Shown: positions 1 to 64,000 of the stretch, in pieces
Layout of the letters: each line of letters starts with the position of its first letter
How positions within the stretch are numbered: the stretch's first letter is position 1
From: Solimonas sp. SE-A11
Lineage (GTDB): Bacteria; Pseudomonadota; Gammaproteobacteria; Nevskiales; Nevskiaceae
NCBI RefSeq assembly: GCF_030345715.1
Contig: NZ_JAUASX010000008.1
Span: forward strand, 1-64,000
DNA: 64,000 nucleotides
Direction of reading: 5' to 3'
Made by a program: the position numbers and the translations under genes
The notes under the pieces: model-generated
What the model saw: only the letters and a program-made list of their open reading frames with translations
What the model was told of the DNA's origin: nothing
Databases searched by the model: none

Positions 1-43
1 AACGAGCAGCCGGCGCATTCATCTACGTCACGGATTGAGCATC

Positions 44-142
44 CAAGGGTGGGCTCGGCGTCCGGCTGATCTGCCTGCCAAAGAGCGACTCCGGCAGGCA
101 CAGCTACAATACAAGGGTGGGCTAAGCGCAGCGTGCCCACCC
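44..142. repeat. REP-like palindromic repeat at left edge
   Basis: The unit AAGGGTGGGC occurs at 45-54 and again at 113-122. The second copy pairs with GCCCACCC at 135-142 to form a hairpin. Between the two copies, TGCCTGCC at 72-79 pairs with GGCAGGCA at 93-100. This nested palindromic layout is typical of intergenic REP/REPIN-type repeats. It sits just past the 3' end of the leftward sirtuin gene. The bases to the left (1-43) show nothing recognisable. Family assignment is inference; copy number elsewhere in the genome is unknown. Confidence 0.45.
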
Positions 143-178
143 ATTGAAGACCATGCCGCCGCGCCGCTACAGCCCGCG

Positions 179-904
179 CTAACCCGGCAAGCGAAAACAC
201 CCCGGAATCACCTTGCTCGCCGGCCCCCGCAGCCGATGCGTGTACAACGCCGAAGCCTCGTTGTCCTCCGGATTCACCTCCACCATCAGCGCCCCGGAGT
301 CCCGCGCCAGTTGGGCAAAGCCGGCCGCCGGCCAGACCACGCCGGAGGTGCCCACGGAGACGAACAGCTCGCAGCCCGCCACCAGCCGGCGCGCGGTGTC
401 GAACACGGCCTCGTTCACCCTGTCCTCGAACCAGGTGATGTCCGGGCGCAGCCAGGCGCCGCAGTCGGGGCACTGACGGTGGCGATAGGGGCCGGCCTCC
501 AGGTCGTCCCGCAGGCCGTGGCTTGGGCAGCGCTGGCGCCAGAGGGAGCCGTGCAGCTCGGCGTCCACGCGGATGCCGGCCCGCTGCAGCAGGCCGTCGA
601 TGTTCTGGGTGACCACCCGGATATGGGGGTAGGCGGCCTGCAACTGCGCCAGGTGGCGGTGCCCGGCATGGGGCGCGCATTGCAGGACATGTGTCCTGCG
701 GACCTCGTGGAAATCCAGCACCCGGACGGGGTCGCGGTCGAAGGCGCGCTGGCAGGCGTAGTCCTCGTAGTTGTATTGCGCCCAGATGCCCGCATGTCCC
801 CGGTACGTGGGTACGCCGGACTCGGCCGACAGGCCGGCGCCGGCGAAGAACACCACGGACCGGTACTCGGCCGGATCGAAAGATTTCAGGGCGGGTTCCG
901 TCAT
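179..904 (-). CDS. cobB: SIR2-family NAD-dependent protein deacylase (CobB-like)
   Basis: This 241-residue protein is of normal length for a bacterial sirtuin, which removes acyl groups from lysines using NAD+. The NAD-binding motif GAGLSAESGVPTYRG lies near residues 22-36. The TQNIDGL motif and the catalytic histidine in ELHGS are present. Two cysteine sites (RCPSHG and QCPDCG) fit the structural zinc site, though the first pair may be Cys-x2-His. The C-terminal VGTSG and VEVNPED nucleotide-binding segments are intact. Where CobB and SIRT5 carry Tyr-x-x-Arg for acidic acyl groups, this protein reads HEVR, so the tyrosine is replaced by histidine while the arginine stays. The gene runs divergently from kdsD with only 26 bases between the start codons. 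Confidence 0.9.
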   Translation of the reverse strand: MTEPALKSFDPAEYRSVVFFAGAGLSAESGVPTYRGHAGIWAQYNYEDYACQRAFDRDPVRVLDFHEVRRTHVLQCAPHAGHRHLAQLQAAYPHIRVVTQNIDGLLQRAGIRVDAELHGSLWRQRCPSHGLRDDLEAGPYRHRQCPDCGAWLRPDITWFEDRVNEAVFDTARRLVAGCELFVSVGTSGVVWPAAGFAQLARDSGALMVEVNPEDNEASALYTHRLRGPASKVIPGCFRLPG

Positions 905-930
905 GGCTGTCAGCTTATACTTACACCCCT

Positions 931-1902
931 ATGAACGCCGAAAAACTCAAAATGATGGGCCGGCGCGCGCTGGAAATCGAGCGCGACGCGCTCACCGATC
1001 TCCTGCCGCGCATCGATGACGCCTTTGTCTCCGCCTGCCGCCTGATGCTGGGCTGCAAGGGCCGTATCGTAGTGAGCGGCATGGGCAAGTCCGGCCATAT
1101 CGGCGGCAAGCTGGCGGCGACGTTGGCCAGCACCGGTACGCCGGCCTTCTACGTGCACCCGGGCGAGGCCAGCCATGGTGACCTGGGCATGATCACCCGC
1201 CAGGACGTGGTGCTGGCGATCAGCTATTCAGGCGAGACCGGCGAGATCGTGACGATCCTGCCGCTGATCAAGCGCCTGGGCGTGCCGCTGATCTCCATGA
1301 CCGGCAAGCCCAAGTCGACCCTGGCCCAGGCGTCCGACGTGCACCTGGACGTGTCGGTGGCGCAGGAGGCCTGCCCGCTGAACCTGGCGCCCACCTCCAG
1401 CACCACGGCGACGCTGGCCATGGGCGATGCCCTGGCGGTGGCGCTGCTGGAAGCCCGCGGCTTCACGCCCGAGGACTTCGCCATGTCGCATCCCGGCGGC
1501 TCGCTGGGCCGGCGCCTGCTGCTGAAGATCGCCGACGTGATGCATGGCGGCGCGGAACTGCCCAAGGTGGGGCCGGACGCGCTGCTGACCGAGGCCCTGC
1601 TGGAGATGACGCGCAAGGGCCTGGGCGTGACCGCCATCGTCGGCCCGGACGACAAGGTCCTGGGTGTCTACACCGACGGCGACCTGCGCCGCACGCTGGA
1701 CAAGGGCCTTGACGTGCGCACCGCGAAGATCCGCGAGGTGATGACGGCCGGCGGCAAGTCCGTGCGTGCCGGCCAGCTCGCGGCCGAGGCGGTGCAGCTA
1801 ATGGAGAAACACAAGATCACCGTGCTGCTGGTGCTGGATGACGCCGGCAAGCTGGAAGGCATCGTGCACATGCAGGACCTGCTGCGCGCGGGGGTGGTGT
1901 GA
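931..1902 (+). CDS. kdsD: D-arabinose 5-phosphate isomerase
   Basis: The enzyme converts ribulose 5-phosphate to arabinose 5-phosphate, the first step of Kdo synthesis for lipopolysaccharide. The 323-residue product has an N-terminal SIS sugar-isomerase domain, with SGMGKSGHIGGK at about residues 49-60 and SYSGETGE and SHPGGSLGRRL further on. A pair of CBS domains fills the C-terminal third, as in the KdsD family. The ATG at 931 gives the family-typical N-terminus. An in-frame upstream extension runs antisense through the sirtuin gene and was rejected. No Shine-Dalgarno is visible, and a TATACT box at 916-921 lies only 9 bases upstream, so the transcript may be leaderless. The stop overlaps kdsC. 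Confidence 0.95.
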   Translation: MNAEKLKMMGRRALEIERDALTDLLPRIDDAFVSACRLMLGCKGRIVVSGMGKSGHIGGKLAATLASTGTPAFYVHPGEASHGDLGMITRQDVVLAISYSGETGEIVTILPLIKRLGVPLISMTGKPKSTLAQASDVHLDVSVAQEACPLNLAPTSSTTATLAMGDALAVALLEARGFTPEDFAMSHPGGSLGRRLLLKIADVMHGGAELPKVGPDALLTEALLEMTRKGLGVTAIVGPDDKVLGVYTDGDLRRTLDKGLDVRTAKIREVMTAGGKSVRAGQLAAEAVQLMEKHKITVLLVLDDAGKLEGIVHMQDLLRAGVV

Positions 1903-2417
1903 TGAGCGCCGCCCTGTCTTCAGCCGAAATTCAGCAGCGTGCGTCCAAGATTCGTTGCGTGTTCCTCGATATCGACGGTGTCCTGACTGACGGCAAGCTG
2001 TATATCGGCCCCAACAGTGAAGAAACCAAGACCAACTACGTGCGCGACGGCTACGGCATCAAGCTGGCGCTCAAGCTCGGCCTGCAGGTCGCGGTGATCA
2101 GCGGCCGGCCGTCGGAGTCCATGCGCCGCCGCCTGGAATGGCTGGGCGTGAAGCACATCGCCCTGGACACCGAAGACAAGGAGCCGGCCTACCTGCGCAT
2201 GTGCGCGGAGATGGGCCTGAGCGACGAGCAGTGCGCCCACGTGGGCGACGACGTGCCCGACCTGCCGCTGTTCAAGCGCGTGGGCCTGGCCTGCACCGTG
2301 GCGGACGGCCATCCCAAAGCCCTGGCCCTGGCGCACTGGACCAGCCGCTACAACGGCGGCCACGGCGCGGTGCGCGAGGCGATCGACCTCGTGCTGGAAG
2401 CGCAGGGCCTGGCCTAA
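1899..2417 (+). CDS. kdsC: 3-deoxy-D-manno-octulosonate 8-phosphate phosphatase
   Basis: KdsC removes the phosphate from Kdo 8-phosphate in the cytoplasm, continuing the pathway served by kdsD. The 172-residue protein is a C0-type HAD phosphatase without a cap. The nucleophile motif FLDIDGVLTDG is near residues 22-32, ISGRPS provides the second HAD motif, and GDDVPDLPL holds the third-motif acidic residues. Two start codons are adjacent, GTG at 1899 and ATG at 1902. Both overlap the kdsD stop, so translational coupling is likely. Its stop overlaps the lptC start (TAATG). Confidence 0.95.
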   Translation: MMSAALSSAEIQQRASKIRCVFLDIDGVLTDGKLYIGPNSEETKTNYVRDGYGIKLALKLGLQVAVISGRPSESMRRRLEWLGVKHIALDTEDKEPAYLRMCAEMGLSDEQCAHVGDDVPDLPLFKRVGLACTVADGHPKALALAHWTSRYNGGHGAVREAIDLVLEAQGLA

Positions 2418-2980
2418 TGAAGCGCGGCTCCTTGTTCCTGGGCATGGCGGTGGCTCTGGCGGGTCTGGCCGCACTGACCATGCTGCGCGGCTTCCAGCCG
2501 GAGGGGCCGCAGGTGGCGGTCGGTGGCAGCAGCCCGCCGCGCTACCAGCTGGAGGGCGTGGAGTGGACGCGACTGGACGCGCAGGGCAAGCCGCTGGTCC
2601 ACGCCACGGCGGCCACGGCGCGGTATTACGATGACCGGTCCGCGCAGTTCGAGACGTTGCAGGTGCAGCGCCTGGGCGAGAGCGGGCCCTGGAACCTGGA
2701 GTCGCCCAGCGGCAGCATGCCGGCGGGCGAGCAGCGTATCCGTCTGGACAAGCCGGTGGAGATGACCGGCAAGATGAAAAGCGGCGAGACCGTGCGCGTG
2801 GACACCGACTCCCTGTGGGTGGACCTGGAGCACAAGGAGATCGCCACGGAAGATCGCGTACGCCTCACCGGCACCAACCGCGCTGCTCGCGCCCGTGGCA
2901 TGCGGGCCGACTGGAGCGGTACGCAGGTGAAGCTGCTCAACGAAGTCGAGGTGGAGTATGTCCCGCAACCGCGCGGCTGA
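2417..2980 (+). CDS. lptC: LPS export ABC transporter periplasmic protein LptC
   Basis: LptC is a single-pass inner-membrane protein that passes LPS from the LptB2FG transporter to LptA. The 187-residue product has one N-terminal membrane helix (about residues 5-22) followed by a periplasmic beta-jellyroll with the LptC-typical segments YQLEGVEWTRLD, ARYYDD and LTGTNRAARARGM. The ATG at 2417 overlaps the kdsC stop. The last 23 bases overlap lptA in another frame. The kdsD-kdsC-lptC-lptA-lptB order is the standard proteobacterial arrangement. Confidence 0.92.
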   Translation: MKRGSLFLGMAVALAGLAALTMLRGFQPEGPQVAVGGSSPPRYQLEGVEWTRLDAQGKPLVHATAATARYYDDRSAQFETLQVQRLGESGPWNLESPSGSMPAGEQRIRLDKPVEMTGKMKSGETVRVDTDSLWVDLEHKEIATEDRVRLTGTNRAARARGMRADWSGTQVKLLNEVEVEYVPQPRG

Positions 2981-3563
2981 GGCGGCGTTGCTGCTGGTGT
3001 TGGGCCTGGTCACGGGCCTGGCCGCTGCGCAGCAGAAGCGTGAGAACAACGTGGATGCCCTGCGCCCCAATGGCCCGGTCACGGTGACGGCCGACCGCGC
3101 GGAATGGGAGCAGAACGGCGCCATGGTCTACACCGGCAACGTGCAGCTCAGCTCCGACACGCTCACGCTTCGCGGCGACCGCCTGGAGCTGCGCCAGCTG
3201 GAGGGTGGGCAGTTCACCGCCAGCGTCACAGGCAAGCCGGCGCACTTGGCGCACCCCGGTCTGAAGGAAAAGAACGGCGAGGCCGGCCCGCCCGTCAGTG
3301 CCGAGGCGCGCACGCTCAACTACGACAGCCGTACCAGCATGGTCGACATCCTCGGCAACGCGCACCTGACCCGCGGCAAGGACCAGATCGATGGCGACAA
3401 TATCGGCTACGACGCCGCGGCGCGGCGCATCCGGGCCGCGGGCGGTGAGGGTGGCCAGGTGAAGATCGTGATCCAGCCGCCACCCAAGTCCGGCACCGGT
3501 GGCAGCCGCGCCGCCCCCAAGGCGCCGCCGCCGCCGGCGATGGACGAAGGGGTCCAGCCGTGA
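2958..3563 (+). CDS. lptA: LPS transport periplasmic protein LptA
   Basis: LptA forms the periplasmic bridge that carries LPS to the outer-membrane LptDE complex. The 201-residue protein starts with a signal peptide (hydrophobic stretch to about residue 23, cleavage near LAAAQ) followed by an OstA-type beta-jellyroll: [20 protein letters not shown] and GDRLEL are typical strands. The C-terminal tail is rich in proline, lysine and glycine and looks disordered. It overlaps lptC by 23 bases and lptB by 4, consistent with a single transcript. Confidence 0.93.
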
Positions 3564-4294
3564 GCGCCGCTTCCGTGCTGAGTGCGCACAACCTGGTCAA
3601 GCGCTACAAGAAGCGCACGGTGGTGCGCGATGTGTCGGTCAACGTGCGGGCCGGCGAGATCGTGGGTCTGCTGGGCCCCAACGGTGCCGGCAAGACCACC
3701 TCGTTCTACATGATCGTGGGCCTGGTCGCGGCCGACGGTGGCCGCATCGAGCTGGACGGGGAGGACCTCACCCGCTCGCCGATGCATGCCCGCGCGCGCC
3801 GCGGCATCGGCTACCTGCCGCAGGAGGCCAGCGTGTTCCGCAAGCTGACCGTGGCGGAGAACATCCTGGCGATCCTAGAAACCCGCGACGACCTGGACAA
3901 GGCAGGCCGCCAGCAGGAGCTGGAACGCTTGCTCGGGGAGTTGCACATCGCCCACATACGCGACGGCGAAGGCCAGTCGCTGTCCGGCGGCGAGCGCCGC
4001 CGCGTGGAGATCGCCCGTGCGCTGGCCGCCAACCCGCGCTTCATCCTGCTGGACGAGCCTTTTGCCGGCGTGGACCCGATCGCGGTAGGGGATATCCAGA
4101 ACATCGTGCATCACCTCAAGCAGCGCGGTATCGGCGTGTTGATCACCGACCACAACGTGCGCGAGACGCTGTCGCTGTGCGAACGGGCGTATATCCTGGC
4201 CGAAGGCGCCGTGATCGCCGAGGGTGCTCCGGCCACGCTGCTGGCGAACGAGACCGTGCGCCGCGTGTACCTGGGTGAGCAGTTCAAGCTGTAA
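3560..4294 (+). CDS. lptB: LPS export ABC transporter ATP-binding protein LptB
   Basis: LptB is the cytoplasmic ATPase that drives LPS extraction together with LptF and LptG, which are not in this window. All ABC elements are visible in the 244 residues: Walker [10 protein letters not shown] at 39-47, Q-loop in YLPQEASVF, signature LSGGERRR, Walker [10 protein letters not shown] followed by VDPIAV, and the H-loop histidine in [10 protein letters not shown]. The C-terminal YLGEQF ending is typical of LptB. The ATG overlaps the lptA stop by 4 bases. It ends the export part of the operon; about 195 bases with three hairpins follow before rpoN. Confidence 0.96.
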
Positions 4295-4326
4295 GCTCCA
4301 GGGCGGCCCCGGAATCCCCCGGGACA

Positions 4327-4413
4327 GGGCGGTTTCCGGCCTGGAGGCCGTGCCGGCGGCCAGAAACCGCCCGCCAAGGCTCCGACGGAGCCTCTCATTC
4401 CAAGGATGGAATG
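4327..4413 (+). repeat. three consecutive hairpins between lptB and rpoN
   Basis: Three inverted repeats follow one another. GGGCGGTTTC at 4327-4336 pairs with GAAACCGCCC at 4363-4372, with further partial pairing inside. GGCTCC at 4378-4383 pairs with GGAGCC at 4387-4392. CATTCC at 4396-4401 pairs with GGAATG at 4408-4413. None is followed by a clear T-run, so none is a strong intrinsic terminator. They could stabilise the lpt mRNA 3' end, attenuate readthrough into rpoN, or be REP-like repeats. Confidence 0.5.
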
Positions 4414-4450
4414 CATTAAAAGTGAAGCAACTTTCGTACCGTTTCAGGCG

Positions 4451-4456
4451 TAGAAT
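4451..4456 (+). promoter_or_regulatory. possible -10 element for rpoN
   Basis: TAGAAT at 4451-4456 resembles a sigma-70 -10 box and lies about 34 bases before the rpoN start, in a less GC-rich stretch. No convincing -35 box is found at the normal spacing, so this is a weak call. Confidence 0.25.
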
Positions 4457-4489
4457 GCGACACATGATTCACGCCGCAGCTTTCTCCGC

Positions 4490-5965
4490 ATGAAGACCTC
4501 CCTGGGCCTACGGCTGGGGCAGTCCCTGACCATGACGCCAGCGCTGCAGCAGGCGATCAAGCTGCTGCAGCTCTCCAGCCTCGACCTCCAGCAGGAAATC
4601 CAGCAGGTGCTGGAATCCAACGTCATGCTCGAGCTCGACGGCGACGCGCCGGCCGAGCTGGAGCCCGGCTCGGAGTCGGCCGAGGCCCAGGATGCGGCGG
4701 CTTCGTCCTCAGTCGAGGTGGCCTCAGTGGAGGTCAGCAGTGACGTCGATATTCCCCAGGAAATGCCCGTGGATGCCGATTGGGGCGATGTCTACGACAG
4801 CGCCGGCACCGGAAGCGCCACCGGCAAGAGCGGCGAGGATGACGACCTCCAGGTTTACCTGCAGGCCAACCTGCACGGCCAGACCAGCCTGCGTGACCAC
4901 CTGAACTGGCAGGCGGGGCTGGCGCCCTTCACCCCCACCGAGTCCGAGATCGCGGCGCACCTGATCGACGCCATCAACGACGACGGCTATCTGGAGAACT
5001 GGGAGGACATCGCCCAGCGCCTGCAGGAGGCCTTGGACGTCAGCTACGACCAGGTCGACACGGTGCTCAAGACCGTGCAGGAGTTCGACCCCAACGGCGT
5101 GGCGGCCCGTGACCTGGCGGAGTGCCTGCGCCTGCAGTTACTGCAGTTCCCGGCACGCGAGCCGGGTATCCAGGCGGCGCTGACCCTGGTGGACCACCAT
5201 ATCGGCCTGCTGGCCCGCAAGGACCCGGCGTTGATCGCCAAGGGCAGCGGGCTGGCGCAGCCCCAGGTGGAGCTGGCCCTGGCGCTGATCCAGTCGCTGC
5301 AGCCGCACCCGGGGCGCCCGTTCCAGGCGCACGAGTCGGACTACGTGGCGCCGGACGTGTTCGTGACCAAGAAGGAAGGGCGCTGGCGGGTGTCGCTCAA
5401 CCCCGAGCACGCCCCCCGCTTGCGCATCAATGGCTTCTACCAATCCATGATTCGCCGCGCGGACAGTTCCCGTGACCAGCTGACCCTGAAGTCGCATTTG
5501 CAGGAAGCCCGCTATTTCATCAATAGCTTGGAAGCGCGCAACGAGACACTTTTGCGCGTTGCACAATGCATAGTTGAAGAACAGCGCGCTTTTCTGGAAT
5601 ATGGGGAGGAAGCGATGCGTCCCCTCGTCCTGAGAGACATCGCCGAACAGCTCGGGATCCATGAATCGACGGTTTCACGCGCAACCGCGAACAAGTACAT
5701 GCTCACGCCACGTGGGCTATACGAGCTCAAGTTCTTCTTTTCCAGTCATGTGCAGACCACCCAGGGTGGCGTCTGCTCCGCAACCGCAATCCAGGCCATG
5801 ATCAAGCGACTGATCACCGCCGAGGATCCAGCACGCCCGCTGTCCGACTCCACGCTGTCGGAAATGCTGCTGAAGGAAGGCATACAAGTTGCACGCAGAA
5901 CCGTAGCGAAGTATCGCGAGGGTCTCGGCATTCCGCCCTCGCATGAGCGTAAACCTCCGTCCTGA
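4490..5965 (+). CDS. rpoN: RNA polymerase sigma-54 factor
   Basis: Sigma-54 directs RNA polymerase to -24/-12 promoters and needs AAA+ activators. The 491-residue protein has the full family plan. Region I is glutamine/leucine-rich (SLGLRLGQSLTMTPALQQA, then LLQLSSLDLQQEI). An acidic region II spans about residues 50-115. The core-binding domain and helix-turn-helix (LGIHESTVSRATANKY) follow. The C-terminal RpoN box appears as ARRTVAKYRE near residue 470. Its position between lptB and hpf-ptsN matches the conserved proteobacterial neighbourhood, where the downstream genes often modulate sigma-54-dependent and nitrogen-related functions. Confidence 0.97.
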   Translation: MKTSLGLRLGQSLTMTPALQQAIKLLQLSSLDLQQEIQQVLESNVMLELDGDAPAELEPGSESAEAQDAAASSSVEVASVEVSSDVDIPQEMPVDADWGDVYDSAGTGSATGKSGEDDDLQVYLQANLHGQTSLRDHLNWQAGLAPFTPTESEIAAHLIDAINDDGYLENWEDIAQRLQEALDVSYDQVDTVLKTVQEFDPNGVAARDLAECLRLQLLQFPAREPGIQAALTLVDHHIGLLARKDPALIAKGSGLAQPQVELALALIQSLQPHPGRPFQAHESDYVAPDVFVTKKEGRWRVSLNPEHAPRLRINGFYQSMIRRADSSRDQLTLKSHLQEARYFINSLEARNETLLRVAQCIVEEQRAFLEYGEEAMRPLVLRDIAEQLGIHESTVSRATANKYMLTPRGLYELKFFFSSHVQTTQGGVCSATAIQAMIKRLITAEDPARPLSDSTLSEMLLKEGIQVARRTVAKYREGLGIPPSHERKPPS

Positions 5966-5997
5966 TGGCAGGACGGTCAACCAGAGGAGCGTTTTAG

Positions 5998-6321
5998 ATG
6001 AACCTGAACATTTCTGGTCACCACGTCGATGTCACCCCGCCGCTGCGCGAGTATGTGCTGGCGAAGCTCAAGCGGGTGGAGCGCCACTTCGATCACCTGA
6101 TCAGCGCGGATGTGATCCTCACGGTAGACAAGCTCCAGCAGAAGGCGGAAGCCACGGTCCACGCCAGCGGCGCCAATCTGCACGCCGAAGCCATCAACGG
6201 CGATATGTACGCCGCCATCGACCTGCTGATGGACAAGCTCGACCAGCAGACCCGCAAGCACAAGGAAAAGCTCCGCAACCACCACCACAAGGACGCCATC
6301 AAGCGCATGGACCTGCAGTAG
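5998..6321 (+). CDS. hpf: ribosome hibernation promoting factor (short HPF/RaiA family)
   Basis: This family binds the 30S decoding centre and inactivates ribosomes in stationary phase. The 107-residue protein is the short form, lacking the C-terminal dimerisation domain of long HPF. Visible family features are the N-terminal NISGHHVDVTPPLREYV, the KVDK-like strand ILTVDKLQQKAEAT, and the basic helix DKLDQQTRKHKEKL. A good Shine-Dalgarno (GAGGAG) precedes the ATG. It lies 32 bases after rpoN and before a terminator, so it probably ends the rpoN transcript. Confidence 0.93.
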   Translation: MNLNISGHHVDVTPPLREYVLAKLKRVERHFDHLISADVILTVDKLQQKAEATVHASGANLHAEAINGDMYAAIDLLMDKLDQQTRKHKEKLRNHHHKDAIKRMDLQ

Positions 6322-6387
6322 TCCATCCCTGACCCGTCCTTCGTCCAGATGCATCAGCCCGCCTGAGGAGCCGATGCGGTAAAGTGA

Positions 6388-6424
6388 GGGCCGTTCCCAC
6401 GCGGGTGGGGACGGCCCTTTTGTT
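6388..6424 (+). terminator. intrinsic terminator after hpf
   Basis: GGGCCGTTCCCAC at 6388-6400 pairs with GTGGGGACGGCCC at 6405-6417 around a GCGG loop, with one G-T pair. TTTTGTTT follows. The hairpin separates rpoN-hpf from the ptsN group and ends only 4 bases before the first possible ptsN start. Confidence 0.85.
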
Positions 6425-6442
6425 TGAATGCATAATCAGATC

Positions 6443-6901
6443 ATGAAACTCGCCGATATCCTCTCTGCTGACCGTATCAGCAGCGGACATACGTTCACCA
6501 GCAAGAAGAAGGCCCTGGAAGAGCTCAGCAAGCTCCTCGCCAAGGGCGCTCCGGACGTGGGCAGTGGCGATATCCTCAACAGCCTGTCGGCGCGCGAGAA
6601 GCTTGGCAGCACGGGCCTCGGGCACGGCGTGGCGATCCCGCATGGCCGCATGTCCGGCGTCAGCGAGAGCGTGGGCGCTTTCATGCGCCTCCGGCACCCG
6701 CTGGACTATGAAGCCCATGACGGCAACGGCGTGGACCTGGTGTTCGGCCTGCTGGTGCCGCAGAACGCCACCGAAGCGCACCTGAAGCACCTGGCCGCCA
6801 TCGCCGAGATGTTCTCCGACGAGAACTTCTGCCGCGCCGCCCGCGAAGCGGCCGATGACCAGGCCCTGCACGCGCTGCTGGCCAACTTCAAGCCGGCGTA
6901 A
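6443..6901 (+). CDS. ptsN: PTS nitrogen-regulatory EIIA (EIIA-Ntr)
   Basis: PtsN is the terminal phosphoacceptor of the nitrogen PTS and regulates other proteins rather than carrying sugar. The product has about 152 residues from ATG 6443; an earlier in-frame ATG at 6428 would add five. Neither start has a clear ribosome-binding site. The fold is fructose-type EIIA, with the phosphorylated histidine in LGHGVAIPHGRM. The end of the domain (LKHLAAIAEMFSDENF) is intact. It is followed by hprK, rapZ, an EIIA-Man homologue, HPr and enzyme I, so a complete phosphorelay is encoded within 5 kb. Confidence 0.93.
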   Translation: MKLADILSADRISSGHTFTSKKKALEELSKLLAKGAPDVGSGDILNSLSAREKLGSTGLGHGVAIPHGRMSGVSESVGAFMRLRHPLDYEAHDGNGVDLVFGLLVPQNATEAHLKHLAAIAEMFSDENFCRAAREAADDQALHALLANFKPA

Positions 6902-6919
6902 TACCGGCCGCGGTCGCCG

Positions 6920-7543
6920 ATGGCCGCCTCCCGCAGGACCCGCCAGCCCCCTGGACCGACTCCGCATGCCGTGACCCTGCACGGCGTCTTCCTGGAGGTA
7001 TTCGGCGACGGCGTGCTGATCACCGGCCGCTCCGGCCTGGGCAAGAGCGAACTGGCGCTGGAACTGCTGGCGCGTGGCCACCGCCTGGTGGCCGATGACG
7101 CGGTGGAGTTCGAGCGCCACGGCGATGGGCTGAAGGGGCATTGCCCTCCCTTGCTGGAAGGCTTCCTGGAGGCTCGCAGCCTCGGGGTGCTCAACATCCG
7201 CCGCCTGTTCGGCCCCAAGGCCCTGCGCAAGTCGGCCATGCTGGACCTGGTGATCGAACTGGACGCGCCGGTGGCGCCGCTCAGCGGCATGGAGCGCCTG
7301 ACCGGGCACCGCGGCAAGCGGGAAATCCTCGGAATCGCCGTCGCTGAAATCTCAATTCCCATCCGCCTCGGGCATAATCTGGCGGTGCTCGTCGAAGCCG
7401 CCTGCCGCGACCTCAAGCTGCGTCGCCAGGGCTACCGCGCCGACGAGGATTTCAGCCAACGCCAGCTCGACGCGATCCGCCGCGCCGGACGGCGGGGCCC
7501 CCGCAAGAGCCGTCCCGGAACCAAGGCAAGGCCACCCGAATGA
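6920..7543 (+). CDS. hprK: short HPr kinase/phosphorylase (C-terminal domain only)
   Basis: HprK phosphorylates HPr on its regulatory serine and also removes that phosphate. The 207-residue protein is much shorter than the roughly 310-residue firmicute enzyme. It begins almost at the catalytic domain, with HAVTLHGVFLEV leading into the P-loop GRSGLGKSE near residues 35-43, and lacks the N-terminal DRTGG-type domain. LVADDAVEF holds the conserved acidic residues, and LNIRRLFGPKALR matches the family signature region. The C-terminal 40 residues are basic and low in complexity. The HPr encoded downstream keeps a serine at the expected target position. The start may lie a few codons later. Confidence 0.85.
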   Translation: MAASRRTRQPPGPTPHAVTLHGVFLEVFGDGVLITGRSGLGKSELALELLARGHRLVADDAVEFERHGDGLKGHCPPLLEGFLEARSLGVLNIRRLFGPKALRKSAMLDLVIELDAPVAPLSGMERLTGHRGKREILGIAVAEISIPIRLGHNLAVLVEAACRDLKLRRQGYRADEDFSQRQLDAIRRAGRRGPRKSRPGTKARPPE

Positions 7544-7577
7544 AGCCCGTCCAGAACCGTCCGATGGAGATGCCGGC

Positions 7578-8471
7578 ATGAAGCTGGTGATCGTCAGCGG
7601 GCTCTCCGGAGCCGGCAAGACCGTGGCCCTCAAGCAGTACGAGGACCTGGGCTACTACTGCATCGACAACCTGCCGCTGGCCCTGGTGGGGCCGATGGCG
7701 CGGCGCGCCATCCGCCAGCTGGACCAGCGTTTCGACCGCCTGGCCATCGGCATCGACGCCCGCGAGAGCCCCAAGGAGATCGAGAAGTTCCCGCGCTACC
7801 TGGAATACCTGCGCGAGCAGGGCGTGGAAACCCGCGTGCTGTTCCTGCGCGCCGACGACCAGACCCTGCTGAAGCGCTACTCCGAAACCCGCCGCCGCCA
7901 CCCGCTGGCCAGCGAGCAGGTCTCGCTGCCGGAGGCCATCGCGCTGGAGCGTCGCCTGCTGGCGCCGGTCGCCAACGTGGCCGACGCCACCATCGAGACC
8001 ACCGGCAAGAACCTGCACGAGCTGCGCGAGGAGATCCTGGCGCAGGTGCCGGGCGGTGGCGCCGGCAAGTTGTCGCTGCTGGTGATGTCCTTCGGCTACA
8101 AGAACGGGCTGCCGGATGCGGCGGACTACGTCTTCGACGTGCGCTGCCTGCCCAACCCGCACTGGGAGCCGACGCTGCGCAAGATGACCGGCCGCGACGC
8201 GGCCGTGGCGGCCTGGTTGGAGCGTTTCCCGCAGGTCAACCGCATGCTCGGCGACATCCGCCAGTTTCTTGACCATTGGCTGCCGGAATACAAGCGCCAG
8301 GATCGCAGCTACGTCACCGTCGCTATCGGCTGTACCGGCGGACAGCATCGCAGCGTCTACCTGGTGGAGAAGCTGGGTGCCAGCCTGCGCGAGCGCTACG
8401 ACAGTGTTACGGTGCGCCACCGCGAGGCCTGGGAGGCGACCGAGCGCCGCTCCAGCAAGGCGGCGCAGTGA
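7578..8471 (+). CDS. rapZ: RNase adapter protein / nucleotide-binding protein RapZ
   Basis: RapZ binds nucleotides and, in enterics, guides RNase E to the small RNA GlmZ to control glucosamine-6-phosphate synthase. The 297-residue protein has the P-loop GLSGAGKT at residues 8-15. The C-terminal domain contains IGCTGGQHRSVYLVEKL, the conserved RNA/metabolite-binding region. The YCIDNLPL segment near residue 31 is also family-typical. Its place between hprK and PTS genes is conserved in proteobacteria. The stop overlaps the GTG start of the next gene. Confidence 0.95.
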   Translation: MKLVIVSGLSGAGKTVALKQYEDLGYYCIDNLPLALVGPMARRAIRQLDQRFDRLAIGIDARESPKEIEKFPRYLEYLREQGVETRVLFLRADDQTLLKRYSETRRRHPLASEQVSLPEAIALERRLLAPVANVADATIETTGKNLHELREEILAQVPGGGAGKLSLLVMSFGYKNGLPDAADYVFDVRCLPNPHWEPTLRKMTGRDAAVAAWLERFPQVNRMLGDIRQFLDHWLPEYKRQDRSYVTVAIGCTGGQHRSVYLVEKLGASLRERYDSVTVRHREAWEATERRSSKAAQ

Positions 8472-8878
8472 GTGTCGGGGTGCTGCTGGTGACCCACGGC
8501 AAGCTGGGGCAGAACCTGCTCGAGACCATGCGCCACATGCTGGGCGAACTGCCGCTGCGACATGACGTGCTGGAAGTGCACCTGGTGCAGAACCATGAGG
8601 GCCTGATCCTGCAGGGTCAGAAGATGGCGGCCCGGCTGGACGATGGCGATGGCGTGCTGCTGCTGACCGATGCCTTCGGCTCCACGCCCAGCAACATCGC
8701 CAACAAGCTGGCCACGGAACGCAGGGCCTGCGTGGTGTCGGGCGTCAACCTGCCGATGCTGGTGCGCATCTTCAACTATCCCAAGCTGGCGCTGGCCGAG
8801 ATGGCCCAGTGTGCAGTGGACGGCGGACAGCGCGGCATCATCGCCTGTCCGCGCAAAGACCATACCGAAGGGGCCTGA
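8468..8878 (+). CDS. PTS mannose-family EIIA domain protein
   Basis: This 136-residue single-domain protein has the EIIA-Man fold. It starts VSVGVLLVTHGKLGQNLLE, with the phosphorylatable histidine near residue 10. TDAFGSTPSNIANKL and VVSGVNLPMLVRIF are conserved family segments. The GTG at 8468 overlaps the rapZ stop; an in-frame extension further upstream lies inside rapZ and was rejected. In many beta- and gammaproteobacteria such a protein lies beside HPr and enzyme I with no cognate EIIB/EIIC, suggesting a regulatory role. That role here is inference. Confidence 0.88.
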   Translation: MSVGVLLVTHGKLGQNLLETMRHMLGELPLRHDVLEVHLVQNHEGLILQGQKMAARLDDGDGVLLLTDAFGSTPSNIANKLATERRACVVSGVNLPMLVRIFNYPKLALAEMAQCAVDGGQRGIIACPRKDHTEGA

Positions 8879-8879
8879 G

Positions 8880-9146
8880 GTGGAAAAGACCGTTGATATC
8901 GTCAACAAGCTCGGACTGCATGCCCGTGCCGCCGCCAAGCTGGTGACCCTGGCATCCAAGTTCGAGTCCGACGTGCGCGTGCGCAAGGACGGCCGCGAGG
9001 TCAGCGGCAAGTCGATCATGGGCGTCATGATGCTGGCGGCCGCCAAGGGTTCTCAGGTCACGCTGATCGCCGACGGCGAGGACGCGCAGCAGGCGCTGGA
9101 CGAACTGGCGGCGCTGGTCGCCGACCGCTTCGGCGAAGAGGTGTAG
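8880..9146 (+). CDS. ptsH: phosphocarrier protein HPr
   Basis: HPr carries phosphate from enzyme I to EIIA proteins. The 88-residue protein starts with GTG at 8880, immediately after the EIIA stop. The active-site histidine is in KLGLHARAAAKL (residue 14). The regulatory serine that HprK would modify is in GREVSGKSIMGVMML (about residue 45). The presence of both fits the hprK gene upstream. Length and motifs are normal for an HPr or NPr. Confidence 0.94.
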   Translation: MEKTVDIVNKLGLHARAAAKLVTLASKFESDVRVRKDGREVSGKSIMGVMMLAAAKGSQVTLIADGEDAQQALDELAALVADRFGEEV

Positions 9147-9154
9147 AAAGCCGC

Positions 9155-10897
9155 ATGTCGCTCTGGCTCACCGGCATCGGTGTCTCGCGAGGCATCGCGA
9201 TCGCGCGCGTGCAGAAGGTGCACGCCGGCGATCTCGACGCGCCCGAGTACCGGCTGGAGCCCTCCGAGATCGAGCCCGAGGTGCGGCGCTTCAACGAGTC
9301 GCATGCCCGGGCGCGTGAGCAGCTGCGCGATGTGCGCAACCAGATTCCGCCGGGCACGCCGGGCGATATCGCCGCCTTCATCGACACGCACCTGCTGATG
9401 ATGGAGGACCGCTCCATCACCGAGACCACGGTTTCGCACATCCGAGGCCAGCGCATCAATGCCGAGGCCGCGCTGCGCAAGACCCGAGACACCCTGGTCG
9501 CGGTGTTCGAGCAGATGGACGACCCGTATCTGAAGACGCGCAAGGACGACGTGGAGCACGTCGTCGCGCGCGTCCTGCGATCGCTGCTGGAGTCCGAGAA
9601 AGCGCTGCCGAAGATGGAGATCGGCGCTGAGCCGGTGATCGTCGTGGCAGATGACATCACGCCCGCCGACATCATCCTGCTGTCGCAGCAGAACGTGGCG
9701 GCCTTCGTCACCGAGTACGGCGGCCCTCTGTCGCATACCGCGATCCTGGCGCGCAGCCTGGGCATTCCCGCCGTGGTGGGCCTGCGCGATGCACGCCGCC
9801 TGCTGCGCGACGGCGAAACCATCATCGTCGACGGGGAGCCCGGCCATGTGCTGGCCGATCCGGACGAACAGGCGCTGGGCTTCTACCGCAACCGCCAGGC
9901 CGAGCAGGCGGAGTACCGCCGCAACCTGGTCAAGCTGCGTGGCAAGGCCGCGGTCTCGCGCGACGGCGTCAAGATCCGCCTGCTGGCCAACATCGAATTG
10001 CCGGAGGACGCCCGCGAGGCGGCCGCCAACGGTGCGGAGGGCGTGGGCCTGTACCGCACCGAGTTCCTGTACATGAACCGCAAGACGCTGCCGTCCGAGG
10101 ACGAGCAGTACGAGGCCTACGCGCGCATCGTGTCGTCGGTGGACGGACCCATCACCATCCGCACGCTGGACCTGGGTGCAGACAAGCAGGTGGACTCCGG
10201 CCGCCAGCTCGGCCCCACGCCCAACAACCCGGCGCTGGGCCTGCGCGCGATCCGACTGTGCCTGAAGGAGCCGGAGCTGTTCCGCGTGCAGGTGCGCGCG
10301 TTGCTGCGTGCCTCGGCCCTGGGCCGCGTGCAGATCATGTTGCCGATGATCTCCAACCTGCAGGAATACCGGCAGTCGCTCAGCCTGATCGAGCTGGCTC
10401 GCGCCGAACTGGAGCGCGAGGGGGCCCGGATGGCGCCCGAGGTGCCGGTGGGCGCCATGATCGAGGTGCCGGCCGCGGCCATCGCCGCGCCGATGCTGGC
10501 GCGCCATGCGCGCTTCTTTTCGATCGGCACCAACGACCTGATCCAGTACACCCTGGCGATCGACCGCGTGGACGACGAGGTGAACTACCTCTACGACCCG
10601 CTGCATCCCGCGGTGCTGCAGCTGATCCGCCACACCATCGAGTCTGGCGCCAAGGCCGGCATCCCGGTGGCCATGTGCGGCGAAATGGCTGGCGACGTGC
10701 GCTACACTCGCCTGCTGCTGGGCCTGGGCCTGACCGACTTCTCCATGCACCCCGCCTCCGTGCTGGAAGTGAAGCGCATCATCATGGAGTCGGACATCGG
10801 TGCCCTGCGCCGGATCGCGCAGCGCCTGCTGGCCTCCACCGACTTGCACGAGATGCGTGAGCTGATCACTGCACTCGACCACGGCGACGTTTCATAA
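9155..10897 (+). CDS. ptsI: phosphoenolpyruvate-protein phosphotransferase (PTS enzyme I)
   Basis: Enzyme I takes phosphate from PEP and gives it to HPr. The 580-residue protein matches classical EI length and lacks the N-terminal GAF domain of PtsP. The phosphorylated histidine lies in YGGPLSHTAILAR (about residue 194). The C-terminal PEP-binding barrel has GVGLYRTEFLYMNR, IRTLDLGADK, RAIRLCL and FSIGTNDLIQYTLAIDR, and the CGEMAGD active-site cysteine segment. It starts 8 bases after ptsH and ends 2 bases before mgtE. Confidence 0.96.
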   Translation: MSLWLTGIGVSRGIAIARVQKVHAGDLDAPEYRLEPSEIEPEVRRFNESHARAREQLRDVRNQIPPGTPGDIAAFIDTHLLMMEDRSITETTVSHIRGQRINAEAALRKTRDTLVAVFEQMDDPYLKTRKDDVEHVVARVLRSLLESEKALPKMEIGAEPVIVVADDITPADIILLSQQNVAAFVTEYGGPLSHTAILARSLGIPAVVGLRDARRLLRDGETIIVDGEPGHVLADPDEQALGFYRNRQAEQAEYRRNLVKLRGKAAVSRDGVKIRLLANIELPEDAREAAANGAEGVGLYRTEFLYMNRKTLPSEDEQYEAYARIVSSVDGPITIRTLDLGADKQVDSGRQLGPTPNNPALGLRAIRLCLKEPELFRVQVRALLRASALGRVQIMLPMISNLQEYRQSLSLIELARAELEREGARMAPEVPVGAMIEVPAAAIAAPMLARHARFFSIGTNDLIQYTLAIDRVDDEVNYLYDPLHPAVLQLIRHTIESGAKAGIPVAMCGEMAGDVRYTRLLLGLGLTDFSMHPASVLEVKRIIMESDIGALRRIAQRLLASTDLHEMRELITALDHGDVS

Positions 10898-10899
10898 CC

Positions 10900-12252
10900 A
10901 TGGCCGAACAGACCCGCAACCAGGCCCACCTGACCCGCCTGCGCGAAGCGCTGGAGGGCGGCCGCCTGCTGCCGGTGAAGCGCTCGCTGCAGGCACTGAA
11001 CCCCGCCGAGATCGCCAGCCTGCTGGAGTCGCTGCCGACGCAGGAGCGCAACGTCGTCTGGGAGATGGTGGACCGCGAGGATGATGGCGAGGTGCTGCTG
11101 CACCTGGCCGACGAGGTGCGCGAGGGCCTGATGCGCGACATGGACGCCGCCGAACTGGTGGCTGCCGCCGAGGAACTCGATATCGACGACCTCGCCGACT
11201 TCGTCGAGCATCTGCCGGAAACCGTGACCCAACAGGTGCTCAAGGCGCTGGACGCGGACGACCGCGCGCGCCTGGAGTCGGTGCTGGCCTACGAGCCGGA
11301 CACCGCCGGCGGCCTGATGAACACCGACACCGTCACGGTACGCCCGGACGTGTCGCTGGACGTGGTGCAGCGTTACCTGCGCCTGCGCGGCGAGCTGCCG
11401 TCGCACACCGATGCGCTGTTCGTGGTGGACCGCTACGGCGCTTACCTGGGCACCCTGCCGCTGGACAAGATACTGACCCGCGACCCGGATTCGCTGGTGC
11501 AGGCGGTGATGGAGCACGAGCGCGAGCCCTTCCTGGATACCCTGTCCGACCGCGAGGTGGCGCAGCGTTTCGAGAACGCGGACCTCGTGTCCGCGCCGGT
11601 GGTCAACGAGAAGGGCATCCTGCTCGGCCGCATCACGGTGGACGACGTGGTCGACGTCATCCGTGCCGAGGCCGACCACAACCTGATGGCCATGGCCGGC
11701 CTGGACGAGGACGAGGATCTGTTCGCACCCGTGCGCAAGGCGGCGCGGCGCCGCGCGCTGTGGCTGGGCGTGAACCTGTTCACCGCCTGCCTGGCCGCAC
11801 GCGTGGTCGGCGCCTTCGAGGCGACGATCAGCCAGGTGGTGGCGCTGGCGGTGCTGATGCCCATCGTTGCCAGCATGGGCGGCATCACCGCCAACCAGAT
11901 CGTGGCGCTGATGGTGCGCGGCCTGGCGCTGGGGCAGGTGGGTAGCGGCAACACCGGCGCGCTGTTCAAGAAGGAAATCGCGGTGGCGCTGATCAACGGC
12001 GTGCTGTGGGGCCTGGTGATTGCGGCGGTGGTGCTGTTCTGGTTCAAGAGCGCGGCGCTGTCACTGGTGATTGGCCTGGCGCTGGTGTTGAACCTGGGAT
12101 TCGCGGCGACGGCGGGCGTCTTCGTGCCGCTGATCCTGCGCAAGCTGCGGCTGGATCCGGCGCTGGCAGGCAGCGTGGTGGTGACCACGTTCACCGATGT
12201 GATGGGTTTCTTCCTGTTTCTGGGGTTGGGGACGCTGATCCTGATTCGCTGA
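10900..12252 (+). CDS. mgtE: magnesium transporter MgtE
   Basis: MgtE is a dimeric, Mg2+-gated channel of the inner membrane. The 450-residue protein has the family's layout: an N-terminal helical domain rich in acidic and leucine residues (about 1-130), two CBS domains (about 135-255, with PDTAGGLMNTD and LLGRITVDDVVDVI), a connecting helix, and five membrane helices from about residue 285. The channel segment PIVASMGGITANQIVALMVRG carries the conserved asparagine region, and TDVMGFFLFLGLG ends the pore domain. It directly follows ptsI and may share its transcript. Confidence 0.94.
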   Translation: MAEQTRNQAHLTRLREALEGGRLLPVKRSLQALNPAEIASLLESLPTQERNVVWEMVDREDDGEVLLHLADEVREGLMRDMDAAELVAAAEELDIDDLADFVEHLPETVTQQVLKALDADDRARLESVLAYEPDTAGGLMNTDTVTVRPDVSLDVVQRYLRLRGELPSHTDALFVVDRYGAYLGTLPLDKILTRDPDSLVQAVMEHEREPFLDTLSDREVAQRFENADLVSAPVVNEKGILLGRITVDDVVDVIRAEADHNLMAMAGLDEDEDLFAPVRKAARRRALWLGVNLFTACLAARVVGAFEATISQVVALAVLMPIVASMGGITANQIVALMVRGLALGQVGSGNTGALFKKEIAVALINGVLWGLVIAAVVLFWFKSAALSLVIGLALVLNLGFAATAGVFVPLILRKLRLDPALAGSVVVTTFTDVMGFFLFLGLGTLILIR

Positions 12253-12286
12253 AGCTCTGGGAGTTTCCACGTTGATGGGGGGGACG

Positions 12287-13123
12287 ATGATCAGGATAAG
12301 TACGTGCTTTGGAGCACTTATTTCTCTGTTGGTGCTGATAGGCTGTGCGTCGTCAGATGACGCGTGGTTTCAGGAGCAACAGAAGCGCTACGACTTGATA
12401 ACAAACATTCGCGTGGATCGGCTGACGCCTGGGATGTCCGTGGATCAAGCCAAGCGGGCCATGCCCGAGAATGTAACTCAGCGTGAGCTGTCAGTCGCGA
12501 TTCAGGGAGTGGCGGTCGGCTACAGACTTGTCGCCTATCAGGGCCATACTCTCGCTGAGCCCAATGCTTCCTATGTGACGCTGCTCTTTCAGGACGAGAG
12601 GTATGTTCGGTACATACCGGAAGCAGCCGAGATCATTGCCTTGTCGATAGCAGAAGATTTGATTTCGCATCTGCATGGTTCCGGAGCGATCACTCTCAGT
12701 GCGGCAGAGGATTTGCGTGCCAGAGCGCGGCTCGGAGCCTCTGGCAAAAAGATAGATCAGATCGACGAGGAGCTTTTGCTGTACCAGGCATGGCAAGCAA
12801 AGCGAGTGGACCAGGGCGAGATTTCTATCGAAGAATACAGATATCTCACTTTGATGAAGGGTAATGAACTTGCTCGTATCCGTGCTGCAGCGGACTCTCA
12901 AGCACAGCTAAGTCTCGTGCAGCATAGGGACTTGGAGTTGCGGCGAAAGCAGCTTCTTGCGCAACAGGAAGCCACAGATATTCAACGCCGTGCGTTGATG
13001 TCTCAAACCATCCTCAACGGGATGCGCTCTGCCTATCAGCCGCCACAGGTCTATCAGCCACCGCAGACCCTGACTTGCGAGTCTAGCGCGCTGGGATACA
13101 CGGTTACGACGCGCTGCAGATAG
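12287..13123 (+). CDS. hypothetical lipoprotein with coiled-coil segment
   Basis: No known family was recognised. The 278-residue product begins with a lipoprotein signal peptide with lipobox LIGC, so the mature protein would start at a cysteine near residue 20 and be membrane-anchored. After a charged N-terminal region come long glutamine/arginine/leucine-rich helices (about 150-245) that look like coiled coil. A YQPPQVYQPPQT repeat and a C-terminal TCESS...YTVTTRCR motif with two cysteines follow. The ATG at 12287 is preceded by a G-rich ribosome-binding site; an ATG at 12272 is also in frame. Base and codon use are visibly less GC-rich than both neighbours, which suggests recent acquisition. 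Confidence 0.7.
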   Translation: MIRISTCFGALISLLVLIGCASSDDAWFQEQQKRYDLITNIRVDRLTPGMSVDQAKRAMPENVTQRELSVAIQGVAVGYRLVAYQGHTLAEPNASYVTLLFQDERYVRYIPEAAEIIALSIAEDLISHLHGSGAITLSAAEDLRARARLGASGKKIDQIDEELLLYQAWQAKRVDQGEISIEEYRYLTLMKGNELARIRAAADSQAQLSLVQHRDLELRRKQLLAQQEATDIQRRALMSQTILNGMRSAYQPPQVYQPPQTLTCESSALGYTVTTRCR

Positions 13124-13331
13124 CTGGTGTGGGTCTTGTTTGACCCAAAGGCGGTCTCTTCAGAGAAGCTGCGGGCTGATCCCTTTTCTCCTCCATCCTA
13201 TTTGTGGAAATAGAGTTGGGGCGAGGGGTGGCTTTTCCCGATATGCCGCTGAACTTTTCGCGGCATCTTGGCTTAAGGTAGTCATATTAGGACTCTGACC
13301 TGCCTGTCGTGTAAGGCGGGATGTTTTCGCG
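13124..13331. other. less GC-rich convergent intergenic region
   Basis: These 208 bases lie between two converging genes. ATGCCGC at 13243-13249 pairs with GCGGCAT at 13260-13266 around a 10-base loop, but no T-run follows on either side. A second imperfect pairing, GCCT with AGGC, is found near 13301-13319. No open frame here is convincing. It shares the lower GC content of the upstream lipoprotein gene. Confidence 0.5.
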
Positions 13332-15020
13332 CTATAACCCCGGCAAACACAACTTCGGCAACCTCCCATCCTCCTGCTGCGCCAACAGGATCGCCAGCAG
13401 CGTCCCCGCATCCGGCACCGGTGGCTGCGTCAGCTCGTCCAGCAAGCCGCCGCCATCGCGCCGCAGCGTCCAGCAAGCCTGCGCGATATCGATACGGCTC
13501 CTGGTGGCGTAGAGCTCGGTCTCCAGCACGGCGCTCTCGCCAAAGTGCTGCGCCAGGAACTCCTGCACCATGGCGGGCTGGCTGGCGCGCTGCTGCCACA
13601 GCGCGGCCGGCACCTTCACGGCGGCGCGGTAGTAGCGCGGGTAGATGTCCAGGCCGCGCGCGCGGCGTTCCTGGCGCAGGCCGTCGGTGCTGTGCAGTTC
13701 CAAATCCAGCGATTGGCCGTTCAGGTCGATGCGCAGTGTGGCCGGCGAGCAGTAAGGGTTGAAGTCCAGCAACCGCGCGTCATGGCCGGCGATGCGGCCG
13801 GTGTAGCTGAAGTCCTCGGGCAGGCCGTGGTGCGGGCCGGGCAGGGGCAGGGTGCGGCCCTGCAGGGTTTCGCCGGTGAAGACGAAGCGCCAGTCGCCGC
13901 CGGCGATGTCGCGCTCCCAGTAGCCGTTGCGGCCGCTGCCGTCCTGGCCTTCCACGCGCATCAGGCGATGCTCGGAGCCGGGCGGCAGCTTACGCAGGCT
14001 GATGCGGTCGGTGATGCGGCCGGGCACATTCGGTTGCCGTACCCAGTCCGGCGCGGGCAACTGAATCTTGGGTGACTCGACGCCGCTCTGGTCTTGCCAG
14101 GAGTAGTCGAGCAGCACGGCATTGCCGCCGGAAACGTCGAACTCGTAGAGGCGCGTATAGATCTCGCCGGTGGCGGTGACGATCATCGCGGTGGAGCCGC
14201 TGCCGCTGAGCCCCGCAATCACGGCGGTGCCGCGCTCGGGGCCGCAGACCTCGCGGCTCTCGTCCATCGGCAGCCAGGGATCGATGTAGGTGATGCGCAG
14301 GCCGTCGCCGCGCAGCAGGAAGACGTTGAGGATGCCGGCGGGTGCCTGCCGGTAGCCGCCGCCGTCGACGAAGTATTCATCGGTGCCGGTGAAGTGGGTT
14401 GTCGCCCAGTCGCGCACGTCGCTGAAGATGTGCCCACCCAGGTCGGTCCAGAAAAACGGCCCCCAGCGTCGCGTCCAGCCGCCGCTGCCGATGGCGCCGT
14501 TGGCGTAGTCCAAAGTGTAGATGTCGCGCTGCGCGTTGAGCGCGATCAGCACGGTGCCGTCGGCGGAGATTGCCGAGACCTGGCCGTCGAGGCAGCGCGG
14601 GATGCGCAACTGGCGCCAGGGCTCGTCGGTGCCGGTGGCGTCGCGGTTGGCCTTGACCCAGATGCGGCCTTCGCGCACGGCGTAGTAGTAGCGGCCGTCG
14701 AGGGATTCCTGGCGACCGCGGAAATGCACGTCGCGCGGCAGCAGGGCCGCGACCTGCGGCGGAGCCTCGGGACCGCCCTGCATCGGGCTGAAGCGCTCGG
14801 GATCCAGCACCGTGGGGATCAGCAGGCCGGTGGTGCCGAGATAGTCCTCCGGGCACAGCAGGTTCGGCACAGTGCGGATACCGGGGAAACGCGTCTCCAG
14901 GATCGAGGGCGAGCGTTCGGCCGGCGGCAGGTTGCCGCCACCGGAAGACTCGGCTGGTACGGACGAACTGCCGCAGGCGCAGAGCAGCAGGGCCAGTGAA
15001 GACAGCAGGAATGCACGCAT
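13332..15020 (-). CDS. large hypothetical lipoprotein
   Basis: No domain was recognised in this 562-residue protein. It starts MRAFLLSSLALLLCACGSS, a clear lipoprotein signal peptide with lipobox LCAC, followed by a serine/glycine-rich linker, so the mature protein is likely anchored in the outer or inner membrane. The rest is rich in tryptophan, tyrosine, aspartate and glycine with many short strand-like segments. Repeated phrases such as AISADGTVLIALNAQRDIYTL resemble a beta-propeller-like or WD-type surface, but this is a guess. The start lies 6 bases after the stop of the binding-protein gene, so it is the last gene of a leftward operon. Confidence 0.75.
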   Translation of the reverse strand: MRAFLLSSLALLLCACGSSSVPAESSGGGNLPPAERSPSILETRFPGIRTVPNLLCPEDYLGTTGLLIPTVLDPERFSPMQGGPEAPPQVAALLPRDVHFRGRQESLDGRYYYAVREGRIWVKANRDATGTDEPWRQLRIPRCLDGQVSAISADGTVLIALNAQRDIYTLDYANGAIGSGGWTRRWGPFFWTDLGGHIFSDVRDWATTHFTGTDEYFVDGGGYRQAPAGILNVFLLRGDGLRITYIDPWLPMDESREVCGPERGTAVIAGLSGSGSTAMIVTATGEIYTRLYEFDVSGGNAVLLDYSWQDQSGVESPKIQLPAPDWVRQPNVPGRITDRISLRKLPPGSEHRLMRVEGQDGSGRNGYWERDIAGGDWRFVFTGETLQGRTLPLPGPHHGLPEDFSYTGRIAGHDARLLDFNPYCSPATLRIDLNGQSLDLELHSTDGLRQERRARGLDIYPRYYRAAVKVPAALWQQRASQPAMVQEFLAQHFGESAVLETELYATRSRIDIAQACWTLRRDGGGLLDELTQPPVPDAGTLLAILLAQQEDGRLPKLCLPGL

Positions 15021-15026
15021 GGGTTT

Positions 15027-15797
15027 TCAGCCGATCAGTTTGCGCAAGGCGCAATAACCTTCCACCAGCCGCGGCCCGGGCCGCCCGAGGAAGGCTTCGG
15101 TAATGGGGTGGACGCGTTCGCCGCGCACGGCGGGGATGCTCTCCCAGCCTTCGCGCCGCAAGACCACCTCGGCACGGTACTTCTCTTCCTTCACGCCGCA
15201 CCAGGACATCACCACGATCTCCGGCGCCAGCCGCTGCGCCTCGGGGACATCCAGCGTGGCGCTCTTGAGGTCGGCGTCGGCCAGCAGGTTGCGGCCCCCG
15301 GCGCGCTCGATCAGGTCATGTACCCAGGACTGGCGCGCGGCGCCGATCACCGGCTTGGGCCACCACTCCACCAGCACACGCGGTGCATCCGCGGCCGGCG
15401 CCACGGGCGGCATGGCGGCCTGCATCCGTGCCACCAGGGCGGTGCCGCGCTCCGGCACGTCCAGCGCCTCGGCGATCACGCGGATGCTGTCGAAGACATC
15501 GTCCAGGCTCAGGGGGTCGATCACGATGCAGCGCAAGCCGGCGGCCTGCAGGGCCTCCACGATGCGCTCGTGACCGGGCACGGTCAGCGAGGTCAGCACC
15601 AGGTCCGGCCGCAGGGCGATGGCCGCTTCCACGTCCAGGTCCAGGTCGCGGCCCAGCTTGGGGATGTGGGCGACGATCTCCGGTGGATAGTCGGAGTCGG
15701 TGTCGATGCCCACGATGAGGTCCGCGCAGCCTAGCGCGCAGACGATCTCGGTGTTGGAGCAGGTGTGCGAGAGCACCCGCCGCGGCGTGGTACTCAA
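15027..15797 (-). CDS. BtuF-like metal-chelate (cobalamin type) binding protein, no signal peptide
   Basis: The sequence has the two-lobed helical-backbone receptor plan used by vitamin B12 and siderophore binding proteins. An N-terminal lobe has RVLSHTCSNTEIVCALGC and LVGIDTDSDYP. LRPDLVLTS is the family's conserved inter-strand segment. The C-terminal lobe has VLVEWWPKPVIGA and RPGPRLVEG. A TTG at 15797, 8 bases after a GGAG site and overlapping the upstream stop, gives 256 residues. A start at 15842 would add 15 residues with no signal peptide either. Without a signal sequence the protein should stay in the cytoplasm, unlike BtuF. Several cytosolic BtuF-like proteins occur in proteobacteria, with unknown function. 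Confidence 0.75.
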   Translation of the reverse strand: MSTTPRRVLSHTCSNTEIVCALGCADLIVGIDTDSDYPPEIVAHIPKLGRDLDLDVEAAIALRPDLVLTSLTVPGHERIVEALQAAGLRCIVIDPLSLDDVFDSIRVIAEALDVPERGTALVARMQAAMPPVAPAADAPRVLVEWWPKPVIGAARQSWVHDLIERAGGRNLLADADLKSATLDVPEAQRLAPEIVVMSWCGVKEEKYRAEVVLRREGWESIPAVRGERVHPITEAFLGRPGPRLVEGYCALRKLIG

Positions 15798-16225
15798 GCG
15801 CGCTCCAGCCCCTTGAGCCGCTTCGGCGCATTGCGCCGCCACATCAGCTGCAGCGCCAGGACCAGCAGCTTGCCGGTGCAGGGAATCTTCGGGTCGAAGC
15901 GGATCAGGTAATCGATCTTCGTGGCGCCATGGTCCGTGCTGAACTGGATCTGGCCCAGGTGGTTCTTGATCGGGCTGCCGCGGGTGACCTGGTAGTCGAT
16001 GCGGCGGTTGGGCTCGAAGGCGACGATGGTTTCGTCGAAGCTGCTGGACCCGCTGCCGATGCGGCGCACCGAGCCGATGCCGTTGGTCTCCAGCTCCCCC
16101 TCGCGAATGCGCAGACCGCTGCTGCCGAACAGGGTGGTGAAGCGTTCGTGGTCGGCAAAGAACTCGAAGACCTCTGAGACCGGCGCGCGCACGGTGGCGG
16201 CCAGGCGGACTTCATAGCGGGGCAT
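15794..16225 (-). CDS. SRPBCC-family (START/polyketide cyclase-like) protein
   Basis: The 143-residue protein begins MPRYEVRLAATVRAPVSEVFEFFADHERF, a typical entry to the SRPBCC helix-grip fold, which forms a deep hydrophobic ligand pocket. GIGSVRRIG, FDETIVAFEPNRRIDYQV and KIDYLIRFDP are the successive strands expected of a ligand-binding or dehydratase-like member. The ATG at 16225 gives family length; the open frame continues upstream through rnpB and was rejected. The stop overlaps the start of the BtuF-like gene (TTGA), so the two are probably coupled. Substrate unknown. Confidence 0.8.
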   Translation of the reverse strand: MPRYEVRLAATVRAPVSEVFEFFADHERFTTLFGSSGLRIREGELETNGIGSVRRIGSGSSSFDETIVAFEPNRRIDYQVTRGSPIKNHLGQIQFSTDHGATKIDYLIRFDPKIPCTGKLLVLALQLMWRRNAPKRLKGLERA

Positions 16226-16282
16226 GACGGGGTTCCTGGGAGGCAAGGCACGCATTGTGGCGGCCATTGGCGCTGCAGTCAT

Positions 16283-16311
16283 GTGCAAGTCGATGCCCCA
16301 GGGCGGATAAT
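16283..16311 (+). promoter_or_regulatory. probable sigma-70 promoter of rnpB
   Basis: GTGCAA at 16283-16288 and GATAAT at 16306-16311 are separated by 17 bases. The -10 box matches five of six consensus bases; the -35 box is weaker. A start about 7 bases downstream would fall at 16318, exactly where the P1 helix of the RNase P RNA begins. Confidence 0.6.
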
Positions 16312-16317
16312 GCGCGC

Positions 16318-16700
16318 GGGAGCCGGCCAGGCAATCGCCGCCGCGAAAGCGGGGGAGGAAAGTCCGGGCTTCACAGGGCGAGGTGCCAGGTAACGCCTGG
16401 GCGGCGAGAGCCGACGGAAAGTGCCACAGAGAACAGACCGCCGATGGCCCGCAAGGGATCAGGCAAGGGTGAAACGGTGCGGTAAGAGCGCACCGCGGGG
16501 CCGGCAACGGCAACGGCACGGTAAACCCCATCGGAAGCAAGGCCAAATAGGGATGGATGCAGCCGCAAGGCTGCAACGCGCGGCCCGCGCGCCATCCGGG
16601 TAGGCTGCTAAAGCGCCGCGGTGACGCGTCGCGTAGAGGAATGGTTGCCTCGGCCCGCAAGGGCTCAGGACAGAACCCGGCTTATCGGCCGACTCCCACT
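16318..16700 (+). ncRNA. rnpB: RNase P RNA (class A)
   Basis: This is the catalytic RNA that trims the 5' ends of tRNA precursors. The universally conserved core segments are present: GAGGAAAGTCCGGGC near 16350-16370, CAGGGCGAGGTGCCAGG, ACAGA, and the 3' segment GGACAGAACCCGGCTTA. The 5' GGGAGCCGGCC pairs with 3' GGCCGACTCCC, with one mismatch, to make P1 and define both ends. The length of about 383 bases is close to the E. coli RNA. The P3 region appears to be a short GCCGC-GAAA-GCGG-like hairpin, smaller than in E. coli. It runs divergently from the SRPBCC operon. Confidence 0.95.
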
Positions 16701-16710
16701 TTTTCATCCG

Positions 16711-16731
16711 GCCGGGCCGCAAAGGCCCGGC
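16711..16731 (+). repeat. hairpin downstream of rnpB
   Basis: GCCGGGCC at 16711-16718 pairs with GGCCCGGC at 16724-16731 around GCAAA. It lies 10 bases after the mature end of RNase P RNA, which is itself followed by ACTTTTTC. It could help end or process the transcript, but has no T-run after it. Confidence 0.4.
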
Positions 16732-16834
16732 CCCGCTGGAGTCTGTGCCCGTTCATCGCTGCTGCCGCTGAATCCACTCTTCGTTTTCCGCCGGGAATGC
16801 CGGTGCCGTCCATCGCCGGCAGGGTTGCGGCATA

Positions 16835-17034
16835 CATAAATGTGATTTTTTATTTAAATAAAAATTAAAATATATATAAAAATAACAAGTCTACGAGATC
16901 ATGGACTTATCGCGCGCTAATTCTGTGCTTACTTTAAATATAAGTCGTAACTTATTGTTTTATATGACCGTTGGAATGCTCATTCAGGTGGCCTTAAGTT
17001 TTTGTTTTGCCTCGAATTTTGGTTCCGATTTTTG
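16835..17034. other. AT-rich island upstream of mraZ
   Basis: About 200 bases between rnpB and the mraZ promoter are strikingly AT-rich in an otherwise GC-rich segment, especially 16840-16980 with A/T runs such as TTTATTTAAATAAAAATT. No open frame or RNA was recognised. Such DNA could act as an UP element, an intrinsically curved region, or a binding site for a silencing protein of the H-NS/MvaT type in front of the dcw cluster. These roles are inference. Confidence 0.6.
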
Positions 17035-17063
17035 TTGCTGGGGGCCAGGGGGTGGTTTATAGT
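17035..17063 (+). promoter_or_regulatory. probable Pmra promoter of the dcw cluster
   Basis: TTGCTG at 17035-17040 and TATAGT at 17058-17063 are spaced by 17 bases. The -10 box matches five of six consensus positions. Transcription would start near 17070, in the middle of the repeats described in the next entry. Confidence 0.6.
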
Positions 17064-17097
17064 GGGTAATAAGTGGCTCTAAGTGGGGGAAAGTGGG
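17062..17097 (+). promoter_or_regulatory. MraZ operator: four GTGGS boxes
   Basis: GTGGG at 17062, GTGGC at 17073, GTGGG at 17083 and GTGGG at 17093 recur every 10-11 bases. MraZ is known to bind tandem TGGG-type repeats with about one helical turn between them, upstream of its own gene. The boxes overlap the -10 element and the expected transcription start, which fits autorepression of the cluster. Confidence 0.75.
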
Positions 17098-17118
17098 GAA
17101 GCCCACCGCCTGAACGAC

Positions 17119-17565
17119 GTGTTTGCCGGATCGCACCAATTGACGATTGACGACAAGGGTCGCCTGGCGATCCCTGCGCGCTATCGCCAGTCGCTGGCCG
17201 ACACCTGTGATTCGCAACTGGTCGTCACCATGGGCCCGGAGTCCTGCCTGGAGATCTACCCGGCACCGCAGTTCCAGGACATCGTCAAATCCATCATGGA
17301 ACTGCCGCCGCGTGGCCCGGCCGCGCTGCTGCGCCAGCGCTTCATCGGCCTGGCCATGGAGTGCGAGATCGACAAGCAGGGGCGTCTGCAGCTTTCCCAG
17401 TTCCTGCGCAACCAGGCCAAGCTCAACGGCACCGGCGTGCTGGTCGGCAACATCGACCACTTCGAGCTGTGGGCGGAAGACCTGTGGAATGCGCGCTGGA
17501 GCAGCGAGGGTCCCGACAGCAAGCTGGGCGCGCTGGCCGAGGCGTTCCAGGTTCTCAACCGGTGA
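17119..17565 (+). CDS. mraZ: transcriptional regulator MraZ
   Basis: MraZ is an AbrB-like DNA-binding protein that controls the division and cell-wall cluster. The 148-residue product has the two tandem SpoVT/AbrB-like modules: VFAGSHQLTIDDKGRLAIPARYR at the start and MECEIDKQGRLQLSQFLR in the middle, with the duplicated DxxGRL signature. The GTG at 17119 aligns with the family's MF-(R/A)-G start. GTG 17083 is in frame and would add 12 residues, but lies within the operator and only about 13 bases from the predicted transcription start. The ribosome-binding site is weak for either. Confidence 0.93.
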   Translation: MFAGSHQLTIDDKGRLAIPARYRQSLADTCDSQLVVTMGPESCLEIYPAPQFQDIVKSIMELPPRGPAALLRQRFIGLAMECEIDKQGRLQLSQFLRNQAKLNGTGVLVGNIDHFELWAEDLWNARWSSEGPDSKLGALAEAFQVLNR

Positions 17566-17574
17566 GGTGCGCGC

Positions 17575-18579
17575 ATGCCGTTCGATGCCGCCCCTGCCGC
17601 TATCGCTCCGGGGACTGACGCCGCTATGACCTTGCATAGGCCGGTGATGCTCGATGAGGCTCTCACCGGCCTTGCCGTCCGCGCGGGCGGCGTCTACCTG
17701 GACGGCACCTTCGGCCGTGGCGGCCATTCCGCGGCGATCCTGGAGGCGCTCGGCGGTAGCGGTGAGCTGCATGGCCTGGACCAAGATCCGCAAGCGGTGG
17801 CGCATGCCAAGGAGCGCTTCGGCGCCGTGGGTAACTTCCGCATCCACCATGCCAATTTCGCGCAGATGCGCGTGGTGGCCGAGGCTGCCGGCATTGCCGG
17901 CCGCATCGATGGCATCCTGCTGGACCTGGGCGTTTCTTCGCCGCAGCTGGATGATGCCAGCCGCGGCTTCAGCTTCTCCAAGGACGGCCCGCTGGACATG
18001 CGCATGAACCCGCTGGCTGGTGAGTCCGCTGCGCAGTGGCTCGCGCGCGCCGGCGAGTCCGACATCGCCGACGTGCTTTACCAGTACGGCGAGGAGCGCA
18101 ACAGCCGCCGCATCGCGCGCCGCATCATGGAGACGCGGGCGGAGGCGCCGCTGACCACCACGGCGCAGCTCGCCGCGTTGATTGCTGCGGTGCCGGGCCC
18201 GCGCAGCCGTCATATCCATCCGGCCACGCGCAGCTTCCAGGCGATCCGCATTTTCCTCAACCGCGAGTTGGACGTGCTGCCCGAAGCCTTATCGCAAGCC
18301 GGCGAGCTGCTGGCGCCCGGCGGACGCCTGGCGGTGATCAGCTTCCACTCGCTGGAAGACCGCATCGTCAAGCGTTTCATGCGTGAGGCGGGCAACGAAA
18401 GCGGTAACCGCGAGCCTTCACCGAGGGGTCATTTCCACGATCCACGGATGCCGGTGGCGCCGGCTCGCACCGGTCCGCTGCTGCGCAAGGTTGGCCGCTA
18501 TTTCCCGACGGACGCGGAGAGCGCCGACAACCCGCGCGCCCGCAGCGCGGTGCTGCGCGTGGTGGAGAAGGCCCCATGA
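17575..18579 (+). CDS. rsmH: 16S rRNA (cytosine1402-N4)-methyltransferase
   Basis: RsmH (MraW) methylates N4 of C1402 in 16S rRNA using S-adenosylmethionine. The 334-residue protein has the SAM-binding motif DGTFGRGGHS near residues 43-52, LDQDP, the GILLDLGVSSPQLD segment and the C-terminal ISFHSLEDRIVKRFM signature. The ATG at 17575 has a good GTGAGGTG ribosome-binding site; an ATG at 17626 is an alternative and closer to the usual N-terminus. It lies between mraZ and ftsL as expected. Confidence 0.95.
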   Translation: MPFDAAPAAIAPGTDAAMTLHRPVMLDEALTGLAVRAGGVYLDGTFGRGGHSAAILEALGGSGELHGLDQDPQAVAHAKERFGAVGNFRIHHANFAQMRVVAEAAGIAGRIDGILLDLGVSSPQLDDASRGFSFSKDGPLDMRMNPLAGESAAQWLARAGESDIADVLYQYGEERNSRRIARRIMETRAEAPLTTTAQLAALIAAVPGPRSRHIHPATRSFQAIRIFLNRELDVLPEALSQAGELLAPGGRLAVISFHSLEDRIVKRFMREAGNESGNREPSPRGHFHDPRMPVAPARTGPLLRKVGRYFPTDAESADNPRARSAVLRVVEKAP

Positions 18580-18848
18580 AGCGCGGTGCGATGCTCCTGC
18601 CGATGATGCTGTCCATTGCCGTGGTCACCTCGGCGCTGGCGGTGATCCGCACCAAGCACGAGAACCGTGCACTGGTGAACGAACTCGAGAAACTGCGCGG
18701 CGAGCAGACCCGCCTGGACATGGAGTGGGCCCAGCTGCAACTGGAGGAGGCCACGCTGTCGCACAACGCGCGCGTCGACCGCCTGGCCCGCGAGCAGCTC
18801 GGCATGACCGAGCCGCGTGACTACGTCATCGTCGGAGATCGCCCATGA
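18576..18848 (+). CDS. ftsL: cell division protein FtsL
   Basis: FtsL is a small bitopic divisome protein that, with FtsB and FtsQ, activates FtsWI. The 90-residue product has an N-terminal membrane helix (about residues 5-23, LLPMMLSIAVVTSALAVI) and a periplasmic leucine-zipper-like coiled coil (HENRALVNELEKLRGEQ). The conserved region near the C-terminus (HNARVDRLAREQLGM) is present. It overlaps rsmH by 4 bases and ftsI by 4, in the usual position. Confidence 0.93.
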   Translation: MKRGAMLLPMMLSIAVVTSALAVIRTKHENRALVNELEKLRGEQTRLDMEWAQLQLEEATLSHNARVDRLAREQLGMTEPRDYVIVGDRP

Positions 18849-20632
18849 GCGGCGCGCGGCCCAATCCCGTAGCCGAGCCGGTGGCGCAGTGGCGTCGCTG
18901 GCTGGTGCTGGGCGTGCTCAGCCTGGGTGCCGCGACCGTGGTCGGCCGGGCCTTCCAGCTGCAGGTGCTGGAGCGCGACTTCCTGCGCCAGGAAGGCAAC
19001 AAGCGCCATATCCGCACGATGCTGATCCCGGCGCATCGCGGAGCCGTCACCGACCGCCGCGGCGAGCCGCTGGCGCTGTCGGCGCCGGTCGAGTCGCTAT
19101 GGGCGGTGCCGTCGGCCCTGCTGGATTCGCCGCAGCACGTGACCGCGCTGGCCAAGCTGCTCAACAAGAATCCGCGTGGCTTCGAGAAGTTTTTGGAGCA
19201 GCGCAAGGACCGCAAGTTCGTCTATATCAGCGATCCGCTGCCGCCGGCCGACGCGCAGCGCGCGCTGTCGCTGAAGGCGCCGGGCGTGTTCTCCGAGCCG
19301 GCCTATGCACGCTACTACCCGGCGGGTGAGGTGGCGGGCCAGCTCGTGGGCTTCTGCGGCCGTGACGGCGATGGCCTGGAGGGCATCGAGAAGTCCCAGG
19401 AGACGCTGCTCAGCGGCAAGGCCGGCTCGCGCCGCGTGATCCGTGATCGCCAGGGTCGTGTCGTTGACGACACGCTGGAGTCGGTGGCCGCCGCTTCCGG
19501 CAAGGATGTGCAGCTCACCATCGACCTGCGCATCCAGTATCTAGCCTACCGCGAGTTGAAGGCGGCGGTGGCCGAGAACAAGGCCAAGGGCGGCCTGATC
19601 GTGGTGGCCGACAGTACCACCGGCGAAATCCTGGCAGTGGCCTCGCAGCCGGGCTTCAACCCCAACAATCCGCCGGAGCGTCGCTCCAGCGGCACGCGCA
19701 ACCGCGCCATTGTCGACAGCTTCGAGCCGGGCTCCACGGTGAAGCCGCTGCTGGTGGCGCAGGCGCTGGAGCTGGGCGTGTTCCAGCCTACCAGCATGAT
19801 CGACACCAACCCCGGCACCTACAAGGTCGGGGCGCTGACCGTGCGCGACGTGCACCCGCAGGGCGTGGTGGACCTGGCCAAGATGCTGGCGAAGTCCAGC
19901 AACGTCGGCGCCGCCAAGGTGGGCCTGACCATCGGCCCTGAGGCGGTGTGGAACGGCTACCAGCGCTTCGGCCTGGGCGAGCCGGTGTATTCGGGTTTCC
20001 CCGGCGAGGTCAATCCGCTGCTGCGCCACTACAGCGAGTGGGGCCAGATCGCCACCGCTACTGCGTCCTATGGCTACGGCCTGTCGGTCAACGCGCTGCA
20101 TCTGGTGCGTGCCTATGCCGCGCTGGCCAACGACGGCCTGATGCCGCACCTGCGCCTGGTGCAGAACGAGCAGGCCACGCCGCCGCAGCGCGCCGTGTCC
20201 GCGCAGACCGCGCGCAACGTGCGCAAGATGCTGGAGGGCGTGGTCTCGCCGGACGGCACCGGCATCCGTGCCGCGATCCCCGGCTATCGCGTTTCTGCCA
20301 AGACCGGCACGGTGCGCAAGGTTTCCGAGACCGGCGGCTATCACGGCGACAAGCACCAGTCGGTGTTCATCGGCATGGTGCCGGCCGAGCACCCGCGCCT
20401 GGTGGGCCTGGTGATGATCGACGAGCCCGGCGCCGGCGCCTATTACGGTGGCCTGGTGGCGGGCCCGGTGTTCTCGCGCGTGATGCAGGGCGCCGCGCGC
20501 CAACTGCAGATTCCGCCCGATGACATGCCGCCCCCGCCGCCGCGCACCATGGTGCAGCAGCCGCCTGCGCCGATCGTGCAGGTGGCCCAGCATGGCAGCT
20601 TGCCGCCGCCCTCGCCGGAGCAGGCCCGATGA
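18845..20632 (+). CDS. ftsI: septal peptidoglycan transpeptidase FtsI (PBP3)
   Basis: PBP3 cross-links septal peptidoglycan together with FtsW. The 595-residue class B penicillin-binding protein has a short cytoplasmic tail and one membrane helix (about 20-40), a dimerisation/pedestal domain, and a transpeptidase domain. The active-site serine is in PGSTVKP (about residue 297), the second motif is KSSNVG, and the third is KTGT. The C-terminal tail is proline- and glutamine-rich (after about residue 560) and likely disordered. It overlaps ftsL and murE by 4 bases. Confidence 0.96.
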   Translation: MSGARPNPVAEPVAQWRRWLVLGVLSLGAATVVGRAFQLQVLERDFLRQEGNKRHIRTMLIPAHRGAVTDRRGEPLALSAPVESLWAVPSALLDSPQHVTALAKLLNKNPRGFEKFLEQRKDRKFVYISDPLPPADAQRALSLKAPGVFSEPAYARYYPAGEVAGQLVGFCGRDGDGLEGIEKSQETLLSGKAGSRRVIRDRQGRVVDDTLESVAAASGKDVQLTIDLRIQYLAYRELKAAVAENKAKGGLIVVADSTTGEILAVASQPGFNPNNPPERRSSGTRNRAIVDSFEPGSTVKPLLVAQALELGVFQPTSMIDTNPGTYKVGALTVRDVHPQGVVDLAKMLAKSSNVGAAKVGLTIGPEAVWNGYQRFGLGEPVYSGFPGEVNPLLRHYSEWGQIATATASYGYGLSVNALHLVRAYAALANDGLMPHLRLVQNEQATPPQRAVSAQTARNVRKMLEGVVSPDGTGIRAAIPGYRVSAKTGTVRKVSETGGYHGDKHQSVFIGMVPAEHPRLVGLVMIDEPGAGAYYGGLVAGPVFSRVMQGAARQLQIPPDDMPPPPPRTMVQQPPAPIVQVAQHGSLPPPSPEQAR

Positions 20633-22113
20633 GCCGCCACGCGCGCTCCCTGAGCAGCCTTCTCGAGGGCCTGGCCGACGCGCCCGACGTCGAGATTGGC
20701 GGCGTGCAGATGGACAGCCGCCGCGTCGGGCACGGTGATCTCTTCCTGGCCTGCCGCGGCCATGGCCAGCATGGCCTGTCCTATGCCGAGCAGGCATTGG
20801 AGCAGGGCGCGGCGGCGATCGCCTGGGAGCCGGCCGAAGGCTGGTCCGCGCCGCAGGCCGATGTGCCGTTGGTGGCGGTGCCGGGGCTCTCGGCGCACGT
20901 CGGCGAAATCGCCGCACGCTTCTACGGCCATGGCTCGCGTCATCTCTACACGGTCGGCGTCACCGGCACCGATGGCAAGACCTCCACCGCGCACCTGGTG
21001 GCCCAGGCGCTGGACCGTCTCGGCCGTGCCTGTGTCTATGTCGGCACGCTGGGTACCGGCCGCGCCGGCCGGCTTGCCAGCGGCGACCACACCACGCCGG
21101 ACCCCGTCAGCCTGCAGCGCCTGTTGGCGCACCAGCTCGAGCTGGGGGCCGAGTCCTGCGCCATGGAGGTGTCCTCGCACGCGCTGGACCAGGCCCGCGT
21201 CGCCGGCGTCGAGTTCGACGTGGCGGTGCTGACCAACATCACGCGCGATCACCTGGACTACCACGGCACGGTGGAGCGCTACGCCGCGGCCAAGCGCCGC
21301 CTGTTCGAGCGCGAGGGCCTGCGTGCCATGGTGTTGAACCGCGATGACGCGCGCGGCGCAGCCTGGGCCGACGAGCTCGCGAACCACCCGGGCGTGACGC
21401 GCTATGGCCTGGACGGCGAAGTTCCCCGCGAAGGCGCCTATATGATTGGCCGCGGGCTGCGCCTGCACGAGCGCGGCATCGAGCTGCGGATCGACAGCAG
21501 CTGGGGCCAGGCAACGCTGCACAGCCGTTTGCTCGGCCGCTTCAATGCCTACAACCTGCTGGCCGCGCTGGCCGCGGTGCTGCATGGCGGTTTTACGCTG
21601 CAGCAGGCGGTCGCGGCGCTGGGCGAGGCGCACACCGTGCCGGGCCGCATGGAAGCCTTCCGCGGCACGGCATCGCCGGCTTTGGTGGTGGTGGACTATG
21701 CGCATACTCCGGGCGCCCTGGCCGCCGCGCTGAGCGCCGCGCGCGCGCACACCGCGCAGGCCCTGTGGTGCGTGTTCGGCTGCGGCGGCGACCGTGATCG
21801 CGGCAAGCGTCCGCTGATGGGCCAGGCCGCCGCCGAGGGGGCCGACCAGGTGATCGTCACCGACGACAATCCGCGCAGCGAGGACCCCGCTGCCATCGTC
21901 GCCGAGATTCGTGCCGGCATGAGCGGCCGTGCGAACGTGCGCGTCGTCCACAGCCGCACCGACGCGATTGCCGCCGCAGTGCGCGGCGCCGGTCCGGGCG
22001 ACACCGTGCTGGTGGCCGGAAAGGGTCACGAGGATTACCAGATCTACGGCGCGGAGCGCCGCCACTACAGCGATCGCGCCTACGTGGCGCAACTGCTCGG
22101 GGCCGCGGCATGA
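20629..22113 (+). CDS. murE: UDP-MurNAc-L-Ala-D-Glu:meso-diaminopimelate ligase
   Basis: MurE adds the third stem-peptide residue in the cytoplasm using ATP. The 494-residue protein has the Mur-ligase ATP motif VTGTDGKTSTAHLV near residues 109-122, TPDPVSLQRLL and MEVSSHALDQ for UDP-MurNAc-dipeptide binding, and the C-terminal DDNPRSEDP motif that specifies meso-diaminopimelate over lysine. The last domain ends with VLVAGKGHEDYQ. Length and gene position are normal. Confidence 0.96.
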   Translation: MSRHARSLSSLLEGLADAPDVEIGGVQMDSRRVGHGDLFLACRGHGQHGLSYAEQALEQGAAAIAWEPAEGWSAPQADVPLVAVPGLSAHVGEIAARFYGHGSRHLYTVGVTGTDGKTSTAHLVAQALDRLGRACVYVGTLGTGRAGRLASGDHTTPDPVSLQRLLAHQLELGAESCAMEVSSHALDQARVAGVEFDVAVLTNITRDHLDYHGTVERYAAAKRRLFEREGLRAMVLNRDDARGAAWADELANHPGVTRYGLDGEVPREGAYMIGRGLRLHERGIELRIDSSWGQATLHSRLLGRFNAYNLLAALAAVLHGGFTLQQAVAALGEAHTVPGRMEAFRGTASPALVVVDYAHTPGALAAALSAARAHTAQALWCVFGCGGDRDRGKRPLMGQAAAEGADQVIVTDDNPRSEDPAAIVAEIRAGMSGRANVRVVHSRTDAIAAAVRGAGPGDTVLVAGKGHEDYQIYGAERRHYSDRAYVAQLLGAAA

Positions 22114-23480
22114 TGGACCGTCTCTCCACGCTGGCGCGCCTGCTCAACGGCGAACTCGCCGGTGGCGACGCCGGCTTTTCCCGCGTGGGCACCGATACCC
22201 GCACGCTACAGCCGGGCGATCTCTATGTCGCGCTGCAGGGCGAGAACTTCGACGGACACAACTTTCTGGAAGCGGCCGTTGCCGCCGGCGCCGCCGGCGC
22301 ACTGGTGTCGCGTCGGGTCGAGTCCTCGCTGCCGCAGGTGGTGGTGGGCGACACGCTCAAGGCGCTGCAGGAGTATGCCGCCGAGTGGCGCCGTCGCTTC
22401 GACATCCCGGTGGTGGCGGTGACCGGCAGCAACGGCAAGACCACCACCAAGCAACTGCTGGCCTCGGTATTCGCGGCGCGCGGGCCGGTGCTGGCGACGC
22501 GCGGCAATCTCAACAACCACATCGGCGTGCCGTTGACGCTGCTGAGCCTGCGCCCGGAACACCGCACCGCGGTGATCGAGATGGGCGCCAACCATGCGGG
22601 CGAGATCGCCCTGCTGGCCAGCCTGGCCAAGCCGGACGTCGGCGTCGTGACCCAGGCCGGCGATGCGCACCTGGAAGGCTTCGGTTCGCGCGAAGGCGTG
22701 GCCCGCGCCAAGGGCGAGCTGTTCGCGGCGCTGTCCGGCGGCGTTGCCGTGATCAATGCCGACGATCACTACGCGCCGCTGTGGCGCGACCTGGCACGGC
22801 ATGCCTCGGTGCTGACCTTCGGCTTCGACGAAGGCGCTGACGTACGGGCCCTTCATGTTCAGGCCGAGCCGCCCGCCGCCCCGTCCGTCATGCAGTTCGA
22901 GTTGCGTGCACCCAACGGCAAGCAGAGCGTGCGTCTGCCGCTGCCGGGCCGTCACATGGTGGCCAACGCCATGGCCGCCGCCGCCTGCGGCGTCGCCCTG
23001 GGCCTGGACGTGCAGCAGATCGCCCAGGGACTGGCGGGCGTGGACGCGCCGTCCGGTCGCCTGTCCTGGAAGACCACGCCGCAGGGCGCGCGTCTGCTCG
23101 ACGACAGCTACAACGCCAACCCCAGCTCGCTCAAGGCGGGCCTGGAGCTGCTGGCCGGCATGGCCGGCCGTCGCTGGGCGGTGCTGGGCGCGATGGTGGA
23201 GCTGGGGCCGAATTCGGTGCAGCTGCATGCCGATGCCGGCCGCACGGCGCGCGCGCTGGGAATCGACCGGCTGTTGACGCTGGGCCCGATGGCGCGCCAT
23301 GCCGCCGAAGCCTTCGGCACCGGCGCCGAAGCATACGACAGCGTCGAGGAACTCGCCGCTGCCGCCAATCAACAACTCGATGCGCAGACGGTGGTGCTGG
23401 TGAAGGGCTCGCGGTCCTCGCGCATGGAGCGCGTGGTCGCCGCCCTCACCGGCGAGACACAGAATGCGGGGGACCACTGA
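22110..23480 (+). CDS. murF: UDP-MurNAc-tripeptide:D-Ala-D-Ala ligase
   Basis: MurF adds D-alanyl-D-alanine to the UDP-MurNAc tripeptide. The 456-residue product has the P-loop [14 protein letters not shown] near residues 104-117, the conserved [15 protein letters not shown] and [10 protein letters not shown] segments, and the C-terminal [17 protein letters not shown] signature. It overlaps murE by 4 bases and shares one base with the mraY start. Confidence 0.96.
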
Positions 23481-24565
23481 TGCTGTATCACCTTGCCCAA
23501 TACCTGCAGCCGCACATCAGCGGTTTCAACCTGTTCAACTACCTGACGATCCGCGCGGTGCTCGGCATCCTCACGGCGCTGGTGTTCTCCTTCGCCTTCG
23601 GGCCCTGGATGATCGAGCGGTTGTACCGCTTCAAGTTCGGCCAGCCGGTCCGCAGCGATGGCCCGCAGACCCACCTGAAGAAGACCGGCACCCCGACCAT
23701 GGGGGGCGTGCTGATCCTGCTGGCGATCAGCGTCTCGACACTGCTCTGGGCCAACCTGACCAACCGTTTCGTCTGGTGCGCCCTGCTGGTGACGCTGGCC
23801 TTCGGCGCCGTGGGTTTCGCTGACGATTACATCAAGATCAGGAACAAGGACCCCAAGGGCCTGCCGGCGCGCAAGAAGTATTTCTGGCTGTCGCTGGCCG
23901 GCTTCGGCGTCGCCACGCTGCTGTTTTTCACGCACAAGACGCCGGTGGAAACCACGCTGTTCTTCCCGTTCATGAAGGACGTGACGATCAGCCTGGGCAT
24001 CTTCTTCATCCCCTGGGCCTACCTGGTGATCGTGGGCAGCAGCAATGCCGTCAACCTCACCGACGGCCTCGATGGCCTGGCGATCCTGCCGACCGTGCTG
24101 GTGGCCTCGGCGCTGGCGGTGTTTGCCTACGCCAGCGGTAACGTCAAGTTCGCCGAGTACCTGGGCATTCCCTACATCGCCGGAGTCGGCGAGGTGGCGA
24201 TCTTCTGCACGGCCATCGCCGGTGCCGGCCTGGGCTTCCTGTGGTTCAACGCCTACCCGGCGCAGGTATTCATGGGTGACGTCGGTGCGCTGGCGCTGGG
24301 CGCCGCGCTGGGCGTGGTGGCGGTGATGGTGCGCCAGGAGCTGGTGCTGGCGATCATGGGCGGCGTGTTCGTCGCCGAGACCGTGTCGGTGGCGCTGCAG
24401 GTGCTGTACTTCAAGTATAGCGGCGGCAAGCGCATCTTCCGTATGGCCCCGCTGCATCACCACTACGAGCTGAAGGGATGGCCCGAGCCCAAGATCATCG
24501 TGCGCTTCTGGATCATCACGCTGATCCTGGTGCTGATCGGCCTCTCAACGCTGAAGATCCGATAG
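23480..24565 (+). CDS. mraY: phospho-MurNAc-pentapeptide translocase
   Basis: MraY transfers phospho-MurNAc-pentapeptide to undecaprenyl phosphate to form lipid I. The 361-residue protein is polytopic with about ten membrane helices. Key motifs are [10 protein letters not shown] near residues 69-78, FADDYIKI holding the aspartate pair, [14 protein letters not shown], and the C-terminal [11 protein letters not shown]. The start overlaps the murF stop (TGATG). All motifs are intact. Confidence 0.97.
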
Positions 24566-24569
24566 GAAC

Positions 24570-25934
24570 ATGAGCCGCTACGCCGGAAAGCACATGCTGG
24601 TAGTCGGCCTCGGAGCCAGCGGCGCCTCGGCGCTGCGCTACCTCGTGCGCGAAGGCGCCCGCGTGACGGCCACCGACAGCCGCGCCGCACCGGCGGGGCT
24701 GGCCGAGCTGCAGCAGCAGTTTCCGGATATCGCCTTCCACTGCGGCGCCTTCGCCGCGCCGGCGCCCCTGTCGCAGTATGCCGAGGCGGTGCTGTCGCCG
24801 GGCATCGCGCTGGACGAGCCCTTCGTGCGCGAACTGGCCGCGGCCGGCGTGTCGCTGGCGGGCGATGTCGAGCTGTTCGCCCGTGCCGCCAAGGCCCCGG
24901 TGATCGGCATCACCGGCTCCAACGGCAAGAGCACCGTGACCACCCTGGTCGGCGAGATGGCGCTGGCCGCCGGCCTGCGTACCGGCATCGGCGGCAATCT
25001 CGGCACCCCGGCACTGGACCTGCTGCGCGACGACGCGCAGCTCTACGTGCTGGAGCTATCCAGCTTCCAGCTGGAGACCACGCACAGCCTGCGCTGCGTC
25101 GCCGCCACGATCCTGAATCTGTCGCAGGACCACCTCGATCGCCACGGCACGATGGAGCACTACGGCGCGATCAAGGCCCGCATCTTCAGGGGCTGCGCGA
25201 CGGCGGTGGTAAATCGGGATGACGCGATGGTCATGGCGCTCGCCCGGGAATCGGGAATCGGGAATCGGGAATCGTCACAGCAGCTCTGGAGTTTCGGCCT
25301 GGGGGCCCCGCAGCAGCAGGGCGAGTACGGCTTGGTGCGCAAGGACGGATCGAATCAGCTGACGGACTACGATTCCCGATTCTCGATTCCCGATTCCCAA
25401 TTGAAGATCCACGGCTTGCACAACGCTGCCAATGCCCTGGCGGCGCTGGCGCTGGCGGATGCCGCCGGCATTCCGCGCGAGGCCTCGCTGCGGGCACTGC
25501 GTGCCTTCGGTGGCTTGGCTCACCGCTGCCAGTTCGTCGCCGAGATCGACGGTGTGCAGTACTTCAACGATTCGAAGGGTACCAACGTCGGTTCCACGCT
25601 GGCGGCACTCAATGGCCTGCCCGAGGGCATCGTCTGGCTGGCGGGCGGGCAGGGCAAGGGACAGAGCTTCACCGAACTGCGCGAAGCCCTGGCAGCCAAG
25701 GGTCGTGCCGCGATCCTGTTCGGCGAGGACGCCGGCCGCATCGAGGCCGACGTCTACGGCGCGCTGCCGATCTACCGCGAGCCGGACATGCTGGCGGCGC
25801 TGGCGCGTGCTCGCGGCCTGGCACAGCGCGGCGACCGCGTGCTGCTGTCGCCCGCCTGTGCCAGCTTCGATCAGTTCAAGAGCTATGTCGACCGCGGCAA
25901 CCGGTTCCGCGCCGCAGTGGAGGCGATGCGATGA
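24570..25934 (+). CDS. murD: UDP-MurNAc-L-alanine:D-glutamate ligase
   Basis: MurD adds D-glutamate to UDP-MurNAc-L-alanine. The 454-residue product has VVGLGASGASALRYL at the N-terminus, the P-loop GITGSNGKSTVT near residue 112, LELSSFQLETT, LNLSQDHLDRHG, and the C-terminal YFNDSKGTNVGSTLAAL and LLSPACASFDQF motifs. Two loops are altered by heptamer arrays: one gives [11 protein letters not shown] (about residue 230) and one gives YDSRFSIPDSQ (about residue 272). The native sequence between them still aligns with other MurD proteins, and the reading frame is intact, so the enzyme is probably functional. Its 5' ribosome-binding site overlaps the mraY stop. Confidence 0.95.
   Translation: MSRYAGKHMLVVGLGASGASALRYLVREGARVTATDSRAAPAGLAELQQQFPDIAFHCGAFAAPAPLSQYAEAVLSPGIALDEPFVRELAAAGVSLAGDVELFARAAKAPVIGITGSNGKSTVTTLVGEMALAAGLRTGIGGNLGTPALDLLRDDAQLYVLELSSFQLETTHSLRCVAATILNLSQDHLDRHGTMEHYGAIKARIFRGCATAVVNRDDAMVMALARESGIGNRESSQQLWSFGLGAPQQQGEYGLVRKDGSNQLTDYDSRFSIPDSQLKIHGLHNAANALAALALADAAGIPREASLRALRAFGGLAHRCQFVAEIDGVQYFNDSKGTNVGSTLAALNGLPEGIVWLAGGQGKGQSFTELREALAAKGRAAILFGEDAGRIEADVYGALPIYREPDMLAALARARGLAQRGDRVLLSPACASFDQFKSYVDRGNRFRAAVEAMR
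25246..25273 (+). repeat. GGGAATC x4 array inside murD (forward)
   Basis: Four perfect tandem copies of GGGAATC fill exactly 28 bases within the murD coding region. They encode part of a loop reading RESGIGNRE. Upstream and downstream codons return to conserved MurD sequence. Confidence 0.97.
25371..25398 (-). repeat. GGGAATC x4 array inside murD (inverted)
   Basis: Four tandem copies of GATTCCC, the reverse complement of the forward unit, with one substitution in the second copy (GATTCTC). Like its partner it is 28 bases long. It lies 97 bases downstream of the forward array and encodes DSRFSIPDS. Confidence 0.97.
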
Positions 25935-27199
25935 ACTTTTCGCTGAAACTGACGATGCCGCGGGCCCGCTACGGCATGGACATATGGCTGAGCCTGGCCG
26001 CCGCGATCCTGCTGACCTGGGGCGTGGTGATGGTGGCTTCCGCCTCGGTGGCGCAAGCCGAGAAGCTGACCGGCGAGCCGTTCTACTTCTTCTACCGCCA
26101 GTTGCTGTTCATCGCGATGGGCTTTGCCGCCGGCTTCATCATGTACTGCGTGCCCACGCGGCAGTGGGAGCGCAGCGGCTTCCTGCTGGTCGGCTTCGCG
26201 ATCTTCCTGCTGATCGTGGTGCTGATCCCCGGCATCGGCGTTAAGGTCAACAGCGCGCGCCGCTGGATCGACCTGGAACTGTTCCGCCTGCAAGCCTCGG
26301 AGCCGGCGCGCCTGGCGCTGATCCTGTTCCTGGCCGGCTACATCACGCGCCGCCAGGCCGAGCTGCAGCATGGCTTCCGCGGCCTGGCCAAGCCCATCGC
26401 CCTGCTGATGCTGCCCTGCCTGCTGCTGCTGATGGAGCCGGACTTCGGCGCCACCGTGATCCTGATGGCGGTGGCCTTCCTGATGCTGTTCCTGGGCGGC
26501 GCCCGCGTCGTCTACTTCGGCATTGCCGGCCTGCTGGCCAGTGGCGCGGTGGCACTGCTGGCGGTGGCCGAGCCCTATCGCCTGCGCCGCCTGCTGAACT
26601 TCACCAACCCCTGGGCGGACGTGGAGAACGGCGGCTGGCAGCTGGCGCAGTCGCTGATCGCGGTAGGCCGCGGCGAGTGGGCTGGTGTTGGCCTGGGCAA
26701 CAGCGTGCAGAAGCTGCTGTACCTGCCGGAAATGCACACCGACTTCATCTTCGCGATCCTGGCCGAGGAGTTTGGCCTGATGGGCGTGCTGGCGCTGGTG
26801 CTGCTGTTCGGCGTCATGGTCTGGCGCGGCTTCGTCATCGGCCGCGAGGCCGAGGCCGGCGGCCGCCTGTTCCCGGGCTTCTTGTGCTATGGCCTTTCGA
26901 GCTGGCTGGGCCTGCAGGCGCTGATCAACATGGCCGTGAACATGGGCATCCTGCCGACCAAGGGCCTGACGCTGCCGCTGCTCAGCTATGGAGGCTCGTC
27001 GCTGATCATCGTTTGCGCGATGCTGGGCCTGATCCTGCGTGTGGATTACGAGAACCGCGCCGCGCTGGCCGGCGATGCCGAGCCGGCGCCGGTGCCCAAG
27101 GAGCCGAAGGCCTCGCAGCGCGAATCGCGCGAGACCGCTGTGCCGCGCCCGCGCCGCAAGAGCCCGGAGATGCCATGGCTGGCGGAGAACGGCTCATGA
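25931..27199 (+). CDS. ftsW: septal peptidoglycan polymerase FtsW
   Basis: FtsW is the SEDS-family glycosyltransferase that polymerises septal glycan with FtsI. The 422-residue protein has about ten membrane helices. The conserved loop NSARRWIDLELFRLQASEPARL, the catalytic-aspartate segment EPDFGATVIL, and GLGNSVQKLLYLPEMHTDFIFAILAEE are all present, as is the C-terminal GLTLPLLSYGGSS signature. A basic, proline-rich cytoplasmic tail follows residue 375. It overlaps murD and murG by 4 bases. Confidence 0.95.
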   Translation: MNFSLKLTMPRARYGMDIWLSLAAAILLTWGVVMVASASVAQAEKLTGEPFYFFYRQLLFIAMGFAAGFIMYCVPTRQWERSGFLLVGFAIFLLIVVLIPGIGVKVNSARRWIDLELFRLQASEPARLALILFLAGYITRRQAELQHGFRGLAKPIALLMLPCLLLLMEPDFGATVILMAVAFLMLFLGGARVVYFGIAGLLASGAVALLAVAEPYRLRRLLNFTNPWADVENGGWQLAQSLIAVGRGEWAGVGLGNSVQKLLYLPEMHTDFIFAILAEEFGLMGVLALVLLFGVMVWRGFVIGREAEAGGRLFPGFLCYGLSSWLGLQALINMAVNMGILPTKGLTLPLLSYGGSSLIIVCAMLGLILRVDYENRAALAGDAEPAPVPKEPKASQRESRETAVPRPRRKSPEMPWLAENGS

Positions 27200-28272
27200 G
27201 CAAGGGCATCAAGGTCATGATCATGGCGGGTGGTACTGGAGGCCACGTCTACCCCGCGCTCGCCATCGCTGACGCACTGCGCCAGCAGGGTCACGAGGTG
27301 GTGTGGATGGGCGCCCCCGACAGCTTCGAGTCGCGCGCGGTGCCCAGGCATGGCATTGCCATGGAGTTCATCCGCGTCAGCGGCCTGCGCGGCAAGGGCA
27401 TCGGCAAGCTGCTCTCGGCGCCACTGGTACTGCTGCGTGCGCTGCGCGATGCGCTGGCGGCACTGCGCCGCCAGCAGCCGCAGCTGGTGCTGGGCATGGG
27501 CGGATTCGCGGCGGGCCCCGGCGGTGTTGCAGCCTGGCTGACGCGCCGGCCCCTGCTGATCCACGAGCAGAACGCCGCCGCCGGCATGACCAATCGCCTG
27601 CTGGCGCGCATCGCCACGCGCGTGCTCGAAGCCTTCCCGAATACCTTCCGGCATGCGCTGACCGTGGGCAACCCGGTGCGCGCCGGCTTCGCGGAACTTC
27701 CGGCACCGGCACAGCGCCTCGCTCGCGACGGCGTCATGCGCGTGCTCGTGATCGGTGGTAGCCAGGGTGCGCTGTCGCTCAACACGCTGGTGCCCAAGGC
27801 GCTGTCCCTGATGCCGGAGGCGGCGCGCCCACAGGTTCGCCATCAGGCTGGCCGCACGCTGGAGCGCGCGCAGAAGAGCTATGCCGATGCCGGGGTCTCC
27901 GCATCGGTCGATGCCTTCATCGACGACATGCCCGCGGCCTATGCCTGGGCCGACCTGGTGATCTGCCGTTCCGGCGCCTCCACGGTTGCCGAGCTGGCCG
28001 CCGCCGGCTGCGCCGCGCTGCTGGTGCCGTTCCCGGCGGCGGTGGACGATCACCAGACCCGCAACGGCGAGTACCTGGTCGCGGCCGGCGCCGCGCAACT
28101 GGTGCAGGAGCGTGACCTGAACCCGGAACTGCTGGCGGCCCTGCTCGGCACGATGCTGGCCGACCGCGCCGCGCTGGCGCGCATGGGCGAGGCCGCGCGC
28201 CGCGCCGCCTGGACCGACGCTACCGCGCGCATCGTCGCCGAATGTCTCGCACAAGGGAGTGCCAGGGCATGA
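27196..28272 (+). CDS. murG: UDP-GlcNAc:undecaprenyl-PP-MurNAc-pentapeptide GlcNAc transferase
   Basis: MurG is a peripheral membrane GT-B glycosyltransferase that turns lipid I into lipid II. The 358-residue protein has the N-terminal [12 protein letters not shown] loop, the [10 protein letters not shown] segment, [29 protein letters not shown] and the C-terminal donor-binding [14 protein letters not shown]. The ATG at 27196 overlaps the ftsW stop; an in-frame extension reaching into ftsW was rejected. Confidence 0.96.
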
Positions 28273-29693
28273 ACAAGACCACCAGCACGATGATGGACAC
28301 CCCGATGCGCCGCGTGCGCCGCATCCACATGCTGGGCATCGGCGGCTCCGGCATGGCCGGCATCGCCGAGGTGCTGCTCAACCTAGGCTACGAGGTCAGC
28401 GGTACCGACCTGAAGGAAAGTGCCTCGACCCAGCGCCTGGCGGAGGCCGGTGCGAAGATATTCTTCGGCCACCAGCGCGAGAATGCGGTCGGTGCAGATG
28501 CCATCGTCGTCTCCACGGCGGTCAAGGCCGACAATCCGGAGTTGGAGTACGCGCACGAGCAGCACATCCCGGTGGTGCGCCGCGCGGAGATGCTGGCCGA
28601 GCTGATGCGCTTCCGCTATGGCGTCGCCATCGCCGGCACGCATGGCAAGACCACCACCACCAGCCTGGTCTCCAGCGTGCTGGCCGAGGGTGGGTTGGAC
28701 CCGACCTACGTCATCGGCGGCAAGCTCAAGTCCGCCGGCGCCAATGCGCGGCTGGGCGAGGGCAAGTACCTGGTGGCCGAGGCCGACGAGAGCGACGCGT
28801 CGTTCCTGCACCTGTCGCCGATGATCTCGGCCGTCACCAACATCGACGCCGATCACCTGGAAACCTATGGCGGCGACTTCCGTCGCCTGCGCGCCACCTT
28901 CGTCGAGTTCCTGCATCGCCTGCCGTTCTACGGCCTGGCGGTGATGTGCATCGACGACCCGGTGATTCGCGAGACCATCAACGACATCGGCCGGCCGCTG
29001 CTGACCTATGGCTTTTCCGACGATGCCGACGTGCGCGCCAGCGACGTGCGTCCCGAAGGTGCCGGTGCGCACTTCACGGTGCATTTCCGCGATGGCAGCC
29101 GTGAGGAATTCCACCTCAACCTGCCCGGCCGCCACAACGTGCAGAATGCCCTGGTGGCCGTGGCCATCGGCCGCGAGCTGGGCGTCAGCATGGCGGCGAT
29201 CCGCAAGGCGCTCAGCGGCTTCCAGGGCGTGGGCCGTCGCTGCGAGCCGCATGGCGAGCTGCAGTTTCCGCAGGGCAAGGCCCTGCTGGTGGACGACTAC
29301 GGTCATCACCCGCGCGAGATTGCCGCCACGTTCCAGGCGATGCGCGCCGCGCATCCCGAACGGCGCATGGTGGTGGCTTTCCAGCCGCACCGCTTCACGC
29401 GCACGCGCGACCTGTTCGACGACTTCTGCGACATCCTCAGCAGTGCCGACGCGCTGCTGCTGACCGACATCTACGCTGCCGGCGAAGCGCCGATCGAAGG
29501 CGCCGACGGCCGCGCCCTGGCCCGCGGCATCCGTGCCCGCGGCAAGGTCGAGCCGGTGCTGATCCGCGGCGTGCAGGACCTGCCGGACGCGCTGGAGTCG
29601 ATCGTGCGCGAGGGCGACCTGATCCTGACCCTGGGGGCCGGCGACATCGGCTCGGCACCGGCGCTGCTGGCGCGATACCGGAGCGCGGCATGA
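28269..29693 (+). CDS. murC: UDP-N-acetylmuramate:L-alanine ligase
   Basis: MurC attaches L-alanine to UDP-MurNAc, starting the stem peptide. The 474-residue product has the Rossmann-like [16 protein letters not shown] near residue 18, the P-loop [41 protein letters not shown] and the C-terminal [10 protein letters not shown] and [11 protein letters not shown] motifs. The ATG at 28269 overlaps the murG stop and follows a good AGGGAG ribosome-binding site. It overlaps murB by 4 bases. Confidence 0.96.
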
Positions 29694-30649
29694 GCCATGC
29701 CGGGAATCGGGAATCGGGAATCGGGAATCGGGAGGGCCTGCGTGGCCGTCTCCTGGTTCACGAGCCCCTGTCCCGGCACACATCTTGGCGTGTGGGTGGC
29801 CCTGCGGATCGCTACTACGAGCCGGCAGATCGGGAGGATCTCGTCGCATTCGTTCGCGGCTTGCCGCCGGACGAGCCCATCCTCTGGATCGGCCTCGGCA
29901 GCAACCTGCTGGTGCGCGACGGCGGAGTCCGCGGCACGGTTCTCTGCCTGCATGGCGCGCTGGACGAGATGGGCATGGCGGGCGCGGGCGCGCGCGATTC
30001 CCGATTCCCGATTCCCGATTCCCGGCTTCTGCATGCCGAGGCCGGCGTGCACTGCGCGCGCATGGCCAAGTACGCCACTGGCGAAGGCCTGGCCGGCGCC
30101 GGATTCTTTGCCGGCATCCCCGGCACGGTGGGCGGCGCCCTGGCGATGAATGCGGGCGCGCACGGTGGCGAGACTTGGAACCACGTCAGCGAGGTCGAGG
30201 TCCTATTCCGCGATGGCCGCAGTGCCTGGCTGCCGCGCAGCGAGTTCCGCTACGGCTACCGCCACGTCGAGTGGCCGCAGGGCATGGTGGGCTTCCTCGC
30301 GGCGCGCCTCAGTTTCACGCCGGATACCACCGGCACTGCGGCGCAGGACATGAAGCAGTGGCTGGCCAAGCGCAAGGCGACGCAGCCGGTGGGCAAGCCC
30401 AGCGCCGGCAGCACCTTCCGCAACCCGCCGGGCGACCATGCGGCGCGGCTGATCGAGAGCTGTGGTCTCAAGGGGTGCCGCATCGGCGGCGCGCAGGTCT
30501 CGGAGCTGCACGCCAATTTCATCATCACCGACGAGGGCGCGCGTGCGGCCGACGTCGAGGCACTGATCGCGCAGGTGCGCGGCATCGTTCATGAGAAGAC
30601 GGGAGTCGAGCTGATTCCCGAAGTAAAGGTTGTTGGAGAAGCAGCATGA
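29690..30649 (+). CDS. murB: UDP-N-acetylenolpyruvoylglucosamine reductase
   Basis: MurB reduces the enolpyruvyl group of UDP-GlcNAc-enolpyruvate with NADPH and FAD. The 319-residue protein has the FAD-binding [30 protein letters not shown] and [20 protein letters not shown] motifs, the catalytic serine in [20 protein letters not shown], and the C-terminal glutamate in [13 protein letters not shown]. It looks like the shorter class without the extra loop of the E. coli enzyme. Heptamer arrays modify two places: right after the start ([11 protein letters not shown]) and a loop near residue 103 ([12 protein letters not shown]). The frame is intact. It is coupled to murC and ddl by 4-base overlaps. 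Confidence 0.94.
29702..29729 (+). repeat. GGGAATC x4 array at the 5' end of murB (forward)
   Basis: Four perfect copies of GGGAATC plus a further GGGA start 12 bases after the murB start codon. They encode [11 protein letters not shown] ahead of the conserved FAD domain, so they form an N-terminal extension. Confidence 0.97.
29996..30023 (-). repeat. GGGAATC x4 array inside murB (inverted)
   Basis: Four perfect copies of GATTCCC fill 28 bases, 266 bases after the forward array. They encode DSRFPIPDS in a loop between two conserved MurB segments. Confidence 0.97.
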
Positions 30650-31584
30650 CCCGCGTCACCGATCCCAAGGCCTTTGGCCGCGTCGCAGTCCTCCTTGGCG
30701 GCTGGTCCGCCGAGCGCGAGGTCTCGCTGTGGAGCGGCAAGAACGTGGTGGAGGCCATGCAGCGCCGCGGCATCGACGTGACCGCCGTGGATGTGGTCAA
30801 CCCCGGCATCCTGCTGGGCCTGGGAGACCAGGGTTATGATCGGGTCTTCAATATCATGCACGGCACCGGCGGCGAAGACGGCACGGTGCAGGCGGTGCTG
30901 GACCTGCTCGGCATCCCCTACCCGGGCAGCGGCGTTCTGGCGTCCGCGCTGGCCATGGACAAGCTACGCACCAAGCGCATCTGGAAGGCAGAGGGCCTGC
31001 CGACGCCGGACTTCGCGTTGCTGCAGGACGTCGGCGATGCCCGCCAGGCGGCCGAACGCTTCGGCTATCCCTTCATCATCAAGCCGGCGGCGGACGGTTC
31101 CAGCGTCGGCGTCAGCAAGGTCAAGTCGGCCGACCAGATCGGCAAGGCCTTCGACGACGCGCGTGGCCCGGGCCGCGTGGTGATCGCCGAGCAGTTCATC
31201 GCCGGCGGCGAGTACACCTGCTTCGTGCTGGGTGGCGAGGCCCTGCCGGTGATCCGCATCGAGCCCGATGGCGAGTTCTACGACTATCACGCCAAGTACA
31301 TCTCGGACAACACCAAGTATCACTGTCCGGCCGGCCTGGACGCGGAGCACGAGCGGCGCTGCCAGGAAATCTGCCGGCGCGCCTTCGAACTGGTCGACGG
31401 CCGCGACTGGGGCCGCGTGGACTTCATGATGGATGCCCAGGGCAATCCCTGGCTGCTGGAGATCAACATGCTGCCTGGCATGACCTCCCACAGCCTGGCG
31501 CCGATGGCGGCGCGAGCACGGGGCATCGACTTCGACGAGCTGTGCTGGCGTCTGCTGGAAACCACCCTGGGGCGCAAGCCATGA
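30646..31584 (+). CDS. ddl: D-alanine:D-alanine ligase
   Basis: Ddl joins two D-alanines for the MurF reaction. The 312-residue ATP-grasp protein is DdlB-like: GGWSAEREVSLWSGKNV at the start, HGTGGEDGTVQAVLDLLGIPYPGSGVL with the active-site glutamate region, IIKPAADGSSVGVSKV, and the metal-binding VDFMMD...PWLLEINMLPGMT segment. The position between murB and ftsQ is the standard one. It overlaps murB by 4 bases and shares an ATGA junction with ftsQ. Confidence 0.96.
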   Translation: MTRVTDPKAFGRVAVLLGGWSAEREVSLWSGKNVVEAMQRRGIDVTAVDVVNPGILLGLGDQGYDRVFNIMHGTGGEDGTVQAVLDLLGIPYPGSGVLASALAMDKLRTKRIWKAEGLPTPDFALLQDVGDARQAAERFGYPFIIKPAADGSSVGVSKVKSADQIGKAFDDARGPGRVVIAEQFIAGGEYTCFVLGGEALPVIRIEPDGEFYDYHAKYISDNTKYHCPAGLDAEHERRCQEICRRAFELVDGRDWGRVDFMMDAQGNPWLLEINMLPGMTSHSLAPMAARARGIDFDELCWRLLETTLGRKP

Positions 31585-32351
31585 CCGTCATGACCATGGG
31601 CGACCTGCGCCTGCCCGAGATCAATTTCCGGAGCTTCAGGCCTTTCCTGCTGGGGCTGCTGGGACTGCTCGCGGTTGGCAGCTGCGGTTGGATGATGCTG
31701 CGCGCCACCAGCAGCCCGCAGGTGGCGGAGCTGCAGATCGAGGGGGCGTTCGACCGCGTGGCCGCCGCCGACGTCGAGGCGGTGCTGCGGCCGCAGCTGG
31801 ACCAGGGCTTCCTGGCGCTGCCGCTGGCGGATGCGCGCGACCGCCTGGCGACGCTGCCCTGGGTGGCGCGCTCGCGCGTGGAGCGCATCTGGCCAGGCAC
31901 GCTGCGCGTGCGTGTCTGGGAGCGCGAGCCCTTCGCACGCTGGAACGACGGCCAGCTGCTCGACACCGAGTCCAAGGTATTTGCGCCCAAGGCCGAGGAA
32001 ATCCCGGCGAAACTGCCGCTGCTGGGTGGCATCGAGGGCCACGAGCGCGAGGTGATGGAAACCTACCAGCGCCTGGAGGAGCGGCTGCGCGGCAGCCCCT
32101 TCGTGCTGGCGGCGCTGAGCCAGGATGCGCGCGGTGAATGGACCGCCCGCACGCGTGACGGCATCGAACTGCGCCTGGGCCGCGGCGCGCCCGACGACAA
32201 GCTCGACATGCTGCTGGGCGCGGTACTCCACAAGCTGGCTGAAGAATTGCCGCAGGTCGAACACATCGACCTGCGCTACACCAACGGGTTCGCGGTGGGC
32301 TGGCGGTCTCAGCCGCAGCCCGCTACGGGCGGGAGCGAAAAGAATGGCTAA
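31581..32351 (+). CDS. ftsQ: cell division protein FtsQ
   Basis: FtsQ is a bitopic divisome protein that recruits FtsLB. The 256-residue product from ATG 31581, which overlaps the ddl stop, has a cytoplasmic tail, one membrane helix (about residues 21-41), a POTRA domain (QVAELQIEGAFDRVAAADVEAVL...GFLALPLADARDRLATLPWV in pieces) and the beta domain with RVWEREPFARWND and EHIDLRYTNGFAVGW. An in-frame ATG at 31542 lies inside ddl and was rejected. It overlaps ftsA by 8 bases. Confidence 0.93.
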   Translation: MTVMTMGDLRLPEINFRSFRPFLLGLLGLLAVGSCGWMMLRATSSPQVAELQIEGAFDRVAAADVEAVLRPQLDQGFLALPLADARDRLATLPWVARSRVERIWPGTLRVRVWEREPFARWNDGQLLDTESKVFAPKAEEIPAKLPLLGGIEGHEREVMETYQRLEERLRGSPFVLAALSQDARGEWTARTRDGIELRLGRGAPDDKLDMLLGAVLHKLAEELPQVEHIDLRYTNGFAVGWRSQPQPATGGSEKNG

Positions 32352-33576
32352 GCGCGAAGTGCGCAATCTGCTGGTCGGCCTGGACATTGGCACGACCAAG
32401 TGTGTCGCCGTGATCGGGCAGGTGATGCCCGAGGGTGGTGTCGACATCGTCGGGCATGGCGAGCACGCCTCGCGCGGCCTCAACCGCGGCGAGGTGGTGA
32501 ACATCGACGCTACCGTGCAGGCGATCCGCCGCGCGGTGGAGAACGCCGAGCACATGGCCAACTGCCGGGCGCAGTCGGTCTATGTCGGCCTGTCGGGCCA
32601 GCACATCCAGTCCGGCAACTCGCTGGGCCTGGCGGCGATCCGCCAGCGCGAGGTGACCGACCGCGACGTCGACGCCGCGATCGAGACCGCCAAGGCGATC
32701 CCGATGCCGGCCGACCGCCGCATCCTGCACGTGATCCCGCAGGAGTTCGTGATCGACGGGCAGCGCGGCATCCAGGACCCGGTGGGCCAGTACGGCGTGC
32801 GCCTGGAAGCCAACGTTCACGTCATCCACGGCAGCTCCAGCTCGATCCAGAACCTGTCGAAGTGCGTCGAGGCCTGCGGCCTGCGCGTGGACCGCCTGAT
32901 CCTGCAGCACCTGGCCGCCGCCGAGGCCGTGCTGCTGCCGGACGAGCGCGAAGCTGGCGTGGTGTCGCTCGACATCGGTGGCGGCACCAGCGACATCGCC
33001 GTGTTCAAGGGCGGCGCCATCCGCCACACCGCGGTACTGCCGGTGGCCGGCAACCACGTTACCAACGACGTCGCCATGGCCTTCCGCATTCCGGCGCAGC
33101 AGGCAGAGGAGATCAAGGTGCAGTTCGGCTGCGCGCTGCCGCAGCTGGCGGCAGCGCACGAGGAGATCGAGATTCGCGGCGTGGGCGAGGGCTCGCGGCG
33201 CTTGTCGCGCCTGACCCTGGCCGAAGTGGTGCGACCCCGTTACGAGGAGCTGTTCCGCTTCGTGCGCAAGGAGTTGCAGCGCAGCGGCTGGTACGAATCG
33301 ATCCCGGCCGGCGTGGTGTTGAGCGGCGCGGCGGTGCAGATGCCGGGCGTGGCCGAGCTGGCCGAGGAAGTGTTCGAGCTGCCGGTGCGCATTGGCCTGC
33401 CGCAGCAGGTCACCGGCAGCGACGAGGTGGTGGGCAGCCCCGCCTATGCGACGGCCGCCGGCCTGCTGCTGTACGGGCGCCATGCGCAGCCGCGTAGCGA
33501 TGCGGCGCGTGCCGGCGGCGGCGGTGCGAGCTTCGCACTGCAGCGGATCAGCGAGTGGCTAAAGGGCAATTTCTAG
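32344..33576 (+). CDS. ftsA: cell division protein FtsA
   Basis: FtsA is an actin-like ATPase that tethers FtsZ to the membrane. The 410-residue protein has the phosphate-1 motif LVGLDIGTTKCVAVIG, phosphate-2 VVSLDIGGGTSDIAVF, the adenosine motif near VVLSGAAVQMPG, the 1C domain, and a C-terminal amphipathic membrane-targeting helix (ALQRISEWLKGNF). The ATG at 32344 overlaps the end of ftsQ. About 216 bases with a separate promoter follow before ftsZ. Confidence 0.96.
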   Translation: MAKREVRNLLVGLDIGTTKCVAVIGQVMPEGGVDIVGHGEHASRGLNRGEVVNIDATVQAIRRAVENAEHMANCRAQSVYVGLSGQHIQSGNSLGLAAIRQREVTDRDVDAAIETAKAIPMPADRRILHVIPQEFVIDGQRGIQDPVGQYGVRLEANVHVIHGSSSSIQNLSKCVEACGLRVDRLILQHLAAAEAVLLPDEREAGVVSLDIGGGTSDIAVFKGGAIRHTAVLPVAGNHVTNDVAMAFRIPAQQAEEIKVQFGCALPQLAAAHEEIEIRGVGEGSRRLSRLTLAEVVRPRYEELFRFVRKELQRSGWYESIPAGVVLSGAAVQMPGVAELAEEVFELPVRIGLPQQVTGSDEVVGSPAYATAAGLLLYGRHAQPRSDAARAGGGGASFALQRISEWLKGNF

Positions 33577-33644
33577 AGCGGAAAAGTGGTGAAAGCCGGT
33601 CCCGGACCGGGAGTGATTTTGAAGCAGATCGCGCAAGATTGTTG

Positions 33645-33673
33645 TTGACATTGGCACTGTGTTGAATTATTTT
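33645..33673 (+). promoter_or_regulatory. strong candidate ftsZ promoter
   Basis: TTGACA at 33645-33650 is a perfect -35 box and TATTTT at 33668-33673 is the -10 box, with the ideal 17-base spacer. The site lies in an AT-rich intergenic region 120 bases before ftsZ, so ftsZ can be expressed apart from the rest of the cluster. Confidence 0.75.
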
Positions 33674-33705
33674 CATTTTTAGTAAAAAAAGAATATTCAA
33701 CACAG
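33657..33705. promoter_or_regulatory. 11-bp perfect inverted repeat at the ftsZ promoter
   Basis: CTGTGTTGAAT at 33657-33667 is mirrored by ATTCAACACAG at 33695-33705, 27 bases apart. The left arm lies exactly between the -35 and -10 boxes, and the right arm lies just after the expected transcription start. This looks like a two-site operator for a dimeric or looping regulator rather than a transcript hairpin, because the left arm would not be transcribed from this promoter. Confidence 0.6.
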
Positions 33706-33792
33706 TCCTTGCGGTGTCGGCAGCCTTGATCGGCGCGGCGTTTTTCAGTTAGGGCAACGGTCAGACGCGTCGCAGGACGCAGGAGCACGAAC

Positions 33793-35022
33793 ATGGGCGC
33801 ACAGACTCGAGAAATCTTTGAATTGATGGATGGCCAGAAGAAGCGGGCGGTCATCCGCGTGGTGGGCGTCGGCGGCGGCGGCTGCAACACCGTCAACCAG
33901 ATGGCCCAGGGCGGCATCGACGGCGTCGAGTTCATCGTCGCCAACACCGATCGCGATCACCTCGAGCGCTGCGTCCCCACCAGCCAGCTGCAGCTGGGCG
34001 CGGGCATCACCCGTGGCCTCGGCGCCGGCTCGGACCCCTCCGTCGGCCGCCAGGCCGCCGAGGAAGACCGTGACCGCATCAAGGACCTGATCGAAGGCAC
34101 GGACCTGCTGTTCATCACCGCCGGCATGGGCGGCGGCACCGGCACCGGTGCGGCTCCCGTGATCGCCCAGGTGGCCAAGGAACTCGGCATCCTGACCGTT
34201 GCCGTGGTGACCAAGCCCTTCGTGCACGAAGGCAAGAAGCGCATGGCCACGGCCGTCAAGGGCATCGACGAGCTGCGCCAGTTCACCGACTCCCTGATCC
34301 TGATCCCCAACGAGAAGCTGGGCCTGGTGCTGGGCACCAAGATCACCGTGCTGAACTGCTTCAAGTCTGCCAACGACGTGCTGCAGAACGCCGTGCAGGG
34401 CATCTCCGAGCTGATCACCCGCCCGGGCCACATGAACGTGGACTTCGCCGACGTGAAGACCGTCATGTCCAACCGCGGCATGTCGATGATGGGCATCGGC
34501 TACGCCTCCGGCGAAGGCCGTGCGCAGAAGGCCGTGGAAATGGCCCTCTCCAGCCCGCTGCTGGACGATATCGAGCTGCACGGTGCCCGCGGCCTGCTGG
34601 TCAACGTCACCTGCGACGAGAGCCTGACGATGGAGGAGTGGGAGTACGTCAACTCCCGCGTCTACGAGATCGCCTCGGACGAGGCCGACGCCAAGTGCGG
34701 CATGTCGGTGAACCCCAACCTCAATGGCGAGCTGCGCGTCACCGTTGTGGCCACCGGCCTGGCCGGCGGCAAGGCGGTGTCGATGGCGGCGCCCGTGGCG
34801 CAGCAGCCGATGCCGGTGCTGAACCCCAAGGTTGCGCAGTTCATCAAGCCGGTGGAGCAGCCGGTGCAGCAGGCCCCGCAGATGCCGCAGGGCCGCATGC
34901 AGCCGGAGCTGGGCTACCCGCGCCAGCAGCAGAAGGTGGCGGTGGGCGGCGGTTCGTCCTTCCCGCTGCTGGACGACGACATCCTCAGCATCCCTGCCTT
35001 CCTGCGCAACCAGGCTGACTGA
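33793..35022 (+). CDS. ftsZ: cell division protein FtsZ
   Basis: FtsZ is the tubulin-like GTPase of the Z-ring. The 409-residue product has the N-terminal GVGGGGCNTVN, the tubulin signature GGGTGTGAAPVIAQ near residue 110, the T7-loop region (NVDFADVKTVM) and an extended glutamine/proline/methionine-rich linker (about 330-390). The conserved C-terminal peptide DDDILSIPAFLRNQAD, which binds FtsA and ZipA, is intact. An AGGAG ribosome-binding site precedes the ATG. Confidence 0.97.
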   Translation: MGAQTREIFELMDGQKKRAVIRVVGVGGGGCNTVNQMAQGGIDGVEFIVANTDRDHLERCVPTSQLQLGAGITRGLGAGSDPSVGRQAAEEDRDRIKDLIEGTDLLFITAGMGGGTGTGAAPVIAQVAKELGILTVAVVTKPFVHEGKKRMATAVKGIDELRQFTDSLILIPNEKLGLVLGTKITVLNCFKSANDVLQNAVQGISELITRPGHMNVDFADVKTVMSNRGMSMMGIGYASGEGRAQKAVEMALSSPLLDDIELHGARGLLVNVTCDESLTMEEWEYVNSRVYEIASDEADAKCGMSVNPNLNGELRVTVVATGLAGGKAVSMAAPVAQQPMPVLNPKVAQFIKPVEQPVQQAPQMPQGRMQPELGYPRQQQKVAVGGGSSFPLLDDDILSIPAFLRNQAD

Positions 35023-35063
35023 GCCGGGGATCGCACCGGCGTACGGCGATGACGATCCACCGC

Positions 35064-35093
35064 AAGGGCGGCCCGAAAGGGCCGCCCTTTTGC
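35064..35093 (+). terminator. intrinsic terminator after ftsZ
   Basis: AAGGGCGGCCC at 35064-35074 pairs perfectly with GGGCCGCCCTT at 35079-35089 around a GAAA loop, and TTTTGC closes it. It is a strong stop for the ftsZ transcript, so lpxC needs its own promoter in the next 180 bases. Confidence 0.9.
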
Positions 35094-35276
35094 TTGCGGG
35101 TCGTGCCAGTGGGCCAGGCCGCCTCCGCCGATCCACGCCCAAATCCCCGTCCGGGGGGGGGCAGGGCCCCTGAGCTTTTTATCTACCCCCGATTCAGGAA
35201 GCGGCCAGGACCCCGTGGTAAAGTGGACGGTCAATAAGCCCCCCAAAGGCTAGACGACGGGAATCCAGAGCCGCAC

Positions 35277-36200
35277 ATGGTTCGTCAACGCACTCTTCGC
35301 CAGTCGGTCCGCGCCAGCGGCATCGGCCTGCACTCTGGCCGCAAGGTCTACATGTCCTTGCTGCCGGCCGGCCCCGATACCGGGATCGTGTTCCGCCGGA
35401 CCGACCTGAATCCCACCGTGGAAGTCCCGGCCCATGCCGAGCTGCTGCGCGAGGCGGTCATGTGCAGCACCCTGGTCCACGACACGGGGGCCAAGATCAT
35501 GACGATCGAGCACCTGATGTCGGCCCTGGCCGGCCTGGGCATCGACAACTGCATCGTCGAGCTGTCCTCGCCGGAGGTGCCGATCATGGACGGCAGCGCC
35601 GGCCCTTTCGTGTTCCTGATCCAGAGCGCGGGCATCCACGAGCAGGACAAAGCCAAGAAATTCCTACGCATCCGCCAGCCGGTGCAGGTGCAGGAAGGCG
35701 ACAAGTTCGCCCGTTTCGAACCCTACGAGGGCTATCGCCTCAGCTTCGGCATCGAGTTCAAGCACCCGGTGTTCAAGACCAGCAGCCAGTCTTCGGTGAT
35801 CGACTTCTCCACCGCCGCCTATATCAAGGAAGTCAGCCGCGCTCGCACCTTCGGGTTCATGCGTGAGCTGGACCAGCTGCGCTCCAACAATCTTGGCCTG
35901 GGCGCCAGCCTGGACAACGTCGTGGCGCTGGATGAGTACCGCGTGGTGAACCACGACGGTCTGCGCTACGACGACGAGTTCGTGCGCCACAAGATCCTCG
36001 ATGCGGTGGGCGACCTCTACCTGCTGGGCTACCCGGTACTGGGCGCCTACACCGCCTACAAGTCCGGCCACGCCCTCAACAACAAGCTGGTGCGGGCCGT
36101 GCTGGCCGACCAGGCGGCCTGGGACATCGTCACCTACGACAACGAGCAGACCCCGCCGCCGATCGCCTTTGCCCGCGGCAGCTTGGCATCGGCAGCCTGA
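35277..36200 (+). CDS. lpxC: UDP-3-O-acyl-N-acetylglucosamine deacetylase
   Basis: LpxC is the zinc-dependent committed step of lipid A synthesis. The 307-residue protein shows the N-terminal [19 protein letters not shown], the zinc histidine in [14 protein letters not shown], the second zinc pair in [11 protein letters not shown] (histidine and aspartate), and the [21 protein letters not shown] substrate segment. Its position after ftsZ is conserved in gammaproteobacteria. The ribosome-binding site is weak (CAGAG). No clear promoter was identified upstream. Confidence 0.96.
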
Positions 36201-36214
36201 TCGTGTGATATTTT

Positions 36215-36233
36215 CTCAACAATTTTTGTTGAG
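36215..36233 (+). terminator. hairpin after lpxC
   Basis: CTCAACAA at 36215-36222 pairs with TTGTTGAG at 36226-36233. The stem is AT-rich and short of a T-run, so it is a weak rightward terminator for lpxC, or works with the following hairpin. Confidence 0.5.
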
Positions 36234-36249
36234 TTAAATGTAAATAAAC

Positions 36250-36275
36250 AAAAAAATCGGGCCAGAAACGGCCCG
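36250..36275 (-). terminator. intrinsic terminator of the leftward dciA-like gene
   Basis: Read leftward, CGGGCC and GGCCCG (36270-36275 with 36258-36263) form a hairpin followed by the complement of ACAAAAAAAT, a good U-run. It lies about 106 bases past the stop of the gene at 36382. The intervening 36276-36381 shows no gene. Confidence 0.75.
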
Positions 36276-36381
36276 TTCTAGTAATTCCGCCTCATTCCCC
36301 ACGCTATTCCCCAGGGGAACTACCTTATGTCGGCCCGTAGACTTGCGGCTTGCGTCACACGGCACGTACACTCGACGGGCA

Positions 36382-36702
36382 TCAACGTGACGGTTCAGGC
36401 TTGACTTTTGCTTCTGTTTTCGTGAGTTCGAGACGGAATCGCTGGTTCAGCCACGCCAGCAGCGCGGTGCTGCGGTAACGCAGCGGCACCAGTGCAGCGG
36501 CGGATCGCGCATGGATGACCAGCGTCTCACCGCGGATATTGGCGACCCGTATCAGGGCCACCCAGGGTTCCGCGGACCAGGAAGGGAGAGCGCTGTTGAT
36601 GTCGGCAAGCAGGCGCGCGCGGTCCAACAGGCCACGCAGCTCGGAAGGTTGTTGCCGCAGCCAGTCGCCGATCGGTTTGCCGCTAAATTTTTGGGGGTTC
36701 AT
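36382..36702 (-). CDS. dciA: DUF721 / DciA-family protein, probable helicase-loading factor
   Basis: This 106-residue protein carries the DUF721 fold: an N-terminal KPIGDWLRQQPSELRGLLDRARLL helix segment, followed by VALIRVANIRGETLVIHARSAAALVPLRYRS, a KH-like strand-helix set, and LLAWLNQRF. DciA replaces DnaC/DnaI as loader of the replicative helicase in most bacteria. The location between lpxC and secA, opposite in direction, matches the DUF721 gene of pseudomonads. It is divergent from the M23 peptidase gene with 8 bases between start codons. Confidence 0.8.
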   Translation of the reverse strand: MNPQKFSGKPIGDWLRQQPSELRGLLDRARLLADINSALPSWSAEPWVALIRVANIRGETLVIHARSAAALVPLRYRSTALLAWLNQRFRLELTKTEAKVKPEPSR

Positions 36703-36710
36703 ACGGATTC

Positions 36711-37631
36711 ATGGACATTATAGTCGTCAACCGCGGGCGCACGACGCGCCTGAAGCTCGACCGTCGCAATGTCTTGCTGTGGGGTCCCGTGGCCCTGGTC
36801 TTCAGCCTGTTCTCCGCCGCCGTGTTCTTCATCGGCTATGCCAGCCGTGGCGAGGGCGGAGTGCTGCCCGAGCGCCTGGTGGCCGACTGGGCCAATGAGG
36901 TCGAGGCGCAGCGCGTGGAACTGCGCAAGGCCCGAGCCGCCGCCGAGGAAGACGCCAATGCCTTGGCGCGCCGTATCGCGTTGCTGCAGGCCCATGTACT
37001 GCGCCTGGATGCCGCTGGCCAGCGCCTGACCGAAGTTGCGGGCCTGGAGCAGGGCGAATTCGACTTCTCCCAACCGCCGCCGATCGGTGGCCCCGAGGAG
37101 TCCGAGATCGAGGGCAGCGGCCTGTCCAGCGTGCTGATCTCCCTGGACGATTTCGAGCAGCAGCTCACCGACCGCGAGCGCCAGCTGCGCGTGCTGGAAG
37201 ACCTCTTGCTGGCCAGCCGCATGCAGAAGCAGACCCGCCCCTCGGGCTGGCCGGTGGAGAATGGCTGGATTTCCTCGCTGTTCGGCTGGCGCTCTGACCC
37301 GTTCACCGGCCGCACCACCATGCACTCGGGCATCGACTTCGCCGCCCGCGCCGGCTCCGACGTGATGTCTGCCGCCGCCGGTATCGTCAGCCAGGCCGGC
37401 GTCCATGCCGGCTACGGCAACCTGGTCGAGATCAACCATGGCAACGGCTACGTGACCCGCTACGGCCACAACAGCCGCATCCTGGTCAATGTCGGCGACC
37501 GCGTCCTGAAGGGGCAGCGCATCGCCCTGGTCGGCTCCACGGGCCGCTCCACCGCCCCGCACGTCCACTTCGAGGTGCTGTTCAACGGCGCCGTGGTCAA
37601 CCCGCAGGAGTACATCCAGGCTGCGCGGTAG
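36711..37631 (+). CDS. M23-family (LytM) peptidoglycan endopeptidase
   Basis: The 306-residue protein is anchored by an N-terminal membrane helix (about residues 24-46), followed by a coiled coil (LRKARAAAEEDANALARRIALLQAHV, in part) and a C-terminal LytM domain. The zinc ligands appear as HSGIDFAARAGSDV and TAPHVHFEV, with GYGNLVEINHGNGYVTRYGHNS between them; both histidine sites are kept, so a catalytic role in cleaving cross-links is likely. The location between dciA and secA is conserved in pseudomonads. The start is only 8 bases from the divergent dciA-like gene. Confidence 0.9.
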   Translation: MDIIVVNRGRTTRLKLDRRNVLLWGPVALVFSLFSAAVFFIGYASRGEGGVLPERLVADWANEVEAQRVELRKARAAAEEDANALARRIALLQAHVLRLDAAGQRLTEVAGLEQGEFDFSQPPPIGGPEESEIEGSGLSSVLISLDDFEQQLTDRERQLRVLEDLLLASRMQKQTRPSGWPVENGWISSLFGWRSDPFTGRTTMHSGIDFAARAGSDVMSAAAGIVSQAGVHAGYGNLVEINHGNGYVTRYGHNSRILVNVGDRVLKGQRIALVGSTGRSTAPHVHFEVLFNGAVVNPQEYIQAAR

Positions 37632-37676
37632 GGCCTGTTAGCGCCACCGCGGTCGGCGCAGAGAGAGCTGAACCAA

Positions 37677-37706
37677 GGCGCAGACCCCAGGGTCTGCGCC
37701 TTTTTT
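37677..37706 (+). terminator. intrinsic terminator after the M23 peptidase gene
   Basis: GGCGCAGACC at 37677-37686 pairs with GGTCTGCGCC at 37691-37700 around CCAG, followed by six Ts. A strong stop; secA is expressed separately. Confidence 0.92.
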
Positions 37707-37843
37707 GTCGGCCCGGCGGGGAGGGCCGGGGGCTTGAAAAGGCCCCGGCCGGCCCCAGTCAGGCATAATATTCGCCTATTTTCCGAACCCCGCCCGATCC
37801 TGCCGCAGCGCCCCGCGACTCCGGCTTTTCCTCAAGAAAACAT

Positions 37844-40618
<2,775 letters not shown>

Positions 40619-40640
40619 TCGCCGAAGTGCTGTTCATGTC

Positions 40641-40672
40641 AGAAAGGGCGGCGTAAGCCGCCCTTTCTTTTT
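40641..40672 (+). terminator. intrinsic terminator after secA
   Basis: AGAAAGGGCGGC at 40641-40652 pairs perfectly with GCCGCCCTTTCT at 40657-40668 around GTAA, then a T-run. Confidence 0.92.
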
Positions 40673-40749
40673 GGCGGATACTGCAAACGAACGGGGCATG
40701 GGTCGGGTCCTGCCGTTAGCGTTGGAAAAATCCTGGGAAATCCGCAGCC

Positions 40750-43398
40750 ATGGCCTTGAGCGCGCAGTCCATCATCCGCTTTGTCGAGCCGGCGCTGTAC
40801 GGCTCCCGCGGGCGCCGCATCAGTGTGACCCTGCTGGTGCTGATGACCCTGGCGATGCTGTGGCAGGCCCTGCAGCTCAAGCCGGACGCCAGCTTCGACA
40901 AGACCGTGCCGCTGGAGCACCCCTACATGCAGGTGCTGCAGCGCTACCAGGAGGACCTGGGCGGCGGTGCCAACGCCGTGCTGGTGGCGCTGGTGCAGGA
41001 CCAGGGCGACATCTACAACCCCGAGTTCATGGCCAGCCTCAAGGCCGCGACCGAGGAGGTGGAGTTCATCCCCGGCATCGATCGTGCGCGCCTATCCTCG
41101 ATCTTCACGCGCAACGTGCGCTACCTGGAGGTGGTGGACGGAGGCTTCCGTGCCGAGGATGTGATCCCGGCCAACTACACGCCGACCCCGGAGATGCTGG
41201 CGGGCGTGCGCGAGGCGGTGGGCAAGGCCGGCGTCATCGGTCGCCTGGTCAGCCAGGACCAGCGCGGCGCGATGGTCTACGCCGAGGTGCTGGAGCGCAA
41301 TCCCAGCACCAATGCCCGCACCGACTACCAGCGCGTCGCCCATGGCCTGGAAAGCGACGTGCGCGGCCGCTTCACCAGCCCGGACAAGTACCAGCTCAAG
41401 CTCAAGGCCGACCATGGCCCCTTCAAGGCCGGGCAGGTGGTGGCTGTGCGCTACGCCGATCCGGGCTGGCGGCTGTGGTTCCGCAGCATCGACACCGCCG
41501 GACAGGACGAGCACGGCCAGCCGGTGGTGCTGCAGCTGCCCGGGCGCCTGCTGCAGGCCGAGCGCGTGGCCAACCCGCAGTACAACCCGCGCATCTCGGT
41601 GCACATCGTCGGCTTCGCCAAGGTGATCGGCGACGTCACCGACGCCACCCGCAGCGTGGTGTTCTTCTTCGCGCTGACCGTGCTCGGGACCTTCCTGGCG
41701 CTGCTGCTGTACCTGCGCGACCTGCGCCTGGCCTGGCTGCCGCTGGCCTGCTCGGTGGTGGCGGTGACCTGGGAGATGGGCCTGCTGCACAGCTTCGGCT
41801 ACGGCCTGGATCCGTTCGCGATCATGGTGCCCTTCCTGGTGCTGGCCATCTCCACCTCGCACGGCGTGCAGTACGTCAACACCTGGGCCGACCAGGTGGT
41901 GCAGGGCGAGGCACCCTTCGAGGCCTCGCGCTCCACCTTCCGCCGCCTGTTCATCCCCGGCAGCATCGCGCTGATCACCAACGTCGCGGGCTTCCTCACC
42001 ATCGCGCTGGTGCCGATCGGCGTGATCCGCGAGATGGCCGCCAATGCCTGCCTGGGCATGTTCGCGGTGATCATCACCAACAAGGTGATGATGCCGATCT
42101 GGCTATCGCGACTGCGGGTCAAGGACCTGGAAGCGTTCCGCGCGCGGCGTGCACAGCTGGCGCGCAGCGGCGAGGCCCTGTGGCAGCGCATGGCGGTGGT
42201 CACCACCGCGCCGGTGGCGGCGGGCCTGCTGCTGCTGGCCGCCGTGGTGCTGGGCATCAGTTGGCACCTGCAGGGCCAGCGCATCATCGGCGACGCGCAG
42301 GCCGGCGTGCCGGAACTGCGGCCGGATTCGGTCTACAACCACGACTCGCGGACCATCGCCGAGAATTTCAGCATCGCCACCGACATCCTCACCGTGGTGG
42401 CCGAGGCGGACTCCTGGGATTGCATCGAGCATGACCCGCTGGAACAGGTGGACCGCTTCGCCTGGCACATGCGCAACGTCGAGGGCGTGGCCTCCACGCG
42501 CGCGCTGCCGGACATCGCCCGCGCGATCTACTCCGGCTTCTGGGAGGGCCACGTCAAATTCCGCGTGCTGCCGCGCAACCACGATTCGCTGGTGCTCTCC
42601 ACCAAGCCGGTGGAGACCTCCACCGGCCTGCTCAATGCCGACTGCAGCGCCATCCCGGTCTACGTCTTCACCTCCGACCACAAGGCCACCACGATCCACC
42701 GCATCACCGATGCCGTGGAGCAGTTCAACCGCGACAATGCCCGCGACTTCTTCGCTGACCACCCGAAGCTTGATCCGGCCGCCTGCGAGGCCGGCAAGCG
42801 CAGCGCCGAATCGCGCGTGGAGCCGGGCCCTTCGCCTTGCCCGGTGCATTTCGCGCTGGCCTCCGGCAACGTCGGCGTGATGGCGGCCACCAACGAGGTG
42901 GTGGAGGCCAGCGAGCTCAAGACCGTGCTGTGGGTCTACGTGGTGATCGGTGCGCTGGTGCTGCTGTCCTACCGGTCCTTCGTTGGCCTGCTGGTGATCG
43001 GCATCCCCCTGTTCCTGGTGTCGATCTTCGCCAATGCCCTGATGGCGGTGTTCGGCATCGGCCTGAAGGTGGCGACGCTGCCGGTGATCACGCTGGCGGT
43101 GGGCATCGGCGTGGACTACGGCATCTACGTCTACGACCTGCTGCGCCACAAGGTGCTGGACGAAGGCCTGAACCTGCGCGAGGCCTACGTCGCCACGCTG
43201 CGCCAGACCGGCAAGGCGGTGCTGTTCACCGGCCTGTGCCTGGCTGGCGGCGTGGTCTCCTGGCTGTTCTCGGCCCTGCAGTTCCAGCGCGACATGGGCT
43301 TGCTGCTGGCCTTCATGTTCACCGCCAATATGCTGGGCGCGGTGCTGCTGGGCCCGGCCCTGTGCCGCTTCCTGATGCCGGCCGCCAGCCGACGCTAA
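40750..43398 (+). CDS. RND/MMPL-family transporter
   Basis: This 882-residue protein has twelve predicted membrane helices in two groups (one N-terminal plus five around 300-450, and one near 490 plus five around 745-875), each group after a large periplasmic domain, the RND plan. It resembles the HAE/MMPL hydrophobe exporters, with PFLVLAISTSHGVQYVN and VITLAVGIGVDYGIYVYDLL as the paired aspartate/histidine-bearing fourth helices. Such transporters are often linked to hydrocarbon or steroid metabolism genes in related bacteria, and the next two genes fit that. The substrate is not known. Expression begins after the secA terminator. Confidence 0.85.
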   Translation: MALSAQSIIRFVEPALYGSRGRRISVTLLVLMTLAMLWQALQLKPDASFDKTVPLEHPYMQVLQRYQEDLGGGANAVLVALVQDQGDIYNPEFMASLKAATEEVEFIPGIDRARLSSIFTRNVRYLEVVDGGFRAEDVIPANYTPTPEMLAGVREAVGKAGVIGRLVSQDQRGAMVYAEVLERNPSTNARTDYQRVAHGLESDVRGRFTSPDKYQLKLKADHGPFKAGQVVAVRYADPGWRLWFRSIDTAGQDEHGQPVVLQLPGRLLQAERVANPQYNPRISVHIVGFAKVIGDVTDATRSVVFFFALTVLGTFLALLLYLRDLRLAWLPLACSVVAVTWEMGLLHSFGYGLDPFAIMVPFLVLAISTSHGVQYVNTWADQVVQGEAPFEASRSTFRRLFIPGSIALITNVAGFLTIALVPIGVIREMAANACLGMFAVIITNKVMMPIWLSRLRVKDLEAFRARRAQLARSGEALWQRMAVVTTAPVAAGLLLLAAVVLGISWHLQGQRIIGDAQAGVPELRPDSVYNHDSRTIAENFSIATDILTVVAEADSWDCIEHDPLEQVDRFAWHMRNVEGVASTRALPDIARAIYSGFWEGHVKFRVLPRNHDSLVLSTKPVETSTGLLNADCSAIPVYVFTSDHKATTIHRITDAVEQFNRDNARDFFADHPKLDPAACEAGKRSAESRVEPGPSPCPVHFALASGNVGVMAATNEVVEASELKTVLWVYVVIGALVLLSYRSFVGLLVIGIPLFLVSIFANALMAVFGIGLKVATLPVITLAVGIGVDYGIYVYDLLRHKVLDEGLNLREAYVATLRQTGKAVLFTGLCLAGGVVSWLFSALQFQRDMGLLLAFMFTANMLGAVLLGPALCRFLMPAASRR

Positions 43399-43421
43399 GC
43401 TGCTGTTTTTACGGCTCCAGA

Positions 43422-43439
43422 AGGGGCTGATCCGCCCCT
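43422..43439 (+). terminator. weak hairpin after the transporter gene
   Basis: AGGGGC at 43422-43427 pairs with GCCCCT at 43434-43439, followed by AGTCATTTT. A possible partial terminator between the transporter and the monooxygenase. Confidence 0.4.
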
Positions 43440-43537
43440 AGTCATTTTGGATGATGCTGGGGCATCGGCCCTGTGTGAGTCTTGCGCCACTACGAAAAGG
43501 CCCCCTGTCGCGCGGGGCTCGTCAAGGAGACTTACCG

Positions 43538-44728
43538 ATGCAAGCCAAGCCCCAGACCGTCACCCCCGAGATCCTGGTCCAGCGTGCCCGCGACCTGGTG
43601 CCGGTGCTGGCCGAGCGCGCCGCCAAGGCCGAGGCCGACCGCTGCGTGCCCAAGGAGACCATCGCCGACATGCAGGCCGCCGGCCTGTTCGACGTGCTCA
43701 AGCCGAAGATGTACGGCGGCTACGAGATGGACCCGCAGGTGTTCTACGATGTCTGCACCACCCTGGCCGAGGGCTGCATGTCCACCGCCTGGATCTACGG
43801 CGTGATCGGCGTGCACAACTGGCAGATCGCGCTGTTCGACCCGCGTGCCGCAGCCGATGTCTGGGGCGGCGGCGACCACTCCGTGCTCATCGCGTCCACC
43901 TACATGCCCAAAGGCCAGGTCAAGCGCGTCGAGGGCGGCTTCCAGTTCAGCGGTCGCTGGGGCTTTTCCAGCGGCATCGACCACTGCCAGTGGGTGTTCC
44001 TCGGCGGCCTGATCTTCCCGGAAGACGGCAAGGGCGCGCCGGAGTACCGCACCTTCCTGCTGCCGCGTTCGGACTTCGAGGTGATCGACACCTGGCACAC
44101 CATGGGGCTGAAGGGCACCGGCTCCAAGGACATCGTGGTCAAGGGTTGCTTCGTGCCGGAATACCGTACCCACAAGGCCAGCGATGGCTTCATGGGCACC
44201 AACCCCGGCGGCGAGACCTTCACCTCCACGCTGTACGACCTGCCGTTCGGCCAGATCTTCGTGCGCGCCGTGTCCAGCGCCGCGATCGGTGGCCTGCAGG
44301 GTGCGGTCAACAGCTTCGTGGACTGGGGCAAGGCCTGGACCGGCAACATGGGCTCCAAGACCGCCGAGCAGGGCCCCGCCCAGCTCGCCGTGGCCGACGC
44401 CATGCTGGCCGTGGACGAGATGAAGCTGATCCTGCGCCGCAACTTCGACGTGCTGCTGACCAAGATCCGCAACGGCGAACCGCTGGACCTCAACGAGCGC
44501 CTGCACTACCGCTACCAGGCGGCGCAGGTGGTCGAGCGCTGCGCGCGCCACGCCTACCAGCTGTTCTCGGCCTGCGGCGGCCGCGGTATCTTCAGCGACT
44601 TCCCGCTGGTGCGCTTCTTCCTCGACATCCACGCCGCGCGCGCGCATTACGCCAACAACCCGGATATCTTCGGCCGCAACTACGGCGGCGTGCTGCTGGG
44701 CCGCGACAACACGGACTTCTTCCTGTAA
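43538..44728 (+). CDS. HsaA-like flavin-dependent monooxygenase (acyl-CoA dehydrogenase fold)
   Basis: The 396-residue protein aligns by eye with HsaA, which hydroxylates 3-HSA during steroid A/B-ring degradation. Matching segments are WIYGVIGVHNWQIALFD, GRWGFSSGIDHCQW, DTWHTMGLKGTGSKDIVVKG and the C-terminal FLDIHAARAHYANNPD. HsaA-type oxygenases need reduced flavin from a separate reductase (HsaB), which is not in this window. The ATG at 43538 follows a perfect AAGGAGA site; a longer frame from 43451 was rejected. A hydroxylase of another phenolic substrate is also possible. Confidence 0.82.
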   Translation: MQAKPQTVTPEILVQRARDLVPVLAERAAKAEADRCVPKETIADMQAAGLFDVLKPKMYGGYEMDPQVFYDVCTTLAEGCMSTAWIYGVIGVHNWQIALFDPRAAADVWGGGDHSVLIASTYMPKGQVKRVEGGFQFSGRWGFSSGIDHCQWVFLGGLIFPEDGKGAPEYRTFLLPRSDFEVIDTWHTMGLKGTGSKDIVVKGCFVPEYRTHKASDGFMGTNPGGETFTSTLYDLPFGQIFVRAVSSAAIGGLQGAVNSFVDWGKAWTGNMGSKTAEQGPAQLAVADAMLAVDEMKLILRRNFDVLLTKIRNGEPLDLNERLHYRYQAAQVVERCARHAYQLFSACGGRGIFSDFPLVRFFLDIHAARAHYANNPDIFGRNYGGVLLGRDNTDFFL

Positions 44729-44738
44729 GCCCATTTGT

Positions 44739-44847
44739 TCCCCTCTCCCGCTGGCGGGAGAGGGGGTAGGGGAGAGAGTGCTGTAAATCTTCCGAGGTTT
44801 CACAGCGCCCTCTCCCCCCGCCCCTCCCCCATACACGGGAGAGGGGA
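44739..44847. repeat. REP-like CCCTCTCCC repeat element
   Basis: CCCTCTCCCG at 44741-44750 pairs with CGGGAGAGGG at 44755-44764, and about 60 bases later an inverted copy with CCCCTCCCCC and CGGGAGAGGGG follows. The two hairpin units face each other, as in REPIN elements. The repeat fills nearly the whole gap between the monooxygenase and the ketosteroid dehydrogenase genes. Confidence 0.7.
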
Positions 44848-44869
44848 GTCCCAAGCAAAGGAACGCGAC

Positions 44870-46603
44870 ATGAGCAACACCAGCTTCGACCAGCAATTCG
44901 ACGTCGTTGTCGTCGGCTCCGGCGGCGGCGGCATGACCGCGGCGCTGTGTGCACAGTCGCTCGGCCTGTCGGCCGTGGTGATCGAGAAATCCGACAAGTA
45001 CGGCGGCACCTCCGCGGTGTCCGGTGGCGGCATCTGGATCCCCAACAACGACGACATCGCCCGCACCGGCGGCAGCGATTCCTACGAGGAAGCGCTGACC
45101 TACCTCAAGACCATCGTCGGCAACGAGGTCCCGCAGGAACGTATCGAGGCCTACCTGAAGAACGCGCCGGAAATGGTGCGCTACATGGCCAAGACCTTCG
45201 GCGTGAAGTACCGCAACGTGCCGAAGTACCCGGACTACTACTCCAACCGTCCGGGTGGCAAGGACGGCTGGCGCTCGATGGAGCCGGTGGACTTCGACGC
45301 CTCGCTGCTCGGCCCCGAGTTCGACCGCCAGCGCGAGTCCTTCAAGGGTACGCTGCTGATGGGGCGCATCGCCATGAACCAGGTGGAGGCGCACAAGCTG
45401 TTCTCGCGCGGCCCGGGCTGGATCCTGCTGACGCTCAAGATGCTGCTCAAGTACTGGCTCGACATCGGCTGGCGCCGCAAGACCCACCGCGACCGCCGCC
45501 AGGTGCTCGGCCAGGGCATGGTGTCGACGCTGCGTTACGCCATGCTGCAGAAGAACGTGCCGCTGGTGCTGGAGTGCGGCATGGAGTCGCTGATCGAGGA
45601 AAACGGCCGGGTAGTCGGCGTCAACGTCGTGCACCGCGGCCGCAAGCTGCGCTATGGCGCGCGTCGTGGCGTGATCCTGGCCTGCGGTGGCTTCGAGTCC
45701 AACCAGGCGATGCGCGAGAAATACCTGTCGCAGCCGACCAAGGTGGAGTGGACTGCCGCCCCGCCGATCAACCAGGGCGACGGCATCCGTGCCGGCCAGT
45801 CTCTGGGCGCCGCCACCAAGCTGATGGACAAGGTCTGGGGTTCGCCCACCGTGCGCAAGCCGGGTGCCGACCAGCAGATCACGCTGTTCATCGAGCGCGG
45901 CATGCCGGGCTGCGTCGCCGTCAACGCCAAGGGCAAGCGCTTCGCCAACGAGGCGGCGGCCTATCCGGATTTCCGTGACGCGATGTACGCCGACAACGCC
46001 AAGGGCAACGGCTGCGTGCCGGCCTGGCTCGTGTTCGACGCCACCTTCCGCTACAAGTACCCGATGGGCATCTTCCTGCCGGGCCAGATCGAGCCGGACG
46101 CGCGGCTGCCGGCCGACTGGCTGGACAAGGTCTACTACCGCGCCGACAGCATCGACGTGCTCGCCGGCAAGATCGGCGTGGACAAGGCCGGCCTGGCCGA
46201 GACCGTGGCCAAGATGAACGAATACGCCAAGAGCGGCGTGGACCCGGAGTTCGGCAAGGGCAGCATCCCGATCGACCGCTACTACAGCGACCCCAGCGTG
46301 AAGCCCAACACCTGCCTGGGCCCCATCGTCAAGGCGCCGTTCTACGCCGTGCCGATGTACCCCGGCGAGATCGGCACCAAGGGTGGCCTGGATGTGGACC
46401 CGAAGGCGCGCGTGCTGCGCGAGGACGGCAGCGTCATCGCCGGCCTCTATGCCATCGGCAACACCTCTGCTGCGGTGATGGGCAGCACCTACCCCGGTGC
46501 CGGCTCCACGCTGGGCCCGGCGATGACCTTCGGCTATATCGCTGCGCGTGATATCGCGGAGTCGGCCAAGGCGGAGCAGCCCAGGATCGCGGCCGCGGCC
46601 TGA
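44870..46603 (+). CDS. FAD-dependent 3-ketosteroid dehydrogenase-like protein (KstD family)
   Basis: The 577-residue flavoprotein has the FAD motif DVVVVGSGGGGMTAALCA near residue 10 and KYGGTSAVSGGGIWIPNN, both typical of the fumarate reductase/KstD family. The C-terminal YAIGNTSAAVMGSTYPGAGSTLGPAMTFGY strongly recalls 3-ketosteroid delta-1- (or delta-4(5-alpha)-) dehydrogenases, with the catalytic tyrosine/glycine region. No heme domain or signal peptide is present, so it is cytoplasmic. Next to an HsaA-like gene, it supports a steroid-ring degradation role. The ATG at 44870 has an AAAGGAA site; upstream codons lie in the repeat. Confidence 0.85.
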   Translation: MSNTSFDQQFDVVVVGSGGGGMTAALCAQSLGLSAVVIEKSDKYGGTSAVSGGGIWIPNNDDIARTGGSDSYEEALTYLKTIVGNEVPQERIEAYLKNAPEMVRYMAKTFGVKYRNVPKYPDYYSNRPGGKDGWRSMEPVDFDASLLGPEFDRQRESFKGTLLMGRIAMNQVEAHKLFSRGPGWILLTLKMLLKYWLDIGWRRKTHRDRRQVLGQGMVSTLRYAMLQKNVPLVLECGMESLIEENGRVVGVNVVHRGRKLRYGARRGVILACGGFESNQAMREKYLSQPTKVEWTAAPPINQGDGIRAGQSLGAATKLMDKVWGSPTVRKPGADQQITLFIERGMPGCVAVNAKGKRFANEAAAYPDFRDAMYADNAKGNGCVPAWLVFDATFRYKYPMGIFLPGQIEPDARLPADWLDKVYYRADSIDVLAGKIGVDKAGLAETVAKMNEYAKSGVDPEFGKGSIPIDRYYSDPSVKPNTCLGPIVKAPFYAVPMYPGEIGTKGGLDVDPKARVLREDGSVIAGLYAIGNTSAAVMGSTYPGAGSTLGPAMTFGYIAARDIAESAKAEQPRIAAAA

Positions 46604-46620
46604 AGTCTCGTGTGAACCTG

Positions 46621-46653
46621 AGCCCGGTCTTCGAGAGAAGACCGGGCTTTTTT
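46621..46653 (+). terminator. intrinsic terminator after the KstD-like gene
   Basis: AGCCCGGTCTTC at 46621-46632 pairs perfectly with GAAGACCGGGCT at 46637-46648 around GAGA, then six Ts. Confidence 0.93.
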
Positions 46654-46729
46654 GTTGACCGCTTCACGCGCCGCGGGCGGGGGCTTAACCTAGCGGCTGT
46701 TCCCGTTGCCCGGACCTGCCGGATACCAC

Positions 46730-47071
46730 ATGAAACTCCCCCGTCTCCTCCTGTCCCTGCTGGTGCTGGCGACGCTGCCGGCGCAGGCTGCCAAGACCTA
46801 TTCCCCGGGCGAGCTCAAGCTGATGATCCCGCTGGGCAACTACCCGGCCGAGGGGCCCGTGACGCGGCAGGAGACCCACAAGATGAGCCGGGAGGAGTGC
46901 CTGGCGCGTTCCGACAAGCTGTCCAAGTCGGCGTCGTCGGTCTCGCCTTCCGTGCGGCTGGTGGATACGCCGCAGCTGCGCAGCACCAAGGTCTGGGGCG
47001 GCGACGGCGCCATGCTCATCAACTGCCCCGCCGCGGGCGGCATGGAACTGAAGCGCTCGTCATACCGGTAG
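46730..47071 (+). CDS. small secreted hypothetical protein
   Basis: The family was not recognised. The 113-residue product has a clear Sec signal peptide (MKLPRLLLSLLVLATLPAQA, cleavage after about residue 20). The mature part is short and basic, with two cysteines (in REECLARS and LINCPAAG) that could form one disulphide. A serine-rich stretch (SKSASSVSPS) lies in the middle. It follows a strong terminator and has no clear operon partner. Confidence 0.65.
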   Translation: MKLPRLLLSLLVLATLPAQAAKTYSPGELKLMIPLGNYPAEGPVTRQETHKMSREECLARSDKLSKSASSVSPSVRLVDTPQLRSTKVWGGDGAMLINCPAAGGMELKRSSYR

Positions 47072-47141
47072 CGTCAGCAGGGCGGTCCCTGGGGTCTGCC
47101 GCTACTGCTAGTCTGTAGCCCTGGCCCCCAGGGAGTGCGCC

Positions 47142-48083
47142 ATGTCCCGGCAGATCCACATCGAACAGCGCGGCCGTGTGCTGCTGGCCACGCTGGACAA
47201 TCCCCCGCATGCGCTGATGGGCGCCGGCATGGTCGCGGAACTGGACCAGCTGGTGGGCCATGCCAGTGACGACGACAGCATCGGCGCCGTGGTGCTGACC
47301 GGCGCCCACCCGGAGCGTTTCATCGCGCACTACGACGTGCGTGAACTGCTGGCACTGGCGCGCAGCGCGCCGGCCCTGCCCGAATCCCTGGCCAAGGCCA
47401 GCATCGGCGCCATCGGCGCGCTGGAGCGGATTCCGGGCAGTGGCAGCCTGCTGGAACACACGCCGGCCGCCGGCCTGTCGCAGCTGCGCGGCTTCCACGA
47501 CACCCTGAATGGCATCGGCCGCAGCGGCGCGGTGTTCATCGCCGCGATCAACGGCGTGGCGCTGGGCGGCGGCTGCGAGCTGTCGCTGGCCTGCGACCTG
47601 CGCCTGATCAGCGACGACGGCCTGATCGGCCAGCCCGAGATCCTGCTGGGCATCCCGCCCGGCGGCGGCGGCACGCAGCGCCTGTCGCGCCTGATCGGCC
47701 GCGGCCGTGCGCTGGAGCTGGTTCTGGAAGGCCGCGCGGTGCCGGCGGACGAGGCGGAACGCATCGGCCTGGTGCACCGCGTGCTGCCGCGCGCGCAACT
47801 GCTCGACGAGGCGCTGGCCACGGCCGAGCGTCTGGCGCGTCGTTCCAAGCCGGTGGTCGCCGCCTGCAAGCGGGCGGTGCTGGAGGGCGGCAACCTGCCG
47901 CTGGAGATGGGCCTGAAGATGGAGCAGGCTGCCTTCGTGTCCTCGCTGGGCCACAAGTCCACGCAGCGGGCCATGGAGGCCTACATCGCCGAGATGCAGA
48001 GCAGCGGCGACGTGGCCGCCGCCAATCCGGAAATGCGCGATCGGCTGGTGGATGGCACGTTCATCGACTTCAACAAGCCTTAG
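47142..48083 (+). CDS. enoyl-CoA hydratase/isomerase family protein
   Basis: The 313-residue crotonase-fold protein has both usual catalytic glutamates: one in GGGCELSLACDLR and one in GQPEILLGIPPGGGGTQRL. The oxyanion-hole glycines are present. Hydration of trans-2-enoyl-CoA in beta-oxidation is the likely role, but the length (about 50 residues over typical) reflects an N-terminal segment and a longer acyl-binding loop around residues 60-110. A GGGAG site lies before the ATG. Substrate unknown. Confidence 0.85.
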   Translation: MSRQIHIEQRGRVLLATLDNPPHALMGAGMVAELDQLVGHASDDDSIGAVVLTGAHPERFIAHYDVRELLALARSAPALPESLAKASIGAIGALERIPGSGSLLEHTPAAGLSQLRGFHDTLNGIGRSGAVFIAAINGVALGGGCELSLACDLRLISDDGLIGQPEILLGIPPGGGGTQRLSRLIGRGRALELVLEGRAVPADEAERIGLVHRVLPRAQLLDEALATAERLARRSKPVVAACKRAVLEGGNLPLEMGLKMEQAAFVSSLGHKSTQRAMEAYIAEMQSSGDVAAANPEMRDRLVDGTFIDFNKP

Positions 48084-48157
48084 CCCGCGCGTTCCGTCCA
48101 AGGCGGCCCGGCGCAGTCTTGCTAGGCTTCGCGTCTTCACCAATGGGGATTCCAACC

Positions 48158-49363
48158 ATGACGCTGCGCGTCCTGCTGCTGTTGCCGCTGTTTGCCGTGC
48201 TGGTGGCTTGCTCCCGCTCCGAGGGGCTCGGCGAGTCCGCCGGGGGAGTCAACGTCGGCGACGTGCCCGCGGCCGAGTGGCAGCCGCTGCCGCCGGCCCC
48301 GGCGGTCAGCACCGAGGTGCAGGCCGCGCGCGACCGCATCCTGGGTCCCGAGGCTACCGATCCGGCGACGGTGAAGCTGTGGTGGTACGGCGTCTCCAGC
48401 TTCATCGCCTCGGCCGGCGGCCACCTGTTCCTGTTCGACGCCTGGGAGTCGGTGGGCCTGCAGGAGGACTACGTGCCCATCGGCCGCGAGGAACTGGTGG
48501 CGATCCAGCCGGAGGCGATCCTGATCGGCCACGGACACTTCGACCATGCTGCCGACGCCGGCTACGTGGCCGGCCATACCGGTGCCGCCCTGGTGGCCGG
48601 GCAGACCGTCTGCAACACCGCGCGCGAGCGCGCGGCGCAGCTCGGTGCCATGGCCGCCTTCCCCTGCGTGGTGCTGGGCAGCCGCGAGTCACCAGGGCCG
48701 GGCGCACTGCAGCAGCTGCGCCTGTGGCGCGACCTGCCGCCGCTGCGGGTGCTGCAGCACATCCACTCCGCGGTCGACCCCTCCGACCTGCTGACCGGCG
48801 GCCTGCCGCTGATCTTCGTGCCACAGGTGCTGAGCTTCCTGGAACACCTGAATACCGACCCGCGCGAGATCGCCGGCTTCGTGCAGTCGCTCACCGACGA
48901 CGGCCTGCTGGGCCAGCCCGAGGGCGGCACCTGGGCCTATCACCTGCGCGTGGGCGATTTCAGCCTGCTGTGGCACGACTCCACCGGTCCCATTGGCGAC
49001 GAGGAGCCCCAGGGGCCGGCGGTGCAGGCGGCGCTGGATGGCTTCCCCGGCTGCGTCGACGTGCAGGTGGGGGCCATCGTCGGCTTCGGCATGGTCACCA
49101 GCGGCCTGCGCGACTCCACGCTCTACGTCGCCAGCGCCCACCCGCAGCTGTTCCTGCCCAGCCACCACGACGCCTGGGCGCCGGTGCTGGGCGGCGGCGC
49201 GGCGGCCTACGAGACGCAGTGGCGCAATGCCCTGGCCAGCCTGGAAAACCCGCCGGAGCTGGACTACCTGCGCGATCCCGAGGACTACATGAAGCCACGC
49301 GTGTTCCGCGTGGACGATCCGCGCTGGAAAGTGCCGATGCCCGGTTCATCCTGCGCCGGCTGA
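48158..49363 (+). CDS. metallo-beta-lactamase-fold lipoprotein
   Basis: The 401-residue product starts with a lipoprotein signal peptide ending in lipobox LVAC. The metal-binding motif HGHFDHAAD (HxHxDH) lies near residue 127, and the later PEGGTWAYHLRVGDFSLLWHDS and ASAHPQLFLPSHHDAW segments supply further potential ligands. The fold covers hydrolases such as lactonases, phosphodiesterases and lipid-processing enzymes, so the substrate is not assignable. An in-frame TTG at 48119 was rejected because the ATG at 48158 begins a clean signal peptide. Confidence 0.75.
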   Translation: MTLRVLLLLPLFAVLVACSRSEGLGESAGGVNVGDVPAAEWQPLPPAPAVSTEVQAARDRILGPEATDPATVKLWWYGVSSFIASAGGHLFLFDAWESVGLQEDYVPIGREELVAIQPEAILIGHGHFDHAADAGYVAGHTGAALVAGQTVCNTARERAAQLGAMAAFPCVVLGSRESPGPGALQQLRLWRDLPPLRVLQHIHSAVDPSDLLTGGLPLIFVPQVLSFLEHLNTDPREIAGFVQSLTDDGLLGQPEGGTWAYHLRVGDFSLLWHDSTGPIGDEEPQGPAVQAALDGFPGCVDVQVGAIVGFGMVTSGLRDSTLYVASAHPQLFLPSHHDAWAPVLGGGAAAYETQWRNALASLENPPELDYLRDPEDYMKPRVFRVDDPRWKVPMPGSSCAG

Positions 49364-49390
49364 GGGTTTTTCCGCCCCTGCCTCTACTCC

Positions 49391-49419
49391 AGCCGGATCA
49401 GGCCGGGGCCTGTCCGGCT
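49391..49419. repeat. long palindrome before the SDR gene
   Basis: AGCCGGA and CAGGCC (49391-49404) are mirrored by GGCCTG and TCCGGCT (49407-49419), a 13-bp stem with one bulge. No T-run follows. It lies 43 bases before the SDR start and could be an operator or an mRNA hairpin. Confidence 0.5.
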
Positions 49420-49462
49420 GGCCGATAGTGCCTGCCACATAACAGGCATTCCGGAGAGAGAC

Positions 49463-50218
49463 ATGGCAAAGCTGCAGGGCAAGGTCGCGCTGGTCACGGG
49501 CGCAGGGCAGGGCGTGGGGCAGGGCATCGCGTTTGCACTGGCTTCCGAGGGCGTCGCGGTAGCCGTAACCGGCCGTACCAAGGCCAAGCTCGATGCCACC
49601 GTGCAGGAGATCGAGAAGCGCGGCGGCAAGGCGCTGGCGGTGGAGTGCAACGTGCGCGACGCGGCCTCGCTGGCGGCCTGCGTGGAGGCCGTGGTCAAGC
49701 ACTTCGGCAAGCTCAACATCCTGGTCAACAACGCCCAGGAGGTGCCGCTAGGCGCGCTCAACGACGTCAGCGACGAGGCCTTCGCCGCCGGCTGGGAGTC
49801 CGGCCCGCTGGCCAGCTTCCGCCTGATGAAGCTGTGCCATCCGCACCTAAAGGGCGACGGCAACATCGTCAACTTCGGCTCTTCCGCCGCCAAGCGCTGG
49901 GACATGGCCGGCTACGGCGCCTACGCTGCGGTGAAGGAGGCCATCCGCCAGCTCACCCGCGCCGCTGCCTGCGAATGGGCCCGCGACGGCATCCGCACCA
50001 ACGCCATCCTGCCGCTGGCCAACTCGCCGGCCATGGAATGGTGGACGCGCGAGCGCCCGGAGGAATCCGCCGCCTTCATCGCCACCGTGCCGCAGGCCCG
50101 CGTCGGCGACTGCGAGCAGGACATCGGACGCTTCGTGGTCGCGCTATGCTCCGACGACTCCCGCTACATCAACGGCCAGTCCATCGGCGTCGACGGCGGC
50201 CAGGCCCTCATCGCATAA
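49463..50218 (+). CDS. short-chain dehydrogenase/reductase
   Basis: The 251-residue protein is a classical SDR. The NAD(P) motif is TGAGQGVGQG near residues 12-21, NNAQ follows at about residue 92, and the catalytic serine and YxxxK appear in NFGSSAAKRWDMAGYGAYAAVK (in parts). The C-terminal GQSIGVDGGQ segment is normal. FabG-like and hydroxysteroid dehydrogenase roles are both possible. A GGAGAGAG site precedes the ATG. The crotonase gene follows after 12 bases, suggesting a two-gene operon for acyl-CoA or steroid conversion. Confidence 0.85.
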   Translation: MAKLQGKVALVTGAGQGVGQGIAFALASEGVAVAVTGRTKAKLDATVQEIEKRGGKALAVECNVRDAASLAACVEAVVKHFGKLNILVNNAQEVPLGALNDVSDEAFAAGWESGPLASFRLMKLCHPHLKGDGNIVNFGSSAAKRWDMAGYGAYAAVKEAIRQLTRAAACEWARDGIRTNAILPLANSPAMEWWTRERPEESAAFIATVPQARVGDCEQDIGRFVVALCSDDSRYINGQSIGVDGGQALIA

Positions 50219-50230
50219 GGAAAGCAACAC

Positions 50231-51004
50231 GTGAGCAGCAACGAATACGTCTCCGTCGAACGCGCCAACGGCGTCGCCACCCTCACGCTGCGCGCCATCG
50301 GCCGCATGCCGGTGCTGTCGCTGGCCTCCGGCAACGCGCTGGCCGATGCCGCCGACGCGCTGAAGGACGACAGCGAGATCCGCGTGGTAGTGCTGCGCGG
50401 CGACAACGGCCAGTTCTGCGCCGGCGGCGACATCGCTGCGATCCGCGACGCCCTGCCCGATCCCGACCGCCTGCTGGGCCCGATCATCGACGGCCTGCAC
50501 CGCACCGTGCGCAACCTGCGCGCGCTGCCGCAGCCGGTTATCGCCAGTGTCGCCGGCTCCGCCGCGGGCGGCGGCATGTCCCTGGCCGTGGCCTGCGACC
50601 TGATCGTGGCGGCCAGCAATGCGCGCTTCGTGGTGGGCTATCCGGCCCTGGGCACCTCCTCCGACGGCGGCCTCAGCTACACGCTGGCACGCCGCATCGG
50701 CGTCAACCGCGCCATGGACGTGATCCTGGCCCGTGGCCTGCTCGATGCGGTTACCGCCGAGGCCTTGGGCTTGGTGGCCAAACTGGCCGACCCGGCCGCG
50801 CTGGAGCAGGAGACGGCCGCCTACGCCGCCCTGCTGGCCAAGCAGCCGCCGCAGGTGCTGCGCGAGTTCAAGCAGCTGCTGGGCGATGCCGCCGAGCCGG
50901 AGCTGTCCGCGCGCCTGGACGCCGAGCGCGCGGCCTTCCTGCGCTGCGCCAGGACCGAGGATTTCGCCAAGCGGGTCAACGCTTTCCTTGAAAAGAAGAA
51001 GTAA
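50231..51004 (+). CDS. crotonase-fold protein lacking canonical hydratase glutamates
   Basis: This 257-residue protein has the crotonase fold with GQFCAGGDIAAI as oxyanion-hole loop. At the first catalytic glutamate position it reads GGGMSLAVACDL (methionine), and at the second YPALGTSSDGG (alanine). An aspartate in TSSDGG matches the one used by PaaG-type enoyl-CoA isomerases. A simple hydratase is therefore unlikely; an isomerase or another crotonase activity is more plausible. GTG start with AAGGAAA site. A terminator follows directly. Confidence 0.8.
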   Translation: MSSNEYVSVERANGVATLTLRAIGRMPVLSLASGNALADAADALKDDSEIRVVVLRGDNGQFCAGGDIAAIRDALPDPDRLLGPIIDGLHRTVRNLRALPQPVIASVAGSAAGGGMSLAVACDLIVAASNARFVVGYPALGTSSDGGLSYTLARRIGVNRAMDVILARGLLDAVTAEALGLVAKLADPAALEQETAAYAALLAKQPPQVLREFKQLLGDAAEPELSARLDAERAAFLRCARTEDFAKRVNAFLEKKK

Positions 51005-51046
51005 AAAAGCACGCCCTCTACCGCCAGTGGGAGAGGGCGTGCTTTT
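51005..51046 (+). terminator. intrinsic terminator after the crotonase gene
   Basis: AAAAGCACGCCCTCT at 51005-51019 pairs with AGAGGGCGTGCTTTT at 51032-51046. A/T tracts on both sides mean it could stop transcription in both directions. The stem is adjacent to the stop codon. Confidence 0.9.
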
Positions 51047-51328
51047 GCAGCTTTCCCGGCTTTCGACTATCGTGCGCGCCGCCATGCGTACGCAAACCCA
51101 CATTGCCATCAGCCTCCAGCCGCCCTGCCGCGTGGCGGCCTGCGTGCGCCTGGCATCGTTCGGCAAATCCAAAAAACAGCCTCTCGCCTGACGGGATGCT
51201 GTCCGTCGGCGCCGCCGACGGATCGCCTGCCTTGCCGTACCCCCTGCAGTCCCCGCAGTCCCTCCGCCGGCTCCGTGCCGATGGCCAGCGTCCCCGACGT
51301 CCGTCATCCATCACGACAGGAGCTTCAC
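51047..51328. other. intergenic region before the DapA-family gene
   Basis: No convincing gene in about 280 bases. One hairpin, TCCGTCGGC at 51202-51210 with GCCGACGGA at 51214-51222, has no T-run. A promoter for the downstream gene must lie here, but no clear boxes were found. Confidence 0.5.
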
Positions 51329-52204
51329 ATGACTGCTTTCCAGGGAATCTGGATCCCGCTGGTAACCCCCTTCCGGGAGAACCGACCCGACCTGGCCGCG
51401 ATGCAGCGGCTGGCGGAACACCTGCTGCACCAGGGCGTGGACGGCCTCATCGTCTGCGGCACCACCGGCGAACCGGCCACCTTGAGCGAAGAGGAGCAGG
51501 AGCGCGTGCTCGCCGCCGTGCTCGAAGTGACGCGGGGCCGCTGTCCCGTGGTCTTCGGCCTCGCCGGCCACGACACCGCGGCGATGCAGGCACGGCTGCG
51601 CGAGCTGGAGCCGCAGCCGCTGGCCGGCTGGCTGATCAGCGCGCCCTACTACACGCGGCCCTCGCAGGAGGGCATCCGCCGGCACTTCGAGGCCCTGGCC
51701 GGGGCCACGGAAAGACCCATCCTGCTCTACAACATCCCCTACCGCAGCGGCATTGCGATGGAGACCGGCACGCTCGGGGCCCTGGCGCAGCACCCGCGCA
51801 TCGTCGGCATCAAGCAGAGCGCCGGCAACGACCTGGAGCAGCTCTGCGCGCTGATCCGGGACACGCCGCTGCAGGTGCTCAGCGGCGAGGACGCGCTGAT
51901 CTTCACCTGTGCCTGCCTCGGCGGCCATGGCGCGATCGCGGCGGCGGCCCACGTCCGCCCCGACCTCTACCGCCGCCTGCTGGCCCATGTCCGCGCCGGC
52001 GAGCTGGAGGCGGCGCGGCGCATCCACTACGCCCTGCTGCCCTGGATCCGGCTGCTGTTCGCGGAGCCCAACCCGGCCCCGGTCAAGGCGGCCCTGGCCG
52101 CCATGGGCCTGATCACCGACGGCCTGCGCCTGCCGATGACGGAGGTGTCCGCCGGGCTGCGGCAGCGCATCGAGCAGGCGCTGCCGGCCATCCTGGCGCT
52201 GTGA
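51329..52204 (+). CDS. dihydrodipicolinate synthase (DapA) family aldolase
   Basis: The 291-residue protein is a class I aldolase-fold member, cytoplasmic. DapA hallmarks are kept: GTTGEPATLS, SAPYYTRPSQEGIRRHF, YNIPYRSGIAM with tyrosine and arginine, and the Schiff-base lysine in VGIKQSAGN. Together these favour 4-hydroxy-tetrahydrodipicolinate synthesis in lysine and DAP synthesis, but relatives handle other ketoacids, and no lysine gene is adjacent. The ATG at 51329 has a good AGGAG site. Confidence 0.82.
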   Translation: MTAFQGIWIPLVTPFRENRPDLAAMQRLAEHLLHQGVDGLIVCGTTGEPATLSEEEQERVLAAVLEVTRGRCPVVFGLAGHDTAAMQARLRELEPQPLAGWLISAPYYTRPSQEGIRRHFEALAGATERPILLYNIPYRSGIAMETGTLGALAQHPRIVGIKQSAGNDLEQLCALIRDTPLQVLSGEDALIFTCACLGGHGAIAAAAHVRPDLYRRLLAHVRAGELEAARRIHYALLPWIRLLFAEPNPAPVKAALAAMGLITDGLRLPMTEVSAGLRQRIEQALPAILAL

Positions 52205-52278
52205 CACTGCATACGGACGAGGCCAGGGGGCGGGGCGGGGGGCTAAGGTCGGAAGATACCTGAACGGAAAGCCAGTCC

Positions 52279-53502
52279 ATGACCAGCCCCGCCGCCGCCT
52301 TCACGCCGATCCAGATCGGCCCCCTGAAGCTGCGCAACCGCTTCATCAAGTCCGCCACCAACGAGGGCATGGCCAAGGGCGGCGTGCCCTCCAAGGCCCT
52401 GGTGGAGCATCACCGGCGCATGGCGGCCGGCGGTGCGGCGATGACCACGGTGGCCTACTGCTCGGTCAGCGCGGACGGCCGCACCTTCGAGGACCAGGTC
52501 ACGCTGGATGCGCCGAGCCTGCCGCACCTGCGGGCGCTGACCGATGCGGTGCACCGCGAGGGCGGCGCGGCCTGTGCGCAGATCACCCATGGCGGTGCCT
52601 TCACCTTCCTGCCGAAGCTGTCCAGCGGCTCGCCCTTCAGTTCCTCCGGCGGGTTCAATGCCGCCGGCGTGCTCAGTGGCCGCTTCTTCAAGACCGCGAT
52701 GAAGCGCGGCGACATGGACCGCATCGCCGCGGAGTTCGTCGCCGGTGCGCGCCTGGCGCAGCAGGCCGGTTTCGACGCGGTGGAGATCCACATGGGCCAC
52801 GGCTACCTGCTGAGCCAGTTCATCTCGCCGCGCTATAACCGCCGGCGCGACGAATACGGCGGCAATGCGACTCAGCGCACGCGCTACCCGGCGGAAATCC
52901 TGCAACGCGTGCTCGACGCCGTGGGCAAGGACCTGGCCGTGACCTGCAAGATTTGCGTCACCGAGGGCTACAAGGGCGGTGCCAGCGCGGCCGAGGCCGT
53001 CGACGTGGCCAAGGTACTGGAACGCTCGGGCGCCCACCTGCTGGTGCTCAGCGGCGGCATGAACGTGGAGGCGCCCTGGGCGATCTTCGGCAGCAACATG
53101 CCGGCCGCGGCGGTGGAGTCGGTGCAGAGCCCCATCATCAAGGTAGCCACGCGCATGATGCGGCTGTGGGAGCCCAAGCTCACGTTCCACGAGATGTATT
53201 TCCTCGAACACTCGCGCCAGGTGCGCGCGGCGGTGCGCATGCCGCTGGCCTATCTCGGTGGTGCCAAGTCCATCGCTGGCGTGGAGCAGGCGATGCAGGA
53301 TGGTTTCGACTGCGTGGTGATGGGCCGCGCGCTGATCCACGATCCAGGCCTGGTCAACAAGTTCGCCAGCGGCGAGGTCACCGTATCCGGCTGCAATGCC
53401 TGCAATGAATGCGTGTCGCAGATGTACACGCCCGGCGGCACGCGCTGCGTGCTGACGCAAAAGGCCAATCCCCAACTCAACCGCATTCCCGGCGCCGCAT
53501 GA
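52279..53502 (+). CDS. Old Yellow Enzyme-family oxidoreductase with C-terminal cysteine cluster
   Basis: The 407-residue protein is an FMN TIM-barrel enzyme of the OYE/2,4-dienoyl-CoA reductase group. It has the HMGHGYLLSQFISPRYN and RRRDEYGGN motifs and a late GRALIHDPGLV phosphate-binding segment. It ends with GCNACNECVSQMYTPGGTRC, which gives Cys-x2-Cys-x2-Cys-x11-Cys, close to the iron-sulphur motif of FadH-type reductases. The FAD/NAD domain that normally follows is absent, as the protein ends 15 or so residues later. An enoate or dienoyl reductase acting on steroid or acyl-CoA substrates is plausible. The stop overlaps the next SDR start. Confidence 0.83.
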   Translation: MTSPAAAFTPIQIGPLKLRNRFIKSATNEGMAKGGVPSKALVEHHRRMAAGGAAMTTVAYCSVSADGRTFEDQVTLDAPSLPHLRALTDAVHREGGAACAQITHGGAFTFLPKLSSGSPFSSSGGFNAAGVLSGRFFKTAMKRGDMDRIAAEFVAGARLAQQAGFDAVEIHMGHGYLLSQFISPRYNRRRDEYGGNATQRTRYPAEILQRVLDAVGKDLAVTCKICVTEGYKGGASAAEAVDVAKVLERSGAHLLVLSGGMNVEAPWAIFGSNMPAAAVESVQSPIIKVATRMMRLWEPKLTFHEMYFLEHSRQVRAAVRMPLAYLGGAKSIAGVEQAMQDGFDCVVMGRALIHDPGLVNKFASGEVTVSGCNACNECVSQMYTPGGTRCVLTQKANPQLNRIPGAA

Positions 53503-54443
53503 ACACCCTGGAATGGGTGCAGCGGGAGCTGCCTGGGCTCTCTGGCCGCCGCGCGCTGGTGACAGGCGCGGCGGCGGGCCTGGGCTACGAAACCGCATTG
53601 GGCCTGGCCGCGCGCGGCGCCGAGGTGATCCTCGCCGACCGCAACGTCGAGGGTGGCCAGGCCGCGCTGCGGCGCATCCGCGAGTCGGTGCCGGCTGCGA
53701 AGCTGGAATTCCGTGCGCTGGACCTGGCGGACCTGTCGGCGGTGCGCGGCTTTGCCGAGGCGCTGTCGGCAGATGGATGCGCGCTGGACATCCTGGTGAA
53801 CAACGCCGGCATCCTGCCGCCGCTGGCGCGGCGCATCACCGCGGACGGCTTCGAGCTGAAGTTCGGCATCAATGTGCTGGGCCACTTCGCGCTCGGGGCG
53901 CAGCTGCTGCAGAGCCTGCGCCGCAGCACAGCGCCGCGCGTGGTCTGGGTCAGCAGCCTGGTGCATCGCCAGGGCAAGCTGTACTTCGACGACCTGCAGC
54001 TGGAGCGGCGCTACGAGCCGGAGCGCGCCTACAACCAGGCCAAGCTGGCCTGCCTGGTGCTGGCCATGGAACTGCAGGCGCGTGCCGACGCGGCGGGCTG
54101 GGCGCTGCAGGCAGTGGCGGCGCACCCCGGTATCTCGCGCACCGGCATCGGCGACAGCCGCCAGGGCCAGCAGGCGCAGCGCTTCACCGACCACCTGGCC
54201 GCCATTGCCTTTCGCATCGCTATGGGCTGGCTCGGCCAGGCACCAGGGCAAGGGGCCTTGCCGATCCTCAAGGCCGCCGCTGCGGCAGACGTGAAAGGCG
54301 GCGAGTTCTACGGCCCGGACGGCTTCGGCGAGTTCCGTGGCCTGCCCCGGCGGGTCCGGCTATCGAAGCCGGCCCTGGACCCGGCCGTCCGCCGCCGTCT
54401 CTGGGAGGCCTGCGAGGGCCTGACAGGGGAGAGGTACGTTTAG
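53499..54443 (+). CDS. short-chain dehydrogenase (retinol dehydrogenase-like SDR)
   Basis: The 314-residue SDR has LVTGAAAGLGYETALGLAARG near residue 20 for nucleotide binding, LVNNAGILPP, and YNQAKLACLVLAMEL holding the catalytic YxxxK, with VWVSSLVH supplying the serine. The longer C-terminal segment (GEFYGPDGFGEFRGLPRRV) is typical of retinol-dehydrogenase-like and WW-domain oxidoreductase-like SDRs, which act on hydrophobic alcohols. It overlaps the OYE gene by 4 bases (ATGA), so the two are co-translated. Confidence 0.82.
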   Translation: MNTLEWVQRELPGLSGRRALVTGAAAGLGYETALGLAARGAEVILADRNVEGGQAALRRIRESVPAAKLEFRALDLADLSAVRGFAEALSADGCALDILVNNAGILPPLARRITADGFELKFGINVLGHFALGAQLLQSLRRSTAPRVVWVSSLVHRQGKLYFDDLQLERRYEPERAYNQAKLACLVLAMELQARADAAGWALQAVAAHPGISRTGIGDSRQGQQAQRFTDHLAAIAFRIAMGWLGQAPGQGALPILKAAAAADVKGGEFYGPDGFGEFRGLPRRVRLSKPALDPAVRRRLWEACEGLTGERYV

Positions 54444-54528
54444 ACCCCGGGGGTGGGGAAATCCGGCGGCCGGGCGGTGTAGCCTGCCGCTGTCCGTAGC
54501 ACTGGGCGGATACCGGGGGAGGTAATCC

Positions 54529-55395
54529 ATGTCGAGCATGGTCGACGATAGCGCCCTGTTTTCGTTAAACCTGTCGGCAGAGCTGGCCACCTTGGCGGCC
54601 GACCCGGAACTCATCGCCCTGCAGCGCCGTCTGCAGGACGCGCTGCTGCAGGATCAGCTGAGCCTGGTCTTCCAACCGATCTTCGACATCCGGGGCCTGC
54701 GCCTGCACTCGGCGGAGGCCCTGCTGCGCTGGCGTCATCCCGAACTGGGCCAGGTCAGCCCGGCGCGTTTCATCCCGCTGGCCGAGCGCAGCGACCTGAT
54801 CCTGGACCTGGGCCGGCATGTGCTCTCGCAGGCGGTGGCGCAGATCGCGCGTTGGCAGGCCCAGGGGCTGGAGCCGGTGCCGGTGGCCATCAACATTTCC
54901 GGTGCCGAGCTCAAGCAGCCGGGCTTCGCCGCACAGATCGCCGAGGCGTTGCAGCGGCACGGTGTCCCGGGCCGGCTGCTGCGCGTGGAAGTCACCGAGC
55001 ATGGCCTGATCTCCGACTTCACCCGCGCCACCGAAAACCTGCGCGCCGCCGGCGAGCTGGGCCTGGGTGTGGCACTGGACGATTTCGGCACCGGCTATTC
55101 GTCCTTCCGCTACCTGCGGCACCTGCCGATGCATGCGCTGAAGATCGACCGCGAGTTCGTCGCCGGCGTCGACCGCGACGCGCGCGACCAGCGCGTGGTG
55201 CGCGCCATGGTCGCCATGGCGCACTCGCTGCGCCTCAGGGTGGTCGCCGAGGGTGTGGAGACCGAGTCCGAACTGAACACGCTGCGGCGCCTGCACTGCG
55301 ACTACGTGCAGGGCTTCTTCACCGGTCGGCCGATGCCGGCGGCGGAATTCGCCGAGCTGCTGGCTGCGCAGGGCAGCGCTACAGTGCCCACTTGA
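54529..55395 (+). CDS. EAL-domain cyclic-di-GMP phosphodiesterase
   Basis: The 288-residue protein is almost only an EAL domain, with a short N-terminal helix and no receiver or membrane segment. All catalytic residues are visible: SAEALLRW, INISG, EVTEHG, ALDDFGTGYSSF, LKIDREF, VVAEGVETE and YVQGFFTGRP. It should therefore hydrolyse c-di-GMP in the cytoplasm. A GGGGAGG site precedes the ATG. Its 3' end overlaps the opposing phospholipase D gene by 17 bases. Confidence 0.9.
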   Translation: MSSMVDDSALFSLNLSAELATLAADPELIALQRRLQDALLQDQLSLVFQPIFDIRGLRLHSAEALLRWRHPELGQVSPARFIPLAERSDLILDLGRHVLSQAVAQIARWQAQGLEPVPVAINISGAELKQPGFAAQIAEALQRHGVPGRLLRVEVTEHGLISDFTRATENLRAAGELGLGVALDDFGTGYSSFRYLRHLPMHALKIDREFVAGVDRDARDQRVVRAMVAMAHSLRLRVVAEGVETESELNTLRRLHCDYVQGFFTGRPMPAAEFAELLAAQGSATVPT

Positions 55396-56863
55396 TCGCC
55401 GCCGCGCCGCGCTCCTTCACGCGCTGCGTCCAGGGCCGCTGCTTCCACTCATTCGGGTCGATGTTCTTCGCTGACTTCAGGTCCTGCTCGAACATGCCCT
55501 CCATCTGCCGGCCGAACTCGCGGCCGATGATGATGGCGTTGGCCTCGTCGTTGAGGATGAAGCTGCGGGTGTCGAGATTGGCGGAGCCCACGGTGGACCA
55601 GACTCCGTCGATCACCGCGGTCTTGGCGTGCAGCACCGTGTCCTGATACTCGTAGAGCCGGATGCCGGCATCCAGTAGGCGCTGGTAATGGGAGCGCGCC
55701 GCGTGCATGAGCAGCGTCACGTCGCTCTCGCCCGGCATCAGCAGGCGCACGTCCACGCCGCGCCGCGCGGCATCCTCCAGCGCCGCGACGAAGGCCTCGT
55801 TGGGCGCGAAGTAGGCCTGCGTGATCCACACGCGGTGACGCGCCTTGCCGATCGCAGTGAGATAGCTGGCATAGATGCGGGCCTCGTCCTGCTGCTTGCC
55901 GCTCAGCGCCTTCCAGGCACTGTCCGCGGGTGCCAGCAGGTTGTCGAGCAGGTCCTCGCCCTGGTCCACCACCACGCGCACGTACTGGTCGCCGCGCCGT
56001 TCGATGCCCGGGAACAGGGTTAGCGGCGGGTCCTGCTGCTGGTCCCCCAGTTCGCCCCACCAGTACAGGAACAGGTGCTGGAACTCCGCCACCGCCGGCC
56101 CCTCGATGCCTACCTGCGTGTCGCGCCAGCCGCGCGCGGAGCGGCTGCCCGAACGGTCACTCGACCGGCTACCGGAACTACCGCTGAGCCGCGAGCCGCT
56201 TCCCGAGGAAGAGCCGGAGTAGTCGTCGGTGATGTTGATGCCGCCGGTGAAGGCTACACGCCCGTCCACCACCAGGATCTTGCGATGGTTGCGGCGCGTC
56301 ATGCGCCATAGCCGCGGATCCTTCCATGGACTGACGCTGTGGAATTCGCGGATCTCCACGCCGGCCTCCTGCAGGCGGCGACGATAGTCCTCGCCAGCGC
56401 CCATGCCGCCGAGGCCGTCCACGATCAGGCGCACCTTCACGCCGGCGCGTGCCTTGCGCGTCAGCAGCTCCGCGTAGCGCTGGCCCAGCTCATCGTCGGT
56501 GAGCAGGTAAACGTCGAGATGGACGTGGTGCCGCGCACGGGCGATGACCTCGAGCTGGGCGCGGTGCGTTTCCGGGCCGTCCTTGAGCAGGCGCACGCGG
56601 TTGCCGCCGATCAGGGGGCGCCGCGCCACTACGGACTCGATGCGGCTGACCTCCTCGATGAAGGCATAGTCGCCGTCGCCCACCGCCGCGCGCAGCTGGC
56701 GTGGGAGGATCGCAGGGCGTTCGGAGGCACCGGCGGCGGGGCCGGCCTGCAGTGCGCGGGCCTCGATCTCCTTCGGCCCCGGCAGGGCACAGGCGGACAG
56801 CATCAAGGCGCCGACGATCGCGGCTGAGCAGCGTCCTGCTGCAAACGACTTCGCCGGGTCCAT
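55379..56863 (-). CDS. phospholipase D-family (cardiolipin synthase-like) lipoprotein
   Basis: The 494-residue protein has a lipoprotein signal with lipobox LSAC and two HKD motifs: NHRKILVVDGRVAFTGG (about residue 210) and HAKTAVIDGVWSTVGSANLD (about residue 405). Both are complete, so phosphodiesterase or phosphatidyltransferase activity is likely. Between DDYS and GWRDTQV there is an insertion of about 28 residues made almost only of serine, glycine, arginine and aspartate. The ATG at 56863 starts at the signal peptide; the much longer open frame upstream is antisense to the carboxylase gene and was rejected. It is divergent from that gene. Confidence 0.88.
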   Translation of the reverse strand: MDPAKSFAAGRCSAAIVGALMLSACALPGPKEIEARALQAGPAAGASERPAILPRQLRAAVGDGDYAFIEEVSRIESVVARRPLIGGNRVRLLKDGPETHRAQLEVIARARHHVHLDVYLLTDDELGQRYAELLTRKARAGVKVRLIVDGLGGMGAGEDYRRRLQEAGVEIREFHSVSPWKDPRLWRMTRRNHRKILVVDGRVAFTGGINITDDYSGSSSGSGSRLSGSSGSRSSDRSGSRSARGWRDTQVGIEGPAVAEFQHLFLYWWGELGDQQQDPPLTLFPGIERRGDQYVRVVVDQGEDLLDNLLAPADSAWKALSGKQQDEARIYASYLTAIGKARHRVWITQAYFAPNEAFVAALEDAARRGVDVRLLMPGESDVTLLMHAARSHYQRLLDAGIRLYEYQDTVLHAKTAVIDGVWSTVGSANLDTRSFILNDEANAIIIGREFGRQMEGMFEQDLKSAKNIDPNEWKQRPWTQRVKERGAAAIKWAL

Positions 56864-56980
56864 GGCGTCCTCCTTCCCGCGGCGCCGGTAGGCCCGCTGC
56901 TCCAATGACCCCGCCGGCCGGTTCCGGTTCCCCGTCGGCCGTCCGGCCGGGTAGGCTGGGGACCTTCCTAGGGGACCCCA

Positions 56981-58522
56981 ATGACTGAATCCAGCGATCC
57001 GTACCGCCTGCAGGACCTGGCGGAGCGCCAGAGCCGTGCCCTGGCCATGGGCGGCGAGGACAAGCTTGCCCGCCAGCGCGCCAAGGGCCGCGGCAACGCG
57101 CGTGAGCGCGTCGAGCACCTGCTCGACCCCGGCAGCTTCGATGAGCAGGGCCTTCTGGCCACCAGCGACCTGCCCGAGGCCGCCGACAAGACGCCGGCTG
57201 ACGGCAAGGTCTGCGGCTGGGGGCGCATCGACGGGCGCGAGGTCCATGTCAGTGCCGACGACGTCACCGTGCTGGCCGGCGCTGGCGGGCGCGTGGGGGT
57301 CGGCAAGGCCTACCGTGGCATGCAGCTGGCGGCGGAGCGCGGCCTGCCCTGCGTGGTGCTCGGGGATGCTGGCGGCGCGCGCGTGCCCGATATCATGGGC
57401 TCCGCGGGCATGATGAGCATGGTCTATCCCACGCAGGGCGAGCCGCGCGACCGCCGCGTGCCGCTGATCACCGCGATCCTCGGCGAATGCTTCGGCGGCA
57501 GCGCCTGGACCGCCTCGGTGTCCGACATCGTGCTGCAGGTGAAGGGCACGGCAATGTGCGTCGGCGGTCCGTCGATCCTGGAGATTGCCACCGGCGAGAA
57601 AGCCACCACCGAGCAGCTCGGCGGCTGGGAGCTGCATGCGCGCACCACCGGGCAGGTGGACCTGTTCGCGCAGGACGAGGAGGAATGCCTGGCGCTGGTC
57701 CGCCGCGCGCTGTCCTACTTCCCGGACCGTGCCGGCCTGCCGCCGCCCGCCGCGCCGGCCCCGGACGTGGAAACGCGCCTGGATGGAATGATGGACCTGG
57801 TGCCGGCCGATCCGCGCCAGGTCTACGACATGCGCCGCGTGCTGGAGGCCGTCTGCGATCCCGGCAGCGTGCTGGAGCTCAAGCCGCTGTTCGACCCCAG
57901 CCTGATCACCGCGCTGGCGCGCATCGGTGGGCAGGTGGTCGGCATCCTCGCCAGCAATCCCAAGTTCACCGCGGGTGCCATGGGGCCCGGCGCCTGCCAG
58001 AAGGCCGTGTCCTTCCTCTGCCTCTGCGACTCCTTCCACATCCCGCTGCTGTTCCTGCACGATACGCCGGGGTTCTTCGTCGGCCGCCGCGCCGAGGAAG
58101 GCGGCATGCCGCTGCGCATCATGAACTGGATCGCCGCGCTGCAGCAGTGCAGCGTGCCGCGCATCAGCCTGATCCTGCGCAAGTCCTACGGCATGGCCCA
58201 CTGCAACATGTCCGGCGGCAACATGGGCAGCGACTGCCTGCTGGCCTGGCCCACCGCGGACGTCTCGTTCATGGCACCGGCCGTGGCGGTCAACGTGGTC
58301 TACGGCCGCAAGCTGCTGGAGATGCCGGACCCGCACGCGGCGCGCAGCACCTTCATGGAAGAGATCGGCCGCGCCAACGCGCCCTGGGACGCCGCGGCGC
58401 GCGGCTACATCGACCGCGTGATCGATCCGCGCGATACGCGCATCGAATTGCTGCGCGCGCTGTCACGGGTCAAGGGTGCAAGGAGCCAGCGTCGCCTGGC
58501 CAACTGGCCGAGGATGGCCTGA
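56981..58522 (+). CDS. acyl-CoA carboxylase beta (carboxyltransferase) subunit
   Basis: The 513-residue protein has the two crotonase-like halves of biotin-dependent carboxyltransferases. The first half contains RGNARERVEHLLDPGSFDE and CVVLGDAGGARVPDIMGSAGMM. The second has IGGQVVGILASNPKFTAGAMG, LHDTPGFFVGRRAE, and MAHCNMSGGNMGSDCLLAWPTADVSFM (in parts) for acyl-CoA and biotin binding. Substrates such as propionyl-, acetyl- or methylcrotonyl-CoA are possible. No biotin carboxylase or biotin carrier gene is in the window, so its partner must be encoded elsewhere. Confidence 0.88.
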   Translation: MTESSDPYRLQDLAERQSRALAMGGEDKLARQRAKGRGNARERVEHLLDPGSFDEQGLLATSDLPEAADKTPADGKVCGWGRIDGREVHVSADDVTVLAGAGGRVGVGKAYRGMQLAAERGLPCVVLGDAGGARVPDIMGSAGMMSMVYPTQGEPRDRRVPLITAILGECFGGSAWTASVSDIVLQVKGTAMCVGGPSILEIATGEKATTEQLGGWELHARTTGQVDLFAQDEEECLALVRRALSYFPDRAGLPPPAAPAPDVETRLDGMMDLVPADPRQVYDMRRVLEAVCDPGSVLELKPLFDPSLITALARIGGQVVGILASNPKFTAGAMGPGACQKAVSFLCLCDSFHIPLLFLHDTPGFFVGRRAEEGGMPLRIMNWIAALQQCSVPRISLILRKSYGMAHCNMSGGNMGSDCLLAWPTADVSFMAPAVAVNVVYGRKLLEMPDPHAARSTFMEEIGRANAPWDAAARGYIDRVIDPRDTRIELLRALSRVKGARSQRRLANWPRMA

Positions 58523-58525
58523 GAC

Positions 58526-58998
58526 TCATGCCGTTGCGTGCTGCGGCAACAGGGCATTGAGCCTGTCGCAGGCCTGCTCGCAATCCTGCCGTGCCGCCGA
58601 CTCCGCGATGTGAAGCACATCGCCCTCGTGGCTGCGTACACAAGCGAGGAAGTAGGGATCGCCCTCGCTGTCGCGGATCTCGACCACCTCGGCCGGTATC
58701 AGCCTGTCCACCGCCACGGTCTTGCGCCGGGCATGGAAGGGAAAGCGCCAGCGCAGTTCCACCTGGCCGTCGGTGCGGATGCTGAGCCGGTAGCAAGGCT
58801 TGTCGGCGATGAAGGACAGCAGCCCCAGGCCGAACATCCAGAAGAAGGCGCCGATCGCCAGTGCTTCATGCGCGGAGTGGCCGTCCAGCGGGCGTCGCGC
58901 ACCGACACCCAGGTCATGGCGGCCAGGAAACCCAGCCAGAATGCGGCAAAGCCCCAGAGGAACACGGCCCTGCGATTCTGGGGGAGGATCACCTGCAT
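58526..58998 (-). pseudogene. two-helix membrane protein gene split by a frameshift
   Basis: Two leftward frames join to give one sensible protein. From ATG 58998 the first frame reads MQVILPQNRRAVFLWGF followed by a membrane helix (AAFWLGFLAAMTWVSV), to RDARWT. From about 58888 a second frame continues HEALAIGAFFWMFGLGLLSF, a second helix, then a soluble domain ending LNALLPQHATA. One missing base in the GGCC run near 58884-58890 would restore a 157-residue protein. Either a real disabling frameshift or a sequence error explains it. The domain after the helices resembles no family I know. It lies convergent to the carboxylase gene, 3 bases from its stop. Confidence 0.65.
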
Positions 58999-59096
58999 GC
59001 CGCCCCAGCATAGCCGTCCCGGCGGCAACCTGCGTGACGGGCACCGGCACTGGCAGAATGGCGGCCTGCAACCCATCCCCAGCTGGAGAATCCCGA

Positions 59097-59525
59097 GTGG
59101 ACCCGACTTTCGCCGAGCGCATCCGCGCGATGAACGCCATGTACAAGCTGGCCGCGCACGACGCCCCGGTCATCCCCAGCGACGTCGCGGACCGGCTGCG
59201 CAAGTTCAAGGCCACGCTCAGCGACGAGGTCGATGAGATCGACGAGATCGTGGCGGCTGCCGAGCGCGGCGACGACAAGCTGGACCTGGCGGTGGCCATC
59301 GCCGACCTGCTGGGCGACGTGATCGTCTACTGCCGCTCCGAGGCGCTGAAGTACGGCATCCCGCTGGAGGCCGTGCTCGGCGTCATCATGGACAGCAACG
59401 AGAGCAAGCTGGGTGCCGACGGCAAGCCGATCTACGACGCCAACGGCAAGTTCCTCAAGGGCCCCAACTACTGGAAGCCCGAGCCGAAGATCCGCGAGCT
59501 GCTGGCAGGGCAGCAGGGCTCCTGA
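59097..59525 (+). CDS. MazG/PRA-PH-like all-alpha NTP pyrophosphohydrolase
   Basis: The 142-residue protein has KATLSDEVDEIDEIVAAAERGDDKLDLAVAIADLLGDVIVYC (in parts), which carries the ExxE and later ExxxD-like acidic metal sites of all-alpha nucleotide pyrophosphohydrolases. The tail with IMDSNESKLGADGKPIYDANGKFLKGPNYWKPEP is typical of the phosphoribosyl-ATP pyrophosphohydrolase-like group. A GTG at 59097 has a GGAG site; ATG 59130 is an alternative. The role may be clearance of non-canonical nucleotides. Confidence 0.75.
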   Translation: MDPTFAERIRAMNAMYKLAAHDAPVIPSDVADRLRKFKATLSDEVDEIDEIVAAAERGDDKLDLAVAIADLLGDVIVYCRSEALKYGIPLEAVLGVIMDSNESKLGADGKPIYDANGKFLKGPNYWKPEPKIRELLAGQQGS

Positions 59526-59550
59526 GGAGCCTTGCCGTATCCAGGAGGGC

Positions 59551-60063
59551 TTAGCCCTCCTGGATATTCAGCCCGCCGATGAAGTCCATCTTGCCGACCT
59601 CCACGCCGTTGTGGCGCAGAATGGCGTAGGCCATGGTGACGTGGAAGTAGAAGTTGGGAATCGACAGGCCATTGAGGTAGTCGTCACCGCGGAACCAGCC
59701 CTTCGGCAGCCAGGGCGGTGCCACCTTGCGGTCTTCCGAGCCGGCCAGGTCCTTTTCCTCCACCGTGGCGAGGAAGGTCTTGCAGGACTGGATGCGCGTG
59801 CGCAGCTCCGCCAGGGTCTTTTCCGTGTCCGGATGCGGCGGCGCTTTCTTGCCGCTGAGATAGGCGGCGGCGAACTTGGCCTGGTCGCAGGCGGCCTGCA
59901 CCTGCTGTGCCAGCGAGAAGGCGTCCGGGGCCAGGCGCGCGCCGGCCAGCAGATCCGCGTCGAACTTCTTCGCCTTGGCGTAATCCTCGGCCTTGTCCAG
60001 CCACTTGCCGAGGTTGTCCAGCATCTTGTCGTACTGGCGGATCGTTTCGTGATGCGTTGTCAT
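59551..60063 (-). CDS. DUF1993-family protein
   Basis: The 170-residue protein matches the DUF1993 pattern: a helical bundle with TIRQYDKMLDNLGKWLDKAEDYA, LAPDAFSLAQQVQAACDQAKFAAAYLSG (in parts) and NFYFHVTMAYAILRHNGVEVGKMDFIGG. The fold is DinB-like, and a conserved histidine in the last helix is typical. Biochemical role is unknown. The start is at the ATG at 60063; upstream codons were rejected. It lies 73 bases from the divergent cyclase start. Confidence 0.85.
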   Translation of the reverse strand: MTTHHETIRQYDKMLDNLGKWLDKAEDYAKAKKFDADLLAGARLAPDAFSLAQQVQAACDQAKFAAAYLSGKKAPPHPDTEKTLAELRTRIQSCKTFLATVEEKDLAGSEDRKVAPPWLPKGWFRGDDYLNGLSIPNFYFHVTMAYAILRHNGVEVGKMDFIGGLNIQEG

Positions 60064-60136
60064 TTTTTGTGTTCCTCTCCTGGGGAGCAGCAGCATAACC
60101 GGGGATTGTTGCCGGTGGTCGTCCTAGAATGGCCCC

Positions 60137-61312
60137 ATGATTCCCCGCGAACTGCTCCTGCCGCTGAGTCGCCTGTTTGCCGCCTGGTGCGGCCTGCGCG
60201 GCCTGCAGCAACTGGCGCGCCTGCCCGCCGAGCCGGCGCCGTCCGTGTTGCCCGGCGCCGCACTGTGGCTGCTGGCGGCGCTGCTGGCCTGGCGGCTGGC
60301 GCCGCGCTTCCTGCCCATGCCGGCGCCGCGCCGCAGTGGCGGCGAGCAGGAGCGCCGCCTGGGCCAGCTGCTGTTCCTGGCGGTGGCCCTGCTGCTGCTG
60401 GCCGACGCCCTGGCCTCCGGGCTGGGCCTGGCCCTGCGCGCCGGGCTGGCACCCTTGCCGCCGGCCACCTGGCTCCCGCCGGCCCTGGTGTGCCTGCTGC
60501 AGGCGGCGGGCGGCGTCGCGCTGCTGTTGCTGTCCCGCCCCCTGCTGGACCGCGTGGTGCCAGAGCCGCCGCCGGCCCCTGCCCTGGACACGCGCCTGCC
60601 GCGGGCCCTGGGCGAGCTGGTCGGTAGCGTGGGCATGGCGGGGCTCAACAAGCTGACCGAACTGGCCCTGACGCTGAGGGACGAGGCCGAGGGCCACGCC
60701 ATCCGTGCGGTGAAGTCGTCGATGGACGTGGTGATCGCGGCGGTGCAGGGCAGGCGCCCGGACTTCTCCGGTGCGATCTCCGCCGACGGGACCGTCACCA
60801 TCGTCTTCAGCGACATGGAGGGCTTCAGCGCCATGACCGAGCGCCTCGGCGACCAGGCCGCGCACGAGGTCATCAAGCTGCACAACCAGGTGGTGCGCAA
60901 GGAGCTGCAGCGCGAGAACGGCAAGGAGGTGGAGCTGCAGGGCGACGGCTTCCTGCTGGCCTTCGCCGATCCCGCGGCGGCGCTGCGCTGCGCCAGCGCC
61001 ATCCAGCGCGCCTTTGCGCGCCACAATGCCAAGGCGCAAGGCGAGCCGATTCGCGTGCGCATCGGCCTGCACACCGGCACGCCGATCCAGGAGGGTGACC
61101 GCTTCTTCGGCATCACCGTGATCCTGGCGGCGCGCATCGCCGCCCAGGCGGCCGGCGGCGAGGTGCTGAGCTCGGCGGCGCTGCACGAGCGCTGCGCCGG
61201 CGATCCGGACTTCCACTTTGGCGAGCCGTGCGAGGCGGAACTGAAGGGCCTGGCCGGGCGCCATCGCATGTATCCCTTGCTGTGGCGGACCGACTCCGCA
61301 AGAAGCGGATAG
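60137..61312 (+). CDS. membrane-bound class III nucleotidyl cyclase, atypical active site
   Basis: The 391-residue protein has about four membrane helices in the first 150 residues (for example LLWLLAALLAWRLA-like and LLFLAVALLLLADALASGLGLAL segments), a short linker, and a C-terminal CHD domain. The metal aspartates are in IVFSDMEGFSAMTE and LQGDGFLLAF. At the base-selecting lysine position it has glutamate (ELQGD), and at the transition-state asparagine position isoleucine (TVILAARIAAQ), while the arginine is kept. Activity and nucleotide preference are therefore uncertain. It may lie in one transcript with ada, which starts 62 bases later. Confidence 0.8.
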   Translation: MIPRELLLPLSRLFAAWCGLRGLQQLARLPAEPAPSVLPGAALWLLAALLAWRLAPRFLPMPAPRRSGGEQERRLGQLLFLAVALLLLADALASGLGLALRAGLAPLPPATWLPPALVCLLQAAGGVALLLLSRPLLDRVVPEPPPAPALDTRLPRALGELVGSVGMAGLNKLTELALTLRDEAEGHAIRAVKSSMDVVIAAVQGRRPDFSGAISADGTVTIVFSDMEGFSAMTERLGDQAAHEVIKLHNQVVRKELQRENGKEVELQGDGFLLAFADPAAALRCASAIQRAFARHNAKAQGEPIRVRIGLHTGTPIQEGDRFFGITVILAARIAAQAAGGEVLSSAALHERCAGDPDFHFGEPCEAELKGLAGRHRMYPLLWRTDSARSG

Positions 61313-61374
61313 GACGGCCGGGCACGAGCGTCGACACTGGCGCCGTACCCACCGAACAGCCCCAGGACACGGAC

Positions 61375-62445
61375 ATGGACGAAGAACTCAGCTGGCAGGC
61401 CGTACAGGAGCGCGATGCCTCGCGCGACGGCGATTTCTACTACGGCGTGCTGACCACCGGCGTGTACTGCCGACCGTCCTGCCCCTCGCGCCAGCCGCTG
61501 CGCAAGAACGTGCGCTTCTATGCCACGCCTGCCGCGGCGGAGGCCGATGGCCTGCGTGCCTGCAAGCGCTGCCGGCCCCTGGAGCAGCGTGCGGACCGCC
61601 GCACGGTCGCCCGCATCGAGCAGCTGTGCCGCTACATCGAGGCCCATGCGCAGGACACGCTCCCGCTGGAGACCCTGGCGCAGCAGGCACACTTGAGCCC
61701 CTTCCACCTGCAGCGGCAGTTCAAGACCGTGACCGGCGTCAGCCCCAAGCAGTACGTGGATGCCTGCCGCCTGCGCGCCCTGCGCCAGGGCCTGCGCGGC
61801 GGCAGCAGCGTGACGCGTGCGATCCACGACGCCGGCTTCGGCTCCGCCAGCCGCGTCTACGAGCGGGCCGCCACGCGACTGGGCATGACACCCAAGCAGT
61901 ACCGCGCCGGCGGTGCCGGCGTAGCCATATCCTGGGCCGTGTCGCGCACGCCGCTGGGCCTGCTGATGATGGGGGCCAGCGATCGTGGCCTCTGCTTCGT
62001 GCAGTTCGGCGACAGCGAGGCGGCGCTGCAGCAGCAGTTGCGCAGCGAATATCCCGAAGCCGTGCTGGAGCCGATGGGCGATGCGCAGCGCGCTCCATTC
62101 CAGGACTGGATGCGCGCGCTGGCGGCGCATGTCGAAGGCCAGCCGCCGGCGCGGCAACTGCCGCTGGACCTGCGCGGCACCGCGTTCCAGATGAAGGTCT
62201 GGGCCTACCTGCAGCAGATCCCCAACGGCGAGCTGCGCAGCTACACCGAAGTCGCCGAGGCCATCGGCTCGCCGCGCGCGGTGCGCGCCGTGGCCTCGGC
62301 CTGCGCCGCCAACCGAGTGGCGCTGCTGGTGCCCTGCCACCGCGTGATCCGCGGCGACGGCAGCCTGGGCGGCTACAAGTGGGGCCTGGAGCGCAAGCGC
62401 ACGCTGATCGACTGCGAGCGCGCGGTGACAAAGGAGATTCCTTGA
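61375..62445 (+). CDS. ada: bifunctional DNA alkylation-repair regulator and methyltransferase Ada
   Basis: Ada repairs methylphosphotriesters and O6-methylguanine and activates its own regulon. The 356-residue protein has the N-terminal zinc domain (GVYCRPSCPSR and ACKRCRP), an AraC-type helix-turn-helix (LETLAQQAHLSPFHLQRQFK) and the C-terminal methyltransferase domain with the acceptor cysteine in VALLVPCHRVIRGDGSLGGY. The ATG at 61375 gives the proper start; an upstream frame was rejected. It overlaps alkA by 4 bases, forming the expected alkylation-repair pair. Confidence 0.95.
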   Translation: MDEELSWQAVQERDASRDGDFYYGVLTTGVYCRPSCPSRQPLRKNVRFYATPAAAEADGLRACKRCRPLEQRADRRTVARIEQLCRYIEAHAQDTLPLETLAQQAHLSPFHLQRQFKTVTGVSPKQYVDACRLRALRQGLRGGSSVTRAIHDAGFGSASRVYERAATRLGMTPKQYRAGGAGVAISWAVSRTPLGLLMMGASDRGLCFVQFGDSEAALQQQLRSEYPEAVLEPMGDAQRAPFQDWMRALAAHVEGQPPARQLPLDLRGTAFQMKVWAYLQQIPNGELRSYTEVAEAIGSPRAVRAVASACAANRVALLVPCHRVIRGDGSLGGYKWGLERKRTLIDCERAVTKEIP

Positions 62446-63224
62446 GGACTCTTGCCGAGCTGCCGCTGCGCCAGGCGCTGCCCTGGCCGGTGTTGCTGGA
62501 CTACCTGCGGCCCCGCCTGATCCCGCTGATGGAGGACATTGCCGACGGTGCCTACCGGCGCAGAGTCGGCGAGGACTGGTTGCAGGTCGCACCCGCGCGG
62601 GACGGCACGGTGCTTTGCATCGCCTCGGCTCATCGCATGGCGGCATCCGGCCTGCCGGAGCGCGCGATGAGATTGTTCGCCGTGGAAGAGGACCCCGCGC
62701 CGGCGCTGCGCCAGCTGGCGCGCGATCCGGTGCTCAAACCCCTGGTGAAGCGCATGCCCGGACTGCGCCCGCCGGGCTGCTGGGATCCTTTCGAACTCTG
62801 CCTGCGCACCATCATCGGCCAGCAGGTCAGCGTCGCCGCTGCCGGCACGCTGATGCGTCGGCTGATCGAGCGCTGCGGCGAACTCACCCCGCAGGCACTG
62901 TTGGACGCCGACCTGGCGCAGATGGGCATGCCGGGCCGGCGCGTGGAGACCTTGCGAGTGCTGGCGCGAGCCGCCCAGGACGGATTGCGGCTGGATGGAC
63001 CCTGGCAGGAGGTGGAAGCCGGCCTGGCGGCGCTACCGGGCTTCGGCCCCTGGACGCGCGGCTATCTCGCGATCCGCCTGGGCCGACAGCCGGACGCCTT
63101 CCCGCATACGGACCTGGGTTTGGTGCGGTCCGCGGGGGCGGAGAATCCCGCGGCGTTGCTGTTGCAGGCGGAAGCCTGGCGGCCGCATCGGGGGCTGGCC
63201 GCCTGTCTGCTCTGGGCAATGTAG
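62442..63224 (+). CDS. alkA: DNA-3-methyladenine glycosylase II
   Basis: AlkA excises alkylated bases. The 260-residue product has the N-terminal AlkA domain and the HhH-GPD domain: FELCLRTIIGQQVSVAAAGTLMRRLIE (in parts), LAALPGFGPWTRGYLAIRLG and the catalytic aspartate in FPHTDLGLVR. The start is TTG at 62442, 6 bases after AAGGAG and overlapping the ada stop. The stop codon TAG lies inside a REP-like repeat that begins at 63221, so the last residues may come from a repeat insertion. Confidence 0.92.
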   Translation: MRTLAELPLRQALPWPVLLDYLRPRLIPLMEDIADGAYRRRVGEDWLQVAPARDGTVLCIASAHRMAASGLPERAMRLFAVEEDPAPALRQLARDPVLKPLVKRMPGLRPPGCWDPFELCLRTIIGQQVSVAAAGTLMRRLIERCGELTPQALLDADLAQMGMPGRRVETLRVLARAAQDGLRLDGPWQEVEAGLAALPGFGPWTRGYLAIRLGRQPDAFPHTDLGLVRSAGAENPAALLLQAEAWRPHRGLAACLLWAM

Positions 63225-63279
63225 GAGCCAGCTTGCTGGCGACCTCCGGCCTGGCAGTCGCCAGCGAGCTGGCTCCTAC
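63221..63279. repeat. REP-like element 1 (GTAGGAGCCAGC)
   Basis: GTAGGAGCCAGCTTGCTGGC at 63221-63240 faces its inverted copy, GCCAGCGAGCTGGCTCCTAC, ending at 63279. Each half is itself palindromic, so the unit is a REPIN-like pair. It supplies the alkA stop codon. Confidence 0.85.
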
Positions 63280-63298
63280 AGGTAGAGCATCGATTCCT

Positions 63299-63373
63299 CG
63301 TAGGAGCGGCCGACGGCCGCGAAGCCGGGCTGATCATCAACCAAGCGCCTCGCGGCCAACGGCCGCTCCTACG
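63299..63373. repeat. REP-like element 2 (GTAGGAGCGGCC)
   Basis: CGTAGGAGCGGCCGACGGCC from 63299 is mirrored by GGCCAACGGCCGCTCCTACG ending at 63373. It shares the GTAGGAGC core with element 1 but has a different stem, so two subfamilies sit 19 bases apart. Confidence 0.85.
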
Positions 63374-63381
63374 AACCCTGG

Positions 63382-64000
63382 TCAGACGCCCGGAGCCCCC
63401 GGAAACCCGACGTAGTAAGTCCCCGTCAGCATGCCGCCGTCCACCGCGATCTCCGCGCCGCAGAGGTAGGAGCTTTCGTCGCTGGCCAGGAACAGCGAGG
63501 CGCGCGCCACTTCCACCGGCTCGCCGACCCGCTGCAGCGGCACGAAGGTGTAGCGCTTGTTGACCTCTTCCTTGGCCTCGGCGTACGGGTTGCCCATGGC
63601 GGTGTCGATGCCGCCCGGGTGCACCGAGTTCACTCGCACGCCCTTGTGGCCGTACTCCATGGCGGCGGCGCGGGTCAGGCCGCGGATGCCCCACTTGCTG
63701 GCACAGTAGGCGCCCAGGCCGTTGGCACCCTTCATGCCGTCGGTGGACGAGATGTTGACGATGGCGCCACGGCCCTGCGCGATCATGCGCGCGCCCACGT
63801 ACTTCACGCCCAGGAAGCTGCCGACCAGGTTGATGTCGATGACGCGCTCGAAGTCGGCCTTGCTGGTTTCCTGGATCGTGCGGAACAGCAGCACGCCGGC
63901 GTTGTTGACCAGCACGCTGGGCTCGCCGTAGATCTTGACGGTCTGCTCGATCAGGTTCTGCCAGCTGGCCTCGTCGCTGACGTCGTGGCGCACGAACAGG
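63382..64000 (-). CDS. short-chain dehydrogenase/reductase (partial, N-terminus outside window)
   Basis: About 206 residues are visible, reading in from beyond the right edge (…LFVRHDVSDE). The SDR features present are LVNNAGVLLFR, IVNISSTDGMKGANGLGAYCASKWGIRGLTRAAA (in parts) with serine, tyrosine and lysine, and SVHPGGIDTAMGNP, then a C-terminal GAEIAVDGGML. The nucleotide-binding N-terminus lies outside. The pattern resembles 3-alpha-(20-beta)-hydroxysteroid dehydrogenases, which fits the neighbouring steroid-type genes, but FabG-like roles are possible. The stop is 8 bases from REP-like element 2. Confidence 0.85.
   Translation of the reverse strand, partial: LFVRHDVSDEASWQNLIEQTVKIYGEPSVLVNNAGVLLFRTIQETSKADFERVIDINLVGSFLGVKYVGARMIAQGRGAIVNISSTDGMKGANGLGAYCASKWGIRGLTRAAAMEYGHKGVRVNSVHPGGIDTAMGNPYAEAKEEVNKRYTFVPLQRVGEPVEVARASLFLASDESSYLCGAEIAVDGGMLTGTYYVGFPGAPGV

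Follow-up and report, generated by a model that had tools for sequence, protein, structure and literature searches.

Tandem repeats of the heptamer GGGAATC have been described in Xanthomonas (Rehm et al. 2015, PMC4692102). According to the consulted sections of that study, they occur as convergent inverted pairs (70 in Xcc and 75 in Xac), prefer four units, and are mostly intergenic, lying near the ends of ORFs. The authors of this dedicated study, in the same sections, found no function for them.

We analysed a stretch of 64,000 nucleotides of Solimonas sp. SE-A11 (G000), hereafter the window, for which two arrays of this heptamer had been predicted within murD. Both are present exactly where they had been placed (Table 1) and were recovered as period-7 arrays by TRF. 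With up to two mismatches allowed, the window contains 12 matches to the two-unit word GGGAATCGGGAATC, where 0.34 would be expected, and in 100 shuffles of the window the maximum was three, none reaching 12. These 12 matches all belong to two pairs of arrays, one in murD and the other in murB. An Rfam search over positions 24000-31000 gave nothing above the gathering score, and the three weak sub-threshold matches do not fall on the arms.

Table 1. Features of the murD and murB loci (positions in the window)
Feature	Position	Strand	Description
murD	24570..25934	+	454 aa, intact ORF; TIGR01087 match, 412 bits
Diverged stretch left of murD arm 1	25187..25245	+	13/59 sites changed in G000 only
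murD arm 1	25246..25273	+	four GGGAATC units, then GT; encodes residues 226-235
murD bracketed segment	25274..25370	+	MurD sequence between arms; 25/77 compared sites changed in G000 only
murD arm 2	25371..25398	-	four units on minus strand, of which one is the variant GAGAATC; encodes DSRFSIPDS, starting at residue 268
murB	29690..30649	+	319 aa, intact
murB arm 1	29702..29729	+	four perfect GGGAATC units shortly after start codon
murB bracketed segment	29730..29995	+	substitution excess in the two species of the genus that bear arms
murB arm 2	29996..30023	-	four perfect units, minus strand

The murD reading frame is unbroken, as the original prediction had held, and 39 columns are invariant across all 35 aligned MurD proteins, that of SE-A11 included. 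In an AlphaFold2 model of the protein (mean pLDDT 93.7), both arms are placed at loop or turn positions: arm 1 starts at a helix end and continues as coil (residues 231-240 having a pLDDT of 78), while arm 2 takes in coil, a short strand and one turn of helix. The closest named relatives of this MurD are from Solimonas, namely an unclassified MAG (G001) and S. fluminis (G002), at 87% by tblastn and 89% in a second comparison. Alignment of murD from close relatives, proposed as a check, showed that the other three genomes from this genus (G001, G002 and G059) have neither array. The comparison supports two separate loop insertions with MurD sequence between them, rather than one inserted cassette.

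The same repeat is dispersed through the genome. Exact two-unit matches number 40 in SE-A11, 79 in its sister G001 and two in S. fluminis; any such match was found in 18 of 58 genomes of the family, and seven of the 58 contained at least 14. SE-A11 has 17 distinct repeat sites and G001 has 33; the former count takes in both window sites and a single site that only the unit finder detected. A strict scan for compact pairs with exact units matched in one of 369 sampled genomes of the class, namely SE-A11. Arms were surveyed in the stretches round all listed sites of SE-A11 and G001, chosen for the exact two-unit word, and the counts include orthologous sites common to both species (12 locus pairs) and one contig-overlap duplicate (L112 and L116). 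The survey gave 101 arms, 79 with four units, 12 with two, nine with three and one with five; they form 46 convergent pairs, and nine arms are unpaired. Adjacent arms within 500 bp of each other (n = 50) are ordered +- in 46 cases, ++ in two, -- in two and -+ in none, so that the inverted pairing for which a genome-wide search had been suggested is indeed found. Beyond the heptamers, AAAGAC outside the arms and GTAGAAGC or GTCAAAGA inside them are typical, as judged by eye.

In 38 pairs the spacer is 20-57 bp long; the other eight have spacers of 97-371 bp. With genes called by a simple codon score, most pairs are compact and lie at or between gene ends, and six of the 46 are wholly within the body of a family-supported gene. 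Six of the eight long-spacer pairs are intragenic, in murD, murB (both species), aceF, cheA and nasA. As to a link with specific gene classes, the arrays are not peculiar to murD. Three further pairs (L111, L124 and L155) fall within ORFs that are either predicted ones at gene ends or unverified; the one at L124:1960-2042 is in frame in the C-terminal tail of ribonuclease HII, past the Pfam match. Unpaired arms can also persist, as a lone four-unit arm is found near the start of a TPR/DUF1329 gene in both species (L117:1987-2014 and L130:2007-2034). Contigs end within ~200 bases of arrays at G000:C37:101-128, G000:C41:190836-190900, G001:C7:119 and G001:C30:153; the start of C37 repeats a stretch of C7, and the assembly therefore seems to fork at the element. 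At L123, the one clean intergenic site, G059 has just 9 bp between the genes, which rules out ancestral host sequence as the origin of that intergenic spacer. Taken together, it is well supported that these repeats are of the kind described by Rehm et al., and the murD arrays are best explained as the paired arms of a single copy of such a dispersed palindrome.

In murD, murB, aceF, cheA and nasA (the last three named from the Pfam domain sets found), the arms are in frame, each in a loop or linker of its own with 97-266 bp from one to the other, and the sequence between them is homologous to that of arm-free relatives. In cheA there is a third, tandem arm, and the alignment between the arms is weak (41-51% amino acid identity). 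Arms are present at the same two places in murB, partly decayed, in a genome of another genus (G043), and the nasA arms are also found in G039 and, in shorter form, in G024. A second palindromic family (CTCTCCC...GGGAGAG), which encodes PLPQAGEG, is found in these same loops of nasA (L205, L206) and cheA (L180, L182) in SE-A11 and G059. Because arms recur in these loops across genera, and the second repeat shares those of cheA and nasA, the arm loops look like tolerant landing places. The second repeat is also seen in the same intergenic slot (the second L122 element) of S. fluminis and G059 (L288, L292). Single arm-like peptides (GNGESAIGNRNGE; ESRFPIP) occur at the second-arm loop of murD in other genera (L224 of G024, and L034/L244), the murD of G024 having an unpaired arm.

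The bracketed segment is unusually diverged in the arm-bearing species. The claim that the 97 bases between the murD arrays still align with MurD holds as far as homology goes, but their amino acid identity to the other three species in the genus is only 44-48% (25 aligned codons), compared with 81-99% in the flanks. At the DNA level the bracket is 53-61% identical to the genus and the flanks 82-94%, the change being abrupt. The two 100-bp windows with the lowest identity between SE-A11 and G001 in a 26-kb four-species alignment are those at 25186-25385, a region in which identity among the other three species is 72-92%, and the number of SE-A11-specific sites in the murD bracket is reached by none of 2592 same-size windows elsewhere in that alignment. 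A five-gene comparison put lineage-specific change in murD at 33.3% in the bracket and 3.5% outside; three of the 25 unique bracket changes are in codons synonymous across all four species. The diverged tract extends a further 59 bp beyond arm 1 and is therefore not strictly arm-bounded on the left. The 21 residues left of this arm are 85.7% identical to an MurD from another genus (L236), against at most 66.7% to their own genus.

Excess change, about threefold on three branches, is also seen in murB, where two species of the genus bear arms. Shared derived changes amount to 6.9% of the bracket, and those unique to SE-A11 and G001 to 6.0% and 6.5%, compared with 1.9-2.1% over the remainder of the 26-kb alignment; the two unique values were reached by none of 2493 windows, and the arm-free S. 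fluminis and G059 have ordinary rates here. Lineage-specific change inside and outside the bracket was, in the five-gene comparison, 6.1 vs 1.1% for SE-A11 and 6.1 vs 2.9% for G001. Fourfold sites differ between these two species at 21 of 49 positions in the bracket and 17 of 119 downstream. When murB was compared more widely, fourfold divergence from non-bearers was greater in the bracket than downstream in 8/8 cases for SE-A11, 8/8 for G043 and 5/8 for G001, compared with 3/28 among pairs of non-bearers.

The remaining genes behave similarly, with lineage-specific change inside and outside the bracket of 15.0 vs 2.0% in cheA, 16.7 vs 2.5% in nasA and 9.5 vs 3.5% in aceF; none of the 14 unique bracket changes in nasA is in a codon synonymous across all four species. 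Over the five genes, the ratio of bracket to outside change is 2.1-9.5 on the six bearer branches and 0-3.4 on the 14 non-bearer branches, a difference (Mann-Whitney p 3e-4) that is only indicative, since the branches are not fully independent and it is the arms that set the brackets. Among non-bearers, aceF in G059 has the highest ratio. Non-bearers too change faster in the bracket of aceF (odds ratio 2.3, p 8e-6) and slightly faster in that of cheA (odds ratio 1.8, p 0.02), and linkers thus vary regardless of arms. At the 12 loci common to SE-A11 and G001, identity is 95.4% in the arms and 78.3% in the spacers; outside the arms it is 92.6% in the nearest 60 bp (intergenic bases included) and 93.9-95.5% further out, and divergence there is not clearly raised. 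The rate of divergence is not clock-like, as murD, with arms in one species, has changed more than murB, with arms common to two.

How might these observations be explained? A typical arm consists of four G-rich heptamers with a GT foot, paired arms face each other, and the murD arrays would be one such copy. We infer that this copy is near-neutral or selfish and persists because it was inserted where the harm is small, rather than being a regulator of murD. Less firmly, copies in coding sequence may survive when their arms land in separate tolerant loops. Pairing of the arms as a 30-bp stem, or the formation of G-quadruplexes, might then make replication or repair between them inaccurate, and such inaccurate copying or repair could in turn lead the bracketed segment to diverge faster than its flanks. 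This explanation as a whole, a near-neutral or selfish copy of a dispersed palindromic repeat lodged in tolerant loops, with divergence driven by its arms, is the one that we consider probable, if with some reserve.

The excess divergence itself could be due to local mutagenesis, to the import of divergent alleles, or to adaptation. Local mutagenesis fits because the murB excess is found on three branches and at synonymous sites, while adaptation to the new loops fits because the excess in murD and nasA is amino-acid-changing. Import fits because the murD tract is abrupt, overruns arm 1 by 59 bp and has foreign-looking residues there. Since there are few synonymous changes in the murD and nasA brackets, adaptation or import accounts for these as well as mutation does. 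On the import explanation, arm-bearing and already divergent alleles would have come from another lineage by homologous recombination, arms and segment together, and the arms at matching murB sites in G043, and in nasA of G039 and G024, are consistent with this. However, among the 85 genomes of the order that were searched, the nearest match to the murB bracket was the sister species, at 85%, and no donor was found. Import would also have to have happened about three times in murB, because the excess is on three branches, and unique bracket changes match the outgroup majority no more often than outside ones do, the numbers being small. We hold import to be a tentative explanation, with a real but lesser chance of being correct. 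It is more doubtful that the paired G-rich arms, by way of a stem or quadruplexes in DNA, constitute a local diversification device, with the segment mutating or recombining several times faster even in the essential genes murD and murB.

Movement of the repeat as a REPIN-type mobile element by a Y1 (RAYT) transposase is unlikely. As in the REPINs of PMC3116915, in the portion of it consulted, there are hairpin-capable inverted doublets, mostly at or between gene ends, with few singlets; but Y1_Tnp matches and repeat number are not correlated, G043 having 33 two-unit matches and no Y1_Tnp and G059 having 11 Y1_Tnp and no two-unit match.

The original prediction had further envisaged a 28-bp mRNA stem with one mismatch, which could slow ribosomes or recruit a nuclease. 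A long stem is possible according to mRNA folding, but the variant unit of arm 2 gives a G-U pair in the mRNA, so no mismatch interrupts the predicted murD stem, which is 30 pairs long (z -5.7, minimum free energy -89.8 kcal/mol, none of 200 shuffles as good). Such stable predicted stems (z -6.2 for murB) would suit a regulatory hairpin, and a regulatory quadruplex would accord with the DNA oligonucleotide (GGGAATC)3GGG, which forms a quadruplex in vitro in the part of PMC4692102 consulted. Against either, such arms are found at many unrelated places, mostly at or between gene ends and also in aceF, cheA and nasA, the murD arms are missing from all three congeners compared, and the arms do not covary. 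Partner arms resemble each other no better than shuffled arms do (163 mismatches vs 161.4 expected, p 0.60), and there is thus no sign of the stem being maintained or of selection for a perfect stem. The same shuffled-arm test (p 0.60) gave no sign of foldback template switching, with arm 2 copied from arm 1, as a recent event. Neither a murD-specific control function for the arms nor a role in slowing ribosomes or recruiting a nuclease is supported, and regulation through a hairpin or quadruplex in mRNA seems improbable, slightly more so than REPIN-type movement. Ordinary microsatellite slippage giving two independent arrays, which the perfect heptamer runs might suggest, is very improbable, because unit number is mostly fixed at four (79 of 101 arms), the convergent order is fixed, and sequence beyond the repeats recurs, with AAAGAC outside and GTAGAAGC or GTCAAAGA inside.

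The pairs that bracket coding sequence offer a natural comparison, with and without arms, at known genes. The excess divergence between arms has a testable consequence, in that the arms would act as local mutagens or travel with imported alleles, and either outcome would bear on how essential genes gain new loops.

A search of the open-access literature for intragenic pairs, or for faster change between arms, returned nothing beyond PMC4692102, PMC3116915 and PMC3733652. Like the REPINs of PMC3116915, as described in its consulted part, the repeats here are inverted doublets with a spacer and predicted hairpins; unlike them, their number does not track Y1 transposase genes. With the GTAG/CGTC REPs in ORFs and the Rickettsia palindromic elements (PMC3733652, consulted in part), they have in common that palindromes lie in coding regions, sometimes at two sites per gene; those elements, however, belong to other sequence families with stems of 5-13 bp, whereas here the halves of one palindrome are split by host sequence. 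The agreement with the Xanthomonas repeats, in the consulted sections of PMC4692102, extends to the heptamer, its tandem units, the preference for four, the convergent pairing and the mostly intergenic location, although the host is here one of the Nevskiaceae. A quadruplex was observed there in vitro for the same sequence, and the arrays here are candidates for forming one. Pairs with both arms in one gene body and separated by coding sequence of the host, and an excess of divergence from arm to arm, are found here and are not described in those sections. Thus, the kind of repeat is already known from Rehm et al., as far as those sections go, and what is new is the unusual divergence of the segment that its arms bracket.
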